A stretch of DNA of 64,000 bases from assembly GCF_015767635.1 (NCBI RefSeq), contig NZ_CP065230.1, positions 1,860,001 to 1,924,000 of the forward strand, given 5' to 3'. This DNA is from Halomonas sp. A40-4 (lineage in GTDB: Bacteria > Pseudomonadota > Gammaproteobacteria > Pseudomonadales > Halomonadaceae). Under the pieces are notes generated by a model, which was given only the letters and a program-made list of their open reading frames with translations, had not been told where the DNA came from and did not search any database. The position numbers and the translations under genes are program-made. Shown here in pieces: positions 1 through 64,000 of this stretch; position 1 is the stretch's first letter, and each line of letters begins with the position of its first letter.

Positions 1-1608
1 CCTGAGCAAGAGCGTCAACTGCGCAATGACATAAGGGATGAACTGGTAACACAAACACTGCTTACCCAATACGCAGAAGAAGGCGGCTTGTACGTATCCG
101 AAGATCAAGTCGACCAGCTCATTGTGGGGATTCCTGAATTCCAGGATGAAGACGGACGATTCTCGCCCGACATATTTCGCAACCGCCTATCAGGTGCTGG
201 CTATACCCCTCTTTCATTTCGTGAGGAACTGGAAGTGGACGTTAAACGTCAACAGCTTCAGCAAGGCCTCGCGTTTAGTGACTTCACGCTGGATAACGAA
301 CGTCAGCGTCTGGCAGAACTTCAACGTCAACAGCGCAGTTTTCGTTACGTGATGTTGGATGAAGATGACCTCGAGGGGGATATCGAGATCAGCGACGATG
401 AGCTTCAAACCTACTATGAAGCCAATGCTGATCGGTTTGAACGTCCCGAACAGGTGCGTCTTGAGTATGTTCTGGTCGACCGTCGAGAAATGGCAAATAA
501 CGTCGATGTGGATGAAGAGGCACTGCGAGAAGCCTGGCTAGAGCGGACCGAAGACGCAGATCGTCGCGTTTCGCACATCATGATTACATTCGGTGATGAG
601 CGCAATCGCGATGAAGCTCAGCAGCGGGCGGATGAAGCGCTACAAGCCCTTGAAGACGGCGAGTCTTTCGCCGATACGGCACTCCGCTATTCTGATGATA
701 CGGCCAGTGCTGAAGAAGGCGGCGACCTCGGCACGATCAGCCCTGGCTTCTTTGGTGAAGCCTTTGATGAGGCGGCATTTTCTCTTGATGAGGGGGAAAC
801 GTCATCGGTTGTCGAAATGGACAACGCCTTGCATATCATTCAAGTCACCGACATTGAGCGTCCGGCGTTTGAGGACCAGCGGGATTCGCTGCGTGAAGAT
901 GTCGCGATGAACGAAGTGAATGATGCGTTTAACGATAAGGTTCAGCAGCTCATCGACGAGAGCTTTGCCGCCGATGACTTGCAAAGCGTCGCCGAAGACC
1001 TTTCGCTAACCCTTGAAGAAAGCGACTGGCTGTCCCGGAATGACCAGGGTAGTAGCGTTCTATTTGAGCCAGGCGTCATGGAGCAGGCCTTCAGTGACGA
1101 CGTTCTGGAGGAAGGTTATAACAGCGAAGTGATCGAGCTCGATGAAGACCGTCGATTGGTCGTTCGCGTTGCTGACCATCGTGAGCAGACTCAGTTGCCG
1201 CTAAATGACGTGCGCGATGAGGTCGAGGCAGCGGTACGCGCCAAGCGGCAACAGGAGCGGCTTCAGTCGCAAGCCGAAGACATGGTGGCACGCCTGCAGG
1301 CAGGTGAGTCGATTGATAGGCAATGGCTGGAAGCCAACAATGTACGCCGCCAGGATGAAGTCACGGCTTCTCAACTGATCGTGCAAGCTGCTTTCCGGAT
1401 GCCCCATCCCGATGACGGCGAAAGCACCTACCAAACGGCAGTTCTACCTACTGGCGTTGCGGTCCTTGCGCTTGACGAAGTCACGGCGGGTGATGTGGAT
1501 GAAGAGCGCGAGCGGTTTGTCGCTCAAATGGCCCAGCAATTGCGCGCGCAGGCGATTATTCAGGGGCTTGTTGAAGACCTGCGTAGTGACGCCGAGATTG
1601 AGCGATGA
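1..1608 (+). CDS. ppiD: Peptidyl-prolyl cis-trans isomerase D, C-terminal part
   Basis: PpiD is a periplasmic, inner-membrane-anchored chaperone of the SurA/parvulin class that helps newly exported outer-membrane proteins leave the Sec translocon. The frame is open from the first base of the window, giving 535 residues, so roughly the first 90 residues with the membrane anchor lie upstream. Fragment residues ~10-180 form the SurA_N-like chaperone region. Residues ~187-285 form one parvulin domain, with the family signatures R-V-S-H-I-M near its start, G-G-D-L-G in the middle and a closing H-I-I-Q-V. The rest is acidic and helical. It ends just before a strong hairpin terminator. The very acidic composition fits a periplasmic protein of a salt-adapted organism. 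The identity is confident; the N-terminus cannot be judged. Confidence 0.9.
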   Translation, partial: PEQERQLRNDIRDELVTQTLLTQYAEEGGLYVSEDQVDQLIVGIPEFQDEDGRFSPDIFRNRLSGAGYTPLSFREELEVDVKRQQLQQGLAFSDFTLDNERQRLAELQRQQRSFRYVMLDEDDLEGDIEISDDELQTYYEANADRFERPEQVRLEYVLVDRREMANNVDVDEEALREAWLERTEDADRRVSHIMITFGDERNRDEAQQRADEALQALEDGESFADTALRYSDDTASAEEGGDLGTISPGFFGEAFDEAAFSLDEGETSSVVEMDNALHIIQVTDIERPAFEDQRDSLREDVAMNEVNDAFNDKVQQLIDESFAADDLQSVAEDLSLTLEESDWLSRNDQGSSVLFEPGVMEQAFSDDVLEEGYNSEVIELDEDRRLVVRVADHREQTQLPLNDVRDEVEAAVRAKRQQERLQSQAEDMVARLQAGESIDRQWLEANNVRRQDEVTASQLIVQAAFRMPHPDDGESTYQTAVLPTGVAVLALDEVTAGDVDEERERFVAQMAQQLRAQAIIQGLVEDLRSDAEIER

Positions 1609-1634
1609 TACTTGGGCGTTAAGCACGTACCGTC

Positions 1635-1665
1635 AAAAAAGCCGATCCAAGGGATCGGCTTTTTT
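1635..1665. terminator. Bidirectional Rho-independent terminator
   Basis: An 8-bp perfect stem (GCCGATCC/GGATCGGC) with a 3-nt loop is flanked by six A on the left and six T on the right, so it can terminate both ppiD from the left and lpxH from the right. Confidence 0.92.
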
Positions 1666-1675
1666 ATAGTGGCCG

Positions 1676-2446
1676 CTAGGGAGACGGTGGGTCGTTAAGG
1701 GGGAACTGCCGCAGCCGAGGGGTAGTATGGTCTGTTTTCTCGACCACAATATCCCAACCGTGACTGGCATCCCAGTCGCCAAGCACGAAGCGTTTTGCAG
1801 GAACATCTTCCACGGTTAAATCGTGCACTTTGGGACGATGGGTATGGCCATGAATCATGGTTGTGACACCATGCTTTTCCATCAGCGCTACCACCTCATC
1901 GTGGGTAACATCCATGATGGCATCTGCCTTCTTGGCATTGGCATCTCCCGACTGCAGGCGTAGGCTGCTGGCCAATTCCAAGCGTTGATCCAGCGGCATG
2001 GCGAGTATCTGAGCTTGCCATTCAGTGTCCCGGGATTGTTGGCGAAATGCCATATACGCCTCATCCCGAGTGCACAGGCTATCGCCGTGCAAGATGACGG
2101 CAGGCGCGCCCTGGAGCTCGATTTGTTCGACCTCGGAAAGCAGTGTCGCCTGGCAGGCGTCAATAAAGCGTTGGCCCAGCAAGAAATCACGGTTGCCGTG
2201 AATAAAATATATCGCGGTTCCATCGCTGCTAAGCCGGTGTAATTGCTGAATGACCTCGCGAGCGACAGCGCCCAGTGGGTGAGGCGTATCGAGGAGATCA
2301 TCACCGATCCAGGCGTCAAACAGATCGCCCAGAATGTACAGGGCATCCGCTCCTCTGGCGGTATGGGCTAAATAATCATAGAACCCCTGATTGATCTCAG
2401 GGGTATCATGACTTAAATGCATATCAGCAACTAGCAGGGTACGCAT
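1676..2446 (-). CDS. lpxH: UDP-2,3-diacylglucosamine pyrophosphatase LpxH
   Basis: LpxH hydrolyses UDP-2,3-diacylglucosamine to lipid X and UMP, the fourth step of lipid A synthesis, at the inner face of the cytoplasmic membrane. The 256-residue protein has the complete calcineurin-type metallophosphoesterase set: D8-x-H10, G-D-L-F-D at 40-44, H-G-N-R-D at 83-87, H-G-D near 120 and G-H-T-H-R-P near 200. The length is usual for the family. A GGGAG ribosome site lies 5 nt before the ATG. It follows ppiB on the same strand after 14 bp, an arrangement also known in Pseudomonas and relatives, so the two probably share a transcript that ends at the hairpin at 1635-1665. Confidence 0.95.
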   Translation of the reverse strand: MRTLLVADMHLSHDTPEINQGFYDYLAHTARGADALYILGDLFDAWIGDDLLDTPHPLGAVAREVIQQLHRLSSDGTAIYFIHGNRDFLLGQRFIDACQATLLSEVEQIELQGAPAVILHGDSLCTRDEAYMAFRQQSRDTEWQAQILAMPLDQRLELASSLRLQSGDANAKKADAIMDVTHDEVVALMEKHGVTTMIHGHTHRPKVHDLTVEDVPAKRFVLGDWDASHGWDIVVEKTDHTTPRLRQFPLNDPPSP

Positions 2447-2460
2447 ATAGCTCCCGGAGA

Positions 2461-2961
2461 TTATTCTGCTTCCTTGAGATAGGCGCGCTCGATGATAACG
2501 TCCTCGGCGGGCACGTCGGCATGCATACCGCGACGCGTGGTGCTGACGTTTTTAATGGCGTTGACCACGTCCATACCGTCGACGACTTCACCAAAAACGG
2601 CGTAACCCCAACCCTGCAAATTCTTGCCGCTATGATTCAGAAAACTGTTATCACCGACATTAATGAAGAACTGAGCAGTAGCGGAGTGAGGGTCCTGGGT
2701 GCGTGCCATCGCCAGGGTCCCCAGGGTATTTTTCAGCCCGTTATCCGCTTCGTTTTCGATTGCATCACGGGTGGGTTTTTGATTGAAATCCTGGTCAAAG
2801 CCACCGCCCTGGACCATAAAGCCATCAATGACACGGTGAAAAAGGGTGCCATCGTAAAAACCATCGCGAACGTACTGCTCGAAGTTGGCGGCGGTGACGG
2901 GGGCTTTTTCGTGATTAAGCGCAATCGTGATGTCGCCGTGGTTCGTCTGTAATACGATCAT
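2461..2961 (-). CDS. ppiB: Cytoplasmic cyclophilin-type peptidyl-prolyl isomerase
   Basis: A 166-residue single-domain cyclophilin that catalyses cis-trans isomerisation of prolyl bonds in the cytosol. It has no signal peptide. The active-site block [14 protein letters not shown] and the downstream [12 protein letters not shown] are present. I take the ATG at 2961 rather than the upstream TTG at 2979, because AGGA sits 8 nt before the ATG and the protein then begins M-I-V-L-Q-T like other PpiB proteins. It is divergent from glnS, with 155 bp between the two starts, and leads directly into lpxH. Confidence 0.93.
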
Positions 2962-3116
2962 AGATAAATTCCTGTTCAATAAAGGCGTTCGCCTTGGCGC
3001 TGTGCATCGGCGTCACGTTATAATACCGGTTTTGCTTGGCACCGCGAAGCGCTATACCGTTAGAGTAGGCAGACGACGCCAAGCATGCCATCCACCACGA
3101 GGTTATCAACACCACC

Positions 3117-4796
3117 ATGACCAACGAGACCACCCCAGCGCCGAACTTCATTCGCAACCAAGTACGCGACGAAATCGAGGGCGGCCAGGTCACTAAGATT
3201 GTGACGCGCTTTCCCCCTGAGCCCAATGGCTTCCTGCACATCGGCCATGCAAAGTCGATCTGCCTGAACTTTGGGTTGGCGGAACAGATGGGTGGTGAGT
3301 GTCATTTACGCTTTGACGACACCAACCCTGCTAAAGAAGAGCAGGCCTATATTGACGCGATTAAAGAGGACGTCAGTTGGCTGGGCTTCCAGTGGGCAGG
3401 GGCGGTGCGTTTTGCTTCTGACTACTTCGACCAGCTATATGCCTGGGCGCAACACCTGATTCGTGAAGATAAAGCCTATGTTGATGACCTGACGCCTGAC
3501 GAGATTCGCGAATACCGCGGTACGCTAACCGAGCCAGGCCAGCCGAGTCCTTACCGTGAGCGTAGCGCGGAGGAGAACCTTGATCTTCTCGAGCGCATGC
3601 GCCTGGGAGAGTTTGCTGAGGGTGAAAAGGTGCTGCGTGCCAAAATTGACATGGCATCGCCCAATATCAACCTGCGTGACCCGATCCTGTATCGAATCCG
3701 ACATGCCAGCCACCATCAGACCGGCGATAAGTGGAAAATCTACCCGTCTTACGATTTTACCCATGGGCAGTCTGATGCCATCGAGGGGGTTACCCACTCG
3801 ATCTGCACGTTGGAGTTCGAAGACCATCGGCCGCTTTACGAGTGGTTCTTGAATCATCTTCCGGTACCCACCAAACCCCGTCAGATCGAGTTTGCCCGAT
3901 TGAACCTGAACTACACGCTGACCTCGAAGCGTAAGCTTAAAATGCTGGTGGACGAACAGATCGTCGACGGCTGGGATGACCCGCGTATGCCGACTATCTC
4001 TGGCATGCGTCGCCGCGGCTATACACCCGCCGCCATCCGCAAGTTCTGCGAGATGATTGGCGTTACCCGCGCAGATGGCGGCCTGGTGGATATCGCCATG
4101 CTGACCCACGCGATTCGTTCGGACCTTGAAGATAATGCGCCGCGTGCGATGTGTGTATTGAAGCCACTGAAAGTGGTGCTGACCAACGTGCCTCAAGATC
4201 ACGAGGAAGTATATGAAGTGGCAGGCCACCCGGCGCGTGACGACATGCCAGTGCGGAAAGTGCCATTAACCCGTGAGGTCTACATCGACCAGAATGATTT
4301 CATGGAAGATGCGCCGAAAAAATTCTTCCGCCTGGCGCCGGGCAAGGAAGTCCGCCTGCGCAATAGCTATGTTATCTGCTGCGATGAGGTCATCAAGGAT
4401 GACGCTGGGGAGGTAACCGAACTGCGCTGCTCGGTTGATTTTGACACCCTGGGCAAAAACCCCGAGGGTCGAAAAGTGAAAGGGGTCATCCATTGGGTCA
4501 GTGTCGACCATGGTATCCCGTTGGAAGTGCGTCTCTATGATAATTTGTTCATGGTGGAGCAGCCTGACCGGGACAAAGATGTCGACTTTCTGGACCATCT
4601 GAACCCCGAGTCACTGACGGTTTGCCACGCCATCGGCGAACCCAGCCTGGCGGATGCAGGACCTGAAGCGCGTTTCCAGTTCGAGCGTGTGGGTTATTTC
4701 TGTGCTGATCGGCATGTATCGACGCCAGACCATCTGGTGTTCAACCGTACTGTCGGGCTCAAGGACAGCTGGGCGAAAATCAAACAGAAAGGTTAA
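3117..4796 (+). CDS. glnS: Glutaminyl-tRNA synthetase
   Basis: A cytosolic class I aminoacyl-tRNA synthetase that charges tRNA-Gln. Its 559 residues match the family length. The nucleotide-binding HIGH motif is H41-I-G-H44 within P-P-E-P-N-G-F-L. The second signature is S270-K-R-K-L (a KMSKS variant typical of GlnS). The C-terminal anticodon-binding beta-barrels follow, with [10 protein letters not shown] as a recognisable stretch. cysS starts 11 bp after the stop, so the two synthetase genes are likely cotranscribed, an order shared with pseudomonads. Confidence 0.97.
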
Positions 4797-4807
4797 GGAA
4801 TCGGCAC

Positions 4808-6214
4808 ATGCATATTTACAATACGCTGACACGTCGCAAAGAGCCTTTTACCCCGCTGGTGGCGGGCAAGGTGAGTATGTATGTCTGCGGCATGACGGTG
4901 TATGACTATTGCCACCTTGGCCATGCCCGCGTCATGGTGGCGTTCGATGTCATTACGCGCTACTTGCGGGAGCGAGGTTATGAAGTCAATTATGTGCGCA
5001 ATATCACCGATATTGACGACAAGATCCTGAAGCGTGCCGATGAAAACAGCGAGACTATCTCGGCGCTGACCGAGCGCATGATTGCGGCGATGCACGAGGA
5101 CGAGGCGCGCCTCAGTGTGTTGCCGCCCAGCCATGAACCCAGGGCAACCGGGCATGTCGACGATATTATCGCCATGATCCAGACGTTGATTGAAAAAGGC
5201 TTTGCCTATCCGGCCGACAACGGCGATGTGTATTACCGCGTTCGCCGTTTCGCTGACTATGGCAAGCTGAATAATCGCCAGTTGGATGACATGCGCGCAG
5301 GCGCCCGCGTTGACGTAGACGTTCATAAAGAGGACCCGCTGGATTTCGTGCTGTGGAAGGCGGCCAAACCCAGCGAGGCCAGTTGGCCATCTCCCTGGGG
5401 AGATGGCCGCCCCGGTTGGCATATTGAATGCTCGGCAATGTCGACCTGCTGCCTGGGCGACACTTTCGATATTCATGGAGGTGGCCCGGACCTGACCTTC
5501 CCTCACCACGAAAATGAAATCGCACAGTCTGAAGCGGCCACCGGCAAGACCTATGTGAATACCTGGATGCACGCGGGGGCCGTCCGTGTTGACCAGGAAA
5601 AGATGTCGAAGTCGCTGGGAAACTTCTTCACAATTCGTGAAGTGCTGTCTGAGCACGACCCCGAAGTGGTCCGTTTTCTGCTGGTCGCCAGCCACTATCG
5701 AAGTGCGATTAACTACTCACTGGATTCGCTTTCAGAAGCCAGAAAGTCATTGACGCGGTTTTATACGGCGTTGGAGGGCGTGCCAGTTGATGCCGCCGCC
5801 GCGAGCGATGATCCGGCGGTTGCCCACTATCGCGAGCGTTTTACCACAGCCATGGACGATGACTTCAATACCCCCGAAGCGTTGGCGGTCTTGTTTGACC
5901 TGGCGCGTGATGTCAACCGTGCTAAATCCGATGCACCTGAAAAAGCCCTGGGTCTGGCCGTTGAATTGAAACAGCTGGGCGGCGTGCTGGGGCTTCTCCA
6001 GCAATCACCAGAGGCGTTTCTCAAAGGCTCGCAGCAAGACAATCTCGCGCTGAGTGAGTCGGCCATCAACGAAAAGATTGCCCAGCGTCAGGCTGCCAAA
6101 GCCAACAAGGATTTTGCTCAAGCCGACGCCATCCGCGACGAACTGGCGGCGCTGGGGATTATTCTTAAAGATTCCCGAGAAGGCACCACCTGGGTCGTCG
6201 AGTCTGCTTCTTAA
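4808..6214 (+). CDS. cysS: Cysteinyl-tRNA synthetase
   Basis: A class I synthetase charging tRNA-Cys; 468 residues, close to the E. coli enzyme. The HIGH motif is H36-L-G-H39, and C27 in Y-V-C-G-M-T is the first zinc ligand. The other ligands fall in W-H-I-E-C-S-A-M and H-H-E-N-E. The KMSKS loop is intact at residues 265-269. A weak AAGGAA site precedes the ATG. It is the second gene of a glnS-cysS unit. The 98-bp gap that follows carries a promoter for the ABC importer. Confidence 0.97.
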
Positions 6215-6261
6215 GCAGGGCCAAGCGATGGTTTAGATAGCGCTGTGGATTCGAAGGGCGT

Positions 6262-6290
6262 CTGACTTCAACGCACGAGGGGCATATACT
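6262..6290 (+). promoter_or_regulatory. Sigma-70-like promoter of the osmF/yeh operon
   Basis: The -35 candidate is CTGACT (6262-6267), followed by a 17-bp spacer and a -10 candidate TATACT (6285-6290). The predicted transcript start is about 25 nt upstream of the preferred osmF ATG. The TATACT form is also common at RpoS-dependent promoters, which would fit stress control, but this is inference. Confidence 0.5.
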
Positions 6291-6321
6291 CCTACCAAAC
6301 TCTGCCAAAAGGATGATGACA

Positions 6322-7236
6322 ATGCGTTTTGCGACTAAATCGGCCATCGCCATCGGATGTGTCAGCCTGTTACCGCTATCATCGGTTAATGCCAATGACC
6401 CTGTGGTAGTCTCGTCAAAAATCGACACGGAAGGGTCGGTGCTGGGTGAACTGATCATACAGACGCTGGAGCGTAACGATATCCCCACTGAAGACCGCCT
6501 GCAGTTGGGCGGCACCAGTGTTGTACGTAGCGCCCTGCAAGCGGGGGAAATCGACCTTTATCCCGAGTACACCGGCAACGGCGCCTTTTTCTTCGATATG
6601 GGCGGCAGCGATGTATGGAACGACCCGGAAAAGGCGTATGAAACTGTCCGTGAGCTCGATGCCGAACAGGGACTGGTGTGGCTAAGTCCGGCGAGTGCCA
6701 ACAATACCTGGGCCATGAGTGTGCGAAAGGACGTCGCAGAGGCGAATGGCCTGGAAACGCTCGATGACCTGGCGGCTTATCTGGACGAAGGGGGCGAGTT
6801 CAAGTTTGCGGCAAGCGCCGAATTTGTTGAATCCGAGCAGGCTCTTCCCGCTTTTCAGCAAGCCTATGGGTTTGAACTCAGCGAAGACCAACTGCTGGTG
6901 CTTTCTGGCGGTAACACGGCGGCCACCATGCGGGCAGCCGCCGAGCAGACCAGTGGCGTCAATGCCGCGATGACATACGGTACCGACGGCGGTTTGAATG
7001 CGCTGGGGCTCGTGGTGCTTGAAGATTCAAGGGGTGTTCAACCCATTTATCAACCCGCCCCGGTCGTACGCGAAAGCGTATTGGAAGCGTATCCTGATAT
7101 CGCTCCGTTGCTTGAGAACGTATTCAGCACGCTGGATCTTGAAACGCTGCAAAAACTCAACGCTGACGTGGCAGTGAACGGCATGTCACCCGGTAATGTC
7201 GCAGGCGATTACCTCGATAGCCTGGATAACGACTGA
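6322..7236 (+). CDS. osmF: OsmF/YehZ-type osmoprotectant-binding protein
   Basis: The periplasmic substrate-binding protein of an OsmF/OpuC-family ABC importer for glycine-betaine-like solutes. The ATG at 6322 is preferred over the ATGs at 6313 and 6316, because AAAAGGA lies 8 nt before it and it gives a clean signal peptide (basic M-R-F-A-T-K, hydrophobic core, likely cleavage after S-V-N-A). The mature part has the family features G-G-T-S-V-V-R-S-A-L and D-L-Y-P-E-Y-T-G-N-G, which shape the quaternary-amine pocket in OpuC/ProX-like proteins. It is the first of four genes in the same order as E. coli yehZYXW. The real substrate is not deducible: E. coli YehZ binds betaine poorly. Confidence 0.85.
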   Translation: MRFATKSAIAIGCVSLLPLSSVNANDPVVVSSKIDTEGSVLGELIIQTLERNDIPTEDRLQLGGTSVVRSALQAGEIDLYPEYTGNGAFFFDMGGSDVWNDPEKAYETVRELDAEQGLVWLSPASANNTWAMSVRKDVAEANGLETLDDLAAYLDEGGEFKFAASAEFVESEQALPAFQQAYGFELSEDQLLVLSGGNTAATMRAAAEQTSGVNAAMTYGTDGGLNALGLVVLEDSRGVQPIYQPAPVVRESVLEAYPDIAPLLENVFSTLDLETLQKLNADVAVNGMSPGNVAGDYLDSLDND

Positions 7237-7238
7237 TA

Positions 7239-8456
7239 ATGGCGTTGCTGGATGCTTTGCCAAGTCCGCGTATGTCTTGGCGACAGTGGCGGCCCAATAG
7301 TGTTCTCGTCGTTCTCCTCAGCGTCCTATTGGTGGCCGTTTGGCTGTTCGATGTCGTCAGCGTCTCCCCCAACCGGATCGTCAGCGGCCAGGGAGCTGGT
7401 CTGGTTGAAGCCGTGGGCTGGTTGGGGGCATTGCTGGTCAGCGGTGTCATTCTCACCCTGGTGCTGCTGTCTCTCCAGCCTAGTCGACAGAACTATCAGG
7501 TTGCCCTGGTAGGTGTCTGTCTATTACTTCTCCTGATGCCGTTTGGTTTGATGGTGGCCAGCGACCGGCTGGTCAGTAGCGATGCGCCACCAGCTCGACT
7601 GAATATGGGGATGGCCTATTGGCTGATGCTATCTCTATTATTCCTGTGCTGGATCGAGCTGCGCTTGCGTTTAACGCTGCCACGGCGTTGGACTGTCCTG
7701 ATGCTTCTGGGCGTCGCGATCGTCTGGTGGCTGTGTGCCATGTGGGCGCTTGAGGCGTTGGCGTTGGGGCAGGAGTTTCGCGCTCGGGACGATGAATTCT
7801 GGCGCGCCTTGCGACAACATATATCGCTGGTGAGTGTCGCCGTGGCTATCAGTATTGGATTGGGTCTATCCCTTGCCATGCTGATGCGCCGCTATGCAAA
7901 CTTTCAGAAAGTCGCCTTTGGGGTGCTCAATTTCCTGCAGACCATTCCGAGTATCGCCCTGTTCGGTTTAATGCTGGGCCCCCTTGCTTGGCTGGCGGCT
8001 CAGTGGCCGCTGTTGTCTCAACTGGGAGTCAGTGGTATTGGCTGGGCACCCGCTTTGCTGGCGCTGGTCGCTTACAGTCTACTGCCGATGGTGCGAAACA
8101 CCTACATTGCCCTTGAGCAAGTCAGTCCTGAAACATTGGAAGCGGCACGCGGGATGGGGATGCGCAATAGCCAGCGCTTCTGGCAGGTACGTTTGCCACT
8201 GGCCTTGCCGGTGCTGATTGAGGGTATAAGAATCACATCGGTCCAAGCTATTGGCCTTACGGCGGTTGCTGCCTTGATTGGCGCGGGCGGTCTGGGGGCT
8301 TTTATTTTTCAGGGATTGGGGCAGGCAGCGATGGATATGGTGTTACTGGGCGCATTGCCCATTCTGATACTGGCGCTCATAGCAGACGCCGGACTGGGGG
8401 CCTTGTCTGATATCCTCCGGCCGAAAAATACCGTGCCGCCTGGAGAAGCCCAATGA
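7239..8456 (+). CDS. yehY: YehY-type ABC permease (osmoprotectant importer)
   Basis: An inner-membrane permease of the OpuC/Yeh importer, 405 residues and about nine hydrophobic segments. The C-terminal ~200 residues are the conserved BPD_transp_1 core with the EAA loop (L-E-A-A-R-G-M-G-M) that contacts the ATPase. The N-terminal ~170 residues are the extra hydrophobic extension typical of YehY and absent from YehW. It starts 2 bp after osmF stops and overlaps yehX by 4 nt (ATGA), which points to translational coupling. Confidence 0.85.
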   Translation: MALLDALPSPRMSWRQWRPNSVLVVLLSVLLVAVWLFDVVSVSPNRIVSGQGAGLVEAVGWLGALLVSGVILTLVLLSLQPSRQNYQVALVGVCLLLLLMPFGLMVASDRLVSSDAPPARLNMGMAYWLMLSLLFLCWIELRLRLTLPRRWTVLMLLGVAIVWWLCAMWALEALALGQEFRARDDEFWRALRQHISLVSVAVAISIGLGLSLAMLMRRYANFQKVAFGVLNFLQTIPSIALFGLMLGPLAWLAAQWPLLSQLGVSGIGWAPALLALVAYSLLPMVRNTYIALEQVSPETLEAARGMGMRNSQRFWQVRLPLALPVLIEGIRITSVQAIGLTAVAALIGAGGLGAFIFQGLGQAAMDMVLLGALPILILALIADAGLGALSDILRPKNTVPPGEAQ

Positions 8457-9418
8457 TCGAACTCGCCCACGTTTCCAAACGTTTTGGCGACGCTGTCGCA
8501 GTGGATGACATTTCGCTGCACATCCCAAAAGGCAAGTTTTGTGCGCTTGTGGGTACGTCGGGCTGTGGTAAATCAACCACTTTACGGATGATTAACCGTC
8601 TGATCGAGCACAGCGAGGGTGACATCATATTGGATGGTCAACCGATTGCCGCCTATGACCCGGTCAAGTTGCGGCGTCGCATCGGCTATGTGATTCAGCA
8701 CACAGGATTATTTCCCCACTGGACGGTGGCTCGCAATATTGGCCTCGTTCCACGCCTGCTTAAATGGTCCGCCGCAGAGGTTCAGGCAAAAGTTGACGAG
8801 CTGATGAACCTGCTGGGTTTGCCGAAAGATGAATTCGCCCATAAATACCCTCATCAGCTGTCGGGCGGGCAGGCGCAGCGTGTCGGGGTGGCGCGGGCGC
8901 TGGCTGCTGACCCTGATATTTTGCTGATGGATGAACCCTTTGGCGCACTGGATCCGATTACCCGTGAAAAGCTTCAGGATGAACTTGCCAGGCTCCAGGC
9001 AAAGATGCATAAAACGGTGGTGTTTGTTACCCATGACATGGATGAAGCGCTAAAGCTGGCGGATCATCTGGTCGTGATGCGTGAAGGCCATATTGTTCAG
9101 CAGGGCACGCCACTGGCACTGCTTCAGCATCCGCAGGATCCGTTTGTGGAATCGTTGCTCGGCGGACTTGAGCGCGGGCTGAAGCAGGCGGCATTGACCC
9201 GGGTAAAGGACCATATGGCCCCGATGGGACCAACATTACCTGCTCAATCGAGAATTCCCGCGGCGTTTTCCCTGCGCCAGGGGCTTTCCATGATGCTGCG
9301 TGACCATACGGATCGCCTTACCGTCGTGGACCAACACGACGTGCCGGTAGGCGAGCTCACACTGCGCAAAATCGTCAAGGAAGCCCAACCGGAACAAGGA
9401 AAAGTGCGTGAGTCATAA
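8453..9418 (+). CDS. yehX: YehX-type ABC ATPase
   Basis: The ATPase that powers the importer. Walker A is G34-T-S-G-C-G-K-S-T42, the signature is L-S-G-G-Q-A-Q-R near residue 140, Walker B is L-L-M-D-E-P, and the switch His is in V-T-H-D-M-D-E-A. After the nucleotide-binding domain a ~90-residue tail carries one weak CBS-like segment (L-T-V-V-D-Q-H-D-V-P-V-G). OpuCA/ProV proteins have two full CBS repeats used for ionic-strength sensing, so here the sensor module looks reduced. It overlaps yehY by 4 nt and yehW by 11 nt. Confidence 0.87.
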   Translation: MIELAHVSKRFGDAVAVDDISLHIPKGKFCALVGTSGCGKSTTLRMINRLIEHSEGDIILDGQPIAAYDPVKLRRRIGYVIQHTGLFPHWTVARNIGLVPRLLKWSAAEVQAKVDELMNLLGLPKDEFAHKYPHQLSGGQAQRVGVARALAADPDILLMDEPFGALDPITREKLQDELARLQAKMHKTVVFVTHDMDEALKLADHLVVMREGHIVQQGTPLALLQHPQDPFVESLLGGLERGLKQAALTRVKDHMAPMGPTLPAQSRIPAAFSLRQGLSMMLRDHTDRLTVVDQHDVPVGELTLRKIVKEAQPEQGKVRES

Positions 9419-10184
9419 TGCCTTGGGCCGTTCGCTGACGGCGCGCGGCGCTAACCCGGTGATGTGGCCGGCTATCTGGCTGGTGCTTTTAATGGTGTGT
9501 GTCTGGGGATTTCCTTACGCTGACGGTGTGCTACGCGTGATAGAGCCGGATGCCCGTCAGGTTGTCTATCAACGCGCCAGCTTAGCGTCGCTGTTGGTGC
9601 AGCACCTCCTTGTGGTCAGCGCGGCCGCCGTGATTACCACGGCGAGTGGCGTGTTGGCGGCGATTGTCGTGACAAGGGAATGGGGACGTAATTTTTTACC
9701 TCTGGTGGCGCAAGTCGCCTCACTGGGTCAGACCTTTCCACCGGTTGCCGTGCTGGCGCTGGCGGTACCGGCATTAGGTTTTGGCACACTGCCGATCATT
9801 GTTGCGCTGGTGCTGTATGGCGCGCTACCCATCGTTCGAAATACACTAGGCGGCATACAGGGCGTTGATAAAGAGGTTAAAAGCGCCTCCGCCGCGATGG
9901 GCATGACGGGCTGGCAAACCCTTTGTCAGGTGGAGTTGCCCCTGGCGGCCCCAGTCATACTGGCCGGCATTCGGACCTCCATCACCATCAATATCTCGAC
10001 CGCCGCGATCGGCGCCACCGTCGGTGCGAGCAATCTGGGTGACCCCATCATTGCCGGTATTGTGAACGGAAACATGGCTTATATCATTCAGGGGGCGCTG
10101 ACCATCGCGTTGCTGGCGTTGACCGTCGATAGCCTGTTCGAGCGTCTTCAGGAACGGCTACGTTCGCGCTTTTATACCTCTTAA
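9408..10184 (+). CDS. yehW: YehW-type ABC permease (osmoprotectant importer)
   Basis: The second permease of the heterodimeric channel, 258 residues and about six transmembrane helices, with the EAA loop S-A-S-A-A-M-G-M-T. It uses a GTG start inside the end of yehX, giving an 11-nt overlap. ATG codons further in would remove the first membrane helix. The order binding protein, large permease, ATPase, small permease is that of E. coli yehZYXW. It is the last gene of the unit; 131 bp separate it from the dehydrogenase genes. Confidence 0.85.
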   Translation: MSHNALGRSLTARGANPVMWPAIWLVLLMVCVWGFPYADGVLRVIEPDARQVVYQRASLASLLVQHLLVVSAAAVITTASGVLAAIVVTREWGRNFLPLVAQVASLGQTFPPVAVLALAVPALGFGTLPIIVALVLYGALPIVRNTLGGIQGVDKEVKSASAAMGMTGWQTLCQVELPLAAPVILAGIRTSITINISTAAIGATVGASNLGDPIIAGIVNGNMAYIIQGALTIALLALTVDSLFERLQERLRSRFYTS

Positions 10185-10315
10185 GTCGAATCCCTAAAGT
10201 GTCTCAGCTGCGTTACTGTCGCAGGTGTTGCGTTGACCAATGTCAGATAAATCCACTGGCATAAAAGGTCATCACCGACAACACTGCCCTCAAAAGGGGT
10301 ACGACAAGGACAATA

Positions 10316-11521
10316 ATGATGACACAGCATGCACACCAGCCTGTCTTCCTGACAGGCGATGAATTTTCGATTCCCACCTTCAGTTTGCTGAGCCCCGAGG
10401 GCGAACTCTACAGCGAAGCTGATGCCCCGACGCTTGAAAAAGACCATGCCCGGCGCATTTATCATGCGATGCTGGCAACGCGTATTCTCGATGAGCGTAT
10501 GTTGGCGGCCCAGCGTCAGGGACGGCTGTCTTTCTACATGCAATGCACCGGCGAAGAAGCCGCCGTGGTAGGCGCCACTGCGGCGCTCGACGATGCCGAC
10601 ATGATCATGGCGCAGTATCGCGAGCAGGGTGCCTTGATGTACCGCGGGTTTTCCATTGATGAATTCATGAATCAGCTATTCGGCAACGAGCTGGACTATG
10701 GCAAAGGCCGCCAGATGCCGATTCACTATGGGTCGCGAAAGCTCCACTACATGACCATTTCCTCGCCGCTTGCTACCCAGATTCCCCAGGCGACAGGCTA
10801 TGCCTATGGTCAGAAAATGGCGGGCGATGGGCACTGTACCCTAACGTTCTTTGGTGAAGGGGCGGCTTCTGAAGGCGACTTTCATGCGGCGCTGAATATG
10901 GCCTCGGTCCACCAGGTCCCGGTGATCTTTTTCTGCCGCAACAATGGCTACGCGATTTCGACGCCGGCGGTAGAGCAGTTTGCAGCCGACGGTATCGCCC
11001 CCCGGGCTTTTGGTTATCACATGCATGTGATCCGTGTGGATGGCAACGACATACTGGCGGTCTATGAAGCCACGCGACAGGCTCGTGAAATCGCCGTTGA
11101 ACGCAATCAACCCGTGCTGATAGAAGCGATGACGTATCGGCTGGCCGCGCATTCCTCTTCCGATGACCCGTCGGGTTATCGTTCCAAAAATGAGGAAGAG
11201 GCCTGGCGTATCAAAGACCCACTGTTGCGCATGCAGAAGTGGCTGTTGGCCAAAGGCTGGTGGAGCGAAGACGAAGAGGCCAGCGAGCAGGAACGTCTGC
11301 GTCGTGAAGTGTTGGACACCATGAAGCGCGCCGAAAAGCGCTCGCCTCCGCCCCTGGACTCCCTGATCAGCGATGTCTATGCGGATGTCACCCCGGCGTT
11401 GCAGCAGCAGTTCGACCAGCTCAAGCAGCATATCCGCCGCTACCCGGAGGCTTACCCGCGTGGGGCCAAGTCATTGGATCTGAGTGTGAGCACCGATGCC
11501 GACTCCCAGGGGGGCGAATAA
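10316..11521 (+). CDS. bkdA1: Branched-chain 2-oxoacid dehydrogenase E1 alpha, mitochondrial type
   Basis: The thiamine-diphosphate decarboxylase subunit that acts on 2-oxoacids from Val, Leu and Ile. The 401-residue protein carries the TPP motif G-E-G-A-A-S-E-G-D ... [13 protein letters not shown]. It also has stretches I recognise from animal [27 protein letters not shown], and [13 protein letters not shown]. It is more like the mitochondrial protein than Pseudomonas BkdA1. The loop H279-S-S-S-D-D matches the mammalian H-S-T-S-D-D loop that is regulated by phosphorylation. AAGGA lies 5 nt before this ATG and 8 nt before a second ATG (10319). It is first in a three-gene complex operon; no E3 gene is nearby. 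Substrate range is inferred. Confidence 0.88.
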
Positions 11522-11522
11522 A

Positions 11523-12500
11523 ATGCCGACAATGAATATGCTTCAGGCAATTAATAACGCCCTCGACATTGCCATGGCGGAAGACGAAAAAGTCATCTGT
11601 TTTGGTGAAGATGTGGGGATTTTTGGCGGCGTCTTTCGTGCCACCAGCCACCTGCAGGAAAAATATGGCAAGGCCCGCTGTTTTAATACCCCTTTGGTAG
11701 AGCAGGGTATCATTGGCTTTGCCAATGGCTTGGCTGCTCAGGGATCGGTTCCAGTCGCTGAAATTCAGTTTGCCGATTATATTTTTCCCGCCTTCGATCA
11801 AATCGTTAACGAAACCGCCAAATTCCGCTATCGCTCGGGCGATTTGTTTAACGTCGGCGGCCTGACCATTCGGACGCCTTACGGCGGTGGGATTTCCGGT
11901 GGCCTTTATCACTCACAATCCCCCGAGGCCTACTTCACCCATACACCTGGGTTAAAGGTTGTGGTGCCCCGCAACCCCTATCAGGCCAAGGGGCTACTAC
12001 TGGCGTCCATTCGTGACCCGGATCCGGTGCTGTTTCTAGAACCCAAGCGGCTTTACCGCGCGTCAGTCGGCGAGGTACCGGAAGACGATTACCAGCTTCC
12101 CATCGGCGAGGCCGAGATCACCAAGGAAGGCAGCGATATTACCCTGGTCGGTTGGGGCGCGCAGATGGAAGTGATTGGCAAAGCGGTGGAGTTGGCAGAG
12201 GAGCAGGGCATTAACTGCGAAGTCATCGACCTGCGCTCGCTATTGCCCTGGGATGCAGATACGGTCGCCGAGTCCGTTCTCAAGACAGGTCGGTTAGTGG
12301 TCAGCCATGAAGCGCCGTTGACCGGTGGTTTCGCCGGTGAAATTGCCGCGACGATTCAGGCGCGTTGTTTTCTCTACCTGGAATCGCCCATTGCACGGGT
12401 GACCGGGCTGGATACGCCTTTCCCGCTGGTGCTGGAAAAAGAGTATCTACCCGACCACCTGAAAATCTTTGAAGCGATTCGTGAAAGCGTTAATTTTTGA
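11523..12500 (+). CDS. bkdA2: Branched-chain 2-oxoacid dehydrogenase E1 beta
   Basis: The partner of E1 alpha in the alpha2beta2 decarboxylase; 325 residues with the transketolase pyrimidine-binding domain first ([14 protein letters not shown]) and the transketolase C-terminal domain after about residue 195 ([12 protein letters not shown]). I place the start at the ATG at 11523, which abuts the E1 alpha stop (11519-11521). The in-frame codon at 11496 would add nine residues not expected in the family. Coupling with E1 alpha is likely. Confidence 0.9.
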
Positions 12501-12518
12501 CGCCAGAGGAGAACAACA

Positions 12519-13763
12519 ATGAGCGATTTTATGTTGCCGGATATCGGCGAAGGTATCGTCGAGTGTGAAGTGGTCGAATGGCGCGTCGCTGAAGGCGACC
12601 GGATTGAAGAAGATCAGCCTATTGTCGAGGTCATGACCGACAAGGCGCTGGTGGAAATCACCGCCCATGAGGCAGGCGTGGTCACTAAACTGTATGTCGA
12701 TCAGGGGCAAATTGCCAAGGTCCATGCCCCCCTTTATGCCTACCAGGCTGAGGGTGAAGATGCTGATGAGGCAAAGGTATTGAATGATAGCTCAGAAGCG
12801 TCGTCGTCCAGTCAGCCCCCGGCTGCTGAAAAACAGGCGGAAACTCAGCCGTCACCCTCAACCCCATCGGTTGTTACTCAGGGGAAAGTGCCTGCCAGCC
12901 CCGCCGTCAGACGACTGGTCAGAGAGCATCAGTTGCAGCTCACGGATATCGCGGGAAGCGGCAAAGACGGCCGAGTCCTCAAAGAAGACGTCCTGGCGCA
13001 TCTTGATCAACCTGCAGAGACCGTTTCGATGGCTTCTTCATCACGAGGGAGTGGTGAAGTGAGCCGGGTCGAGCCACTGCGTGGTATGCGGGCGATGATG
13101 GCCAAGCGCATGGTGGAATCGGCCAGCACGATTCCGCATTTTCATTACGGTGAGGAAATCGACGCGACGCAGCTTCTCGCCATGCGGGAACGCTTGAAAC
13201 CGGTAGCAGAAGCCCAGGGGGAGCGCTTGACGCTGATGTCTTTCTTCATGAAAGCGATGGCATTGGCGATTGCCCAAACACCGATTATCAATGCCCAGCT
13301 CAATCAAGCAGGCGACGAGCTGCGCTACTACTCTCATTGCAATATCGGCATGGCCGTGGACAGCAAGGCTGGCTTGCTGGTGCCCAATGTCAAAGGTGTC
13401 GAGCGATTGACGCTCCTGGAGATTGCCAGGGAAGTTGGTCGTTTAACCCATGCGGCCAGAGAAGGGCGGGTTGATCAGGCGGATCTCAAGGGTGGCACCA
13501 TCAGCATTTCCAACATTGGGGCGCTGGGCGGCACCTACGCGGCGCCGATCATTAATGCCCCGGAAGCCGCCATCGTGGCGATTGGCAAAACCCAGTGGCT
13601 GCCGCGTTTTGATGATCAGGGCGAGGTCCAGCGGCGTGCGATCATGACGATTACCTGGGCGGGGGATCACCGTTTTATCGACGGCGGTACGATCGCGCGC
13701 TTCTGTAATACCTGGAAGGGCTTTCTGGAAGCCCCAGATAGCATGTTGTTGCATCTGGGATAA
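12519..13763 (+). CDS. bkdB: Branched-chain 2-oxoacid dehydrogenase E2 (lipoamide acyltransferase)
   Basis: The core acyltransferase of the complex. Domains in order: one lipoyl domain (residues 1-76, lipoylated Lys42 in M-T-D-K-A), an Ala/Pro/Ser-rich linker (~85-125), a peripheral-subunit-binding domain (~127-165, P-A-S-P-A-V-R-R-L), a second linker, and the catalytic domain from ~185 ending with the H-R-F-I-D-G-G active-site motif. At 414 residues it has a single lipoyl domain, as in BCKDH rather than Gram-negative PDH. An AGAGGAG ribosome site precedes the ATG. It is followed after 12 bp by a protein kinase gene. The E3 subunit must come from elsewhere in the genome. Confidence 0.9.
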   Translation: MSDFMLPDIGEGIVECEVVEWRVAEGDRIEEDQPIVEVMTDKALVEITAHEAGVVTKLYVDQGQIAKVHAPLYAYQAEGEDADEAKVLNDSSEASSSSQPPAAEKQAETQPSPSTPSVVTQGKVPASPAVRRLVREHQLQLTDIAGSGKDGRVLKEDVLAHLDQPAETVSMASSSRGSGEVSRVEPLRGMRAMMAKRMVESASTIPHFHYGEEIDATQLLAMRERLKPVAEAQGERLTLMSFFMKAMALAIAQTPIINAQLNQAGDELRYYSHCNIGMAVDSKAGLLVPNVKGVERLTLLEIAREVGRLTHAAREGRVDQADLKGGTISISNIGALGGTYAAPIINAPEAAIVAIGKTQWLPRFDDQGEVQRRAIMTITWAGDHRFIDGGTIARFCNTWKGFLEAPDSMLLHLG

Positions 13764-13775
13764 CGCAGGCACCCC

Positions 13776-15620
13776 ATGGCTCAGGCACCCCTTCAGCAGT
13801 TTTATATACCCGAGGAGCAGTCGGTATACCTGCTGAGCCACCACGATGCCCGCAAGCTCAAGGACTGGGTGGCGCTGTGCCAGGAGCAGCTCTCCCAGTT
13901 GGGCTACCGGGACATCGAACTGATCGGTAAGGGTGCCTACGGTTTCGTTTTTGCCGGTAGTGCGCCGATCCAGGGAGCGACGGCGCACTACGTTTTCAAG
14001 TTCTCGCGCATTACCCTGCCTATTCACCTCCAGGAACGCCTCGAAGAAGAGGCGTTCATGCTGGAGCAGGTGTCGCACCCGCTCATTCCCAGGTTGATTA
14101 CCTACCAGCGCGCGCGGGGGCAATCGATTCTGGTCATGGAGCGCGCGCCCGGCTTGAATCTTGAACAGGTATCGCTCAAGGAGGGGCGCCTGTCACCCCG
14201 TCTGATCGTCCGCATCGCCGCTCAGTTAGCCGATATCCTCATGGCGTTACGCAGAGAGTCCGGACCCAAGGCGCGACCTGTCGTCCACGGTGATATCAAA
14301 CCCTCCAATCTGGTCTTTGACCCGACTGACGAGTCCATCGCCTTGATCGATTGGGGCTCATCCGTCTTTGCCCAGCTCGATGCCCAATTGCAGTTCGTTG
14401 GTGCCAATGTGATGGAGTTGATGTCGGATAACCTGCAACAGACCAATGCGCGACTGGGCGATGTCTATTTTATCGGCGAGGAACAGCTCAATGGAGCACT
14501 TTCGTCGCCACGCTTTGACGAGCAGGGCGTGGCGGGCACCTTGTATGCCTTGGCGTCTGCCCAGTCGTGCCGCTTTGGTCATCGCGCGATTCCTGCCAGT
14601 TCGCTGGGGCTTCCCATGGAGTTTGCCCGAACGCTGGACGCTATGCTCGACCCAGATCCTCAAATACGCCGCAAAGCGGGTGACTATTTTTTGCGCGCCA
14701 TGCCCCGGATGGCCCGCGTGGTGATGCTGGACCTGCCGGGTAGCGTTCAATCACCGCTGGTACCGGTATGGGGGCGTCCGGCTGAACAGGAAATTGACAC
14801 CGTGGTGTACAGTTCTCGCAAGGCGTTTCTGCGTGAAGCCAATGCCCCTGAAACCCTCAACGACGTTAACGATGTGCAGCTGGATCGCTATTACAAACAG
14901 TTCATGCAGGGGATGGGAGAAACTGAAAAAGCCTTTCTGGCCTCGGTGAGCCGTCTGGGCAAGTACCCGGTTGTAGGCGGTCTGGCGGTACGCTGGGAGC
15001 GCGACGGGGTCTATATCGATTCGTCGTTGAACCTGCACGACCCGGCATTGAAGCCTGCGTTTATCGAAGCGGTCAATAACATGGTGCACCTGGCGCGGGC
15101 GATCCATCGCCAAGGGGTATTCAAGAGCTGTCTGTTTAACGCCCGTCAAACGTTGCATCTGGAGCGGGGTTCAGCGTCAGAGGCTTTTGATTGCGAACCC
15201 GGCATGGCGATCAGCTATGAAATGAGCGCCGTTCCGGAACTTGAGGACCGTACTCGTCAGCATAGCTACTTCGAGGATGGTCCCGATCCCGAAGAGCTAT
15301 TAGCATTGCCAGAATCGATCATGCAGGTGCTCAAACAGCTTAACGAGATTCATCACACCGGCATGATCATTTTTGAAGCGCTGCCCAAGCACCTCAAGAT
15401 TCACAGCTACTATCGTCTTCTCGACCCTTCCAGGGAGGGCGAATTTCGTGCGTTGCTGGTGAAAATGCTCGCATCAGTCAGCCAAATTGAAGGTCTGGGG
15501 GTCTCTGGATTCATGAAAATGCCTTACAAAGATACCCGCTACTTTACGCACCTTGAAAGCCAGCCCGAACGATACTACCCGCGTGACCCCCGGGACTATA
15601 TCAGGAAACATGGCCAATAA
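13776..15620 (+). CDS. Hanks-type Ser/Thr protein kinase with unknown C-terminal domain
   Basis: A soluble 614-residue protein. Residues ~45-300 form a protein-kinase fold: Gly-rich loop G-K-G-A-Y-G-F-V-F-A-G, candidate VAIK lysine in Y-V-F-K-F-S, an acidic helix (E-E-E-A-F-M) for the salt bridge, catalytic loop H171-G-D173-I-K-P-S-N-L, and metal-binding D192-W-G in place of D-F-G. The Arg of H-R-D is replaced by Gly, so it is a non-RD kinase. Residues ~330-614 are not a domain I recognise (no PASTA, no membrane helix). An in-frame ATG lies 12 bp after bkdB with a weak AGG site, so it is probably the fourth gene of the BCKDH operon. Substrate unknown; control of the dehydrogenase is a hypothesis. 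Confidence 0.75.
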   Translation: MAQAPLQQFYIPEEQSVYLLSHHDARKLKDWVALCQEQLSQLGYRDIELIGKGAYGFVFAGSAPIQGATAHYVFKFSRITLPIHLQERLEEEAFMLEQVSHPLIPRLITYQRARGQSILVMERAPGLNLEQVSLKEGRLSPRLIVRIAAQLADILMALRRESGPKARPVVHGDIKPSNLVFDPTDESIALIDWGSSVFAQLDAQLQFVGANVMELMSDNLQQTNARLGDVYFIGEEQLNGALSSPRFDEQGVAGTLYALASAQSCRFGHRAIPASSLGLPMEFARTLDAMLDPDPQIRRKAGDYFLRAMPRMARVVMLDLPGSVQSPLVPVWGRPAEQEIDTVVYSSRKAFLREANAPETLNDVNDVQLDRYYKQFMQGMGETEKAFLASVSRLGKYPVVGGLAVRWERDGVYIDSSLNLHDPALKPAFIEAVNNMVHLARAIHRQGVFKSCLFNARQTLHLERGSASEAFDCEPGMAISYEMSAVPELEDRTRQHSYFEDGPDPEELLALPESIMQVLKQLNEIHHTGMIIFEALPKHLKIHSYYRLLDPSREGEFRALLVKMLASVSQIEGLGVSGFMKMPYKDTRYFTHLESQPERYYPRDPRDYIRKHGQ

Positions 15621-15642
15621 AGGCAGACCATTTTTGCAGGTG

Positions 15643-17346
15643 TTACCGGGAGAATTCCCGCCATGCCGCGTAAGTACTGAGAAAGACGCGACCGGTGAGC
15701 GCCTCAAGAAAGTCACTTTTCTTGAGCTGATCCATCACAGGGCCTTTTACCTCTGAAAGGTGCAGTTTGACACTTGCGTCCTTGAGGCGGGCATTGATGG
15801 CGTCGAGGCTTTCCAGTGCTGATGCATCAATCAGGTTAACGGCTGAGCAAATCAATACCACGTGTTCCAGTTCGGGACGGCTGGCCACCAGGTTATACAG
15901 CGTATCTTCCAGATAGCGCGCATTGGCGAAGTACAGGCTTTCATCAATTCGCAGTAGTGCGACACGGCTGACAGTCTCGACATCGTGACGGGTAATGTTA
16001 CGGAAGTGTTCGGTGCCAGGAACGCGCCCGACAAGCGCGCTGTGCGGGCGACTGGTACGATATAGATAAAGTGCAATGGAAAGGGTCACGCCCCCCAGAA
16101 TACCCGCCTCGATTCCCTCGACAAGCGTCAGGATGATGGTAAGCGCCATGGCTGAGAAATCACTGCGGGAATAGCGCCACGTCTGGCGCAGCATGGGGAT
16201 ATCTACCAGGGTCAGGATAGACACGGTAATCGTCGCTGCCAGGGTGGCAATTGGCAGGTAGTAAAGCCATCCCGTAAACGCCATCGTCACCAGCGCAATG
16301 CCCAGCGCGGCAAAAGCACCGGCAGCTGGCGTCTGAGCGCCCGCATCAAAGTTAATCACCGTGCGTGACAGGCCGCCGGTCACCGGCATGCCATGGGTAA
16401 CGGCCGCGGCCAGGTTGGTTGCGCCCAGGCCAATCAATTCCTGATTGGGGGAAATGCGCTGGCGCCGTTTGGCCGCCAGCATCTGCCCCATCGACACCGA
16501 CTCGACAAAACCGACCAGGCTGATGAGCAAGGCCGGAATGAATAGCGCTTTCCATAACGAGGCATCAGCCCACGGCAGGCTGAAAGCGGGAAGCCCAGAC
16601 GGCACGTCGCCGACGACATTGACGCCCTGATCAGCAAGCCCCCAGTACCAGGTGGCAAGGGTGGTAGCAACCACGGCGATCACCGGCCCTGCCTTGGCGA
16701 CCAGGTCGGCAGCACTATTGGGTAGCCCCAGGCGCTTGAGTGTCGATTTCCCATGTCGACGAAGCCATACCAAAAACACCAGTGTGCCAAGCCCCAAAAG
16801 GCAGGTGGGCACGTTGAGGGCATCCAAGTTGGGGATGAGCGTCATCAAACGCTCCACCAGAGTGAAACCGCTGCTTTCGATCCCCAACAGACTGCCAAGC
16901 TGACTGACCGCAATCAGAATACCTGAGGCCGTTAGAAAACCTGAAATGACCGGGTGGCTCAAGAAATTGCTAAAAAAGCCCATTTTCAGCAGCCCCATGG
17001 CGACCAGCATGCCCCCCGAAAGCATCGACAGCACCAAGGCGGCTTCCAGGTAGGCATCAGATCCTGGAGAGGCAACCGATGAAAGGGCAGCCCCGGTCAT
17101 TAGCGCAATAATCGCCACAGGGCCCACAGCCAGGGTACGGCTGGTACCAAACAGGGTATATACCAGCTGCGGTAAAATACTGGCGTAAAGGCCCACCACG
17201 GCCGGAAGTCCTGCGAGAAGGGCATAGGCAAGCGACTGCGGTATGACCATGACGGTGACAATCAAGCCGGCAAGTAAATCTGCTCCCAGTAACCGCTTAT
17301 GGTAGTAAGGCAGCCAGGACAGAATGGGCAAGTAGCGCTTTAGCAT
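15643..17346 (-). CDS. SulP-family anion transporter with STAS domain
   Basis: An inner-membrane SLC26/SulP carrier of 567 residues. About 10-12 hydrophobic helices cover residues ~20-430, including the sulfate-transporter signature region near the N-terminus (P-Q-S-L-A-Y-A-L-L-A-G-L-P). A cytoplasmic STAS domain (~440-560, with L-I-D-A-S-A-L-E-S-L) closes the protein. Members carry sulfate, bicarbonate, C4-dicarboxylates or other anions, and the substrate cannot be read from sequence. There is no carbonic anhydrase beside it, which weakens a BicA-type bicarbonate role. It converges with the kinase gene, the stops being 22 bp apart. Confidence 0.85.
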   Translation of the reverse strand: MLKRYLPILSWLPYYHKRLLGADLLAGLIVTVMVIPQSLAYALLAGLPAVVGLYASILPQLVYTLFGTSRTLAVGPVAIIALMTGAALSSVASPGSDAYLEAALVLSMLSGGMLVAMGLLKMGFFSNFLSHPVISGFLTASGILIAVSQLGSLLGIESSGFTLVERLMTLIPNLDALNVPTCLLGLGTLVFLVWLRRHGKSTLKRLGLPNSAADLVAKAGPVIAVVATTLATWYWGLADQGVNVVGDVPSGLPAFSLPWADASLWKALFIPALLISLVGFVESVSMGQMLAAKRRQRISPNQELIGLGATNLAAAVTHGMPVTGGLSRTVINFDAGAQTPAAGAFAALGIALVTMAFTGWLYYLPIATLAATITVSILTLVDIPMLRQTWRYSRSDFSAMALTIILTLVEGIEAGILGGVTLSIALYLYRTSRPHSALVGRVPGTEHFRNITRHDVETVSRVALLRIDESLYFANARYLEDTLYNLVASRPELEHVVLICSAVNLIDASALESLDAINARLKDASVKLHLSEVKGPVMDQLKKSDFLEALTGRVFLSTYAAWREFSR

Positions 17347-17592
17347 GGGCTCCCGGGGCGATCCGCCTCAATTCTTCGGATTGATAAGCTGTGTCAGAGC
17401 TTAACGCGAATGTAGGTCATTATATTAACAAGTTATAAGTCAAATTACGGCACCCTGCGGTAATTTCATCTTCAGAGGGGCGTCCTTCCCCCAAAGTGTT
17501 ACTTATTTAATCCTCATTAATTAGTAAGCTTACGATAAGTCTAATGGAAGACTTAGGGCCTCATTACCACTTTAATAACAAGAGAACTGACT

Positions 17593-19242
17593 ATGCGTGT
17601 CATTCAATGGGCGGTTCCCATCGTGCTCTTGGCACTGGCGGGTTGGCTAGTGTCTTTCAGTACATTTGGGGGATATGTAGCGGTGGGGTTGGCGGCTCTT
17701 GCGGGGGGGCTGAGTGTTTTGATGGCCTGGGGAGCGCTATACCAGGCAGATCAGCAGTCGTTGGAGAGCAGGCGACCTGTCAATCGGTTAATGGCCGATT
17801 ATGCGTCGCTACGCGCCATGGCGTTTAGGTTAATGAAGCGCGCCAGCAGCACCGCGATCGCCTCGGCAGAAGTTTCACACTACGCAGATTTGATGGATCA
17901 GCGTCTCACTAAACAGGAAAGAATGGCTCGGGAGTCGTCAGCCAGCATGGGGGCTATCAATACGGCTATCATGCAGGTCAGTGCCAGCGCCTCTCAGGTT
18001 GCCACGCTCGCTGAAAGCGCCCGCGAAGCCAGTCATCACAATCAGGAAGCACTCACCGATATCATCCAGGAAATGAGCGATGTGTCCGAACAGTCCCAGC
18101 AAGCGCTGGAAATGCTGACCGCGCTTAACGACAAGATCGAGCGTGTGCGCAACGTCACCTCAATGATTGAAGACATTGCCGAACAAACGCATCTGTTATC
18201 GCTCAATGCCTCCATTGAGGCCGCACGGGCAGGCGAGCACGGACGAGGGTTTGCTGTCGTGGCCGGCGAGGTTCGCAACCTGGCACACAAGACCTCCACG
18301 GCGACCCAAAGCGTGGATGAGCTCGTCAAGGATATGCATCTGAGCGGGCAAAACGTGGTGTCATCGATGGGTAGCCTGATGAGTCGAATCAGCCACCGGT
18401 CCGCTGACATGCAGCACGTCGGTACCAGTCTGGGCACCATTACCCAAGAATTTGATCAAGTGCAAAGTGAAATCAGCAGCGTTGCGGACGCCATCGATAA
18501 TACCCGTCAGCATAGCCAGACCGTGGCCGATACTTTGCACGAGCTGGAAGCAGACGTTGATGAAGGCAACCGCGACATGCACGACCTGGCGAATCAGGCC
18601 CGTGCGCTGATGGAAGCGGCAGAAGGTGTTGATGGCGAGCTGGCGCAACAGCGGCTCAACGGTCGTCATCAACAAGTTTTTCATGCGGCGCGGAAAGCCG
18701 CCGACCGGTTGGGCAAACTGTTTGAGAACGCCCTCAAACGCGGCGAATTAAGCGAAGCGGCGTTGTTCCAGCCCAGCTATCAGCAGATCCCCGATACTCG
18801 GCCACCGCTGTATCGAACGTCGTTCGATGACTTTACCGATAAATATCTGCCCGATATCCAGGAACCGTTACTTACCCAACTTGAGTTGAGCTACGCGATT
18901 ACCTGCGATAAGAAAGGCTATGTGCCCACCCACAATCAAGCCGTGAGCCGTGCGCCCACTGGCGACTTTGAACACGACTTAAAATTCTGTCGCAGCAAGC
19001 GTATCTTCGACGACCCGACGGGGCGCCGCTGTGGTGCACACGAAAAGCCACTGCTACTCCAAACCTATAAGCGTGATACGGGCGAGATCATGCATGACCT
19101 GTCAGTACCCATCTATATCAATGGCCGACACTGGGGTGGTTTCCGTATCGGCTATCAGCCAGAGCGCGAACCGGTTTCTCAGGCTCTGGACCATCAAGAC
19201 GATGTGCCCGCGCTACCTGGCCGACAGCTGGCCGGGACGTGA
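17593..19242 (+). CDS. Methyl-accepting chemotaxis protein with C-terminal sensor-like domain
   Basis: A 549-residue chemotaxis transducer. Two hydrophobic segments at ~5-47 form a hairpin with almost no periplasmic loop. The MCP signalling module spans ~85-350, with the kinase-contact tip at [18 protein letters not shown]. About 190 residues follow the module, ending in a folded-looking region with [11 protein letters not shown] and a His-Trp-Gly-Gly motif ([11 protein letters not shown]). Placing a sensor after the tip is an unusual but known MCP layout, and implies a cytoplasmic signal. The last 30 nt overlap the 3' end of rarD on the other strand. The ligand is unknown. Confidence 0.85.
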
Positions 19243-20121
19243 TTGCCAGGCAGACCAAGAGTAAAGTGCCAGCCCTGTCCAGATCATGATAAACGTCACC
19301 AACTGGATAGGGCTGAGAGGTTCTCCAAAAACAGCCAGGGCGATTAAAAACTGGATACTGGGGTTGATGTACATCAGAAACCCAAGCGTCGCGAGGCGCA
19401 AACGCCTCGCAGCGCCCGCAAAAGCCATGAGCGGGAGGGCCGTAATGACCCCGCTGGCGATCAACAGGGCCGTTGTCTGGGTGTCGCCTAAAAAGTGGGA
19501 TGTTCCTTTCCAGCTAAAGCCTGCCAATGCGATCAGCGCAACAGGGAATAGCAACAACGTCTCAACAAAAAGCCCCGACAGGCCATCAAGCGGGACCTGT
19601 TTGCGAAACAGGCCATAACTTCCAAAGCTCAGTGCCAGCAGTAGACTGATCCATGGCAATTCCCCCAACATGAAAAACTGAATGGCGATCGCCAGGCTGG
19701 CCAACCCCAGTGCCACCAGTTGCAACCGTGCCATCACTTCACGCAGTACCAGCATGCCCAGCGCCACATTGACCAGCGGGGTTAAAAAATAACCTAAACT
19801 GGCCTGTAATACTTGGCGGGTTTCAACCGCGTAGATGTACATTCCCCAATTGAACCCAATCAGCAAGGCGCAGGCGAGAACACGGCCGAGACGCCTGGGC
19901 TCCACCAGGGCGGCGACAACCGGCGGCCAGCGGCGTAGGAGGGTAATAAGGCCCACCAGGAAAAGACATGACCACAAAATGCGGTGAACCAGTATCTCGA
20001 CCGCCGGTACGCCATCAAACAGCGCAAAAAAAAGCGGGAAGCATCCCCACATGGTATAGGCCGTCAAACCAAAGGTGACCCCTTTGACGGCTTCGGGATC
20101 GCGTGGTGGAGTGGGATGCAT
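19213..20121 (-). CDS. rarD: RarD-type EamA-family permease
   Basis: An inner-membrane drug/metabolite-superfamily permease, 302 residues and about ten helices, with the RarD opening [12 protein letters not shown] and H-R-I-L-W-S. I choose the ATG at 20121, which has GAGG 8 nt upstream; the longer frame to 20265 would run over the start of the divergent amidase gene. Its stop lies inside the 3' end of the MCP gene on the opposite strand (30-nt overlap). The transported compound is unknown. Confidence 0.85.
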
Positions 20122-20193
20122 AGCAGCCTCATTATTTAAAAATGCTAATCTAACACAAACGCGACAACATGAACGGCGTAAAGGAGTGATTCG

Positions 20194-21009
20194 ATGAGCC
20201 AACTCAGAACCAGCCTGGTGCAGTGCGATCTGCGCTGGGAAAACCCGGAAGCCAACCACACCCACCTTGAGAAGCTGCTGGGTGATCTAGATAACAGGGA
20301 AACTGATCTGATCGTATTGCCCGAAATGTTTGCCACCGGGTTTACGATGAACTCCCGTGAGATGGCACAGCCCATGGACGAAAGCCAAAGTGTTGCCTGG
20401 ATGAAGCATCAGGCCCGGTCACGTCAGTGCGTCATGACCGGGAGTGTGGCCATCCAGCATGAGGGTGAGTTCTACAACCGGCTGATCTGGGCCATGCCGG
20501 ATGGGGAACTGACCTATTACGACAAGCGACACCTGTTTCGCATGGCCGGTGAACATGAGCGTTATGACATGGGGGAGCGTCGTGAAATTGTCGAATTGAA
20601 CGGTTTCAAAATACTGCTCACGGTCTGCTACGACTTGAGATTTCCGGTTTGGCTGCGCCAGCAACCGGCACAAGGCGAACATTTCGAGTATGATGCGCTG
20701 CTGTGCGTGGCCAACTGGCCCGCACCTCGCCGTCAACCCTGGCGCACCTTGCTTCAGGCCCGGGCGATTGAAAACCTGACCTACGTGATTGGCGTCAATC
20801 GCGTGGGCGAAGATGCCAAAGGCCTGGCGTACAGCGGCGACTCCATGCTGGTTGATTTCAAAGGCGAGCCACTTATCGACCATTCAGCGCATACGCCGTT
20901 TGTGGAAACGGGATGCCTCAATAAAACGGATCTAGATGCTTTTCGAGAAAAATTTCCTGCCTGGCAAGACGCCGATCGATTTTCATTACTCCCAGGAGTC
21001 GGCCAATAA
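20194..21009 (+). CDS. yafV: Nitrilase-superfamily omega-amidase
   Basis: A cytosolic C-N hydrolase of 271 residues. The catalytic triad is visible as E44 (L-P-E-M-F), K111 (Y-D-K-R-H-L-F) and C145 (V-C-Y-D-L-R-F-P). The wording around the triad is that of YafV/Nit2 omega-amidases, which hydrolyse 2-oxoglutaramate or the methionine-salvage product 2-oxosuccinamate analogue to repair or recycle these deaminated amides. AAGGAG lies before the ATG. Its TAA shares an A with the ATG of rsuA (TAATG), so the two are probably coupled, though no pathway link is evident. Confidence 0.87.
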   Translation: MSQLRTSLVQCDLRWENPEANHTHLEKLLGDLDNRETDLIVLPEMFATGFTMNSREMAQPMDESQSVAWMKHQARSRQCVMTGSVAIQHEGEFYNRLIWAMPDGELTYYDKRHLFRMAGEHERYDMGERREIVELNGFKILLTVCYDLRFPVWLRQQPAQGEHFEYDALLCVANWPAPRRQPWRTLLQARAIENLTYVIGVNRVGEDAKGLAYSGDSMLVDFKGEPLIDHSAHTPFVETGCLNKTDLDAFREKFPAWQDADRFSLLPGVGQ

Positions 21010-21713
21010 TGCGTCTTGATCGCTTTTTAAGTGAAACGACCCCGTTAACGCGCAGCCTGGCTAAGCGCGCGCTAAAAAACGGTGAGGTTACCTTGAACGG
21101 CGAGCCGATCAAGCAGGCAGCAACGCATATTGATACGCAAGAAGACGTGGTGCTGCTTAACGGCGCGCGTCTGGCGCTGGTAGGGCTACGCTATATCATG
21201 CTGAACAAGCCTGCCGATGTGGAGTGCACCGCCAGGCGAGGGCTTTACCCCAGGGTCATCGACCTGATTGACCTTCCCAAGGCGGAGCGATTACAACCGG
21301 TCGGTCGTCTTGATGTCGATACTACGGGTCTATTGCTGCTTACCGACGATGGCCAGTGGTCGCATCGTGTGACGTCACCGCGCCATCGCTGCGCCAAGGT
21401 GTATGTGGCTGAGCTTGCTGAGCCCATGGAAGGTGATATGGCCGAGTGGGCCATCAACCAGGTGGCAGAAGGCATCATGCTCGATGGTGAAGAAACGCCG
21501 ACCCAGCCAGCAACGCTGCGTTTTATATCACCGCGCCAGGCCGAGTTGACCATCACGGAAGGCCGCTATCATCAGGTCAAGCGCATGTTTGTAGCGTTAG
21601 GCAATCACGTAGATGCGCTGCATCGACGTTCCATTGGCGATATTGAGCTGACTGATGCCCTTGCGCCAGGCGAATGGCGTGAACTGACCCCGGAAGAAAT
21701 CGCCAGCTTTTAA
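21009..21713 (+). CDS. rsuA: 16S rRNA pseudouridine(516) synthase
   Basis: RsuA converts uridine 516 of 16S rRNA to pseudouridine. The 234-residue protein has an N-terminal S4 RNA-binding domain (~1-60), and a synthase domain with the RsuA-family active-site block G-R-L-D102-V-D-T-T-G-L-L-L-L-T, Asp102 being the nucleophile. The later H-Q-V-K-R-M-F motif is also present. Length and the S4 domain favour RsuA over RluE (which lacks S4). It overlaps yafV by one base. A 132-bp gap separates it from the convergent yejF. Confidence 0.9.
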   Translation: MRLDRFLSETTPLTRSLAKRALKNGEVTLNGEPIKQAATHIDTQEDVVLLNGARLALVGLRYIMLNKPADVECTARRGLYPRVIDLIDLPKAERLQPVGRLDVDTTGLLLLTDDGQWSHRVTSPRHRCAKVYVAELAEPMEGDMAEWAINQVAEGIMLDGEETPTQPATLRFISPRQAELTITEGRYHQVKRMFVALGNHVDALHRRSIGDIELTDALAPGEWRELTPEEIASF

Positions 21714-21727
21714 TTGCCCACGAACGC

Positions 21728-21758
21728 CCTGAGCTTACGCACACCGATATGGCTCAGG
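21728..21758. terminator. Possible terminator hairpin between rsuA and yejF
   Basis: CCTGAGC and GCTCAGG form a 7-bp stem with a long 17-nt loop, followed by a loosely T-rich run on the plus strand. The loop is long and the T-tract is interrupted, so this is a weak candidate. Confidence 0.3.
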
Positions 21759-21845
21759 CGCGTTTCATTTTACTATCATTTTATACCGTTATCTTTTTTG
21801 CCTGGTCTTTGGGCAGACTCGAGATATTCTTGAACAGGCAGCAAA

Positions 21846-23438
21846 TCAGCCCACGAAATCTTTCAGATACGCCGCCGCTATAAGCGATTGGGTATAAGGA
21901 TGCTGGGGAGAGGCCAGTACATCCAGACAGGATCCTTGCTCGACGACGTCGCCATCTTTCAGCACCATGATGCGATGTGCCATCGCGCGCACCACGGCGA
22001 GGTCATGGCTGATAAACAGATAGCTGAGCTGGCGCCGTGCCTGGAGGTCCCTCAGCAGTGTCACCAGCTGCTTTTGAACGGTGCGGTCCAGTGCTGACGT
22101 CGGTTCATCCAGCACCAGCAGCTCAGGCTCCAGGATAATGGCTCGCGCGACGGCGATCCGCTGGCGCTGACCACCGGAAAATTCATGCGGGTACCGCGCT
22201 GCACAGCTTTCCGGCAGGCCAACTTCTCTCAGCGTTTGATGGACGCGCTCGGTGACTTCCGCATCAGACAGGTGCGGGTAGTGAAACCGCAAACCTTCGC
22301 TGACGATATCGAATACCGGCATACGCGGCGACAGTGCGCCATAGGGATCCTGGAAAACCATCTGTAGCCGGTGCCGCTGACGGCGCAAGTCGTTACCCGT
22401 CAGCTTGCTCAAGGGGGCATCACCCAGGGTGATATCGCCCTGGCTGGTCACCATCCGCATGATAGCGGAGGCGAGGGTGGTTTTGCCCGAACCTGACTCA
22501 CCCACAATACCCAAGGTTTCGCCTGGTGCGACGGTGAGGTCAGTGGCTTTGACCGCTTCAAAGGCAGGCGGTTGACGCTTGAACAATCCGGGTTTGGGTC
22601 GTTTAAAGCTTACGCTCAACTGTCTGACAGTCAGTAACGGCGAACGCTCGGCAACAGGCGATGGCCTGCCTTCCGGCTCGGCGGCCAGCAGTCGCTGGGT
22701 ATAATCGCTTTGTGGCCGCTCAAACACCTGCTCGACGGGGCCAGACTCCTGGATTTTACCCTGATACATGACGCACACACGGTCTGCATGACGGCGTACC
22801 AGGTTAAGGTCGTGACTGATCAACAGCAGCCCCATGCCGTGCTGGTCGCGCAGCTCTTTCAGCAGGGCCAGAATTTCCTGTTGAACGGTGACGTCCAGTG
22901 CGGTGGTGGGCTCGTCGGCGATCAACAGCGATGGGTTATTGGCAATCGCCATGGCGATCATAACCCGTTGACGCTGCCCCCCGGATAGCTGGTGAGGCCA
23001 TGCATCAAGCAGTTCTTCAGCACGCGGCAGTTTCACTTGTTCAAGCAGGTTTTTGGCCCTTGCTCGGGCGGCTTTTCCACGAAGCCCCTGGTGCAGGCGC
23101 AGGGATTCGCCAATCTGCTTACCAATCCGGTGTAGTGGGTTGAGCGATGTCATTGGCTCCTGGAAGACAACGCCTACCGTATTGCCGCGCAGGGCGTTCC
23201 ACTCGGCATTGCCAAGTGAGTTAAGCGGGGTACCGTTCAGACGTCGTTCGCCGCTTACCCTGGCATTGGCCGGCAACAGATTCATCAATCCGAGCGCCGA
23301 TACCGATTTGCCTGAGCCGGATTCGCCCACAATGGCCAGCGTCTCGCCTGCATGTAGCTCCAAACTCAGTGACTCGACCACGGTGCTACCATCAAAGGCG
23401 ATGGTCAGGTTGTCGACGCAAAGTAGCGGCTCAGGCAT
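21846..23438 (-). CDS. yejF: Microcin C/oligopeptide ABC importer, double ATPase
   Basis: The ATPase of the YejABEF importer; 530 residues with two nucleotide-binding domains in one chain. Both halves have a full Walker A (G-E-S-G-S-G-K-S/T), L-S-G-G-Q-R-Q-R or F-S-G-G-Q-R-Q-R signature, and Walker B (L-I-A-D-E-P / L-V-L-D-E-P). The ATG at 23438 is preferred: it has AAGGA 9 nt upstream and matches the 529-residue E. coli protein, while the longer frame adds 20 residues inside yejE. It overlaps yejE by 8 nt and is the last gene of yejABEF. Confidence 0.92.
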   Translation of the reverse strand: MPEPLLCVDNLTIAFDGSTVVESLSLELHAGETLAIVGESGSGKSVSALGLMNLLPANARVSGERRLNGTPLNSLGNAEWNALRGNTVGVVFQEPMTSLNPLHRIGKQIGESLRLHQGLRGKAARARAKNLLEQVKLPRAEELLDAWPHQLSGGQRQRVMIAMAIANNPSLLIADEPTTALDVTVQQEILALLKELRDQHGMGLLLISHDLNLVRRHADRVCVMYQGKIQESGPVEQVFERPQSDYTQRLLAAEPEGRPSPVAERSPLLTVRQLSVSFKRPKPGLFKRQPPAFEAVKATDLTVAPGETLGIVGESGSGKTTLASAIMRMVTSQGDITLGDAPLSKLTGNDLRRQRHRLQMVFQDPYGALSPRMPVFDIVSEGLRFHYPHLSDAEVTERVHQTLREVGLPESCAARYPHEFSGGQRQRIAVARAIILEPELLVLDEPTSALDRTVQKQLVTLLRDLQARRQLSYLFISHDLAVVRAMAHRIMVLKDGDVVEQGSCLDVLASPQHPYTQSLIAAAYLKDFVG

Positions 23439-24504
23439 GGGGCGTTTCCTTAGCAGGCGTTGGTAGCTGCTGAACGTGGCGGGGGTCAAAGGCGTCACGT
23501 AGGCCTTCGCCGATAAACACCAGCAGCGAAAGCATAATGGCCAGGGTCATGAAGGCGGTGATGCCCAGCCAGGGTGCGTGCAGGTTGTTTTTGCCCTGAG
23601 CGGCAAGCTCGCCCAGTGAAGGCGCTCCCGGTGGTAGTCCAAACCCCAGAAAATCCAACGCGGTCAAGGTGCCAATGGCCCCGGTAAACAGGAAAGGGAT
23701 GAACGTCAGGGTGGCCACCATGGCATTGGGCAGCACGTGTCGCCACATGATCAGACGCGACGGCAGCCCCATGGCTTTGGCCGCGCGAACGTACTCTAGG
23801 TTACGTGCACGCAGGAATTCGGCGCGCACGATGTCCACCAGCCCAAGCCAGGAAAACAGCAGCATGATACCCAGCAGCCACCAGAAACCGGGCTGCACGA
23901 AACTGGCGAGAATGATCAGCAGAAACAGTACTGGGAGTCCTGACCATATTTCGGTAATGCGTTGGCCGACAAGGTCCGTCTTGCCGCCAAAATAGCCCTG
24001 GACACCCCCCGCAAGCACGCCTAGTACCAATGATCCAGCCGTTAATACCAGGGCAAACGCGACCGAAAGACGAAAGCCGTAAATCACACGCGCAAGCACA
24101 TCCCGTCCCTGGTCATCGGTGCCCAGCCAGTGGCGACCATCTGGCGGGGCAGGCGACGGGCGGGTCATCTGCATATCCAGGGTCTGGTAAGAAAACGGAA
24201 TCAGGGGCCACAACGCCCAACCGTTGTTCTCGATCTGCTGCTGGACAAAGGGGTCCAGGTAATCGGTTCGTGTAGGCAAGAAGCCGTCAAATTCCGTTTC
24301 GGGGTAGTCGACCAGCAGCGGAACATACCACTGACCATCGTATTGCATGATGATCGGTTTATCGTTGGCGATCAGTTCGGCAAACAGGCTCAACACAAAC
24401 ACGACACCAAACACCCATAATGATACCCAGGCGCGGCGGTTCGACCTGAATGCGGCAAAGCGGCGCCGGGTAATGGGTGAAAATCGAGACGTAGAAACAG
24501 TCAT
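23431..24504 (-). CDS. yejE: Microcin C/oligopeptide ABC permease YejE
   Basis: An inner-membrane permease of the Dpp/Opp C-type. One N-terminal helix precedes a periplasmic stretch (~60-140), and five further helices form the transport core, with the EAA loop R-A-A-K-A-M-G-L-P. The ATG at 24504 has GGGAG 8 nt upstream; the GTG two codons earlier is too close to that site. It starts 2 bp after yejB stops and overlaps yejF by 8 nt. Confidence 0.9.
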   Translation of the reverse strand: MTVSTSRFSPITRRRFAAFRSNRRAWVSLWVFGVVFVLSLFAELIANDKPIIMQYDGQWYVPLLVDYPETEFDGFLPTRTDYLDPFVQQQIENNGWALWPLIPFSYQTLDMQMTRPSPAPPDGRHWLGTDDQGRDVLARVIYGFRLSVAFALVLTAGSLVLGVLAGGVQGYFGGKTDLVGQRITEIWSGLPVLFLLIILASFVQPGFWWLLGIMLLFSWLGLVDIVRAEFLRARNLEYVRAAKAMGLPSRLIMWRHVLPNAMVATLTFIPFLFTGAIGTLTALDFLGFGLPPGAPSLGELAAQGKNNLHAPWLGITAFMTLAIMLSLLVFIGEGLRDAFDPRHVQQLPTPAKETPHA

Positions 24505-24506
24505 GG

Positions 24507-25592
24507 TCACGACTCCCGGGTGGCAAAGTCGATGCGCGGGTCAACCCACACATAGGTGAGATCTGACAGCAGTTTCAGCAGCAACCCGATGACCGTATAG
24601 AGAAACAGCGTACCGAAAATGACGGGATAGTCTCGCTGCATGACCGCTTCAAACCCCAGCAGGCCCAGCCCATCAAGAGAGAAAATCACCTCAATCAGTA
24701 ACGAGCCAGTAAAGAAGATACCAATCAAGGCTGAGGGCAGGCCGGCAATAATGATCAGCATGGCATTACGAAACACGTGTCCATAAAGAATGCGCTGCTC
24801 ATCGGCGCCCTTGGCCCAGGCTGTCAGCACGTATTGCTTGTGGATTTCATCCAGAAAGCTGTTCTTGGTCAGCATGGTGAGCGTGGCGAAACTGCCAATC
24901 GATGCAGCCAATACAGGAAGCGTGATATGCCAGAAATAATCCTTGACCTTACCCCAGGTGGAAAGCTGGTCGAAATAAGGGGAAGTGAGCCCCCTGAGTG
25001 GAAACCAGTCCAGGTAGGTGCCGCCGGCAAATAGCACAATCAGCAAGATGGCGAATAAAAACCCCGGGATGGCGTAACCGACGATGACCAGCCCGGATGT
25101 CCAGACGTCAAATCGTGAGCCGTGGCGCAGGGCCTTCCGTATGCCTAGCGGAATCGAGATGAGGTAGACCAGCAAGGTCGTCCAAAGCCCCAGCGAGATA
25201 GATACCGGCAAACGCTCTATCATCAAATCGATTACCGGCCGGTCGCGAAAAAAGCTGGTGCCGAAATCGAAGGTGAGATAATCCGCCATCATGCCGATGA
25301 AGCGTTCATGAGCCGGTTTATCAAAGCCAAACTGCTGTTCCAGTTGCTCAATAAAGCGAGGGTCGATTCCCCTGGCACCGCGGGACTCGTCGTTGACCTG
25401 TACATCGGCACCTCCCATATCCAGGCGCGTACTGGCCATTGCATCGGCGCCTTCAAAGCGTGCCAGCATTTGATCGATCGGGCCACCAGGCGCGGCCTGC
25501 ACGATAATGAAATTGAGCAGCATGATCCCGACAAGCGTCGGAATCATCAACAACAGTCGGCGTAGGGTGTAACGTGCCACAGAACTCTCCAT
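24507..25592 (-). CDS. yejB: Microcin C/oligopeptide ABC permease YejB
   Basis: An inner-membrane permease of the Dpp/Opp B-type, 361 residues. It opens with the typical [13 protein letters not shown], has a long periplasmic insertion (~40-115) as in E. coli YejB, and carries the EAA-like loop at T-A-W-A-K-G-A-D. It sits 23 bp after yejA and 2 bp before yejE. Confidence 0.9.
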
Positions 25593-25615
25593 GGTTCATC
25601 AAGAATAAGCCGAGG

Positions 25616-27517
25616 TCAGCGGCGTGACCGGCGCTGTAAAGCGGCTTCACGTTCGGGGACCACCCACCAGGCGTCTAAATCCATGGCGTATTCGGGGAAG
25701 GGGTCGGGATAACCGAATTTATCCCATATGGCGATCCGTGTCTCACCTGAATGATAGTGGGGAATGACATAAAACCCCCAGCGCAGGACACGGTCCAGCG
25801 CCCGGGTAATGGTATTAAGCTCTTCGCGGTCTTCTGCTCGGATCAGCTTTTCCACCAGATCGTCGATAGCCGGATGCGCAAGGCCCATGCGATTGCGACT
25901 CTGTGGCGAGTCAGCTGCTTGGCTGGTCCAGAAGTCACGCTGCTCATTGCCTGGGTTATTGGACTGGGGGAAATGGCTGATTACCATATCAAAATCAAAA
26001 TTGCGCTGACGATTGAGGTACTGATTGATATCGACGATACGCATCGAGGTTTGCACACCCAGGCGGGCCATGTTGCGCAACATAGGCTGTACCACGCGCT
26101 CAAGCCCTGAATCGTATAGCAATACTTCCAGGCTTAGCGGCTGCTGGGTATCCTCATGGACCAGAACGCCGTCTTCCACCCGATAACCTGCCTCGCGAAG
26201 CAGGTCCAGGGCCAGGCGAAGCCGTTCGCGGAGGTCGTGAGGATGGTCGATGGGCAGTGGTTCCGTGAACAACCGCTTTGACTGGTGGGACTCCATCAGC
26301 TCCTCGCGATGGGGTTCGAGTAATGCAAGCTGTTCGTCGCTCGGTAGGCCCTGGGCTTCCATTTCGGAGTTTTCAAAGAAGCTTTGCGTCCGCTGATAGG
26401 TATCGTAAAAAATATTGGTGTTCAGCCATGGAAAATCAAAGGTCAGGCTCAGCGCTTCACGAACGCGCGGATCCTGGAACTTTTCCTTGCGCAGATTGAA
26501 CACGAACGCCTGCATCATGGAGGGGTTAACATCGGGGACCGTGATACGCTTGACAAGCCCTTCCTCATAAGCGGGAAAATCGTAGCCAATTGCCCAGGTA
26601 GCGGCGCGCGCGTCAGTGCGAAAATCCGTCAGTCCGGCCTTAAAAGCTTCCCAGGCAATATCCCGATCCCGGTAATAATCATAGATCACCCGGTCAATGT
26701 TGTATCGGCCCACGTTGACCGGCAGGTCCTTTGCCCAATAATCGTCGTCGCGCTGATAGACAATCCGTCGCCCAGGATCCACTTCGCCAATTTTATACGG
26801 GCCAGACCCGGGATGCGCCGCCAATGTCGGGGCGGTGAAATCATGCTGTTCCCAGTAATGCTTCGGCAGCACGGGGAATTGGGCGACGATAAGCGGTAAC
26901 TCTCGTGACTCACTGTCGCTAAGCGTGAAACGAACCAGGTGGTCATTGAGGGCAACGGCTTGCTCAACCCCTGCATAGTAGCTGCTATAGAAAGGGTTGC
27001 CTTCGTCACGAAGCAGGTTCAGCGAAAAGACGACATCGTCGGCCGTGACCGGCTCACCGTCCTGGAAGCGAGCTTCAGGGCGAAGGTCGAATTCAATCCA
27101 TTCACGATCGGGGTCAAGACGCACACCTTCTGCAAGCAAACCATAAAGACTGAAAGGCTCATTAGGATTGCTTGCCATTAAGGTGTCGTAGATCTGAAAT
27201 ATTCCCGCCGCTGGTGTGCCGCGAATAATGAAGGGGTTTGTCGAATCAAAACTGCTTCCCACCGCCGTATGCTTGATACTCCCGCCTTTGGGCGCGTCGG
27301 GATTCACGTGGGAAAAGTGCGCAAAATCCTCAGCGAGGGCAGGCGCGTCATAAAGCGACATCGCATGGCGGGTTTCGACAGGTGCCGAGCCATCCGTGGC
27401 GGTGGACTCTGTCACGCGGGCATCACTGCTGGCATGAGTGCTGGCCAGGAGTGATGCCGCAAGCAGCGCGTTACGGGCAAGGCATAAAACAGGACGCAGA
27501 ATAACGCCACAGCGCAT
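25616..27517 (-). CDS. yejA: Microcin C/oligopeptide-binding protein YejA
   Basis: The periplasmic extracellular-solute-binding protein (SBP_bac_5) of YejABEF, which takes up peptides and, in E. coli, the microcin C Trojan-horse antibiotic. It has 633 residues: a signal peptide (~1-30, ending A-S-T-H-A-S) and then the binding fold with P-K-G-G-S-I-K-H and Y-D-T-L-M as family landmarks. It follows mltD after 33 bp on the same strand, so transcription may come through from gloB-mltD. Confidence 0.92.
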   Translation of the reverse strand: MRCGVILRPVLCLARNALLAASLLASTHASSDARVTESTATDGSAPVETRHAMSLYDAPALAEDFAHFSHVNPDAPKGGSIKHTAVGSSFDSTNPFIIRGTPAAGIFQIYDTLMASNPNEPFSLYGLLAEGVRLDPDREWIEFDLRPEARFQDGEPVTADDVVFSLNLLRDEGNPFYSSYYAGVEQAVALNDHLVRFTLSDSESRELPLIVAQFPVLPKHYWEQHDFTAPTLAAHPGSGPYKIGEVDPGRRIVYQRDDDYWAKDLPVNVGRYNIDRVIYDYYRDRDIAWEAFKAGLTDFRTDARAATWAIGYDFPAYEEGLVKRITVPDVNPSMMQAFVFNLRKEKFQDPRVREALSLTFDFPWLNTNIFYDTYQRTQSFFENSEMEAQGLPSDEQLALLEPHREELMESHQSKRLFTEPLPIDHPHDLRERLRLALDLLREAGYRVEDGVLVHEDTQQPLSLEVLLYDSGLERVVQPMLRNMARLGVQTSMRIVDINQYLNRQRNFDFDMVISHFPQSNNPGNEQRDFWTSQAADSPQSRNRMGLAHPAIDDLVEKLIRAEDREELNTITRALDRVLRWGFYVIPHYHSGETRIAIWDKFGYPDPFPEYAMDLDAWWVVPEREAALQRRSRR

Positions 27518-27550
27518 GGGGCAATTTCCCTATCAACAAGGCGATGAGTC

Positions 27551-28765
27551 TCAACGTCCTGAAAGTGTCAGGAGTTGGCCTGCTTGTAAAGCTTCTGGAC
27601 GTTCAATCTCATTTAACCGCATCAACTCTTGAGCGCTCAGATTATAGCGACTCGCTATCACTGATAGGCTATCGCCGCTTTCCACGCGGTAAGTGTCGGG
27701 CGTATTGGCGCTGGCTATGGCCTGGCGCTCATTTGCACCGTTTGACAGCTCTGCGAGAACGTCATGATCCACGTCTTCAGGTACCAGCAGCGTTTGAGAA
27801 CTTGATGGGTTGAGCGCACCATTGAGGAGACCGGGGTTGAGTTCAGCCAGCGCCGATTTATCTATCCGAAGCAACTTTGACGCTTCAGACAGGGTAACCG
27901 AATGCTCGAGCTTTACCTTGGCGAAGGCCGGCTCTGTATGAATATCCGGCAAGCTGACATTGTAGCGTTCCGGATCATCGATAATCTTGGCAATAGCAAG
28001 CAGCTTGGGCAGGTATTGCATGGTTTCCTGGGGCAGGTTCAGATCCCAATAGCTGCCTTGCAAGCCTTGGTTTTCGGCGCGTTGTTTGGCTTTATTGACT
28101 GTCCCGGCGCCTGCATTGTAGGCGGCAAGAGAAAGCTGCAGGTCCCCTTCATACCACTGGTCGGCCTGCATTTCGAGGTAGTCCAGCGCGGCGTTAGTCG
28201 AGGTGACAACGTCGAGCCTGCCGTCGTAATGGCCGTTGCGTACAAGCCCTAAAGCGTCACCGGTGCCAGGCATAAATTGCCATAGACCAGCAGCGCCCCG
28301 GTGACTTCGCGCATTGGGGTCAAAAGAGCTTTCAACGAAGGGTATAAGTGCTAATTCTCCCGGCAGGTTGCGATCACTTATCTGCTGAGTGATCCAGGCA
28401 AGCCATGGACTTGCACGACCGGTGATTTCAGCAATATTTTCAGGGCTTGAGCGGTAGTGGTCTATCCATTCATCGACACGTGCCTGTGCCTTGGCAGACA
28501 GTGACTGCTCGCGCCACTGGAAGCTGTCACGCAGTTTGCTCCAGGCATCCTGAGGCTCCAGCATCAGCTCTTCCCAGAAATGTACATGAGACGCTGTGGG
28601 ATGATCGGACGCAGAGGCATTCCGTGAATCGGAGGCAGACCGCTGAGAAGGGTCGTATTGGATAGCGGATGCCTGAGAGTTAGCGGCAGCTGCCAGTAAC
28701 AGGCTCATGATCACGGTACTGCCGGCGCCCAATAAAAGGCGTTGGCGAATCGTGCGATAGGTCAT
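27551..28765 (-). CDS. mltD: MltD-like membrane-bound lytic transglycosylase with LysM
   Basis: This enzyme cleaves the MurNAc-GlcNAc bond of peptidoglycan in the periplasm. The 404-residue protein has an N-terminal hydrophobic signal (~8-34, no obvious lipobox), and an SLT domain at ~115-260. Catalytic Glu145 is in P-F-V-E-S-S-F-D, followed by G-A-A-G-L-W-Q-F-M-P-G-T-G and A-A-Y-N-A-G-A-G. One C-terminal LysM (Y-R-V-E-S-G-D-S-L-S-V-I-A) follows; E. coli MltD has two. It lies 26 bp after gloB on the same strand, a neighbourhood also seen in E. coli. Confidence 0.9.
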   Translation of the reverse strand: MTYRTIRQRLLLGAGSTVIMSLLLAAAANSQASAIQYDPSQRSASDSRNASASDHPTASHVHFWEELMLEPQDAWSKLRDSFQWREQSLSAKAQARVDEWIDHYRSSPENIAEITGRASPWLAWITQQISDRNLPGELALIPFVESSFDPNARSHRGAAGLWQFMPGTGDALGLVRNGHYDGRLDVVTSTNAALDYLEMQADQWYEGDLQLSLAAYNAGAGTVNKAKQRAENQGLQGSYWDLNLPQETMQYLPKLLAIAKIIDDPERYNVSLPDIHTEPAFAKVKLEHSVTLSEASKLLRIDKSALAELNPGLLNGALNPSSSQTLLVPEDVDHDVLAELSNGANERQAIASANTPDTYRVESGDSLSVIASRYNLSAQELMRLNEIERPEALQAGQLLTLSGR

Positions 28766-28791
28766 AGTGGTTTACGTCGTTGCGATAGCGT

Positions 28792-29559
28792 TTAGAAACG
28801 ATTCTTCCACTCACGCAGAGTGGTGAACGTTGCGAGATCATTATCAATAGCGCCCTGCTTGCTTGCGGCGCCGCGGACACTTTCCGTATCGACACGCAAG
28901 TAGGGGTTGATTTTCAGCTCGCGTCCTATCGTGCTGGGTAAGGTGGGGCGGTCTAGTGCCCGTGCCTTCTCACACTCCGTTAAGGCGTGTTTGACGTCTT
29001 CATTTTCCGGGTCTGCTTCGCTGGCAAAGCGAAGGTTGGCCAACGTGTATTCGTGAGCAGCAAACACAAATGTTTCTTCCGGCAGGGCAGCAAAGCGTTT
29101 CAATGCCTTGTGCATCTGCTCAGGGGTCCCTTCAAAAAGGCGGCCACAACCGGCACAAAACAGGGTGTCGCCGCAGAACAATAACGGGGGAATCCCTGGT
29201 GTAAAATAACTGATATGGTCTAACGTATGCCCAGGCGTCTCGATGACCTCGAACAGGCGGCCCATGACGCGAATTTCATCGCCATCACTGACCCGCTCGT
29301 CGACCCCCTCGATAGAGGGATTGTCCGGGCCTATTACCCGGGGGGCATAGCGCCTGATTAATTCTCCCAGCCCATCAGTATGATCAGGATGATGATGAGT
29401 GACCAGGACAGTGCCGAGTGACAACGACTCGCGTTCAAGAAACTCGATAACCGGCAACGCTTCACCAGGATCCACCACGCACACCTCTTGACTGGTATCC
29501 TGTCGGAGCAGCCAAATATAGTTGTCGCTAAGGGCGGGAATCGGTGTCACGCTCAGCAT
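28792..29559 (-). CDS. gloB: Hydroxyacylglutathione hydrolase (glyoxalase II)
   Basis: GloB hydrolyses S-D-lactoylglutathione to D-lactate and glutathione in methylglyoxal detoxification. The 255-residue metallo-beta-lactamase fold has the binuclear zinc motif T-H55-H-H57-P-D59-H60-T-D-G, the second ligand set in G-H-T-L-D-H, and H-E-Y-T near 165. AAGGA lies 8 nt before the ATG. It is divergent from the yafS-like gene, with 98 bp between their starts, as in E. coli. Confidence 0.93.
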   Translation of the reverse strand: MLSVTPIPALSDNYIWLLRQDTSQEVCVVDPGEALPVIEFLERESLSLGTVLVTHHHPDHTDGLGELIRRYAPRVIGPDNPSIEGVDERVSDGDEIRVMGRLFEVIETPGHTLDHISYFTPGIPPLLFCGDTLFCAGCGRLFEGTPEQMHKALKRFAALPEETFVFAAHEYTLANLRFASEADPENEDVKHALTECEKARALDRPTLPSTIGRELKINPYLRVDTESVRGAASKQGAIDNDLATFTTLREWKNRF

Positions 29560-29657
29560 AGGCGAGATCCTTTAACGATGGATTAGCGCTCATGATTAAT
29601 AGCTTTTTCATGATGCAAGACGTCAAAAAGCAGTTACTGTGGAGGGTTGAGCGGTAC

Positions 29658-30404
29658 ATGTCAAATTCAACGGCGGCAGAGACACTCGCCCACACGCTAT
29701 TTACAAGCCGCACCTACTGGGAGTCGGAGGCAGGTAAATCATTGTGGGATTCCCAACGCGCCTGCCTCGGGCCCCTGGTTGATTCCCGTTCCGGTGGTCA
29801 TAGCCTCGAGATGGGAATGGGGCCAGCACTGATGTCGATGTCCGGCATTGCCCATCGCCTGCAGTGGGCACCTACACGCACGAGCGCCTCCAGCGACCAG
29901 ACGTTAATTTGTCCGCCCGACAGGCTCGCACTACCGGACAGCTGTCTGGATGTCGTCGTGCTTCACCATTGGCTTGAGCATTTGCCGGATGCCCATCATG
30001 CGCTTCAAGAAGCCGCACGCGTTACCTCAGATAGTGGCCTACTGGTACTGTTCGGGTTTAACCCTATGGGGGTCAGCGGTGTGGTCAAACAGTGGCGCAA
30101 GCGCCAGGGGCAATACCCCTGGAACGGGCAATGGCGAACGGCCAGCCGGATGGGTGACTGGCTGGCATTTGTCGACTTTGAGGTGGAGCGAGTAGACTAC
30201 TGCTGCTTTAGAAGCTGGCCGGGAGGGCGTTGCGTCGAGCACTGGGAGTCACTGGGTCGGCGCTATAACTGTCCTCTGGGGGAAAGCTACATGGTGCTGG
30301 CCAAACGCCGCCAACGCCATGCACCCAAACAACGCATTAAATTTGGTCTGAAAGCGCCGGTTGCCGCGAATTCCCTGGGGGCGACGCGTACCCATGGTCA
30401 TTAA
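29658..30404 (+). CDS. yafS: YafS-like SAM-dependent methyltransferase
   Basis: A class I methyltransferase-like protein of unknown substrate, 249 residues from the ATG at 29658 (GGAGG about 12 nt upstream; a longer frame begins at 29592). A Methyltransf_11-like core is suggested by [19 protein letters not shown]. The SAM-binding G-x-G region is poor: it reads E-M-G-M-G-P-A-L. The position between gloB and rnhA is the conserved place of yafS in gammaproteobacteria, which supports the name. Confidence 0.75.
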
Positions 30405-30466
30405 CCGCCGTTATCCAGTCTACAGACCCCAAGCTCAAACATTATGGATTTAAGGACGCACACAAC

Positions 30467-30928
30467 GTGACTGACACTGGACGGTTACCCCGGGTAAACG
30501 TGTATACCGATGGAGCCTGCCGTGGGAACCCCGGCCCCGGCGGATGGGGCGTTGTGCTGGCAAGTGGGCAGCATGAGAAAACCCTTTATGGGTATGAAGC
30601 ACAAACGACCAATAACCGCATGGAATTAATGGCGGCCATCATGGCACTGCGTACATTGAATACCCCTTGTCAGGTGGCGATCTGGACGGATTCCCAATAC
30701 GTCCGTCAGGGTATCACGCAGTGGATACATAACTGGCGTAAACGCCAATGGAAAACCGCTGCTAAACAGCCGGTCAAAAATGCCGAACTGTGGAAAGAGC
30801 TTGATGCTGAAGCCCAGCGTCATCAAGTTGAGTGGCACTGGGTAAAAGGGCATAGCGGTCATCCCGGCAATGAACGAGCTGATGCCCTTGCCAATCAGGC
30901 AATCGATGAAGCAGTACAAAACGCATAG
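30467..30928 (+). CDS. rnhA: Ribonuclease HI
   Basis: RNase HI degrades the RNA strand of RNA-DNA hybrids. The 153-residue enzyme has all catalytic residues: D15 (Y-T-D-G-A-C), E53 (R-M-E-L-M-A), D75 (W-T-D-S-Q-Y), H129 (K-G-H-S-G-H) and D139 (E-R-A-D-A-L-A). It uses a GTG start with AAGGA 10 nt upstream; a V/M-x-D opening is usual. It lies 6 bp upstream of dnaQ. In E. coli the two genes are divergent, whereas here they run in the same direction and probably share a transcript. Confidence 0.95.
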
Positions 30929-30934
30929 GAGACC

Positions 30935-31669
30935 ATGATGCGCCAAGTCATTCTGGATACGGAAACCACAGGTATTGATCCCAGGGAAGGTCATCGGCTG
31001 GTAGAAATCGGTGCCGTGGAAATGGTCAATCGGCGTTTTACCGGCCGTACCTACCATCAATATATCAATCCCGAGCGTCACATCGACGCTGAGGTAGTCG
31101 CTGTACACGGGATTGATGATGCCAAAGTTGCCAACGAACCGGTGTTTGCCCAGGTTGCCGACGATTTCTGGGCCTTTATAGAAGGGGCCGAGTTGGTCAT
31201 TCATAACGCCCCCTTCGATGTGGGGTTCATTGATCACGAATTAAAAATGCTGAAGGGTCGTGGGCAACCGCTCGGCCCTGTCGGTGATCATTGCCGTATT
31301 CTTGACACCCTGGTGATGGCCCGAAAGATGCACCCGGGACAGCGCAACAGTCTTGATGCGCTATGCAAGCGGTATGATATCGATAACGGTCATCGCGTAC
31401 TGCACGGCGCCTTGCTGGACGCCGAGATCCTGGCTGATGTCTATCTTGCCATGACCGGTGGGCAGACGGCGCTCACGCTGGATGCTGAGGTCAACCAAGA
31501 GCAGCGTAGCGATACTCCGTCCGAGGCGGGGCTGTCGGTTCAGCGCATGTCATTATCGCCTGGACAGCTTCGGGTCATTGCGCCTAGCCAGGAAGAGCGG
31601 CAAGCGCACTTGGCGAAATGTGAAACGCACCAGCTTCGCTGGTTCGAGGATATGCCGGGCAATGCTTAG
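30935..31669 (+). CDS. dnaQ: DNA polymerase III epsilon (proofreading) subunit
   Basis: The 3'-5' exonuclease of the replicase, 244 residues. The ExoI motif is D8-T-E10-T-T-G-I, ExoII lies in H-N-A-P-F-D-V-G-F, and ExoIII epsilon has H-G-A-L-L-D-A-E-I-L-A. The C-terminal ~60 residues are the flexible tail that binds the alpha subunit. It follows rnhA in the same direction and its last 8 nt overlap the nudC start. Confidence 0.95.
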   Translation: MMRQVILDTETTGIDPREGHRLVEIGAVEMVNRRFTGRTYHQYINPERHIDAEVVAVHGIDDAKVANEPVFAQVADDFWAFIEGAELVIHNAPFDVGFIDHELKMLKGRGQPLGPVGDHCRILDTLVMARKMHPGQRNSLDALCKRYDIDNGHRVLHGALLDAEILADVYLAMTGGQTALTLDAEVNQEQRSDTPSEAGLSVQRMSLSPGQLRVIAPSQEERQAHLAKCETHQLRWFEDMPGNA

Positions 31670-32444
31670 ACGAGAAATACCCCATGAAGCACGGGAAGGG
31701 CGTGTTATTTACCTTTCACGCAGTCGTCTTGCGCCTGCCGAGTCGACACTAGATCGCGAGGCATTGACCCCTCTCCACCCCTGGCAAAAGTGGACTCAAG
31801 AAATGCAGCCGCTTTGCTACTGGGAGGAAGAGCCTGTTGCGCTGCAGTTAGCCTCATCGCCGGGCGAAGGATGGATAGACGGGCGGCAATGGATGGGTGA
31901 GTTGCCGACCCACTGGTATTCGCTGTTATCCACCGCCCTGCAAGTGGGAGCGTGGCTGGAAAATCATCGCTTTTGTGGTCGCTGTGGTGCAGAAGCAACG
32001 AAGCTCTCCACTGAATTTGCGATGCATTGCCACGCCTGCGGTCACCGTAACTACCCACGCATCTCGCCCTGCATTATCACGCTGGTGACCAGTGGCGAGG
32101 CGATGCTGCTGGCACGCAGCCCGCGTTTTCCGCCTGGCCGCTATTCAACTCTGGCGGGGTTTATTGAACCGGGAGAATCCGCTGAAGAGGCCGTTCATCG
32201 AGAAATTTTTGAAGAGGTGGGCGTCCACGTAAGCCAGTTACGCTATTACCAAAGCCAGGCGTGGCCATTTCCCCATTCACTAATGCTGGGTTTTTTTGCC
32301 GAGGCGACCACACGGCGGATTCGCATTGACGGGGTGGAAATCAGTGATGCAGCGTGGTTTTCCCCCCGCCAACTGCCTACGCTACCGCCGACCTATTCGA
32401 TCTCTCGCGAGCTGATCGAAACCCATTTAAACCATTGGCGATGA
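31662..32444 (+). CDS. nudC: NADH pyrophosphatase / RNA deNADding enzyme NudC
   Basis: NudC cleaves NADH to NMNH and AMP and can remove NAD caps from RNA. From the ATG at 31662 the protein has 260 residues, the E. coli length. Features: a zinc ribbon with C105-x2-C108 and C123-x2-C126, a Nudix box G-F-I-E-P-G-E-S-A ... R-E-I-F-E-E-V-G-V at ~166-188, and the NudC-specific S-Q-A-W-P-F-P-H-S-L-M motif. The open frame extends further upstream, but only inside dnaQ. The start overlaps the dnaQ stop as ATGCTTAG, implying translational coupling. Confidence 0.93.
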   Translation: MLRREIPHEAREGRVIYLSRSRLAPAESTLDREALTPLHPWQKWTQEMQPLCYWEEEPVALQLASSPGEGWIDGRQWMGELPTHWYSLLSTALQVGAWLENHRFCGRCGAEATKLSTEFAMHCHACGHRNYPRISPCIITLVTSGEAMLLARSPRFPPGRYSTLAGFIEPGESAEEAVHREIFEEVGVHVSQLRYYQSQAWPFPHSLMLGFFAEATTRRIRIDGVEISDAAWFSPRQLPTLPPTYSISRELIETHLNHWR

Positions 32445-32465
32445 AAAGGGTGGGGAGCCGTCGGC

Positions 32466-32777
32466 TTATTCGCCGGGAAAGAGGCTCGTCAACTTGGTGG
32501 CCAGCATCACGTTACCCGTTGCCTTGAGTTTGCCGGTCATGAATGCGGTCATGCCATTGATGTCACCATTCATGATGCCTTTCAGCGTATCGGTGCTCAT
32601 GCTCAGGCTGACCGACGGGTCGTCGTGCTCACCCTCTTGAATATCGAGGTTGCCATCCTGGATATCCAGATAGTGACTGCCCGCATCAGAAAAATGAAAC
32701 TGGAAAATCTCATGCATCCCCTGAGCGGCTTTTGGGTCAAAGCGAGCTTGCAACTTTTCGAGGGTGTTGGTTGACAT
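32466..32777 (-). CDS. SCP2 sterol-binding-domain protein
   Basis: A 103-residue protein made of a single SCP2 domain, a small hydrophobic-tunnel fold that binds lipids. Landmarks are F-H-F-S-D-A-G, a D-D-P-S-V-S-L-S-M strand and the typical ending M-T-G-K-L-K-A-T-G-N-V-M-L-A-T-K-L. Such proteins are common in proteobacteria and their bacterial role is not settled; acyl-CoA or isoprenoid binding has been suggested. It converges with nudC (stops 21 bp apart) and is divergent from sohB. Confidence 0.85.
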   Translation of the reverse strand: MSTNTLEKLQARFDPKAAQGMHEIFQFHFSDAGSHYLDIQDGNLDIQEGEHDDPSVSLSMSTDTLKGIMNGDINGMTAFMTGKLKATGNVMLATKLTSLFPGE

Positions 32778-32965
32778 AATAGCGTTCCGTTAAAAAACCA
32801 GATGGAATGAATAATGGGATGAAATGGCGTGCAATGTGAAGCGACATCGTACCATTGGCCACCTTGGGGCGAGAGAATATTTCAAACATATGTTTCATAT
32901 CAAGCGCCGTTTTCATGCAGCGGTCAACGGTGGCAGCTTGATGCACATCAATCAAGGAGACGCAC

Positions 32966-33997
32966 GTGAACGAATGGGTCGTAGAGATAGGTACGTTTAT
33001 CGTACAAGCCTGCATTATCGTCGCTGTTATCGGCATCGGTGTATTGCTTATTGCACGTGCCAAGGCAGAAGGGGAGCGCGATTTAACCCTGCACGTAGAA
33101 CCCCTGCACGAGCGTCGCCGTAGCCGCGCTCGTCGCCTGCGGCTCGCGGCGACGCCTGCCGGTATTCGCAAAAAGCTGCTCAAGACTTTCCGTCGTGAGG
33201 ACAAGCATCGGCGTAAAGAAAAGGGCGAAACTGAGACGCCCAATGTGTGGGTGCTGACATTCAAGGGCGATATGAAAGCCTCGGCCACCGAGCATTTTGC
33301 CCAGGAAATCTCAGCGCTTATCGAGGTCGCCAAACCTGATGATGAAGTGGTGATCTGTCTTGAGTCGCCCGGTGGGCTGGTTCACGCCTATGGTCTAGCT
33401 GCTGCCCAGTTGGATCGTTTGAGAGAGGCAGGGCTTACGACGACTGTGTGCGTGGACAAGGTGGCGGCGAGTGGCGGCTACCTGATGGCGTGTACCGCGC
33501 ATCATATTAAAGCAGCGCCTTTTGCCGTGGTGGGGTCAATTGGCGTGGTCGCTCAGATTCCTAACATCCATCGCTTGCTCAAGCGCCACGATGTCGACGT
33601 TGAGCTTTTAACCGCCGGTAAATACAAGCGAACATTGACCCTGTTGGGTGAAAATACCGACGAAGGGCGTGAAAAATTCCTCGAAGATCTTGAGAATACG
33701 CATCAATTATTCAAGCGTTACGTTGGCGAGCGTCGCCCCGATATGGATATCGATGCCTTGGCGACGGGGGAGATCTGGTACGGCAGTGAAGCATTGGATC
33801 GCAAGCTGGTCGATAGTGTCGGCACCAGCGAAGCGTATTTGATGGAGCGTATCGCAAAAGCCCACGTTTATCGGGTAAAACTCGAGCCCCCCAAGACAGT
33901 TGGCCGCAAGTTTGGCCTGGCGATGGCCAGCGGCGTAGAAAATGCCGTGCTTAAAGGACTAAGCATGCTGGAAGCCACAGGTTGGCATCGTCGTTAA
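32966..33997 (+). CDS. sohB: SohB-type inner-membrane signal peptide peptidase
   Basis: A periplasmic Ser-Lys protease of the S49 family, 343 residues. One N-terminal transmembrane helix (~10-31) is followed by a very basic linker (~45-90) and the protease domain. Candidate catalytic residues are S169 in V-A-A-S-G-G-Y and a lysine in G-K-Y-K at 218-221. The start is a GTG with AAGGAGA 5-6 nt upstream, a strong site that settles the start. It is a single gene between divergent and convergent neighbours. Confidence 0.92.
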   Translation: MNEWVVEIGTFIVQACIIVAVIGIGVLLIARAKAEGERDLTLHVEPLHERRRSRARRLRLAATPAGIRKKLLKTFRREDKHRRKEKGETETPNVWVLTFKGDMKASATEHFAQEISALIEVAKPDDEVVICLESPGGLVHAYGLAAAQLDRLREAGLTTTVCVDKVAASGGYLMACTAHHIKAAPFAVVGSIGVVAQIPNIHRLLKRHDVDVELLTAGKYKRTLTLLGENTDEGREKFLEDLENTHQLFKRYVGERRPDMDIDALATGEIWYGSEALDRKLVDSVGTSEAYLMERIAKAHVYRVKLEPPKTVGRKFGLAMASGVENAVLKGLSMLEATGWHRR

Positions 33998-34017
33998 GTA
34001 CGATTTGCTGCTGCCTA

Positions 34018-34335
34018 TCAAGCAGCAAAATGGTCTGCCAAGGTCATGATGATGGCCTTGGCGCTATCACTGCTGAGCGAATAATAAATCGTTTGTGATT
34101 CCCGCCGGGTATTCACCAGTTGGTCACGCCGTAAAATTGCCAAATGCTGCGAAAGCGCGGACTGACTCAGTGCCAGCTGCTGATTAATCTGTGTTACCGA
34201 AAGTTCCTTACCTGCGAGCAAGCACAAAATCTGCAACCGTTTCTCATTGGCCAATGCTTTCAACAGGTTGGTTCCCGCCTCGATGGCGTGACCGTTATGA
34301 TTAAGCAGGCGTGCAGCACTCTTGGAAGCCGACAT
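34018..34335 (-). CDS. ArsR-family transcriptional regulator
   Basis: A 105-residue winged-helix repressor. The HTH is clear (V-T-Q-I-N-Q-Q-L-A-L-S-Q-S-A-L-S-Q-H-L), followed by the wing (R-R-E-S-Q-T-I-Y-Y-S-L). The C-V-C metal site of ArsR/SmtB is absent and only one Cys is present (C38 or thereabouts, in I-L-C-L-L), so a thiol/persulfide or non-metal signal is as likely as a metal. AGGAG lies 6 nt before the ATG. A 17-bp perfect palindrome 15-31 bp upstream of the ATG is a likely self-operator. It diverges from prpE, which could also be a target. Confidence 0.87.
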   Translation of the reverse strand: MSASKSAARLLNHNGHAIEAGTNLLKALANEKRLQILCLLAGKELSVTQINQQLALSQSALSQHLAILRRDQLVNTRRESQTIYYSLSSDSAKAIIMTLADHFAA

Positions 34336-34349
34336 GGGGATCTCCTGGT

Positions 34350-34366
34350 CTACCTTTGAAAGGTAG
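34350..34366. promoter_or_regulatory. Palindromic operator candidate for the ArsR regulator
   Basis: CTACCTTT-G-AAAGGTAG is a perfect 8-bp inverted repeat about a single G. It sits 14 bp in front of the ArsR start codon, with a TATAAC box a few bases further upstream on the minus strand. Self-control through an AT-cored palindrome is typical of ArsR proteins; binding here is inferred. Confidence 0.55.
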
Positions 34367-34623
34367 CGTTGTTATAGGTTGTTGAAGGCATGGCCGCGAT
34401 GTAGTGTCTGATTATTTAATGATCAGTAAATTAGCGTGGTTTGTCCAAGTTGTTGTTTAACGGTTTATCAATGGTAATCAACGCATTTTGTCGACAATGA
34501 AACCCATTCCGCGAATTATCTCCCACTTGTAGCCCATGGTCTTAGAGAAAAGCATCGGCTTAATGCATAAAGTGTCAACAATCCTGAGAGCCTTCCCCAA
34601 TCACAATAACGATAGGTGTTCCC

Positions 34624-36537
34624 ATGCGCCGCTACCCGCAGCTTTACCAGCAATCTATTGAGCAACCAGAACAGTTTTGGGCCGAGCAGGCCAAGCGGAT
34701 TCCCTGGATGATGCCGCCCACGACGGTACTGTCCTACGATGAACAACAGCACGCGCGGTGGTTTGCCGACGGTGAGATGAACCTTTGCCACGCGGCCCTG
34801 GACTACCATGTGGATCAGGGGCGAGGAGAGCAGGCCGCCATTTTCTGGGATTCGCCAGTGACGCAAACCGAGCAGACCATTACTTACCGTCAGTTACGGG
34901 ATCGGGTAGCGGCATTTGCCGGCGGCCTTCAACAGTTAGGCGTTGTAAAAGGCGACCGGGTGGTCATCTATATGCCGATGATTCCGGAGGCGGTGGTCGC
35001 CATGTACGCCTGCGCCCGACTGGGCGCGATTCATTCCGTTGTATTTGGTGGTTTCGCTCCCCACGAACTGGCCGCACGCATCGAAGACGCCGCACCGAAA
35101 GTCGTTGTTGCTGCCTCCTGCGGTATCGAGGGTGGCAAGGTAGTGGCCTACAAGCCGATCATCGACCAGGCCCTGGCCTTAAGTCCGCATCAGCCCGATG
35201 CCTGCATTATCAAAGTCCGCGCGGAGTGTGACGTCGAGTTCAACGAACGGGAATACGACTGGGAGGCCCTTGTCAGCCAGGCGACCCCGGCCGACTGCGT
35301 ACCGGTAAAGGGCACCGACCCGCTTTATGTGCTGTATACCTCAGGCACCACGGGAAAACCCAAAGGCATTGTGCGCGACACCGCTGGCTATGCCGTGGCG
35401 CTTGCTTACTCGATGGAGGCGATTTATGCCCTGGCGCCGGGCGATGTGTTCTTTACCGCGTCAGACGTTGGCTGGGTCGTCGGCCATTCCTATATCGTCT
35501 ATGGCCCACTGTTACACGGATGCAGCACGGTTCTTTATGAGGGCAAGCCGGTCAAGACGCCCGATGCTGGGAGTTTTTGGCGTCTAATCGAAAAATATAA
35601 CGTCACCAGTTTCTTTAGTGCACCTACGGCCTTTCGTGCGATTAAAAAGGAAGACCCGGATGCACAGTGGCTGTCAAAGTACGACATCAGCTGTCTCAAG
35701 CATCTTTACGTTGCCGGTGAGCGGCTTGATCCGCCGACCTATCACTGGCTTGACGATCTGCTCGACGTACCGGTTATCGACCACTGGTGGCAAACTGAAA
35801 CCGGCTGGCCCATTGCCGCCAATCTGCCGGGTATCGAACCCATGCCCACCAAGGCCGGGTCGGCGACCGTACCTGTTCCTGGCTTTAATGTGCAGGTGTT
35901 GAATCGGGATGGCGAGCAAGCAGCCCCCATGGAACAGGGCAGCGTTGTGATCAAGCAGCCGATGCCCCCGGGTTGTTTAACCGGTGTTTGGGGAGATCCA
36001 AAGCGCTTTCACTCTGCCTATATGGCAGCATTTCCGGGCTATTACCTGACCGGAGATGGCGGCTTTTTTGATGAGCAGGGTTACCTGTTCATCATGGGGC
36101 GTACCGACGATGTGATTAATGTGGCAGGCCACCGGCTTTCTACCGGCGAGATGGAAGAAGTCGTGGGCGGTCATCCGTCGGTCGCCGAATGCGCGGTCAT
36201 TGGTGTCCATGATGATCTAAAAGGGCAGTTGCCTGTTGGCCTGGTGATTCCCAAGGATGGTTACACTGAAGGTGAAGAAGCACTCGAAGCAGCATTGATT
36301 GCGCGTGTACGCGAGCAAATTGGCCCGGTGGCCTGTTTCAAGCAAGTCATTGTCGTCGACCGGCTGCCCAAGACACGCTCCGGAAAAATCTTGCGGAAGT
36401 TGCTGCGCAACCTGGCCGATGGCCAGGAGGTGGGCATTCCTTCCACTATCGATGATCCCACCAGCGTCGATGATGTGCATCGCGCCATGTGCGATCACCG
36501 GATCGGTCGCGCGAACGAAACGCCACCTCACACCTAG
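34624..36537 (+). CDS. prpE: Propionyl-CoA synthetase-like acyl-CoA ligase
   Basis: An AMP-forming acyl-CoA synthetase of the acetyl/propionyl branch, 637 residues. The AMP/ATP motif reads Y-T-S-G-T-T-G-K-P-K-G-I-V-R-D-T-A-G-Y; G-I-V-R-D is the PrpE form, where acetyl-CoA synthetase has G-V-L-H-T. W-W-Q-T-E-T-G-W-P-I and the catalytic lysine in T-R-S-G-K-I-L-R near the end are also present. This lysine is the usual target of reversible acetylation in the family. No prpBCD genes are in the window, so it stands apart from a methylcitrate cluster. Acetate or other short acids could also be used. Confidence 0.85.
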   Translation: MRRYPQLYQQSIEQPEQFWAEQAKRIPWMMPPTTVLSYDEQQHARWFADGEMNLCHAALDYHVDQGRGEQAAIFWDSPVTQTEQTITYRQLRDRVAAFAGGLQQLGVVKGDRVVIYMPMIPEAVVAMYACARLGAIHSVVFGGFAPHELAARIEDAAPKVVVAASCGIEGGKVVAYKPIIDQALALSPHQPDACIIKVRAECDVEFNEREYDWEALVSQATPADCVPVKGTDPLYVLYTSGTTGKPKGIVRDTAGYAVALAYSMEAIYALAPGDVFFTASDVGWVVGHSYIVYGPLLHGCSTVLYEGKPVKTPDAGSFWRLIEKYNVTSFFSAPTAFRAIKKEDPDAQWLSKYDISCLKHLYVAGERLDPPTYHWLDDLLDVPVIDHWWQTETGWPIAANLPGIEPMPTKAGSATVPVPGFNVQVLNRDGEQAAPMEQGSVVIKQPMPPGCLTGVWGDPKRFHSAYMAAFPGYYLTGDGGFFDEQGYLFIMGRTDDVINVAGHRLSTGEMEEVVGGHPSVAECAVIGVHDDLKGQLPVGLVIPKDGYTEGEEALEAALIARVREQIGPVACFKQVIVVDRLPKTRSGKILRKLLRNLADGQEVGIPSTIDDPTSVDDVHRAMCDHRIGRANETPPHT

Positions 36538-36580
36538 CCTTTGCTGACCGCCGCCCACTTTTAATGCGGTCGAGAAGGCG

Positions 36581-36586
36581 TATAAT
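36581..36586 (+). promoter_or_regulatory. -10 element upstream of the preQ1 riboswitch
   Basis: A consensus TATAAT lies about 34 bp upstream of the aptamer stem, so a transcript starting near 36593 would carry the whole riboswitch. No good -35 is visible: the best is a TTTTAA-like hexamer at 36559 with a 16-bp spacer. Confidence 0.45.
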
Positions 36587-36619
36587 GCGCCTCTCGCCGC
36601 ACTGGGTGCGCAATACATT

Positions 36620-36655
36620 GAGGGTTCCCTAACCCCTCGTTACACAAAAAGGCTA
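36620..36655 (+). ncRNA. preQ1-I riboswitch (translational) before yhhQ
   Basis: P1 pairs GAGGG (36620-36624) with CCCTC (36634-36638) around the loop TTCCCTAAC, which keeps the UUC...C/A-A-C-C pattern of the preQ1-I loop. An A-rich tail follows (ACACAAAAAGG, 36642-36652). Loop bases CCT (36628-36630) can pair with AGG (36650-36652) to make the pseudoknot P2. That AGG is the Shine-Dalgarno of yhhQ, 8 nt before its ATG, so ligand binding would hide the ribosome site. The downstream gene imports queuosine precursors, as expected for this class. Confidence 0.85.
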
Positions 36656-36660
36656 GCCGC

Positions 36661-37329
36661 ATGTTTGTTTTAAACGACGCTCAGCACCGCCGTTGCCTCG
36701 CCGTCATGGTAGCGTTTCACATAGGTATCATCGCCGCCAGTAACTATCTGGTTCAGCTTCCTTTCAGCCTGTTCGGTTTTCATACCACCTGGGGCGCCTT
36801 TAGCTTTCCGTTTATCTTTTTGGCCACTGACTTGACCGTCAGGCTGTTTGGCAAAGGGCCTGCGCGAGCGATTGTTCTGCGCGTCATGCTGCCTGCGCTG
36901 GTCGTTTCGTATGTGATCTCCGTGGTGTTTCCGCAGGGCGATTTCGCAGGTCTGGGCGCATTGAGCGAAGGCAATCTATTTGTCGCGCGTATCGCACTGG
37001 CAAGCTTTTTGGCTTACGTTATTGGGCAGTTATTGGATGTGCAGGTGTTTGATCGTTTGCGACAGTGGGTATGGTGGGTCGCGCCGGTGTTTTCTACCGT
37101 GCTGGGCAACCTGGCCGATACCTTTGCATTTTTTTCGGTCGCCTTTTACCAGAGCCCGGATCCCTTCATGGCCACCCATTGGGTGGAAATTGCTGCCGTC
37201 GATTACGCCATAAAGCTTGCCATCAGCCTGCTGTTTTTCCTGCCACTGTATGGCCTGTTGCTATCCTGGTTAACGCGTCGGCTGGTGGTCTGGACCGATC
37301 AGACTGACGTCGCGCCGCGACCGGCCTGA
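36661..37329 (+). CDS. yhhQ: Queuosine precursor transporter
   Basis: YhhQ (COG1738) imports preQ0/preQ1 for tRNA queuosine modification. The 222-residue protein has about six hydrophobic helices and the family landmarks F-P-F-I-F-L-A-T-D-L (near residue 40-50) and F-S-T-V-L-G-N-L-A-D-T-F-A-F-F. The start is fixed by AAAGG 8 nt upstream of the ATG, which is itself part of the preQ1-I riboswitch. ybfF begins 27 bp downstream, possibly cotranscribed. Confidence 0.93.
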   Translation: MFVLNDAQHRRCLAVMVAFHIGIIAASNYLVQLPFSLFGFHTTWGAFSFPFIFLATDLTVRLFGKGPARAIVLRVMLPALVVSYVISVVFPQGDFAGLGALSEGNLFVARIALASFLAYVIGQLLDVQVFDRLRQWVWWVAPVFSTVLGNLADTFAFFSVAFYQSPDPFMATHWVEIAAVDYAIKLAISLLFFLPLYGLLLSWLTRRLVVWTDQTDVAPRPA

Positions 37330-37356
37330 TAGCCCATCAACCGACGAGGAGCCACG

Positions 37357-38175
37357 ATGAATGACGCCATGCCGATAGATTTACACTACCTTGACCAGCC
37401 CTCGGAAGAGCACGCCGATGCGACTCCGATGGTCGTCATTCACGGTCTTCTCGGCAGCGCCGACAACTGGCGCTCGCATCTCAAGGTATGGCAAAGCTCG
37501 CGCCGGGTGATTGCGGTTGACCTACGAAACCACGGCCGTTCGCCTCATGTCGAGGGAATGAACTACGCCCAAATGAGCGCCGATGTCGTCGCCTTGCTCG
37601 ACAAGCTCGGATTATCGCAGGTTCATCTGGTGGGGCATTCCATGGGCGGCAAGGTGGCAATCAGCCTGGCCCGTCAACACCCGGATCGCGTTGCCTCACT
37701 GGTGGTGGCGGACATTGCCCCAGTGGCTTACCAGCATGGCCATGATGATGTCTTTGCCGCGCTCGAGCGGGTGAGGGAAGGGCAGCCCGCTAATCGCCGC
37801 GAAGCGGATGAACTGCTTGCTGAACACGTCGATTCCCGGCCGACCCGGCTGTTTCTTGCCACTAATCTGGTGCGAGGCGATCAAGGTGGGCTCAAACTGC
37901 GCGTTGGGTTGGATTACATCCGCCAGGATTACGAGGCAATCATCGGTTTGCCGTCGGGGGAGGCGCCTTACAACGGACCGACGCTGGTACTACGCGGCGA
38001 TGAGTCGCCCTACGTGAGCGACGCCATGCTGCCTGCGCTGCGTGAGATACTTCCCGCCGCACGTGTCGTGACGCTAAAACAAGCCGGGCACTGGCTGCAT
38101 GCCGATCAGCCTGTGGCTTTCCAGCAATCAGTTGACGCATTTTTGACAGCGCAAACTTCTTCAGTCAACTCATAG
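37357..38175 (+). CDS. ybfF: YbfF-like alpha/beta-hydrolase esterase
   Basis: A cytosolic esterase of 272 residues. The oxyanion region is H-G-L-L-G-S-A-D-N-W, the fold signature is V-D-L-R-N-H-G-R-S-P-H, the nucleophile elbow is G-H-S-M-G-G-K, and the catalytic His is in A-G-H-W-L-H. This set is that of YbfF, which hydrolyses short-chain acyl esters and possibly acyl-CoA. GAGGAG precedes the ATG. Its stop overlaps the stop of the convergent cho gene by 6 nt. Confidence 0.85.
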   Translation: MNDAMPIDLHYLDQPSEEHADATPMVVIHGLLGSADNWRSHLKVWQSSRRVIAVDLRNHGRSPHVEGMNYAQMSADVVALLDKLGLSQVHLVGHSMGGKVAISLARQHPDRVASLVVADIAPVAYQHGHDDVFAALERVREGQPANRREADELLAEHVDSRPTRLFLATNLVRGDQGGLKLRVGLDYIRQDYEAIIGLPSGEAPYNGPTLVLRGDESPYVSDAMLPALREILPAARVVTLKQAGHWLHADQPVAFQQSVDAFLTAQTSSVNS

Positions 38176-39024
38176 AGCCTTGATAGATAGGCCATACTCA
38201 TCAGGTTCACGTAAGAAACGCTGCAGGATCCGATAGCTGTCGATATCGAAGCTGGCTGACTCGGCATCCAGCTTCTTGGCGGCGGCTAAAGTGGCGGCAC
38301 TTCCCAGGTAGCACCACTGATTTACCACGTGCCAGGCCACTGCCTTGTGCTCCGGTGGGGATTCCTTGATGACAATCCGCCCCGGCCACGGCCAGGTGTT
38401 GACCTGTAGGGGCTGCAACGCTGTCTGCGCGCGCTGTGTGTGGTCGCTGATTGTTTCGTTACCGCAACAGGCGCCCCGGCACTTTCCTACCTGGCTGGCA
38501 AAACAGCGGCCTTTACCCGCTTCCAGGCCCAGCACCTGCGGGCAAAGCTGATGCGTTTCGGCTAGCCCACGTAAGGCCTCCTTGGCACTGGAAGCATTTC
38601 GGTAAAGACCGAAGAATCCTCCCGTTGTCGGTTGATTAAGCGCCGTGCCGCTGAGCAATTGTGGCTGTGTCGTCCCCTCTGGCCAATGCCAGGTGGTCAG
38701 GTTGCGCTGCTTGCGTAATTGACGGTTCATGATTGGTAGCAGGGACTTGACCAGTTGGGCTTCCCGTAGCTGGGCACCCAGGTCGCCAGCTGTCTCTTCC
38801 CATTCTATATGCTGTATCTGCTCGACCATTCGCATCGCTTTATGATCGTGGCGGGCTCGCCGAAAATGGTCGCGCACGCGGTCGCGTAGGCGGATACTCT
38901 TGCCGACGTAAAGCGGTAGCCGGTTATGGCCATAAAACAGATACACTCCAGGCCTGGGCGGTAGCTGGTCGAGCATGTCCTGATCAATCCGTGCCGGTCG
39001 TTGACGACCCCGGGTTTCATCCAA
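38170..39024 (-). CDS. cho: Cho-type GIY-YIG endonuclease (UvrC homologue)
   Basis: A 284-residue nuclease resembling the N-terminal half of UvrC, which makes the 3' incision in nucleotide excision repair. The GIY-YIG domain occupies ~20-105: P-G-V-Y-L-F, L-Y-V-G-K-S, the catalytic Arg in D-R-V-R-D-H-F, and Glu in L-R-E-A-Q-L-V-K. A Cys-rich block follows (C-F-A-S-Q-V-G-K-C-R-G-A-C-C-G), as in Cho and in UvrC. No SOS-type LexA box was recognised upstream. The 3' end overlaps ybfF by 6 nt. Confidence 0.8.
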   Translation of the reverse strand: MDETRGRQRPARIDQDMLDQLPPRPGVYLFYGHNRLPLYVGKSIRLRDRVRDHFRRARHDHKAMRMVEQIQHIEWEETAGDLGAQLREAQLVKSLLPIMNRQLRKQRNLTTWHWPEGTTQPQLLSGTALNQPTTGGFFGLYRNASSAKEALRGLAETHQLCPQVLGLEAGKGRCFASQVGKCRGACCGNETISDHTQRAQTALQPLQVNTWPWPGRIVIKESPPEHKAVAWHVVNQWCYLGSAATLAAAKKLDAESASFDIDSYRILQRFLREPDEYGLSIKAL

Positions 39025-39062
39025 TTGCGTTTGCCGTTTGGTCGGTGATTAACAGCCCCCGA

Positions 39063-40205
39063 CTAGAGGGTATGGGGATCGATGGCCAGGCGTGACACTG
39101 GCAAAAGCTCATCGCTGAGGCCTTGCTGTAAAAGAAATTGTTCAAAGGCCTGATAGCGGCGGTTATCCACCGCACCAGGTGACAACGCGATACGCCTGAG
39201 GAGGTCTTGCCAATTTGCTGCATTAATGGGGTTATCAAGCACCGGTTCGGCACTGATCAGTAACTCCCAGGCGGCATCGGGGTTTTCCAATATCCAGTAA
39301 TGCGCGTCTTCAATGGCCCTGACAATGTGAGACCAGGTCTTGGCACGACGGGCGGTACCGTCTCGGTTGGCCAACAGTATCAAGCCGTCGTAGCGCGGAA
39401 TATCCAGGGCACTGTGGCGTATAACCTGCGTATTGATGCCTTCATTCGCCAGTTGTTCAGGTAATGAATGAAAGGGCGCATCGATGACCGCATCGACCTG
39501 CTCCTCAGCGAAAGCACGGCGAATGTCAAAATGCAGATTAACCGGAGGCGCGACATTGCCAGCCTGGGTGAGTGCCTTGGGGATCAAATAAGGGATGAAC
39601 AGGTCAAGACCTTCGCGGCTTGTGTAGCCGTAGCGCATCCTTGCAAGTTTATCCTTGATGGGATCTTCAATCTCACCTGCCACGACCACTGCGCTTAGCG
39701 GTGTTTCGATCAGCGTGGCGATACGTACGATAGGAGCTCCATCATGCACGTAGAGATGCAGTGAAGGCTGGCGACTTAAGGCAAAATCGATTTCATCGGC
39801 CGCTAATAGCTTCAGTCCGACGCTTGGGTCTGCCGGTGTCTGGAGCTCAACCTTCATGCCTTGGGCGGTAAACAAGCCACGTTGCTGAGCCACGATGAGC
39901 CCTGCGTGCTTCGGGCTCAAAAACCAGTCCAGCATGATGCTGACCTGTTCAAGGGGTGGTGGCTCAAGGGGAGGCGCTGGGGTGACGGCGTTGGTAGGCG
40001 CCTCCTGTTGGGGCTCCTCTGGTTCGGCATCGGGCGTCCACCAGGCGGGGGGAACCTCGACGCTGCTGTTAAGTTCGAGCTGGCTGTCACTGTTCGTCTT
40101 CTGAGCATCCGACTCATTTGCGTATGTCATTGAACTTACGAATAATAAAACGACCTTTATAGACAGCAAAACATACCAAGTGCGACACAAACGGGTCAGC
40201 ATCAT
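39063..40205 (-). CDS. NMT1/THI5-like periplasmic binding protein
   Basis: A solute-binding protein of the NMT1/THI5/SsuA class, 380 residues from the ATG at 40205 (GGGAG 6 nt upstream). An N-terminal signal peptide ends near S-M-T-Y-A-N. A ~60-residue Pro/Glu-rich segment (~35-85) follows, then the binding domain starting V-S-I-M-L-D-W-F-L-S-P-K-H-A-G. The D-W-x-P/S-x-x-x-H-A-G opening is that of pyrimidine (thiamine precursor)-binding ThiY-like proteins. No permease or ATPase gene is adjacent, so it is an orphan or serves a distant transporter. Ligand not determined. Confidence 0.75.
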   Translation of the reverse strand: MMLTRLCRTWYVLLSIKVVLLFVSSMTYANESDAQKTNSDSQLELNSSVEVPPAWWTPDAEPEEPQQEAPTNAVTPAPPLEPPPLEQVSIMLDWFLSPKHAGLIVAQQRGLFTAQGMKVELQTPADPSVGLKLLAADEIDFALSRQPSLHLYVHDGAPIVRIATLIETPLSAVVVAGEIEDPIKDKLARMRYGYTSREGLDLFIPYLIPKALTQAGNVAPPVNLHFDIRRAFAEEQVDAVIDAPFHSLPEQLANEGINTQVIRHSALDIPRYDGLILLANRDGTARRAKTWSHIVRAIEDAHYWILENPDAAWELLISAEPVLDNPINAANWQDLLRRIALSPGAVDNRRYQAFEQFLLQQGLSDELLPVSRLAIDPHTL

Positions 40206-40352
40206 CAATCACTCCCAGTAACAGAAAGCAAAGTGTATCTGGCACGCTAAGCATCTGACCAGCCTTCAATTACGCCTTGTCAGTCCATGAGGCGCAGTAA
40301 ATTCAACGCTGGCATGCGATAATCAGCGTGCTTAGAGAAGAGACGGAGAGTC

Positions 40353-42059
40353 ATGGACGCAATCTACACGTTTTTCTTGGTCGGCGGTTCCTTGATGGCG
40401 CTCAGTATTCTGGCGAGTCGTCTTTCCTCGATGATGGGGGTTCCCCTGCTCCTGATCTTCCTTGCGCTGGGGATGGTCGCCGGTGAAGAAGGACTGTTAG
40501 GGCTCCAGTTCGATGACTATTACATGGCGTTCACCATCGGCCATTTAGCGCTGGCGATGATTCTACTGGATGGTGGCCTGCGCACACGCCTGAAAACTTT
40601 CCGCGTCGGCTTCAAGCCGGCGCTTTCACTTGCCACCTTCGGGGTCTTTATCACCAGTGCCATTGTCGGTGGCATCGCCATGCTGGTGTTTGATCTATCG
40701 CTCGCCGAGGGGTTGCTGGTGGGTGCCATTGTAGGCTCCACCGATGCCGCCGCGGTGTTTTCAATGCTAAGCGGACGAGGTGTCAATCTCAATGAGCGGG
40801 TAGGGGCCACGCTTGAAATCGAATCGGGTACCAACGACCCGATGGCGATTTTCCTGACCTTGATGTTGGTCGAATTGTTGGTTGGTGATATCGGCGGTCC
40901 CATTGAGACACTGCTGTTTTTTATTACCCAATTCGGTATTGGCCTGGTGGTGGGACTTGGCGGCGGCTGGCTGAGTGCCAAGCTGTTGCGCTGGCTGGAC
41001 CTGGCCCCGGGCCTCTACGCCATGCTAGCGCTTGCCCTGGGCTTTAGTGTTTTTGGCCTCACCAGTGTACTCGGCGGCAGTGGCTTCTTGGCGATCTACC
41101 TGGCGGGCTTGATGATCGGCAACCAGCCGGGCCGCCATCTCAACTTTATCCTGCCCGTTCACGATGGCCTAGCGTGGTTGAGTCAAATCGGTCTTTTCCT
41201 GGTGTTGGGGCTTCTGGTAACGCCCAGCGAGCTCTGGGACGTCGCGCTTCCCGCCGCCTTGGTAGCGCTGGCCCTGATTTTCATTGCCCGCCCGCTGGCC
41301 GTGTTGATTACCATCAAACCGTTTTTCAAGTTTCGCTGGCGGGAAACGTGGTTTATTGCCTGGGTGGGTCTGCGCGGCGCGGTGCCGATCGTGCTGGCCA
41401 TTTTCCCCTTGATCGACGGTGTGGAAAACGCCTCGCTCTACTTCAATGTGGCCTTCGCGGTGGTGCTTATGTCGCTTCTGATCCAGGGTGGCTCACTGAC
41501 TGTCATGGCTCGCTGGCTAAAGGTGGAGGTGCCGACGGGTACCACGCCTGATCGACGCGGTCCGCTGGGTATATTGCCGGAAAACGACTACGAGATGTTC
41601 GTCTACTCAGTTGACAACAAAGACCTTGAAGACGTGCCCATCCGTCTTCTGCGCTTTCCCTCCGGTGCACTTATCTCGGCGCTATTCCGTGAACATGCCA
41701 TGCTGCACCCGAAAGGCAGCACCCGACTCAAGCTGGGCGATGTAATTTGCGTAATCGGCCGTTCGGAAGACCTGAATGCGCTCAACCGTCTGTTTAACGG
41801 TGATTCAAAGTTAAAAAGGGAGCGTGCCTTTTTCGGTACCTTTACCCTGGATGGCAGCGCCCAAATGCAAGATATTGCCCAGGCTTATGGTCTGACCTTG
41901 AGCCCAGGTGAGAAGGACATGACCCTGGCCGAGTTTGTATCGCTCCGCGTAGGCGGTCACCCTGTGGTAGGTGACGATGTGGACTGGCATGGCATCCATT
42001 GGGTTGTCAGCGATATGCAAGGCGGAAAAATCACCCGTGTCGGGCTAAGGTTGTACTAA
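40353..42059 (+). CDS. nhaP2: NhaP2/CvrA-type K+/H+ antiporter
   Basis: A CPA1 cation/proton antiporter, 568 residues. Twelve or so helices (~1-390) include the ion-binding signature E-S-G-T-N-D-P-M-A-I-F. After it come a TrkA_C-like domain (~400-480, F-P-S-G-A-L-I-S-A-L) and a CorC/HlyC-like domain to the end (G-H-P-V-V-G-D-D-V). This domain order is that of NhaP2 (CvrA), which expels K+ during osmotic or alkaline stress. A GAGA ribosome site precedes the ATG. It stands alone, with tRNA-Ser following 48 bp later. Confidence 0.9.
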   Translation: MDAIYTFFLVGGSLMALSILASRLSSMMGVPLLLIFLALGMVAGEEGLLGLQFDDYYMAFTIGHLALAMILLDGGLRTRLKTFRVGFKPALSLATFGVFITSAIVGGIAMLVFDLSLAEGLLVGAIVGSTDAAAVFSMLSGRGVNLNERVGATLEIESGTNDPMAIFLTLMLVELLVGDIGGPIETLLFFITQFGIGLVVGLGGGWLSAKLLRWLDLAPGLYAMLALALGFSVFGLTSVLGGSGFLAIYLAGLMIGNQPGRHLNFILPVHDGLAWLSQIGLFLVLGLLVTPSELWDVALPAALVALALIFIARPLAVLITIKPFFKFRWRETWFIAWVGLRGAVPIVLAIFPLIDGVENASLYFNVAFAVVLMSLLIQGGSLTVMARWLKVEVPTGTTPDRRGPLGILPENDYEMFVYSVDNKDLEDVPIRLLRFPSGALISALFREHAMLHPKGSTRLKLGDVICVIGRSEDLNALNRLFNGDSKLKRERAFFGTFTLDGSAQMQDIAQAYGLTLSPGEKDMTLAEFVSLRVGGHPVVGDDVDWHGIHWVVSDMQGGKITRVGLRLY

Positions 42060-42064
42060 AGGCG

Positions 42065-42092
42065 TTGACTTCCAAGGAAAAGCTGGTAGTAT
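42065..42092 (+). promoter_or_regulatory. tRNA-Ser promoter candidate
   Basis: TTGACT (42065-42070), a 16-bp spacer and TAGTAT (42087-42092) fit a sigma-70 promoter. Transcription would start about 8-9 nt before the mature tRNA 5' end. Confidence 0.5.
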
Positions 42093-42107
42093 ATGCATCC
42101 GTAAGCC

Positions 42108-42198
42108 GGAGGGATGGCAGAGCGGTTGAATGCACCGGTCTTGAAAACCGGCAAAGGTTAATAGCCTTTCCAGGGTTCGAATCCCTGTCCCTCCGCCA
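42108..42198 (+). tRNA. serT: tRNA-Ser(UGA)
   Basis: A full cloverleaf: a 7-bp acceptor stem (GGAGGGA with TCCCTCC), anticodon stem CCGGT/ACCGG with loop CTTGAAA (anticodon TGA, reading UCA), a long class-II variable arm containing AAAGG/CCTTT, a T arm CAGGG-TTCGAAT-CCCTG, discriminator G and an encoded CCA. It is 91 nt with CCA and is followed by a strong terminator. Confidence 0.97.
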
Positions 42199-42209
42199 CC
42201 TCTATATTA

Positions 42210-42235
42210 AAGCCCCGTTTTTACGGGGCTTTTTT
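42210..42235 (+). terminator. Rho-independent terminator of tRNA-Ser
   Basis: An 8-bp stem (AAGCCCCG/CGGGGCTT) with a 6-nt loop is followed by a run of T. It closes the tRNA transcript 12 nt after the CCA. Confidence 0.93.
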
Positions 42236-42276
42236 GCGTTTCTAGTCCCTTCGTTTCTTGTTCAATACCCCTTCTA

Positions 42277-42432
42277 CTAAATGCACAGGTCCTTTACTTG
42301 GTCCAGATCGTGTCTACGGTTGTTTAGCAACCTCCGTCGGCGCTTGGCGCTCTTGTTGTTTTCACCTTTCAGGTGAGGTGGGGCGTTATCAACGTTGATA
42401 CGTGACCAGATCATCTTGAGAAGCTCATTCAT
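42277..42432 (-). CDS. Small basic ORF downstream of tRNA-Ser (uncertain)
   Basis: A 51-codon ATG-initiated frame on the minus strand fills most of the 344-bp gap between the tRNA terminator and the phosphatase gene. The product has a hydrophobic/aromatic N-terminus (M-N-E-L-L-K-M-I-W-S-R) and a strongly basic centre (K-R-R-R-R-L-L-N-N-R-R-H). AAGG lies 4 nt before the ATG, which is close. I do not recognise the family. The gap also contains a perfect 14-bp palindrome (TATCAAC/GTTGATA, 42387-42400), CACCT-ttc-AGGTG (42363-42375) and GGCCT-t-AGGCC near 42433. It may be a real small gene, a remnant, or chance. Confidence 0.3.
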   Translation of the reverse strand: MNELLKMIWSRINVDNAPPHLKGENNKSAKRRRRLLNNRRHDLDQVKDLCI

Positions 42433-42579
42433 GCGGCCTTAGGCCCAATAGAATGACGTCTGCGCACCGCTGCGTTATGTTTTGGATGCCGCTAAAGACC
42501 TGACTGCTTCCTAGTGGGTGGTTCACCTACTGTCCTTCTGGCTTCCTTTAGCACCCTGTCGCAACCAGGAGCTATCACC

Positions 42580-43239
42580 ATGCGCTTGATTCAAAAGCAC
42601 GACCAGAACATGACGGGCAGGGACTTCATTGTCAGCGATATCCATGGGCAATACGACTTGCTGCTGGAGTCCATGGCGCAGGTTGATTTTGATAAGACCA
42701 AGGATCGCCTGTTTTGCGTGGGTGACTTGATAGACCGCGGCGCTGATTCATTGAAGTGTCTATCGCTACCCTTCGAGCCTTGGTTTTTCGGCGTGCGCGG
42801 CAATCACGAAATGCTGGCATTGGAGGCTCTAGAAAGGGGGGGAAACGCTGAAAGTCTTTGGATGATCAACGGCGGTACTTGGGCGAACAAAGAGAACCGG
42901 ACCGAAGTGCACAGATTACTCCTCAAGGCGTTGAAGTATCTGCCCTATGCACGCCAGGTGGAGGTGATGGGGCAGCAGATAGGCATCGTTCACGCGGAGT
43001 CGCCCGCTGACTGGTCAATGATTGAAGATGCAGGCCCTGCCGAAAAAGAACAAATCGTGTGGGGGCGTTCCCGTATCAAGCGTATGGAAAAAACGCCGGT
43101 GACTGGCATCGATGCGGTGGTGGTCGGGCATACGATCATCGAGCGACCGACGTGGTTGGGTAATGTGTTCTATATCGACACCGGCGCTTTCCAAACCGGG
43201 CGATTGACGTTGATCAATGCCCGGGAGGTGTTGGCATGA
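42580..43239 (+). CDS. Lambda-type/PrpA-like serine-threonine protein phosphatase
   Basis: A 219-residue calcineurin-like phosphoesterase of the phage lambda PPase/PrpA group. All metal motifs are present: D-I-H-G-Q-Y-D, G-D-L-I-D-R-G, G-N-H-E, the later H in V-H-A-E, and G-H-T-I. The ATG at 42580 with AGGAG 8-9 nt upstream is preferred over the in-frame codon at 42514. Such phosphatases remove phosphate from Ser, Thr and His and occur in both chromosomes and phages. Its position behind a tRNA gene suggests it may have come with an integrated element, though no integrase or att repeat was found. Confidence 0.82.
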   Translation: MRLIQKHDQNMTGRDFIVSDIHGQYDLLLESMAQVDFDKTKDRLFCVGDLIDRGADSLKCLSLPFEPWFFGVRGNHEMLALEALERGGNAESLWMINGGTWANKENRTEVHRLLLKALKYLPYARQVEVMGQQIGIVHAESPADWSMIEDAGPAEKEQIVWGRSRIKRMEKTPVTGIDAVVVGHTIIERPTWLGNVFYIDTGAFQTGRLTLINAREVLA

Positions 43240-43318
43240 ACGGGAGCGAATGTCGGCCACCCAGTAGGGCTAGTGCGTTCTAAACGGTAGTTTCGCGGGG
43301 ATGATCTCTTTCGCACCG

Positions 43319-44350
43319 CTAGTTGAATAGTATGATGATTCCCGTCAAATAAAGGCCGATTATTGCCATGCTTTCAAATCCAATACGGCCCGGCCCTTGC
43401 TCTTGTCGATGCAGAAGGCCCAACATGAGCACCCCCGTCATCAATACCGTAAGGGCAACCCATAACATCACATGATTGGGGATGACGTGATAAATGGAGC
43501 CGCCCCGATAAGCTACATCTGATGCGGCGGCAAACAATGTATCAAACGCATTACCACCGATAATCCCAGCCACTGCGAGCGTTAGCGCTCCCCGTCGCAC
43601 CGCTGCAATCGTCGTTACAAGCTCGGGTAACGATGTGACGACTGATGTGAGCAGGACACCGACGGCGGCTTGGCTAAGCCCTGTTTCGGCAGCAATAATC
43701 GTCGCGCTACGTTCCAGCAACCAGCCGGTGAAGCCTATTGCAAGCGCGAGACCCAGGAAAATGAGCCATAGCCGCTTGAGCGTAATTTTTCCAGACGGCT
43801 CATCGGGCTGGTCCTCACGCGTCTCGCGGGTTCTTGTCGGGGACCACATCGGCCGTGTGTGAGCATTTTTAATCAGCCTTAGACCAAATAGGTAAGCAAT
43901 AAATAATAACGGTGTGATCGGATGTATCTGCCAGAAAGTCCACTCAGGCGCGAAACGCCCCACCAGCAACAGGCTGAGAAGGCACAAAAGTAATGCCCCC
44001 TGAATCAGGTTACCAAGAGAGGCTGCCGCGTGTTCGAGATTGGCACGTCGATATACCATGTCGGCGATCGTTAAAAATAGCGTCTGGACGGCGATACCGC
44101 CTAGCGCATTACTCATTGCCAGTTCGGGTTTATCAGTCCAGGCAGAAGAGACCGATACCACAATGCCTGATAGCGAGGTAGCCATTCCAAGCAAAACAGC
44201 TCCCGCAATCGCTTCACCTAAGCCAGTGCGATCAGCGAGGCTATCAACCACTCGAGTGAGTCGGGTACCCACGATACCAATGACAACTGCGCAAAAACCG
44301 AAGAGGGCAAACGCGGCCAGAAGCGAAATATCATTGAGCAATGTGAACAT
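43319..44350 (-). CDS. CaCA-family Na+/Ca2+ exchanger-like protein
   Basis: A 343-residue membrane protein of about ten helices, in two halves joined by a charged cytoplasmic loop (~165-190). The second alpha-repeat is canonical: T-S-V-V-T-S-L-P-E-L-V-T-T-I, then G-G-N-A-F-D-T-L-F. In the first half the equivalent stretch is G-M-A-T-S-L-S-G-I-V-V-S, so the conserved P-E is replaced by S-G, and the following G-N/S-x-x-F is S-N-A-L-G-G. One of the two ion-coordinating glutamates is therefore missing. The ion specificity probably differs from standard exchangers. GAGGG lies before the ATG. Confidence 0.8.
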   Translation of the reverse strand: MFTLLNDISLLAAFALFGFCAVVIGIVGTRLTRVVDSLADRTGLGEAIAGAVLLGMATSLSGIVVSVSSAWTDKPELAMSNALGGIAVQTLFLTIADMVYRRANLEHAAASLGNLIQGALLLCLLSLLLVGRFAPEWTFWQIHPITPLLFIAYLFGLRLIKNAHTRPMWSPTRTRETREDQPDEPSGKITLKRLWLIFLGLALAIGFTGWLLERSATIIAAETGLSQAAVGVLLTSVVTSLPELVTTIAAVRRGALTLAVAGIIGGNAFDTLFAAASDVAYRGGSIYHVIPNHVMLWVALTVLMTGVLMLGLLHRQEQGPGRIGFESMAIIGLYLTGIIILFN

Positions 44351-44579
44351 TCAGTTTCCCTCGTTAGGGCATATCGCTGTGTCATGCCGAGAATGTTTAA
44401 CACTGGCTCATTAGAAAGCATGAGTTCAAGCAATAAGTGCCTCACCAACAGTATTCAGGATCGATAAAAAAACATTAAGCTGTGGGGCATGCGATATTAC
44501 CTCAGCTAACGATCGGTGAAGTCAGCTTCGCTGGCTAAATTCTAGAAAAATCGCCGTTTTACTCGGGGAGTATGGGACC

Positions 44580-45785
44580 TTGTCGTCACTAAAAACGCAC
44601 TACCAGGTGCATTGGTTGACCGGTCAGTTCTGTGGCGGTGGCAGTGAGTCAATGTATCGCCAGTCCATTGAGTCGAGGGTGCGGTTTGAATCCTGCCTTT
44701 ACTTGATTGTGGCCGCGTTGATCTTCGGCATGTTTGCCATTTCGGATTATTACCTTCTGGGCATCACCAGAGAGTTTTATTTGCTGCTCGCTATGCGTAT
44801 CGGGGTGGTGAGCTTCTGCCTTATGCTGGCCTTCATTATCGGGCGCTGGGGCGGCTATTCGAGAAAAGTCTGGCTGCATGCTTTGCCGCTATGGCTACTG
44901 GCGACGGGTATCATTTTGATTGTGCCATTACGCCCCGAAAGCCTTCCCACTCAGGTAACAGCGGTAGTGGTAGCCACGATGGCTTTTTATCTTTTGATTC
45001 CCAACCTCCTGACGGTAGCGGCGCTTGCCAGCCTCTATTTGAATATTGGGTTTTTGGTCTTTGCAGTGCTGTTTGCGGCGCTTGGCCCAATGACAATGCT
45101 TCGCATAGCGCTGCTGTTGATTATGGCCAACGTGGTGGGGTTCTGTGCATTGCTGCGTATTGAGAGCCTACAACGTAAGCAATTTGCGTTGCTTCACGAA
45201 GAACGTGGTCAGAATCAGCAGTTGCATGAGGAAATCGTTCGCCGAAAATCACTGGAAACGCAGCTGCGCGAAGTGGCAGAGCGGGATGCTCTGACAGGAT
45301 TAAATAACCGCGGTCATTTCATGAATTTGGCCGAAAAACTATTGCAGCACTCACAACTGGAAAAGGTGCCGTTCGGCTTTTTCATGATTGATGTGGACCA
45401 CTTCAAAGTCATCAACGACACCTGGGGCCATCGCCATGGGGATTGGATTTTGACCAAGATTGCCGAGGTCTGTGTTCAATCTCTGCGCCCTACGGATGTG
45501 ATAGGGCGCTTCGGAGGGGAAGAATTTGTGGTGGCCCTTCCTAATATCAGTCCTGAAGACGCGCAAATGGTGGCAGAACGACTTAGAAAACAGGTCGCAG
45601 ATCTGCCATTACAAAAAGAAATGGAAAAACTATGCCCAAGCGTTACGATCGGCATAGCGATAGCGCACACCCAGGACGTTGATCTTGAGACGCTGATCAC
45701 GCGAGCTGATCAGATGCTTTACAGCGGCAAACGTCAAGGCAGGAACCGGGTGGTAATGTACGACAACCCGCGAATAATCCGGTAA
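44580..45785 (+). CDS. Membrane-anchored GGDEF diguanylate cyclase
   Basis: This enzyme makes cyclic di-GMP. The 401-residue protein has about six N-terminal transmembrane helices (~35-195), a short coiled-coil linker (~198-235), and a GGDEF domain (~238-395) with the active signature G-G-E-E-F and the start D-A-L-T-G-L-N-N-R. No inhibitory R-x-x-D is seen at the usual place five residues before it (the stretch reads R-P-T-D-V-I-G-R-F-G-G-E-E-F, so R-P-T-D is present nine residues before). The start is a TTG with GGGGAG 9 nt upstream; an ATG at 44652 is the alternative. The signal is unknown. Confidence 0.87.
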   Translation: MSSLKTHYQVHWLTGQFCGGGSESMYRQSIESRVRFESCLYLIVAALIFGMFAISDYYLLGITREFYLLLAMRIGVVSFCLMLAFIIGRWGGYSRKVWLHALPLWLLATGIILIVPLRPESLPTQVTAVVVATMAFYLLIPNLLTVAALASLYLNIGFLVFAVLFAALGPMTMLRIALLLIMANVVGFCALLRIESLQRKQFALLHEERGQNQQLHEEIVRRKSLETQLREVAERDALTGLNNRGHFMNLAEKLLQHSQLEKVPFGFFMIDVDHFKVINDTWGHRHGDWILTKIAEVCVQSLRPTDVIGRFGGEEFVVALPNISPEDAQMVAERLRKQVADLPLQKEMEKLCPSVTIGIAIAHTQDVDLETLITRADQMLYSGKRQGRNRVVMYDNPRIIR

Positions 45786-45895
45786 CCACTCCTTCCACAA
45801 CGCCGAAGATGGCGGCAGCCAAATATATGAAGTGGGCATTTTCGTTTGGCGTGCCACCGGTAAGATTAACCACCAAGGTTCCTGCAAGCAGCTGA

Positions 45896-45918
45896 AAGCG
45901 CCCTGAATAAGGGCGCTT
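45896..45918. terminator. Hairpin between convergent genes
   Basis: A 9-bp perfect stem (AAGCGCCCT/AGGGCGCTT) with a 5-nt loop lies between the convergent diguanylate cyclase and FAD oxidoreductase genes. No T-tract follows on either strand, so intrinsic termination is uncertain; it may only block 3' exonucleases. Confidence 0.45.
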
Positions 45919-45978
45919 GCTAATACGGGGTTTTGCGGAAAACGTACCCAAAACGAAGCTTCATCACGCAAGCGGCAT

Positions 45979-47364
45979 TCAGGCCGGTAGGATGTTTTGG
46001 TTGACGCGGAAGAGGTTTGTCGGATCAAACTTCTTCTTGAGCTCCACCAGTCGCTCGTAGCTCGCGCCATAGGCGAAGGCAATGCGGTCGGTTTCATCAT
46101 CGGTCAGGAAGTTGATGTAGGCGCCATCACTGGCATAGGGCTGGGTGCGGGTAAAGAATTCACGCGCCCAGTCGATGCAGCGCTCGTCCTCGGCAGCCGT
46201 CTCCCAACGGGCATGCACGTTTAGCACGTAGTTGGCGTCGCGGCTCGAGTAGGCCATCGCTTCGGATTGGGCCCGGCCCGTTTGGCCGCCTAACGTGGCA
46301 ATAAATATCTCGCACTGTGAAGACGGTAGAGTGCCGGCGTATTCGATGATGGCATCGACCGCCCCTTCGCCAAGCGACGAGAAATTATGCGACTTCCAGT
46401 AGTTGCGGGCGCCTGAGGTTAACAGTGGATCGAACGCCTGTTGCCAATCGGTATATGGCTGTACGCCGATATGCTCACCATGGGCGGTACCGAACCCACG
46501 CAGCGGTTCGATGTGTTTCTCGCCTTCAGCAGGATCGCCTGTGTAGCAAATGGCCAGTGCGACAATCTCTTTCCCGTGGACAGTCTCGGGCAGGAAGGGC
46601 AAGGGAGGTGCCTTGCGGGTCACCATCCACACGTTGAGTTCATCAGGCATCGTTTCCGTAAAACGGGCGAACTGCGTGATGACCGATTTCGCCTGATCGA
46701 AGGGAAAGACGATGAGACCGCACAGCACATTCGGGCCTACGGGATGCAGCTGGTACTCGAAACGCGTCACGATACCGAAGTTACCGCCTCCACCGCGAAG
46801 TCCCCAGAAAAGGTCGGCGTTTTCCGTTTCACTGGTGTGCAACTGTTGGCCATCGGCAGTAATCACGTCCATACCGAGCAGGTTGTCGATGGTCATGCCG
46901 TACTTACGGCTGAGCCAACCGAAACCACCTCCCAGGGTCAGGCCGGCCACACCCGTGGTGGAGTTAATGCCCAGCGGGGTGGCAAGGCCATACGCCTGGG
47001 CAGAGGCATCGAAATCTGCGAGGGTGCAACCAGGCTCAACATATCCGCGATGAAGCTTCTGATCTATGAGTACGCCCTTCATTAATGAGAGGTCGATCAT
47101 CACACCATTGTCACAGACAGAATTGCCTGCAATGTTGTGACCACCGCCACGTATGGAAAAGGGCAAGTCGTTGGCGCGCACGAAGTTCAGGGATTGGACA
47201 ATATCCTCAGGTGAAGAGCAGCGGGCAATCATGGAAGGCCTGCGGTCGATCATGGCATTCCAGATCTGTCGCGTTTCTTCGTATTGCACATCATCCGGAA
47301 GCATCACACTTCCCGAGAAATCGGCCTTAAACGCCTCTATTGCGGTTTGAGAAATATGGTTCAT
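45979..47364 (-). CDS. FAD-linked (BBE-type) oxidoreductase
   Basis: A flavin oxidase/dehydrogenase of the PCMH-fold, berberine-bridge-enzyme type; 461 residues from the ATG at 47364. The FAD_binding_4 domain (~35-210) has R-G-G-G-H-N, whose His commonly carries a covalent 8-alpha-histidyl FAD, and G-L-T-L-G-G-G-F-G-W-L. The BBE segment (F-A-Y-G-A-S-Y ... F-D-P-T-N-L-F-R-V-N-Q-N) closes the protein. There is no signal peptide from this start. The substrate could be a sugar, alcohol or aromatic. It converges with the diguanylate cyclase gene. Confidence 0.85.
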   Translation of the reverse strand: MNHISQTAIEAFKADFSGSVMLPDDVQYEETRQIWNAMIDRRPSMIARCSSPEDIVQSLNFVRANDLPFSIRGGGHNIAGNSVCDNGVMIDLSLMKGVLIDQKLHRGYVEPGCTLADFDASAQAYGLATPLGINSTTGVAGLTLGGGFGWLSRKYGMTIDNLLGMDVITADGQQLHTSETENADLFWGLRGGGGNFGIVTRFEYQLHPVGPNVLCGLIVFPFDQAKSVITQFARFTETMPDELNVWMVTRKAPPLPFLPETVHGKEIVALAICYTGDPAEGEKHIEPLRGFGTAHGEHIGVQPYTDWQQAFDPLLTSGARNYWKSHNFSSLGEGAVDAIIEYAGTLPSSQCEIFIATLGGQTGRAQSEAMAYSSRDANYVLNVHARWETAAEDERCIDWAREFFTRTQPYASDGAYINFLTDDETDRIAFAYGASYERLVELKKKFDPTNLFRVNQNILPA

Positions 47365-47669
47365 GACGACCACCGTTGCGTGTGCCCGAGGCAGGGACGC
47401 ATGGAAAGAGCGTCGGGCGGAGAATGGAAGAAAACAAATCGGCTGGCGATTCGCCCCCAATCCTCACAGCGACCCTTTGATTGGCATTTCGTCAGTGGAT
47501 CATCATAGTGTAGGTCAGACTGTTAACAATCGCGTTTATTTATTCGATGGACTCATGGAGAATCCTAGTCTCATAGCGACTGGATCTCTGGCAAGTAGTT
47601 ATCGCCGTTCGTTTTCGGTAACTCTCGGCCCATATAGTGAGTAGAGCAGTTGATGAAACGAGCGGTAAG
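47365..47669 (-). promoter_or_regulatory. 305-bp upstream region of the FAD oxidoreductase gene
   Basis: No gene is supported here. A possible minus-strand promoter is TTAACA (47521-47526 on the complement) with a 16-bp spacer and GATGAT (47499-47504). The -35 overlaps a TGTTAACA palindrome that could be an operator core. Everything else looks unstructured. Confidence 0.25.
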
Positions 47670-48410
47670 CTACAGTGTTTCTTCCAGGAGCAAGGCCAGT
47701 CGCTTGAGATGCAGTTCATAGGCGGTTGCATTAAAAGAAGGGGCGTCCTTGGCCGTGAAGCCGTGGGCTGCGCCTTTGTAGAGTTCGGTGGTGAAGTGCA
47801 CGCCAGCGGCGGCTAGCGCAGCGTCCATGCAGGCGATCTGCTCCGGAGGCAAAAGCTCGTCCTGGTCGGCATGTCCAAAATAGACGTGCCCCTGAATATT
47901 GCCGACCACGTGTATCGGACTGTTCGGGTCGTCTGCTTCCGCCAGCCGGGCCGAATGGAAACCGGCCGCCGCTGCAACGCGGTCGGGGTGTTCAGCTGCC
48001 ATGCGAAGCGCAAACGCCCCAGTCATGCAATAGCCGACCGCCGCCATCTTGCCGTCAGCAAATTCGGCCTCGTTATCAATGCCGTTCAGAAGGGCAATGA
48101 AGTCACGGGACTGTGCCTCGGGCGTGAGGTGACCGGCATACGCTAATAGCGTTGGCCTTACGTCCGGGTCACGAAAGGATTTGCTCTCCGGCACGACAGA
48201 GCCTTGCGCATCACGGTAGTAGACGTTAGGCATCAACACGGCATAGCCATTGTTGGCGACCTGCTGGGCTTTCTCGTGATAGCAGGGCCGCAAACCGCCG
48301 ATATCCGTGAACAGAATAACGGCCGGAAAGGGGCCTACGGCATTCCCGGGCGTGAAGATATGAGCGTCGATGGTGCCGTCGGTGGCGGGAATTTCGATAG
48401 CACGAGACAT
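47670..48410 (-). CDS. Dienelactone hydrolase family protein (cytosolic)
   Basis: An alpha/beta hydrolase of the dienelactone hydrolase family, 246 residues from the ATG at 48410 (GGAG 8 nt upstream). The family's cysteine nucleophile is in V-G-Y-C-M-T-G-A-F-A-L, the acid is in H-A-D-Q-D-E-L-L-P, and the His is in G-A-A-H-G-F-T. There is no signal peptide. No aromatic-degradation genes surround it, so the substrate is open. It lies between the FAD oxidase and a divergent BCCT gene. Confidence 0.87.
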   Translation of the reverse strand: MSRAIEIPATDGTIDAHIFTPGNAVGPFPAVILFTDIGGLRPCYHEKAQQVANNGYAVLMPNVYYRDAQGSVVPESKSFRDPDVRPTLLAYAGHLTPEAQSRDFIALLNGIDNEAEFADGKMAAVGYCMTGAFALRMAAEHPDRVAAAAGFHSARLAEADDPNSPIHVVGNIQGHVYFGHADQDELLPPEQIACMDAALAAAGVHFTTELYKGAAHGFTAKDAPSFNATAYELHLKRLALLLEETL

Positions 48411-48563
48411 GAATAAGCTCCGGCTTGTCGATAGCGAGTGGTTGTTGTCACAGTCGAATATTACACAGATAAATCTAGCCGAATAAAGGCTTGTCATCCT
48501 CGTAACTTGGCGTGATCGACGTAAAACTCCTATGTTGTCGGAAAGGCGATAGGAGTAACAATA

Positions 48564-50201
48564 ATGGATGCACTTGCGCGTAAGCTCGGCCTCAGGACGG
48601 ATCCCACTATATTTTTCACCTCCGCAGGGATCATGATCCTTTTCTTGGTAGTGATTTTAATTGCGCCGGGCCCCATAGGCGATGCCTTCGGCGCCGGACG
48701 GGAGTGGATCGTCACCAATCTTGGCTGGTTCTTTATTTTCGGGGTGACGAGTTGGGTGGCCTTCCTGCTTTGGGTGGCGATCAGCCGTTATGGGGCAATC
48801 CGCCTGGGTGGCAATGATGCCAAACCGGCTTATAGCAATATCTCCTGGTTCGCCATGCTGTTTGCGGGAGGTATCGGCACGGTGTTGATGTTCTGGGGCG
48901 TAGCGGAGCCTATTTCCCATTTTACGACGCCACCAAGGCCGGGTGTTGAACCCTTCTCTGTAGAGGCCGCTGACGATGCCATGAGCTTTTCGATCTATCA
49001 CCTGGGGCTGCATACCTGGGCGATCTTCGCCATGCCGGGCCTTGCTTTCGCCTACTTTATCTATCGTTTCAATCTGCCGATGCGTTTTAGCTCGGTTTTC
49101 TACCCATTGATTGGCGAGCGCATTTACGGTTCCGTCGGTAAATCCCTCGATATCTTTGCCATTCTCGGTACCCTTTTTGGCGTGGCAGTCTCCATTGGCC
49201 TGGGGACTCAGCAGATCAGTGCGGGGTTAACGGAGTTGTTCGGTATTCCTGATGCAGTGATGCCCAAGGTGCTGATCATTGCCATTCTGACAAGCGTTGC
49301 TGTCGGTTCGATCGTGGCAGGGCTGGATTCAGGTGTAAAACGGCTTTCCAATATCAATATCGGTATGGCCGTTGGCCTGATGATGTTTGTGCTCTTTACA
49401 GGCTCTACCGTTTTCCTTTTACGTGCCGTTGTCGAGACATTTGGGCTCTATATATCGAACCTGCTGCCCATGGCGTTCTGGAATGACACCCTGGCGACCT
49501 ATACCAACGATGATGGCAGTGGCTGGGGATGGCAGGGCAGTTGGACCGTATTCTACTGGGCCTGGACAGTCACCTGGTCGCCGTTCATAGGGATCTTCGT
49601 GGCACGGATTTCCCGCGGGCGGACCATCCGCGAGTTCGTGCTTGGGGTGCTGTTCGCGCCCTCCATTTTCACGTTGATCTGGTTTGCGATCTTTGGCTGG
49701 TCGGCGATGGAGATTGACGGAATCGGGCCCGAGGCCCGGGAAGCAATGGGCGAGCAGGCCGGTGTCTTGTCTGCTGCCGTCGGCGAAAGCATTCCACTCG
49801 CCATGTTTGCGTTTTTCGAGAATTTCCCGGCCGCTACATTGATTCAGGGTCTGGCGGTCGTCATCGTTGCCATCTTCTTTGCCACGTCATCAGACTCCGC
49901 GTCCCTGGTGGTCGACATGCTATGTACCGGCAGCCCTGACCCTGGCCCTTGGCATCAGCGCGTATTCTGGGGGGTCTCTGAAGGCATGCTGGCGGCAATG
50001 CTCATTGTGCTTGCCGGCGATGCAGGGCTGACGGCATTGCAGGAGGTGATTACCGTTGTCGGTCTGCCAATGTTCATTCTGGTGTTTGCCATGATGTTCG
50101 CGTTGTTCCGTGGGTTGTCCCACGAAGACCTTGGGGCGGTGAAGGTTGGTGATCCACCCAAACCTGAGGAGTTATCAGCGAGCGAGAAGGGGAGAACCTA
50201 A
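48564..50201 (+). CDS. BCCT-family betaine/choline/carnitine transporter
   Basis: A sodium- or proton-coupled carrier for quaternary ammonium solutes used as osmoprotectants; 545 residues and twelve helices. The signatures G-I-G-T-V-L-M-F-W-G-V-A-E-P (TM3) and W-T-V-F-Y-W-A-W-T-V-T-W-S-P (TM8, the aromatic box) are intact. The first helix-break glycine is I where BetT/BetP have G-M-G-x-G. The C-terminal tail after TM12 is only ~30 residues, so the long osmosensing tail of BetT or BetP is missing. The exact substrate is not readable. Confidence 0.92.
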   Translation: MDALARKLGLRTDPTIFFTSAGIMILFLVVILIAPGPIGDAFGAGREWIVTNLGWFFIFGVTSWVAFLLWVAISRYGAIRLGGNDAKPAYSNISWFAMLFAGGIGTVLMFWGVAEPISHFTTPPRPGVEPFSVEAADDAMSFSIYHLGLHTWAIFAMPGLAFAYFIYRFNLPMRFSSVFYPLIGERIYGSVGKSLDIFAILGTLFGVAVSIGLGTQQISAGLTELFGIPDAVMPKVLIIAILTSVAVGSIVAGLDSGVKRLSNINIGMAVGLMMFVLFTGSTVFLLRAVVETFGLYISNLLPMAFWNDTLATYTNDDGSGWGWQGSWTVFYWAWTVTWSPFIGIFVARISRGRTIREFVLGVLFAPSIFTLIWFAIFGWSAMEIDGIGPEAREAMGEQAGVLSAAVGESIPLAMFAFFENFPAATLIQGLAVVIVAIFFATSSDSASLVVDMLCTGSPDPGPWHQRVFWGVSEGMLAAMLIVLAGDAGLTALQEVITVVGLPMFILVFAMMFALFRGLSHEDLGAVKVGDPPKPEELSASEKGRT

Positions 50202-50280
50202 GCCCCTTTCGAAGATCAAAAGATTCTAGGAAACTTGAGACAGCATTTTCCGGATCCATTACCGCAAGGGGAGAATGGCA

Positions 50281-50568
50281 ATGAGTCAACGCGATGAATT
50301 CATCGAGGAAATGAAAGCCAGGCTTGATGAGTGGAATGCTGAAATCGACAAACTAACCGCTCAGGCCCGTCAGGCCAGTGATGAGGCCAGGGTCAAATAC
50401 CACGAAGACATTGAGCGACTCAAGAAGCGCCAGGCGGAGACTCAGCAAAGGCTCGAGGAACTGCGCCATGCCAGTGAAGAGGCCTGGGATACCGTTCGCC
50501 AGGGCATGGACGATTCCTGGGAATTGATGCGCAAAGCTTTCCGGGACGCCTCCTCTCGTTTCAAGTAG
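50281..50568 (+). CDS. Small coiled-coil protein, function unknown
   Basis: A 95-residue, highly charged, almost entirely helical protein with clear heptads over ~10-75. There is no membrane segment and no Cys. The start at 50281 has GGGGAG 7 nt upstream; the ATG at 50275 lies too close to that site. It resembles short coiled-coil stress-response proteins seen in other halophiles, but I cannot name a family. It lies 79 bp after the BCCT stop and converges with the TelA gene (15 bp). Confidence 0.7.
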   Translation: MSQRDEFIEEMKARLDEWNAEIDKLTAQARQASDEARVKYHEDIERLKKRQAETQQRLEELRHASEEAWDTVRQGMDDSWELMRKAFRDASSRFK

Positions 50569-50583
50569 CCGGCGCTAGCCCCA

Positions 50584-51780
50584 TTAGTTGGAGGCACGAC
50601 CGTCCTGCGGTTGCGCCTCATTGCCTTCGCGTAGTCGTTCGATAGACGCACTTCCCTGCTCTGACAAAGCGGCGAGGCGGTCGATCTGCTCATCCAGGCG
50701 GGGCAGGGCTTCCTGACGGTAGGTTGAAAGGTCGTCGATTGCGCCCATCACCTCGCCAAACGCCTCTTCGAGCACCTGCATGTCGAGCATCGCCGAGGAG
50801 GCCCGCTTCTGGATGTCCACGCCCTGCTGGCGTAGTGCCTTGGCGGTTCCGCCGATCATCTGCGATGTGGTGGAATTTAGGGATTCGATGCGGTCCAGCA
50901 CCAGACGCTGATTGGCCATGGCCATGGCGACCGTCACTGCAACGGTAAGGGCCGAGACGGTCACGTTGATGGCCCGGTCCACACCGCGCATCAACTCCCG
51001 GTTGTTGCGGATGATGACTTCCAGCGCCAGTACACCCTGCTGGCTCACCGCCAACTGTTGCTGAAGATCGACAATGCGTTGACGAAGCGGAAAGAGCAGC
51101 TCCTCTTCGATAAATTGACGCCGTGGGTCATTCACGTCACGGTCAGCGACATCATCCTGAAGGCGCTGATCGATCAAGCGACCCAGCGTGATCTGGCGGT
51201 TCAGCTCACTGAGGATGTCATTGAGCGCCTTCTGGTCATCGCTAAGAGTGAGGTTGTCACGATGTAGCATGTCGCGACCGCCTTCCAGCTCCTCGATGAT
51301 CGCGTCCAGGGCCTGCTGGGCATTCTCGAACTTGCGGAAGTAGCGCTGCAGGCGGCTGTCGACGCCGGGAATGATCGCCATCACGCGATCCAGTGCGCTG
51401 GGCGCCAGGCGATGACGGGCGGGGTCGAGGCCTTCCATCCGCCCCCGAAGGTCACTTAGCGCCTTGGCAACCGGCCCACCTTCGTCGCCCTGGTGGGCCA
51501 GCTTGCGGAGCGGTGTTTGCAGCATGGCACTGCGATGGGCGGCCTGCTGCTGAAGCTCCAGGCCCATTTCGTCCACGGCGCGGCGCTGGCGAACCGCTGA
51601 TGCCTCGTCGCCTTCGGCTAGAATGTCCTCGATAAAACGGTCAGCCAGGGACGCGAGTTCGGGGTCGATATCCTGCTTGTCAGGCTCAACTGACTCGTCC
51701 TGGCGCGCCCCCAATTGGCTGGCGATCTCGTCCACCGGTGGCAGGGACAGGCGAGGTTGGTCATCCGATGGCTGAGTCAT
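50584..51780 (-). CDS. TelA/KlaA-family (toxic anion resistance) protein
   Basis: A 398-residue soluble, largely helical protein of the TelA family. Recognisable parts are the central region L-N-D-I-L-S-E-L-N-R-Q-I-T-L and the conserved V-S-A-L-T-V-A-V-T-V-A-M-A-M-A-N-Q-R. The first 50 residues are acidic and disordered-looking. The family was first tied to tellurite resistance, but chromosomal members are linked to envelope stress. It is downstream of the XpaC-like gene (76 bp), repeating the xpaC-yaaN pairing of Bacillus. Confidence 0.85.
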   Translation of the reverse strand: MTQPSDDQPRLSLPPVDEIASQLGARQDESVEPDKQDIDPELASLADRFIEDILAEGDEASAVRQRRAVDEMGLELQQQAAHRSAMLQTPLRKLAHQGDEGGPVAKALSDLRGRMEGLDPARHRLAPSALDRVMAIIPGVDSRLQRYFRKFENAQQALDAIIEELEGGRDMLHRDNLTLSDDQKALNDILSELNRQITLGRLIDQRLQDDVADRDVNDPRRQFIEEELLFPLRQRIVDLQQQLAVSQQGVLALEVIIRNNRELMRGVDRAINVTVSALTVAVTVAMAMANQRLVLDRIESLNSTTSQMIGGTAKALRQQGVDIQKRASSAMLDMQVLEEAFGEVMGAIDDLSTYRQEALPRLDEQIDRLAALSEQGSASIERLREGNEAQPQDGRASN

Positions 51781-51856
51781 GAGCGTCTCCAGAGGATAAA
51801 AAAACTAAGTGATCAAAAGACCGTCGTAAAACGTTACTCTATCAATGGCTACCGGA

Positions 51857-52798
51857 TCAGTCTTTGCGCGCATACCGATCGGCGCCTTCGACGAAGCGGC
51901 GCAGATCTTCCAGCGCTTTATCGGTGGTAACGGACGCCTGGGGTCGCGTTGTTTCGATGCGTGACATGGAAACGGCGGTATCGTCGAGCACGGTAAGCGC
52001 CGACTCAATTCGGGCGGCTCGCTCATTGAGCCGATGTTCGGTCTCCACCAGCAAGTCGAGGCGACGCACCAGGGCGGCACGTTCCTCATCGCTTAGCCGT
52101 TTGCCATCCCGTTCCAGCCGACCGCGCACGTATTGGCCGTCCACGCTGACCACGCCGCGGGCCTGGGAGGCCATGGTCGTCAGTGTATCCACCGCGCCGA
52201 GACATACCTGGGTGACCAGCCCGCGCGAGCGCTCAAAGGCCAGCTCGCCCGTGTGGAAGCGACCGCTCAGGACGTCCATGACATGACGGTAGCGGCTGTA
52301 GAGACGGTCGGCGAGAATCGCCAGGTCAGGACGCTTGACGTCCAGCAAGCTCTGCTTGGCCCGACACATGGCCAACACAAGATCATCGGCACCCTCGGGT
52401 GGTCTTGCCGGATCGAGCACCGAGACGCCAGCTTCATAGGCCTTGCGCTCCTCCTGGGCTCTGCGCTGCTGCGCTTCGGCGATACTTTGAGCCTCTCGAC
52501 GGCGTTCACGGCGGCGAGCAAGCCAGCCGCGTAGCGTTCGCTCGATGGGCAGCGCCACCGGAATGGCAACAATGCCCGCCAACCAGCCAAACAGACTAGG
52601 GCTGAAACCACCCCAAAGAGAGGTTAGCCATAGCAGCATGCTGATGAAAGGGATGATCAGGCAATAGCGGAAGACGACCTGTAGCCGCCCTTGGGTTGCC
52701 ACCGGAAGCGCTATACCGGGGTTGTACAGGCCGACCAGTAACCAGGGGAGACAGGTCATGAAGAGGCCATAGGAAAATCCCTGCAGGAATCCCAACAT
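51857..52798 (-). CDS. XpaC-like membrane protein paired with TelA
   Basis: A 313-residue protein with three hydrophobic segments (~5-30, ~45-65, ~68-85), then a long charged helical cytoplasmic region to the C-terminus, with a coiled-coil stretch at ~90-125 (R-R-E-R-R-R-E-A). I assign it by layout and by its place before telA rather than by a strong motif. XpaC-family proteins carry the old name 5-bromo-4-chloroindolyl phosphate hydrolysis protein, with no proven enzymology. It is probably the first gene of a two-gene unit. Confidence 0.6.
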   Translation of the reverse strand: MLGFLQGFSYGLFMTCLPWLLVGLYNPGIALPVATQGRLQVVFRYCLIIPFISMLLWLTSLWGGFSPSLFGWLAGIVAIPVALPIERTLRGWLARRRERRREAQSIAEAQQRRAQEERKAYEAGVSVLDPARPPEGADDLVLAMCRAKQSLLDVKRPDLAILADRLYSRYRHVMDVLSGRFHTGELAFERSRGLVTQVCLGAVDTLTTMASQARGVVSVDGQYVRGRLERDGKRLSDEERAALVRRLDLLVETEHRLNERAARIESALTVLDDTAVSMSRIETTRPQASVTTDKALEDLRRFVEGADRYARKD

Positions 52799-52924
52799 TG
52801 ATGCGATTATCCTTGAGTGATTGAACGCCTAGAGTAACCGAGCCGGGATGATCAGCACCAGCAGCGCTGGCACTCTAATATTGACTTGCATCCTCCATGC
52901 GGATGGTATTGATGAATTTATGGA

Positions 52925-53899
52925 TCAACATTGCACTTCACCAACAACTTGATTGCGCCCGTGATGCTTGCCTGTGTAGAGAGAGGTATCCGCACGATGA
53001 AGAATGCTTTCTTCTGTTGGGTCATCCGCAGTGAAATGCGCAACCCCGCAGGTGACAGAAATATAAAAGGTAGCACCGGTATGCGTAGTGAAGGCAGTGT
53101 TGGCAAGCTTTTGTCTGATATCATCAGCGATTGCTAATGCAGCCTCTGGCGTTATTTCAAACAGCAGTACGGCAAATTCCTCTCCACCCAAACGTCCGAT
53201 GACATCGGTCTCCCTGAACCGTTCCTTGAATAAGCGGCAGACTTGCTTCAGTACCTTATCGCCTACGGCATGCCCATAAGTGTCGTTGACGTTTTTAAAA
53301 TGGTCGACATCAAAAAGCAGGACGGCGGCGTTATGTTCGCTTCGACAAAAATGAGAAAAGGCTTGTCGAAGTCGCTTCATAAAGTGACCTCGGTTGAATG
53401 TGCCGGTGAGGTCATCAGTGATTGCTTGATTTCTTAGGTTTTTCTCCAGCACCTTGTGGTCGGTGATGTCCTGTAAAGTGCTGAGGAGAATATCAGGGTC
53501 GTCGGGTGCAGAGTTATCGGCAACTTCATGTATCCAGCGCACATTACCATTAGGCTGGACGATACGATATTTGATATCAATGGCGCCGGTTTTCTTAAGT
53601 GTCTGCTGTGCCTTGGCAACTTTTTTCCGATCAGAGGGATGCACCAACCTGATAAAGTCCTTTCTATCAGGTATGAACCGGTCAGGGTCAACGCCAAAGA
53701 ATTCGTAAACCATCTCTGACCAATACATCTGCCCAGTTGATAGTGACATCTGCCAGTAGCCGAAGCCTCTTATCTTATGCAGTTTTTGTAGCATGATCGC
53801 GAAGGACTGCCACTCTTGCGATGTCGAAGGCATACCGAAAATTCGAGATGAAGTCTGCATGCCATGATTTGCGGGGTTGATAGTGTTCCTCGATGCCAT
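52925..53899 (-). CDS. PAS-GGDEF diguanylate cyclase
   Basis: A cytosolic 324-residue c-di-GMP synthase. A PAS_3-type domain with PAC spans ~45-145 (G-Y-W-Q-M, F-I-R-L-V-H-P-S-D-R, Y-R-I-V-Q-P-N-G-N-V-R-W). The GGDEF domain (~158-320) opens with D-D-L-T-G-T-F-N-R and has the intact G-G-E-E-F site. R-E-T-D nine residues ahead may be an inhibitory-site-like stretch. The ATG at 53899 has no good ribosome site. The start region is homologous to the start of the decayed gene at 53939-54217, showing that it derives from a local duplication. Confidence 0.87.
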   Translation of the reverse strand: MASRNTINPANHGMQTSSRIFGMPSTSQEWQSFAIMLQKLHKIRGFGYWQMSLSTGQMYWSEMVYEFFGVDPDRFIPDRKDFIRLVHPSDRKKVAKAQQTLKKTGAIDIKYRIVQPNGNVRWIHEVADNSAPDDPDILLSTLQDITDHKVLEKNLRNQAITDDLTGTFNRGHFMKRLRQAFSHFCRSEHNAAVLLFDVDHFKNVNDTYGHAVGDKVLKQVCRLFKERFRETDVIGRLGGEEFAVLLFEITPEAALAIADDIRQKLANTAFTTHTGATFYISVTCGVAHFTADDPTEESILHRADTSLYTGKHHGRNQVVGEVQC

Positions 53900-53966
53900 T
53901 TTTACGGCTGCCGAATGAGGGCCCTGAGGCCATACCTCTTAAAAATTAGTGCTTGGGTCAGCATCC
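53820..53966. repeat. Degenerate direct repeat, copy B
   Basis: This segment aligns over its whole length with 54151-54285, with small gaps. The best part is GCCATTTTTACGGCTGC and the following GAATGAGGGCCCTGAG, against GCCATTTACATGGCTGC and GGATGAGAGCCCTGAG. It covers the 5' end of the PAS-GGDEF gene and the 3' end of the decayed gene. Confidence 0.65.
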
Positions 53967-54217
53967 ATAGCCAGTACCCAGATTATCCAATGTACTTGAA
54001 GGTCAATGAATTGTTCGACTGCTGATTTTTCTATTGGCCTTGAATAAAGATGCCACCATCTTTTCCTTAAGCACCCTTTAAGGCGCTCTATCATTGGGTG
54101 TGTCAATGTCGTTTTATGTACCAACCGTTGTAAGGGGCTGAGATGCCTTGCGTGTTGAAGGCATGCCAAAGATCCCGTGCTGGTATGTGGAGATGTGATG
54201 AAGTGCCTGAATGCCAT
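53939..54217 (-). pseudogene. Remnant of a PAS-GGDEF-EAL-type gene
   Basis: A 92-codon frame starts directly after the stop of the GAF-GGDEF-EAL gene. Its first ~30 codons match, at DNA level, the start of the PAS-GGDEF gene. Its middle, M-I-E-R-L-K-G-C ... H-L-Y-S-R-P-I, matches the EAL C-terminus L-L-E-K-L-G-C ... Y-L-F-S-R-P-V. Its end, D-A-D-P-S-T-N-F, then a stop and E-V-W-P-Q-G, matches D-A-D-K-A-L-N-F-L-E-A-W-S-Q-G. The body of the GGDEF and EAL domains is missing. I read it as a cyclase/phosphodiesterase gene that lost its interior by deletion. It is unlikely to be functional. Confidence 0.5.
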
Positions 54218-54285
54218 TTACATGGCTGCAGGATGAGAGCCCTGAGACCACGCCTCTAAAAAATTGAGTGCTTTGTCGGCATCAA
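54151..54285. repeat. Degenerate direct repeat, copy A
   Basis: The partner of 53820-53966. It spans the 3' end of the GAF-GGDEF-EAL gene and the 5' end of the decayed gene. The two copies are about 320 bp apart and have diverged well beyond sequencing error, so the event is old. Confidence 0.65.
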
Positions 54286-56044
54286 CGGGACGGCTGAACA
54301 GGTAGCCCTGAAGGACATCACAGCCAAGCTTTTCCAATAGCGTCTGCTGTGTCTGGTATTCAACGCCTTCGGCAACGACCGTCAGACCAAGGCCGTGAGC
54401 GATGCGGATAATGCCGCTCACGAGATTGATGGCTTTTTCATCATGAGGCAGGTCGTCGATAAAGCTCTTGTCGATCTTAAGCACGTCAACGGGTAAGCGC
54501 TTGAGATAATTCAGTGACGAATAGCCAGTACCAAAATCATCCAGCGCCAGAGATATACCGCTGTTTCGCAGCTTATCCATGGTCGAAATCGCGCGGTCGA
54601 TATCTGTCAGCAGGCTTTCTTCGGTAAGTTCCAGCGTCAGGCGCTGTGGGGCCAGGTTGTGCTCACCAAGGGTCCGCAGAACCTGCTCGACAAAATTGGG
54701 TTGATAAAACTGGTTAGCGGGGATATTGACCCCGATTTTCAACGAGGGGTCGCTGAGCTTGAGGGGCCAATGGAAGGCTTTTTGGCATACAAGCTCAAGC
54801 GACCAGTCAGTCAGTAACCGTGACAGCCGTGCATTTTTTTCGGCAATGGGGACGAACTCTCCAGGGCTGATGGCCCCCAGCTTGTTATCCTGCCAGCGCG
54901 CTAGTGCTTCGAACCCAACCACGCCGCTGCCATCGGCGGAGACCAGCGGCTGGTAGTGTTGCTGCAATTTATTCCCTGACAGAGCCGCTTCAAGGCGCTG
55001 CTCAACCTCATGTCGACGTAACGCACTTTCTTCTGTGCGATGGGTAAAGACATGAATGTTTTCATATGTCTTGGGTGCCTTTAGCGCTGTACGAGCCCTT
55101 TCCAGCAAATCATCCGGGTTGATTCCATCACTTGGTGAGACGCTGACCCCTACGTCGATTTTCGGTCTTACCGTATGACCATCGAGATCAATGGGAGCGT
55201 TCAGCTTGTTGATAATCGGCTTGATAACGCCGAAAAGATCGCGCAGTGAATAGATGGATACCACGGCACCAAAACGATCAATGTCGATATTGCCAGCTGT
55301 CAGGATACCGATATCAGGGGCAATGAGACGATCGGCCAGGCATTTAAGAATCGCGTTACGATACTTGCGACCATGAAGCCGACTAATCTCGTCTAGGTTG
55401 TTGATCCGCAAGTGCAAAACAACCAGATGGTAAGATTCGGTTTCAGCAAGTTGGACTAGATTGTCCAAGGTTTCGCCCAGCAAGGTTTCGTCGGGTAGGC
55501 CCGTTCGCGCATCCCGTTGATTAATACGGCTGGCCTGGTGGCGCATCTCGAGTATCTGTGTCTTGATGTTGATCTGCTCTTCGACAATATTGCCAAAGGC
55601 GAGCAGCCATGAACGCTCAACCTCGTTGAGCGCACGCGGCTGGGTATCACTAAGACAGAGCGTGCCGATTGCCTTTCGGTTTGAGTCGCGCAACACGACG
55701 CCAGCATAGAACCGAATATAAGGATATGAAATCACAGCCCTATGGCGTTTGAATAAATCGCTCTCCAATGTATCGGACACTTCCATATAACCGTGCTCTA
55801 GAGCATGGATACAGAAAGAAAATTCGCGTGAGATTTCACGCCCTTCCATGCCGACTGACGATTTCAGCCACTGACTATTTTCATCGAACAGTGAAATGAA
55901 AGCGATGGGCACATTGAATACCTGGGACACCAGGTGGATATAACGATCAAAGTGCGCTTCTGGGGCGGCATCTGGTGGATGCTGAGCGGTGAGGCCGTTG
56001 TCATCGTTTTGCAAAGGGGGGCAGCGGTTACTTTCGTCATCCAT
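54218..56044 (-). CDS. GAF-GGDEF(degenerate)-EAL phosphodiesterase
   Basis: A cytosolic regulator of c-di-GMP, 608 residues from the ATG at 56044 (CAGG 8 nt upstream); the frame extends to 56098. Domains: GAF (~30-165), GGDEF (~190-340) and EAL (~355-600). The GGDEF active site is degenerate: G-N-I-D-I-D-R-F-G stands where G-G-D-E-F should be. The EAL domain is complete: F-E-A-L-A-R-W, the Asn in V-N-I-P-A-N-Q, E in L-E-L-T-E-E-S, D-D-F-G-T-G-Y-S-S, K in L-K-I-D-K-S-F, and A-E-G-V-E. It should therefore hydrolyse c-di-GMP, with GAF and GGDEF as sensors. Confidence 0.88.
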   Translation of the reverse strand: MDDESNRCPPLQNDDNGLTAQHPPDAAPEAHFDRYIHLVSQVFNVPIAFISLFDENSQWLKSSVGMEGREISREFSFCIHALEHGYMEVSDTLESDLFKRHRAVISYPYIRFYAGVVLRDSNRKAIGTLCLSDTQPRALNEVERSWLLAFGNIVEEQINIKTQILEMRHQASRINQRDARTGLPDETLLGETLDNLVQLAETESYHLVVLHLRINNLDEISRLHGRKYRNAILKCLADRLIAPDIGILTAGNIDIDRFGAVVSIYSLRDLFGVIKPIINKLNAPIDLDGHTVRPKIDVGVSVSPSDGINPDDLLERARTALKAPKTYENIHVFTHRTEESALRRHEVEQRLEAALSGNKLQQHYQPLVSADGSGVVGFEALARWQDNKLGAISPGEFVPIAEKNARLSRLLTDWSLELVCQKAFHWPLKLSDPSLKIGVNIPANQFYQPNFVEQVLRTLGEHNLAPQRLTLELTEESLLTDIDRAISTMDKLRNSGISLALDDFGTGYSSLNYLKRLPVDVLKIDKSFIDDLPHDEKAINLVSGIIRIAHGLGLTVVAEGVEYQTQQTLLEKLGCDVLQGYLFSRPVDADKALNFLEAWSQGSHPAAM

Positions 56045-56334
56045 TGAATATGCCTGCTTGAAGCTGAGCACGCAGGTAACCAGCCGGGGCATTGACACTC
56101 GTGCTTTAAACGATAGTAGTTGATTTAATCATTCCTGCGGATACGTTTCAAATATCCTAGGGGTTTTTGTGTATATATTGGTGCTCATGTGCCTCTTAAA
56201 AAGCTGTTCACGACGAGGAAGGTAAGTATTCTCGTCAGGAGGTTGTAATAAATCGTTTTGCTCAGCAGTCAGTGGGAGCGTCCAAAATCAGCGGGGCATG
56301 CCGTAAAACAGCATTGATTAATGAGGAGTGCGAA

Positions 56335-56889
56335 GTGAATCCACAAGAAGGTTCCGGGTCAGCTATCAGAGTATTGGTTGTCAACGAAAGCGGTTTTATT
56401 CGTGAGGGACTTTGCAAGGTTATCGAGCGGTTCAGGGGAGTTGACGTGGTGGGCAGCACCTCTTGTGCTCATGATCTGGACGCGGTGGTGCAAACCTTGT
56501 GCGTTGATGTTGCCTTGATTGACGCACAATTCCCCAGCCAGGCGGGGTTTGATGCCGCTCGCCAGCTGCACGAAAGCGGCGTCGAAACGCGGGTGGTCAT
56601 CCTGTCGGTCAATCCTAGCCTGACGGATGTAAGAAGAGCATTTCAGGCAGGGGCCATCGGTTTTTTGCTGCGTAGCGCTGGTATCAGCGACCTTGAAATA
56701 GCGCTGCGTGCCGCTGTTAAGGGGGAGATGTTTTTGTGCCCAACCTTACTCAAACGGTTGTACGAATCATCGGAATCAGAATGTATGCTTGAAGGCGGCA
56801 ACATAGGTGCAGCGCACCCAAATTGCTATTCGATTGAGGATATGCTCCTTAAGGCACAGCACTTGGGTATGCTCCAGCAGGATAGCTAG
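56335..56889 (+). CDS. Atypical NarL-like receiver protein without DNA-binding domain
   Basis: A 184-residue response-regulator-like protein. The start is a GTG with GAGGAG 6 nt upstream; the frame opens further back but without a ribosome site. A receiver domain spans ~12-130. The phospho-acceptor Asp is present (V-A-L-I-D-A-Q-F), but the acidic pair is replaced (V-V-N-E-S for x-x-D-D-x), and the conserved Lys is Arg (F-L-L-R-S). After ~130 comes a short tail with no LuxR helix-turn-helix. It is a paralogue of the regulator 132-198 bp downstream, probably now signalling by protein contact or non-functional. Confidence 0.7.
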   Translation: MNPQEGSGSAIRVLVVNESGFIREGLCKVIERFRGVDVVGSTSCAHDLDAVVQTLCVDVALIDAQFPSQAGFDAARQLHESGVETRVVILSVNPSLTDVRRAFQAGAIGFLLRSAGISDLEIALRAAVKGEMFLCPTLLKRLYESSESECMLEGGNIGAAHPNCYSIEDMLLKAQHLGMLQQDS

Positions 56890-57086
56890 TCAGGGTTTTT
56901 ACTTATACTGCTTTGTCGATCACTGCGTTAACGTGCAGGAACGAATATACACCTAAATTTCTAATGTTAACTTTTTATCCAGTAACGGGGTGATGCGCCT
57001 GCTAGGTTCACGATTCACGATTGAACACACCCTCAGCCAAGAGGGAGTTACAGGCAACAACCTGTCAAGGTCAACAGCATAAATTC

Positions 57087-57773
57087 ATGAAATCTAATGA
57101 CAATACCATCCAGATACTACTGGCGGATGAACATCAGCTCGTTCTTTCTGCGATCAGCTCGCTTATTGAAACCTTTGATGACATGACGGTGATTGCCGAG
57201 GTTGGCTCTGCGCAACAGTTGCTGAAAGACGACGACGTATATACCGATGTTGATGTGGCACTCATCGACGCAACGTTGCTTTCGATGAAGGGAGTCGCGT
57301 CATTGAGTCGGCTCAGGAAACGGTGCCCCAAAGGGCGGGTCGTGATTCTATCGAGCTATTCCAGCGATAGTTTCATTCGCCGCCTTTTCGAAGAAGGGGC
57401 ACATGGATTTCTACATAAAAACGCTGACGTCGATACACTGGAATTGGCAATCAAGAAAGCGTCGATGGGCGAGTGTTTTGTATTTACTTCCATGGAACCT
57501 GAGCAATTCGTTGAAGCAGCCTCCGTTGTCGGGACCTCCGCCATCCCGGATAACCCCTTGACCTCGCGTCAATGCGAAGTTCTTGAGCTGGTGGCAAAAG
57601 GCTTTCGCAGCAAGGCCATTGCTGACCAGCTTAACGTCAGTATTAAAACCGTCGAGACCCATCGAGCCGATATTATGCGTCGCCTGGGGGTGAGGCATAC
57701 GGCAGGGCTTGTTCATGAAGCGATTCGATTTGGCTTATTGGTTTCACCCAACGAAACGGATGGACCTGAATGA
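57087..57773 (+). CDS. NarL/FixJ-family response regulator
   Basis: A two-component DNA-binding regulator. The receiver has A-D-E-H (acid pocket), the phospho-acceptor in V-A-L-I-D-A-T-L, S-S in V-V-I-L-S-S-Y, and Lys in F-L-H-K-N. The LuxR HTH at the C-terminus is complete: L-T-S-R-Q-C-E-V-L-E-L-V-A-K-G, then K-A-I-A-D-Q-L-N-V-S and K-T-V-E-T-H. I place the start at the ATG at 57087 (228 residues), but no good ribosome site is seen there or at the earlier TTG (57021). No histidine kinase gene is in the window, so its partner is unknown. Confidence 0.85.
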   Translation: MKSNDNTIQILLADEHQLVLSAISSLIETFDDMTVIAEVGSAQQLLKDDDVYTDVDVALIDATLLSMKGVASLSRLRKRCPKGRVVILSSYSSDSFIRRLFEEGAHGFLHKNADVDTLELAIKKASMGECFVFTSMEPEQFVEAASVVGTSAIPDNPLTSRQCEVLELVAKGFRSKAIADQLNVSIKTVETHRADIMRRLGVRHTAGLVHEAIRFGLLVSPNETDGPE

Positions 57774-57791
57774 ACAACACGATGGTTATCC

Positions 57792-58802
57792 ATGTCCTCG
57801 TTTAGTCCTTCCAGATGGCTGCCCGGTGGTCATTTGCAAACGCTGTATAGCCCATTCTTTCGTTCAGAACTGCTTTTAGCGCGCGAGCGTGAGCGGATGA
57901 CACTGAAAGATGGGGACTTCCTTGATCTCGACTGGTATGGCCGTCGTGACGACGATACGCCTTGCGTCATACTGCTACACGGGCTGACCGGCAGTTCTTC
58001 GTCACGTTATATCCTGGGCCAGCAGCAGGCGTTAGCCTTGAGAGGCTGGCAGAGTGTGGCCGTGAATTGGCGTGGCTGCTCTGGACAGCCCAATCAGCTC
58101 GCTCGCGGTTATCATTCTGGGGTGAGTGACGACCTGGCTGAGGTTGTCGGGATGCTATCCATGCGCCGACCGGCCCAGCCTCTGGCGGCCATTGGTTATT
58201 CGCTGGGCGGCAACGTCCTGTTGAAATACCTGGGCGAGCAGGGCAGTGCCACCCCGTTGCAGGCAGCCGCCGCCGTTTCGGTCCCGTTTCGTCTGGACCA
58301 CAGTGCCGAGAGGATTCGTCAGGGCATGTCGAAAATATATCAAGCCCGTTTTTTACGCGACCTGGGTCATTACATGAAAGACAAGCGCCAGCGATTCTCC
58401 ATCAATGGTGACCCCGATGAATACGCAAAGCTGTTAGCTTTGGGGTCGCTCAAGGGGATGTCCACGCTATGGGAATTCGATGAGCGAGTAACGGCCCCCT
58501 TGCATGGTTTTTCAAGTGCTGCCGACTATTACCAGCGATGCAGCAGTCTGTATTTTGTTTCGTCGATCACTGTGCCGACGCTGATCATCCAGGCACAAGA
58601 CGACCCCTTTCTTTATCCGGAAAGTGCACCACCTCCACAGTCATTACCTTCCAGCGTGACGCTTGAGTTTCACCGCCAAGGAGGGCACGTGGGCTTTATT
58701 GAAGGTACGCCCAGATCCCCCGGCTATTACCTGGAGCGGCGTCTGCCAGCGTGGTTGGCGTCTACGCTATCAAACGCCGAGAAGTGGGCGAGCTGCGCGT
58801 GA
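57792..58802 (+). CDS. yheT: YheT-type alpha/beta hydrolase
   Basis: A 336-residue hydrolase of the AB-hydrolase YheT/Abhd1-3 family. Landmarks are the N-terminal P-G-G-H-L-Q-T-L, oxyanion H-G-L-T-G-S-S-S-S, V-N-W-R-G-C-S-G, nucleophile G-Y-S-L-G-G-N-V-L, the acid in Q-A-Q-D-D-P-F, and the His in G-G-H-V-G-F. The natural substrate is not known; an ester or lipid is likely. It follows the NarL regulator after 18 bp on the same strand. Confidence 0.88.
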   Translation: MSSFSPSRWLPGGHLQTLYSPFFRSELLLARERERMTLKDGDFLDLDWYGRRDDDTPCVILLHGLTGSSSSRYILGQQQALALRGWQSVAVNWRGCSGQPNQLARGYHSGVSDDLAEVVGMLSMRRPAQPLAAIGYSLGGNVLLKYLGEQGSATPLQAAAAVSVPFRLDHSAERIRQGMSKIYQARFLRDLGHYMKDKRQRFSINGDPDEYAKLLALGSLKGMSTLWEFDERVTAPLHGFSSAADYYQRCSSLYFVSSITVPTLIIQAQDDPFLYPESAPPPQSLPSSVTLEFHRQGGHVGFIEGTPRSPGYYLERRLPAWLASTLSNAEKWASCA

Positions 58803-58879
58803 AATATTGATTGTGTTAGTGAGGCGTTGCACTACTATGCAGCTATAAGGCTCATTGGGAGCCCTTATGGAAAGACGCC

Positions 58880-59041
58880 ATGCTAAAAGGTCTGATTATC
58901 TGTTTTGCTGTGCTGTTTGCACAATTAGCGGTACTGCATGTGATTGACACGCGTCTCTACAACTCATCGCAGGACGCACGTCAAACCGCGGTGACCAAGA
59001 CCACACCGCTGAAAGACGATGAGGAAGACGTGCAAAGTTGA
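58880..59041 (+). CDS. Small single-pass membrane protein
   Basis: A 53-residue protein with one hydrophobic N-terminal helix (~4-22, L-I-I-C-F-A-V-L-F-A-Q-L-A-V-L) and a polar, acidic C-terminal tail (D-D-E-E-D). A GGAAAG site is 8-9 nt before the ATG. It lies 77 bp after yheT and before the convergent secreted hydrolase gene. No family is recognised. The clean amphipathic layout and ribosome site favour a real gene. Confidence 0.5.
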   Translation: MLKGLIICFAVLFAQLAVLHVIDTRLYNSSQDARQTAVTKTTPLKDDEEDVQS

Positions 59042-59090
59042 GGCGCGGACATCAACATACCCAGCGGGTCTAACCGCTGGGTCACTCGAT

Positions 59091-59852
59091 TTAGAGCATG
59101 TCCTCCAGCCAGACCGTAAAGGCTTGCCAGGAGCGCCGGTCGGCACGTTCATGGTAAGCATCACTTCCGAAGACGCTAAAGGCGTGTGGCGCGCCAGAAT
59201 AGATACCGACTTCGTAGGTAACTTCGGCGTTTTCCAGTTCGCCGGCCAGGGTCGCTACATCGCCGAGGCTCACCGATGAATCGGCGCCACCGTGGGCAAT
59301 GAAGATCGGTGCCGTATCACTTGAATAGGCCTGCCCCTCGGGCGTGGTCAACCCACCATGAAAACTGGCATACGCCGCAATATCTTCGGCCTCATCAGAA
59401 CGGGCGATCTCCAGTGCCACTGCACCGCCAAAGCAGTACCCCATGATCACGGTGTTATCGGCGGCACCCTGTTGCCTTGCCTGCGAAAGGCCACCGAGGG
59501 TAAGCGCTCTCATCCGTTCCCTGTCTTCGTAAAGCCGATTGGTGGCCGCCCGTTTGTCTTCAACTGCCTGGGGCCGGTTGCCTTCCCCGAACAGGTCCAA
59601 GGCAAACACGTCAAAGCCTTTTTCGGCGAGCATATCGGCACGTTCCCGCTCATAATCATCCAGCCCGTCCCAGTCATGAACGATCAGCACGCTGCCTTGT
59701 GCGTCGTCACCACCCGAGACGAAATAACCTTCGAAATCTTCATCATTGATGGAGTAAGCCACATCCTGCCCGGCGGGGGAGAAAGCAAAAGTAGCCTGAG
59801 CCAATGACATCAGCACGATGGTGCTGGCAGGGAATAGAATTTTTTTCATCAT
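59091..59852 (-). CDS. Secreted dienelactone hydrolase family protein
   Basis: A periplasmic member of the dienelactone hydrolase family, 253 residues from the ATG at 59852. The signal peptide M-M-K-K-I-L-F-P ... A-Q-A-T-F-A is clear. The catalytic Cys is in M-G-Y-C-F-G-G-A-V, the acid in H-G-G-A-D-S-S, and the His in G-A-P-H-A-F. It is not a near copy of the cytosolic homologue at 47670-48410. The reaction on a natural substrate is unknown. Confidence 0.87.
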   Translation of the reverse strand: MMKKILFPASTIVLMSLAQATFAFSPAGQDVAYSINDEDFEGYFVSGGDDAQGSVLIVHDWDGLDDYERERADMLAEKGFDVFALDLFGEGNRPQAVEDKRAATNRLYEDRERMRALTLGGLSQARQQGAADNTVIMGYCFGGAVALEIARSDEAEDIAAYASFHGGLTTPEGQAYSSDTAPIFIAHGGADSSVSLGDVATLAGELENAEVTYEVGIYSGAPHAFSVFGSDAYHERADRRSWQAFTVWLEDML

Positions 59853-60042
59853 CTTGGTGTCCAAGGTGGGAATGGGTATCAAGGAGGTTCTTAGCAAGCA
59901 TAGCTAACGCTTGCTAAACTGACACAATGTTGAAAGTCTCAACGCTGAAAGACTAATAGCGTGGAAGACAAAGACTTGCGTCTGGAACTCGGTAACGGCA
60001 TGCTGGTCAACTGTTTGATAGATCATTACGGAGCATGAACAC

Positions 60043-60723
60043 ATGAGTTACAACGACTCGCATATTGCGCAATCAGCCTCTGGCGGTGTAGCCAATTCGG
60101 TTAGCACCAACAAAGTGCTGCGTAACACCTACGCGTTGTTGGCGATGACGCTACTTTTCTCTGCGGTCACCGCAGGCGCCTCCGTCGCGATGGGCGTTCA
60201 GCAACTGAACATCTTCGTGTTCTTCATTGGTGCTTACGGGTTGATGTTCCTGGTCCATAAAACGGCCAATTCAGCGCTAGGGCTGCTTTCTACCTTTGCC
60301 TTCACAGGCTTCATGGGCTTCACCTTAGGGCCGATCCTGTCCGCCTACCTGGCACTGCCCAATGGCGGCGCCTTGATCATGAATGCCCTGGCCATGACCG
60401 GCATCACCTTCATCGGCCTATCAGCCGTCGCCCTGATAACGAAGAAAGATTTTGGCTTCCTGGCCAACTTCATGGTGGCCGGTGCCATCGTGCTGGTGCT
60501 CGCGATGGTGGCGGCGTTGATTTTCAACATCCCCGCGCTTTCACTGATGGTATCGGCTGGCTTCGTACTGTTTTCTTCAGCGGCCATTCTTTACCAGACC
60601 AGTGAAATCATCCATCGCCAGGGTGAGACGAATTATATTCTGGCCACCATCACGCTCTTCGTCTCTATCTACAACCTGTTTATCAGCCTGCTGTCGCTGC
60701 TCGGTTTCATGAGCAACGAGTAA
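60043..60723 (+). CDS. Bax inhibitor-1/YccA family membrane protein
   Basis: A 226-residue, seven-helix inner-membrane protein of the UPF0005/BI-1 group. Landmarks are the N-terminal V-L-R-N-T-Y-A-L-L-A-M-T, G-F-T-L-G-P-I-L, and the closing S-I-Y-N-L-F-I-S-L-L-S-L. YccA members bind and modulate the FtsH protease; YbhL and others are less known. GGAG precedes the ATG. A terminator 34 bp after the stop makes it monocistronic. Confidence 0.9.
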   Translation: MSYNDSHIAQSASGGVANSVSTNKVLRNTYALLAMTLLFSAVTAGASVAMGVQQLNIFVFFIGAYGLMFLVHKTANSALGLLSTFAFTGFMGFTLGPILSAYLALPNGGALIMNALAMTGITFIGLSAVALITKKDFGFLANFMVAGAIVLVLAMVAALIFNIPALSLMVSAGFVLFSSAAILYQTSEIIHRQGETNYILATITLFVSIYNLFISLLSLLGFMSNE

Positions 60724-60756
60724 CCCATCTGGCGTTACACATAGCAGCATGTCTCA

Positions 60757-60785
60757 ACAGACCCTATTACCAGGGTCTGTTTTTT
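60757..60785 (+). terminator. Rho-independent terminator
   Basis: A 9-bp perfect stem (ACAGACCCT/AGGGTCTGT) with a 6-nt loop is followed by T5. It ends the Bax-inhibitor-like transcript and insulates the tus genes. Confidence 0.92.
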
Positions 60786-60828
60786 GTTATATGCAGGATG
60801 TCACTCGCCACACCGATAGGTAAGGGCA

Positions 60829-61221
60829 ATGAATTACGGACTGTTAGTCATGGGGGCCCCCTACAGCCAGCCGGCGCCTCATTCGGCGCTCAGGTTTGCC
60901 CATGCGGTGCTGGCAAGGGGGCATCAGCTCGCCGGCGTTTTCTTTTATCACGACGGTGTTCATAATGCGTCAATGCTAATGACCCCGCCGCAGGATGAGT
61001 TGAACCTGCGCGAAGCCTGGAAAGCGCTTCATAAAGACCACAATGTGGCGCTGGATGTATGTATCGCCGCGGCGCTGAGGCGTGGTGTCATCAGTCAATC
61101 TGAAGCATCCCGCCATGGCCATGATGCCTTTAACCTGGAAGCTCCCTTTGAGCTGACCGGGCTTGGTCAGTTGCTGACGCTGCAACAACGCTGCGATCGT
61201 TTGATTACCTTTGCCAGTTGA
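60829..61221 (+). CDS. tusD: Sulfur relay protein TusD
   Basis: TusD takes persulfide sulfur from TusA within the TusBCD complex, for 2-thiolation of tRNA wobble uridine by MnmA. The 130-residue DsrE-fold protein has the active Cys in D-V-C-I-A-A-A-L-R-R-G-V (C78). A TAAGG site precedes the ATG. It is the first of tusDCB followed by tusE, in canonical order. Confidence 0.92.
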   Translation: MNYGLLVMGAPYSQPAPHSALRFAHAVLARGHQLAGVFFYHDGVHNASMLMTPPQDELNLREAWKALHKDHNVALDVCIAAALRRGVISQSEASRHGHDAFNLEAPFELTGLGQLLTLQQRCDRLITFAS

Positions 61222-61229
61222 GGCCGTCC

Positions 61230-61595
61230 ATGCATGAATCAGAAGACCTGTTGGTGATCATTCGTCATGCTCCCCATAATTCGAACTGGCTGCGTGAGGG
61301 ACTTGACGCCGCTCTGGTTGGCGCCGCCTTTGGGCAATCTGTCAGGCTGCTGTTCATGGGGCAGGGTGCGTTGGCACTGTGCAGGGAACAGCAGGCAGGC
61401 GCCCCGGGGCAAAAGGCCAGTCTGCCGACCATCGACATGCTCGAGATGTACGATATCGACCAGTTGAATGTCCCCCAGCGAGTGCTCGACGACCTCAAGC
61501 TTCCTCTCGATGCGCTTGTCGATGGCGTAACACCGCTCAGCGAGGAGCAAGTCAAAGCGCTGTTTAGCCAAAACCGCCCGATCCTCAACTTCTAG
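61230..61595 (+). CDS. tusC: Sulfur relay protein TusC
   Basis: The TusBCD subunit of the DsrF type, 121 residues from the ATG at 61230 with GAGG 6 nt upstream. A TTG at 61218 inside tusD is the alternative. Typical are the early I-I-R-H-A-P-H-N-S and L-L-F-M-G-Q-G-A-L. It starts 8 bp after tusD. Confidence 0.9.
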   Translation: MHESEDLLVIIRHAPHNSNWLREGLDAALVGAAFGQSVRLLFMGQGALALCREQQAGAPGQKASLPTIDMLEMYDIDQLNVPQRVLDDLKLPLDALVDGVTPLSEEQVKALFSQNRPILNF

Positions 61596-61603
61596 GGTGT
61601 TTC

Positions 61604-61894
61604 ATGATCCTGCATATTTTGACAACCCCTCCCACCCATGAGGCCGCCCAGCAGGTCGAGCAGGCCATTCAGGCGGGGGATACGCTGTTGCTGACCGAAG
61701 CAGGCGTGATGGCGGCGCTTAACCCAGATTTACACTGCTGGACGCAGAATGACTACGCGGTATTTTTGCTTGAAGAAGACCTCGTCGCCCGAGGGCTCTC
61801 AAGCATTGCCGCAACCCATGGGTTGGCGGCCGTGGATATGGAAGGGTTTGTAGCGCTGACTGAGCAGCATGCACAGTCGGTCACCTGGTATTGA
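61604..61894 (+). CDS. tusB: Sulfur relay protein TusB
   Basis: The smallest TusBCD subunit (DsrH type), 96 residues, opening M-I-L-H-I-L with the D-T-L-L-L-T-E-A-G-V strand-turn. It starts 8 bp after tusC. Confidence 0.9.
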   Translation: MILHILTTPPTHEAAQQVEQAIQAGDTLLLTEAGVMAALNPDLHCWTQNDYAVFLLEEDLVARGLSSIAATHGLAAVDMEGFVALTEQHAQSVTWY

Positions 61895-61911
61895 ATAGCT
61901 GATAGGCAACA

Positions 61912-62250
61912 GTGAGTACTCTGATGGAGAACACCGACGCTAACGTACTGCTTGATCCGGAAGGGTACCTCGTCGACATGAGTGACTGGTCAGAAGCGGT
62001 TGCTGACCAGTTGGCCGTCGATGAAGGCATCGAATTGACGTCCGAGCACTGGGAAATCATCCACTTGGCGCGCGGTTTCTATCGCCGTTATGAAATGGCA
62101 CCGGCAATGCGACCGCTCGTCAAAGCCACTCAGCAGACGCTGGGTAGTGACAAGGGCCGCTCTATTTACCTGATGCGGCTCTTTCCTGGCAGTACCGCCA
62201 AGGTGGTAGCGCGCATTGCAGGGCTTCCCAAACCCACCAACTGCCTTTGA
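61912..62250 (+). CDS. tusE: Sulfur relay protein TusE (DsrC family)
   Basis: TusE accepts sulfur from TusD and hands it to MnmA. The 112-residue protein has the DsrC fold signatures L-D-P-E-G-Y-L-V-D-M-S-D-W and the flexible C-terminal arm ending P-K-P-T-N-C-L, with the essential penultimate Cys. The arm's second Cys of true sulfite-reductase DsrC is absent, supporting TusE over DsrC. The start is a GTG with AGG 6 nt upstream; an ATG four codons later is possible. Confidence 0.92.
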   Translation: MSTLMENTDANVLLDPEGYLVDMSDWSEAVADQLAVDEGIELTSEHWEIIHLARGFYRRYEMAPAMRPLVKATQQTLGSDKGRSIYLMRLFPGSTAKVVARIAGLPKPTNCL

Positions 62251-62283
62251 AAACAGCCAGGTTGCGTAACCGCTGGTCGGCCG

Positions 62284-63225
62284 TTAGCTCGATGCCGCAA
62301 AAGGCAGGCCCAGCAATGCCTTGAGATGCGCCTCCACACCGCTTGCCAGCGATGTCGGGTTATAGCCGCCCTCCAGCGAGGAGACAAGCCGGTTATCGGC
62401 ATACAGCGTGGCAATTTCCATCGCCATGTGCGTGATCCAGTAGAAGTCCTCATCCACCAGGCATACATCGCCCATGGGGTCATCACGGTGGGCATCGAAC
62501 CCGGCGGACATCATCACCAGGTCAGGCTTGAAGCGGTGCAACGCCGGTAGCCATTGGCTTTCAAGCAGGCGACGGAATTCGGGCCCTTGCGTGCCGACTT
62601 CCAGGGGCGTATTGACGACGTTTTGCCATTCGCTACGTAAATATCGCCATGGGTAGAAGGGATACTGGAAGCTGGTGCAGATCAGCACATCCGGATCATT
62701 CTTGAAAATATCGATCGTGCCGTTGCACTGGTGGACGTCAAAATCCAGGATGGCAATGCGCTGGGCACCGTAGCGTTCCCTTGCATAGGCCGCGCCGACC
62801 GCGATGTTGTTGTAAAAGCAAAACCCCATCGCCTCGGCGGCTTCGGCATGATGCCCAGGCGGACGAATCGCACAAAACACATTATCGGCTTGGCGCTTGA
62901 AGACCTGATCGATCCCTTTGATAACCGCACCAGCGGCATAACGAGCGGCTTTCAGGCTATCCGGGTTCATCAGGGTGTCGTTATCAAGCGATACGATGCC
63001 TTGCTCGGGCAGACATTTGGTAAGGGCGTTAAGATGACGTGTGGCGTGCACTCGATTGAGTGCCGCTTCATCCGCTTCCCTGGCATCGGCCTGCATGGTT
63101 TGCTGCAATAAGCCTGACAATGCCAGACGCGCTCGAATCGCCTCCAGTCGATGAGGGTTTTCAGGATGTTCCGGCCCCATATGATGCAATAAGCAGTCCG
63201 GGTGGGTAAGGTAGGCAGTGATCAT
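62284..63225 (-). CDS. Histone-deacetylase-family (class II/AcuC-like) hydrolase
   Basis: A zinc amidohydrolase of the arginase/deacetylase fold, 313 residues. Conserved parts: H-P-E-N-P-H-R-L, the His pair in R-P-P-G-H-H-A-E, F-C-F-Y-N-N, zinc ligands Asp and His in D-F-D-V-H, the third Asp in S-A-G-F-D-A-H, and E-G-G-Y. The usual D-V-H-H-G-N-G-T reads D-V-H-Q-C-N-G-T, changing two residues beside the zinc site but not the ligands. Bacterial members deacetylate lysines (AcuC) or polyamines. It is divergent from a Pat-like gene, with 104 bp between the starts, so lysine deacetylation is a reasonable guess. Confidence 0.87.
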   Translation of the reverse strand: MITAYLTHPDCLLHHMGPEHPENPHRLEAIRARLALSGLLQQTMQADAREADEAALNRVHATRHLNALTKCLPEQGIVSLDNDTLMNPDSLKAARYAAGAVIKGIDQVFKRQADNVFCAIRPPGHHAEAAEAMGFCFYNNIAVGAAYARERYGAQRIAILDFDVHQCNGTIDIFKNDPDVLICTSFQYPFYPWRYLRSEWQNVVNTPLEVGTQGPEFRRLLESQWLPALHRFKPDLVMMSAGFDAHRDDPMGDVCLVDEDFYWITHMAMEIATLYADNRLVSSLEGGYNPTSLASGVEAHLKALLGLPFAASS

Positions 63226-63329
63226 TCAAGCGCTCCATGGTAGCTAGTATCACCTTAATCGCGACACGCTGATAGGCGACAGTGTCCATAAGTCTTACAT
63301 CGCGCTGCACCGTTCCAGGAGAGGCAAAC

Positions 63330-64000
63330 GTGAGTACACGTTTCTTGCACCATTTTTTCGAACCCCGCACGCTTGCCGTCATTGGCGCATCCGAGAACCC
63401 AGCGTCGCTTGGGGGCTTGGTGCTTCGCAATATTCATGAAGGCGGGTTCAAGGGGCGACGTTGGGCGGTTAATCTGAAAGGCTATGATCAGGTCTTCGGT
63501 GACCCCTGTGTCAAGCGCGTTGACGACTTGCCTGAGGTGCCTGACCTCGCCATCATCTGCTCGCCCATTGACGGGGTGCCCAAATTGATCCACCAGTTGG
63601 GCAAGTTTGGGGTCAAAGCCGCCCTGGTACTTTCCGGTGGCGCTTATCTGGATCGCGACACGGGCAATAAAGGCTCGATACGCGAGCGCATGCTGAAGGC
63701 TGCCCGTGAATCCGGCATCCGCGTGCTGGGGCCTGAGTGCATGGGCCTTATCGTGCCAGCTAAAAAACTCAATGCCTCATATGCCAGTCAGCCGGTCAAG
63801 GCAGGCCGAGTGGCGTATCTTGGCCAGTCAGGCATGTTGGCCAACGCCATGATCGATTGGGCAGCCGGGCGCGATGTGGGGTTTTCGCACCTGATTACCG
63901 TGGGTGACAGTGTCGATGTGCTATTGCCGGATCTGATCGATTACGTAAATCAGTTCTCTCCGGCGCAGGCAATTCTGCTCCATCTTGAGCGGATTTCCGA
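63330..64000 (+). CDS. Pat/YfiQ-like acyl-CoA synthetase family protein, N-terminal part
   Basis: The frame is open to the end of the window (223 codons), so the gene is truncated by the window edge. The start is a GTG with CAGGAGAGG upstream. The visible part is the CoA-binding domain (~1-130; F-E-P-R-T-L-A-V-I-G-A-S, then L-G-P-E-C-M-G-L), followed by the succinyl-CoA-synthetase-like flavodoxin domain (L-N-A-S-Y, G-Q-S-G-M-L-A-N). The wording I-D-W-A-A-G-R-D-V-G-F-S and V-G-D-S-V-D is that of Pat/YfiQ protein lysine acetyltransferases. Plain ADP-forming acetyl-CoA synthetases share the fold. Whether a GNAT domain follows decides the call and lies outside the window. Confidence 0.75.
   Translation, partial: MSTRFLHHFFEPRTLAVIGASENPASLGGLVLRNIHEGGFKGRRWAVNLKGYDQVFGDPCVKRVDDLPEVPDLAIICSPIDGVPKLIHQLGKFGVKAALVLSGGAYLDRDTGNKGSIRERMLKAARESGIRVLGPECMGLIVPAKKLNASYASQPVKAGRVAYLGQSGMLANAMIDWAAGRDVGFSHLITVGDSVDVLLPDLIDYVNQFSPAQAILLHLERIS

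Follow-up and report, generated by a model that had tools for sequence, protein, structure and literature searches.

Does a bacterium switch its branched-chain keto acid dehydrogenase complex (BCKDH) on and off with a kinase of its own? The question is raised by a window of 64,000 nucleotides from Halomonas sp. A40-4 (contig NZ_CP065230.1, positions 1,860,001 to 1,924,000), in which a gene for a 614-residue protein kinase directly follows the genes for such a complex. In mitochondria, BCKDH is under covalent control, exerted by a kinase with a GHKL fold, BDK (BCKDK). BDK phosphorylates Ser292 of E1α, which inactivates the complex (PMC8872256), and phosphorylation of Ser293 and Ser303 has been reported with the same outcome (PMC8329528). 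An earlier note on the sequence had proposed that the bacterial complex has a Hanks-type kinase as its own regulator. We found no description of a bacterial BCKDH kinase in the open PubMed Central literature; one candidate precedent (PMC7362463) was set aside, as it uses human BCKDH.

In the window, the open reading frames and their Pfam matches give the gene order E1α, E1β, E2, kinase, all on the forward strand. The gene for E1α (10316–11521, 401 aa; PF00676, E 3.8e-99) overlaps that for E1β (11496–12500, 334 aa; PF02779 and PF02780) by 26 bases, and 18 bases separate the latter from the gene for the E2 acyltransferase (12519–13763, 414 aa). Pfam thereby recognizes the partner complex as E1α and E1β plus an E2 with one lipoyl domain, an E3-binding domain, and a catalytic core (PF00364, PF02817, and PF00198). 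The kinase gene (13776–15620, with an ATG start) begins after a spacer of 12 bp (13764–13775) that contains no terminator-like site, just as the earlier note had described, and the 4 genes would be co-transcribed. Downstream of the kinase, a convergent gene encodes a SulP-type transporter by Pfam (15643–17346). The genome carries a single copy of the kinase gene and a single E1α of this kind. Directly upstream of the operon (7239–10184), Pfam identifies an ABC transporter, consisting of a permease, an ATPase with a weak CBS match, and a second permease; close relatives of this transporter lie upstream in most Halomonas-like loci and not in Marinobacter loci.

Hanks kinases are characterized by a Gly-rich loop, the lysine of a VxK motif, a glutamate in helix αC, and the motifs H-x-D-x-K-x-x-N and D-x-G. 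The window protein matched Pkinase (PF00069) over residues 44–204 with an E-value of 1e-15 (58.3 bits against a cut-off of 31.7), and carries HGDIKPSN at residues 171–178 (14286–14309) and DWG at residues 192–194 (14349–14357), which bears out the H-G-D and D-W-G motifs named before. The protein was aligned with 66 homologues, 52–90% identical to it; this set goes back to 160 ORFs, reduced to 74 at less than 90% identity, of which 7 were omitted and one (L001) was swapped for the window protein. Pkinase was matched in all 67 aligned kinases, and G51, G53, K75, E92, H171, G172, D173, I174, K175, P176, S177, N178, D192, W193, and G194 are invariant in 67/67. As the catalytic residues are invariant, the window protein is expected from its sequence to be an active kinase. 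An AlphaFold2 model of the full protein (mean pLDDT 83, pTM 0.87) shows a kinase fold at residues 35–318 (13878–14729), and the nearest fold to this domain was that of PknB (5u94; Z 23.6, rmsd 2.4, 241 aligned residues in VIA-align 2). With a modeled kinase fold, a significant Pkinase match, and the full list of motifs, tests of sequence and fold place the protein among the Hanks kinases, and transfer of phosphate to serine or threonine residues of a protein is predicted.

The Pfam family APH was also matched in 67/67 aligned sequences, which would suit a kinase acting on small molecules, or else an inactive scaffold, in place of a protein kinase. The window protein matches Pkinase better than APH, however (1e-15 versus 6.3e-10), its catalytic residues are invariant, and the VIA-align matches listed for the model are protein kinases or kinase-containing enzymes. 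HGDIKPSN also has the lysine in HxDxKxxN that is typical of protein kinases. We therefore consider this explanation very improbable and the protein a protein kinase. Nor is it a BCKDK of the GHKL type by Pfam: no BCDHK_Adom3 or GHKL ATPase domain was matched in the window protein at E-values up to 1, and neither is among the families listed to E 0.01 for the 67 kinases. A search of the window's own genome with PF10436 (GHKL kinase) also gave no match, but the control queries were equally silent. Pfam matched neither a membrane part nor a PASTA domain in the kinase. When defense systems were considered, only kinase domain matches were found among the 25 of 30 PADLOC matches listed, and the metabolic linkage described below disfavors a role in defense.

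The remainder of the protein forms a second domain (residues ~370–600; 14883–15575). Folded alone, residues 326–614 gave an AlphaFold2 model (pLDDT 81, pTM 0.78) with two β-β-α-β-β units. A comparison of the two halves with hhalign was weak (E 0.0012, probability 19%), so a duplication would rest chiefly on the predicted structure. The two domains of the protein are conserved to the same degree, with a mean share of the commonest residue of 0.75 in the C-terminal part and 0.76 in the kinase domain. Nothing convincing was found for the C-terminal domain in Pfam or PHROGs, a profile search of the PDB returned no confident match, Foldseek against the PDB reached a best E-value of 0.19, and the best VIA-align match, EsaG (Z 3.9, rmsd 4.6, 83 aligned residues), was not convincing. 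We make no claim that the fold is new.

The E1α subunit indicates which kind of BCKDH the kinase accompanies. Among solved structures, it scored 395 bits to 1dtw, 238 to 1um9, 229 to 1qs0, and 225 to 1w85; we take 1dtw to be human BCKDHA, 1qs0 to be BkdA1 of P. putida, and 1w85 to be a pyruvate dehydrogenase. Given 395 bits to 1dtw versus 229 to 1qs0, the E1α of the window is of the mitochondrial type by sequence. The best NCBIfam matches of E1α were models for pyruvate dehydrogenase, all of them under their cut-offs, and we assign the complex as a BCKDH from its homology to BCKDHA and from genes of the type used in leucine and valine catabolism near some relatives. These include a gene for HMG-CoA lyase near one relative (L144), and genes resembling those for acyl-CoA dehydrogenases, called from matches under the NCBIfam cut-offs, near several. 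Such an acyl-CoA dehydrogenase-like gene lies downstream of the kinase and on the same strand in several relatives (L161, 7773–8924; L157, 6660–7853; L108, 12557–13729), genome G395 being among those with such a gene.

A loop of 17 residues in E1α (11135–11185) contains Ser280 (11153–11155) and Ser290 (11183–11185), which align with the 2 serines of the 1dtw loop that we take to be the BCKDK sites, their exact position within that loop being our assumption. Ser280 is a serine in all 96 distinct E1α sequences of the type that accompanies the kinase, and in 19/19 of the other type. Ser290 is a serine in 83/96 of the former versus 4/19 of the latter, and is neither serine nor threonine in 12/96 of the former. 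As Ser280 is equally invariant where the kinase is absent, structure alone accounts for its conservation; it fits as an acceptor without being proven as the site, and we rejected its conservation as proof. An acceptor serine is thus available in the loop by sequence, but its conservation does not discriminate between the 2 types. Ser150 and Ser185 of E1α and Ser51 of E1β do separate kinase-type from other-type sequences, and may be simple clade markers.

As one observation that would speak against its proposal, the earlier note had named a kinase gene found mostly apart from bkd genes in relatives, and this is not what we found. We examined the best 80 of at least 424 relatives among genome contigs, which are the closest relatives and come from Halomonas, Vreelandella, Billgrantia, Bisbaumannia, Litchfieldella, Salinicola, Marinobacter, Motiliproteus, Amphritea, Neptunomonas, Balneatrix, and some metagenome-assembled genomes. 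The order E1α, E1β, E2, kinase recurs among these loci. With the kinase start taken as the position aligned with the ATG of the window, the distance from E2 to the kinase could be measured in 78 of the 80, contig edges preventing it in L097 and L119. All 78 have the 2 genes on one strand and in the order seen in the window, at most 100 bp apart in 68 and at most 300 bp in 75 (median 22 bp). The 3 others have gaps of 860 bp (L104), 2.1 kb (L083), and 7.6 kb (L073). In the last, from Halomonas ramblicola, the gap of ~7.6 kb (kinase at 10001) holds a gene for S-adenosylmethionine synthetase (4463–5626).

Neighboring genes were clustered for 102 of 104 loci (L097 and L161 were skipped). E2 was found near the kinase in 94 of the 102, and E1α and E1β in 92 each, while among the 22 largest clusters the other common neighbors were confined to Halomonas-like loci, antisense frames of bkd genes aside. 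Relatives of the kinase on plasmids amounted to 15 records, all partial and 23–31% identical. The sequences of the kinase and E1α diverge together (Spearman 0.94, with 0.89–0.91 for other pairs), but this is expected from shared ancestry, and we set the correlation aside as uninformative.

As the linked loci belong to close relatives, whole-genome samples were used for more distant ones. In these, co-occurrence was counted by hand from match tables; the samples share genomes and are therefore not additive, and the species in them are not independent. The family sample (201 genomes; kinase at E below 1e-60, E1α at E up to 1e-80) had 164 genomes with the kinase and 163 with E1α: 163 had both, 37 had neither, none had E1α only, and a single one had the kinase only. 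That genome (G131) has a contig that starts inside the E1β gene and continues with E2 and the kinase, in a 96%-complete assembly without E1α. Weak kinase matches in 10 family genomes (E 9e-5 to 7e-4) were dropped as other kinases. For the order sample (293 genomes), E1α was counted at 58% identity or more, there being no match between 44% and 58% at E-values up to 1e-60, and weak kinase matches of at most 37% identity were left out. Here, 36 genomes had the kinase and 36 had E1α, with both in 35, the kinase only in G395, and E1α only in G337. Both were present in 5 of the 369 genomes of the class sample (E1α at E up to 1e-90), in which G840 has a kinase fragment at a contig end. Lastly, 20 of the 130 genomes of the phylum sample had an E1α match, and the kinase was present in 7/7 at 59% identity or more and in 0/13 at 43% or less.

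The BCKDH of the Pseudomonas type belongs to the same enzyme family and has homologous E1α, E1β, and E2 subunits, but its E1α is only 39–44% identical to that of the window. The kinase was absent from all 23 distinct genomes of the order and phylum samples that carry only this type, including the 12 genomes of the order sample with only a 40–44% identical E1α. Taken together, across the samples searched, the kinase is present or absent with the mitochondrial-type E1α in a nearly one-to-one match, which strongly supports a genomic link between kinase and BCKDH.

Such a link could in principle be a leftover of history, with the kinase serving an unrelated function as a passenger of the operon. 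The link drawn here is a genomic one, the kinase-bearing genomes of the samples searched all belong to the class of the window's genome, in which one old linkage could persist, and 3 of the 78 loci have 0.9–7.6 kb between E2 and the kinase. Against this stands the match in presence and absence across genera. Eight genera contain both species with the 2 genes and species with neither, as would be expected if the pair had been gained or lost together more than once; the sole mismatch within them is G337, and the negatives of one (g3) are poorer assemblies, 77–95% complete. Moreover, 5 genomes of one family have both, even though E1α, E1β, and E2 lie on another contig or ~50–70 kb from the kinase. 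Co-occurrence without adjacency is not what a passenger would predict. The kinase is also more conserved than E2, with mean pairwise distances of 0.31 and 0.40, respectively, over 96 genomes. We consider a passenger improbable, and a functional link of some kind between the kinase and BCKDH probable. What the earlier note called the complex's own kinase is upheld as a pairing, by linkage in many genera, nearly one-to-one co-occurrence, and the 5 unlinked pairs; the phosphorylation and control of E1 that the term implies stay predictions.

Some cases run counter to this pattern. G337 has the operon with no kinase match, and its E1α has glycine at the position of Ser290, in this one case. G395 has kept the kinase together with only a 42%-identical E1β, and no E1α match at 1e-60. 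An acyl-CoA dehydrogenase-like gene is the neighbor of the kinase both there and at the contig end of G840. In Shewanella baltica OS155, an E1α of 60% identity is encoded on plasmid pSbal01 together with E1β and E2; nadA follows, with no adjacent kinase, and no Shewanella plasmid was among the plasmid matches of the kinase. If Shewanella species were wholly without the kinase, the one-to-one rule would fail outside the groups sampled. On this plasmid (L213, NC_009035.1 20235–39395), genes of a housekeeping type (efp, seqA, pgm, nadA, and gap) lie beside those for E1α, E1β, and E2, and its E2 has 2 lipoyl domains versus one in the window. An oddity of another kind was observed in G105 (L164, G105:C8:88000-106000), in which one strand has 3–8% T per 600-base bin from the end of E1β, at ~11400, to at least 15300. 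There, the kinase frame contains stops, and the kinase and E2 are only 31% and 26% identical, while E1α and E1β are normal. This tract is either a base-calling artifact or the result of decay or extreme hypermutation; by its E-values, the genome was kept as a positive in the counts.

A functional link leaves room for a target other than E1α. The kinase could phosphorylate E2, E1β, or some further enzyme or regulator in the breakdown of branched-chain amino acids, or it could use the complex as sensor and scaffold and not as a substrate. Linkage and co-occurrence would look the same, the acyl-CoA dehydrogenase-like neighbor in G395 and G840 suggests that a role in the pathway may be kept without E1α, and Ser51 of E1β is a serine in 95/95 distinct kinase-type sequences and serine or threonine in 0/18 others, although it may only mark the clade. 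However, nearly all sampled genomes without the mitochondrial-type E1α lack the kinase too, which points to the complex itself. We regard another target as possible, and as less likely than a direct switch on E1α. That the 614-residue protein is a dedicated bacterial BCKDH kinase that switches off E1α is, with substrate, site, and effect all inferred, a reading to which we give about an even chance.

Under the reading of a dedicated E1α kinase, the kinase domain (residues 35–318) would phosphorylate the active-site loop of E1α, most likely at Ser280, the presumed equivalent of the inactivating serine of human BCKDHA. Phosphorylation of the loop would keep the lipoyl domain of E2 from docking, and the complex would be shut off, presumably during a shortage of branched-chain keto acids. 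The C-terminal domain may serve for docking on the complex or as a ligand sensor. A phosphatase is presumed as well, and none was found conserved near the kinase among the 102 clustered loci. The only PP2C_2 match in the window's own genome (L212, G000:C1:2928500-2929060) lies in a frame of 582 aa encoding a PP2C-kinase fusion (Pkinase E 5.7e-37). As this frame is ~1 Mb away, beside a tetrapyrrole methylase gene, there is no reason to pair it with this kinase, and it was rejected as the partner.

The nearest systems in function are mitochondrial BCKDK and actinobacterial PknG-OdhI. As in mitochondria, a kinase is tied, here by genomic association, to a BCKDH with a mitochondrial-type E1α in which both loop serines are present; unlike the GHKL-type BDK, the window kinase is of the Hanks type, with its substrate and effect predicted. 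OdhI (GarA) is an inhibitor protein with an FHA domain and a kinase substrate, and PknG carries extra domains, which Pfam did not match in the window protein. Phosphorylation by PknG has been reported to end the inhibition of 2-oxoglutarate dehydrogenase by OdhI (PMC9769921). The likeness lies in the control of a 2-oxoacid dehydrogenase by a bacterial Ser/Thr kinase, a control that is predicted for the window kinase, but PknG acts through a separate inhibitor protein and on a different complex. With PknB-type kinases, the protein shares the modeled fold of its kinase domain; in place of PASTA domains, which were not matched, it has a C-terminal domain of ~230 aa without a confident match.

The nearly constant company of the kinase and an animal-like BCKDH suggests that bacteria evolved a switch of their own, unrelated to that of animals. 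In its full form, this idea holds that gammaproteobacteria with a mitochondrial-type BCKDH, independently of animals, evolved a dedicated kinase of unrelated fold that acts on the same loop serine of E1α as an OFF switch, with an undescribed C-terminal domain for docking or sensing, and to this we give somewhat less than an even chance. If true, a switch for BCKDH would have been invented at least twice, with an unrelated kinase acting on the same type of E1. Ser280 of E1α gives a clear prediction for the bench, and the operon would provide a simple system for studying how kinases dock on 2-oxoacid dehydrogenases. It would also point to a role for the kinase subfamily, which 164 of the 201 genomes of the family carry.
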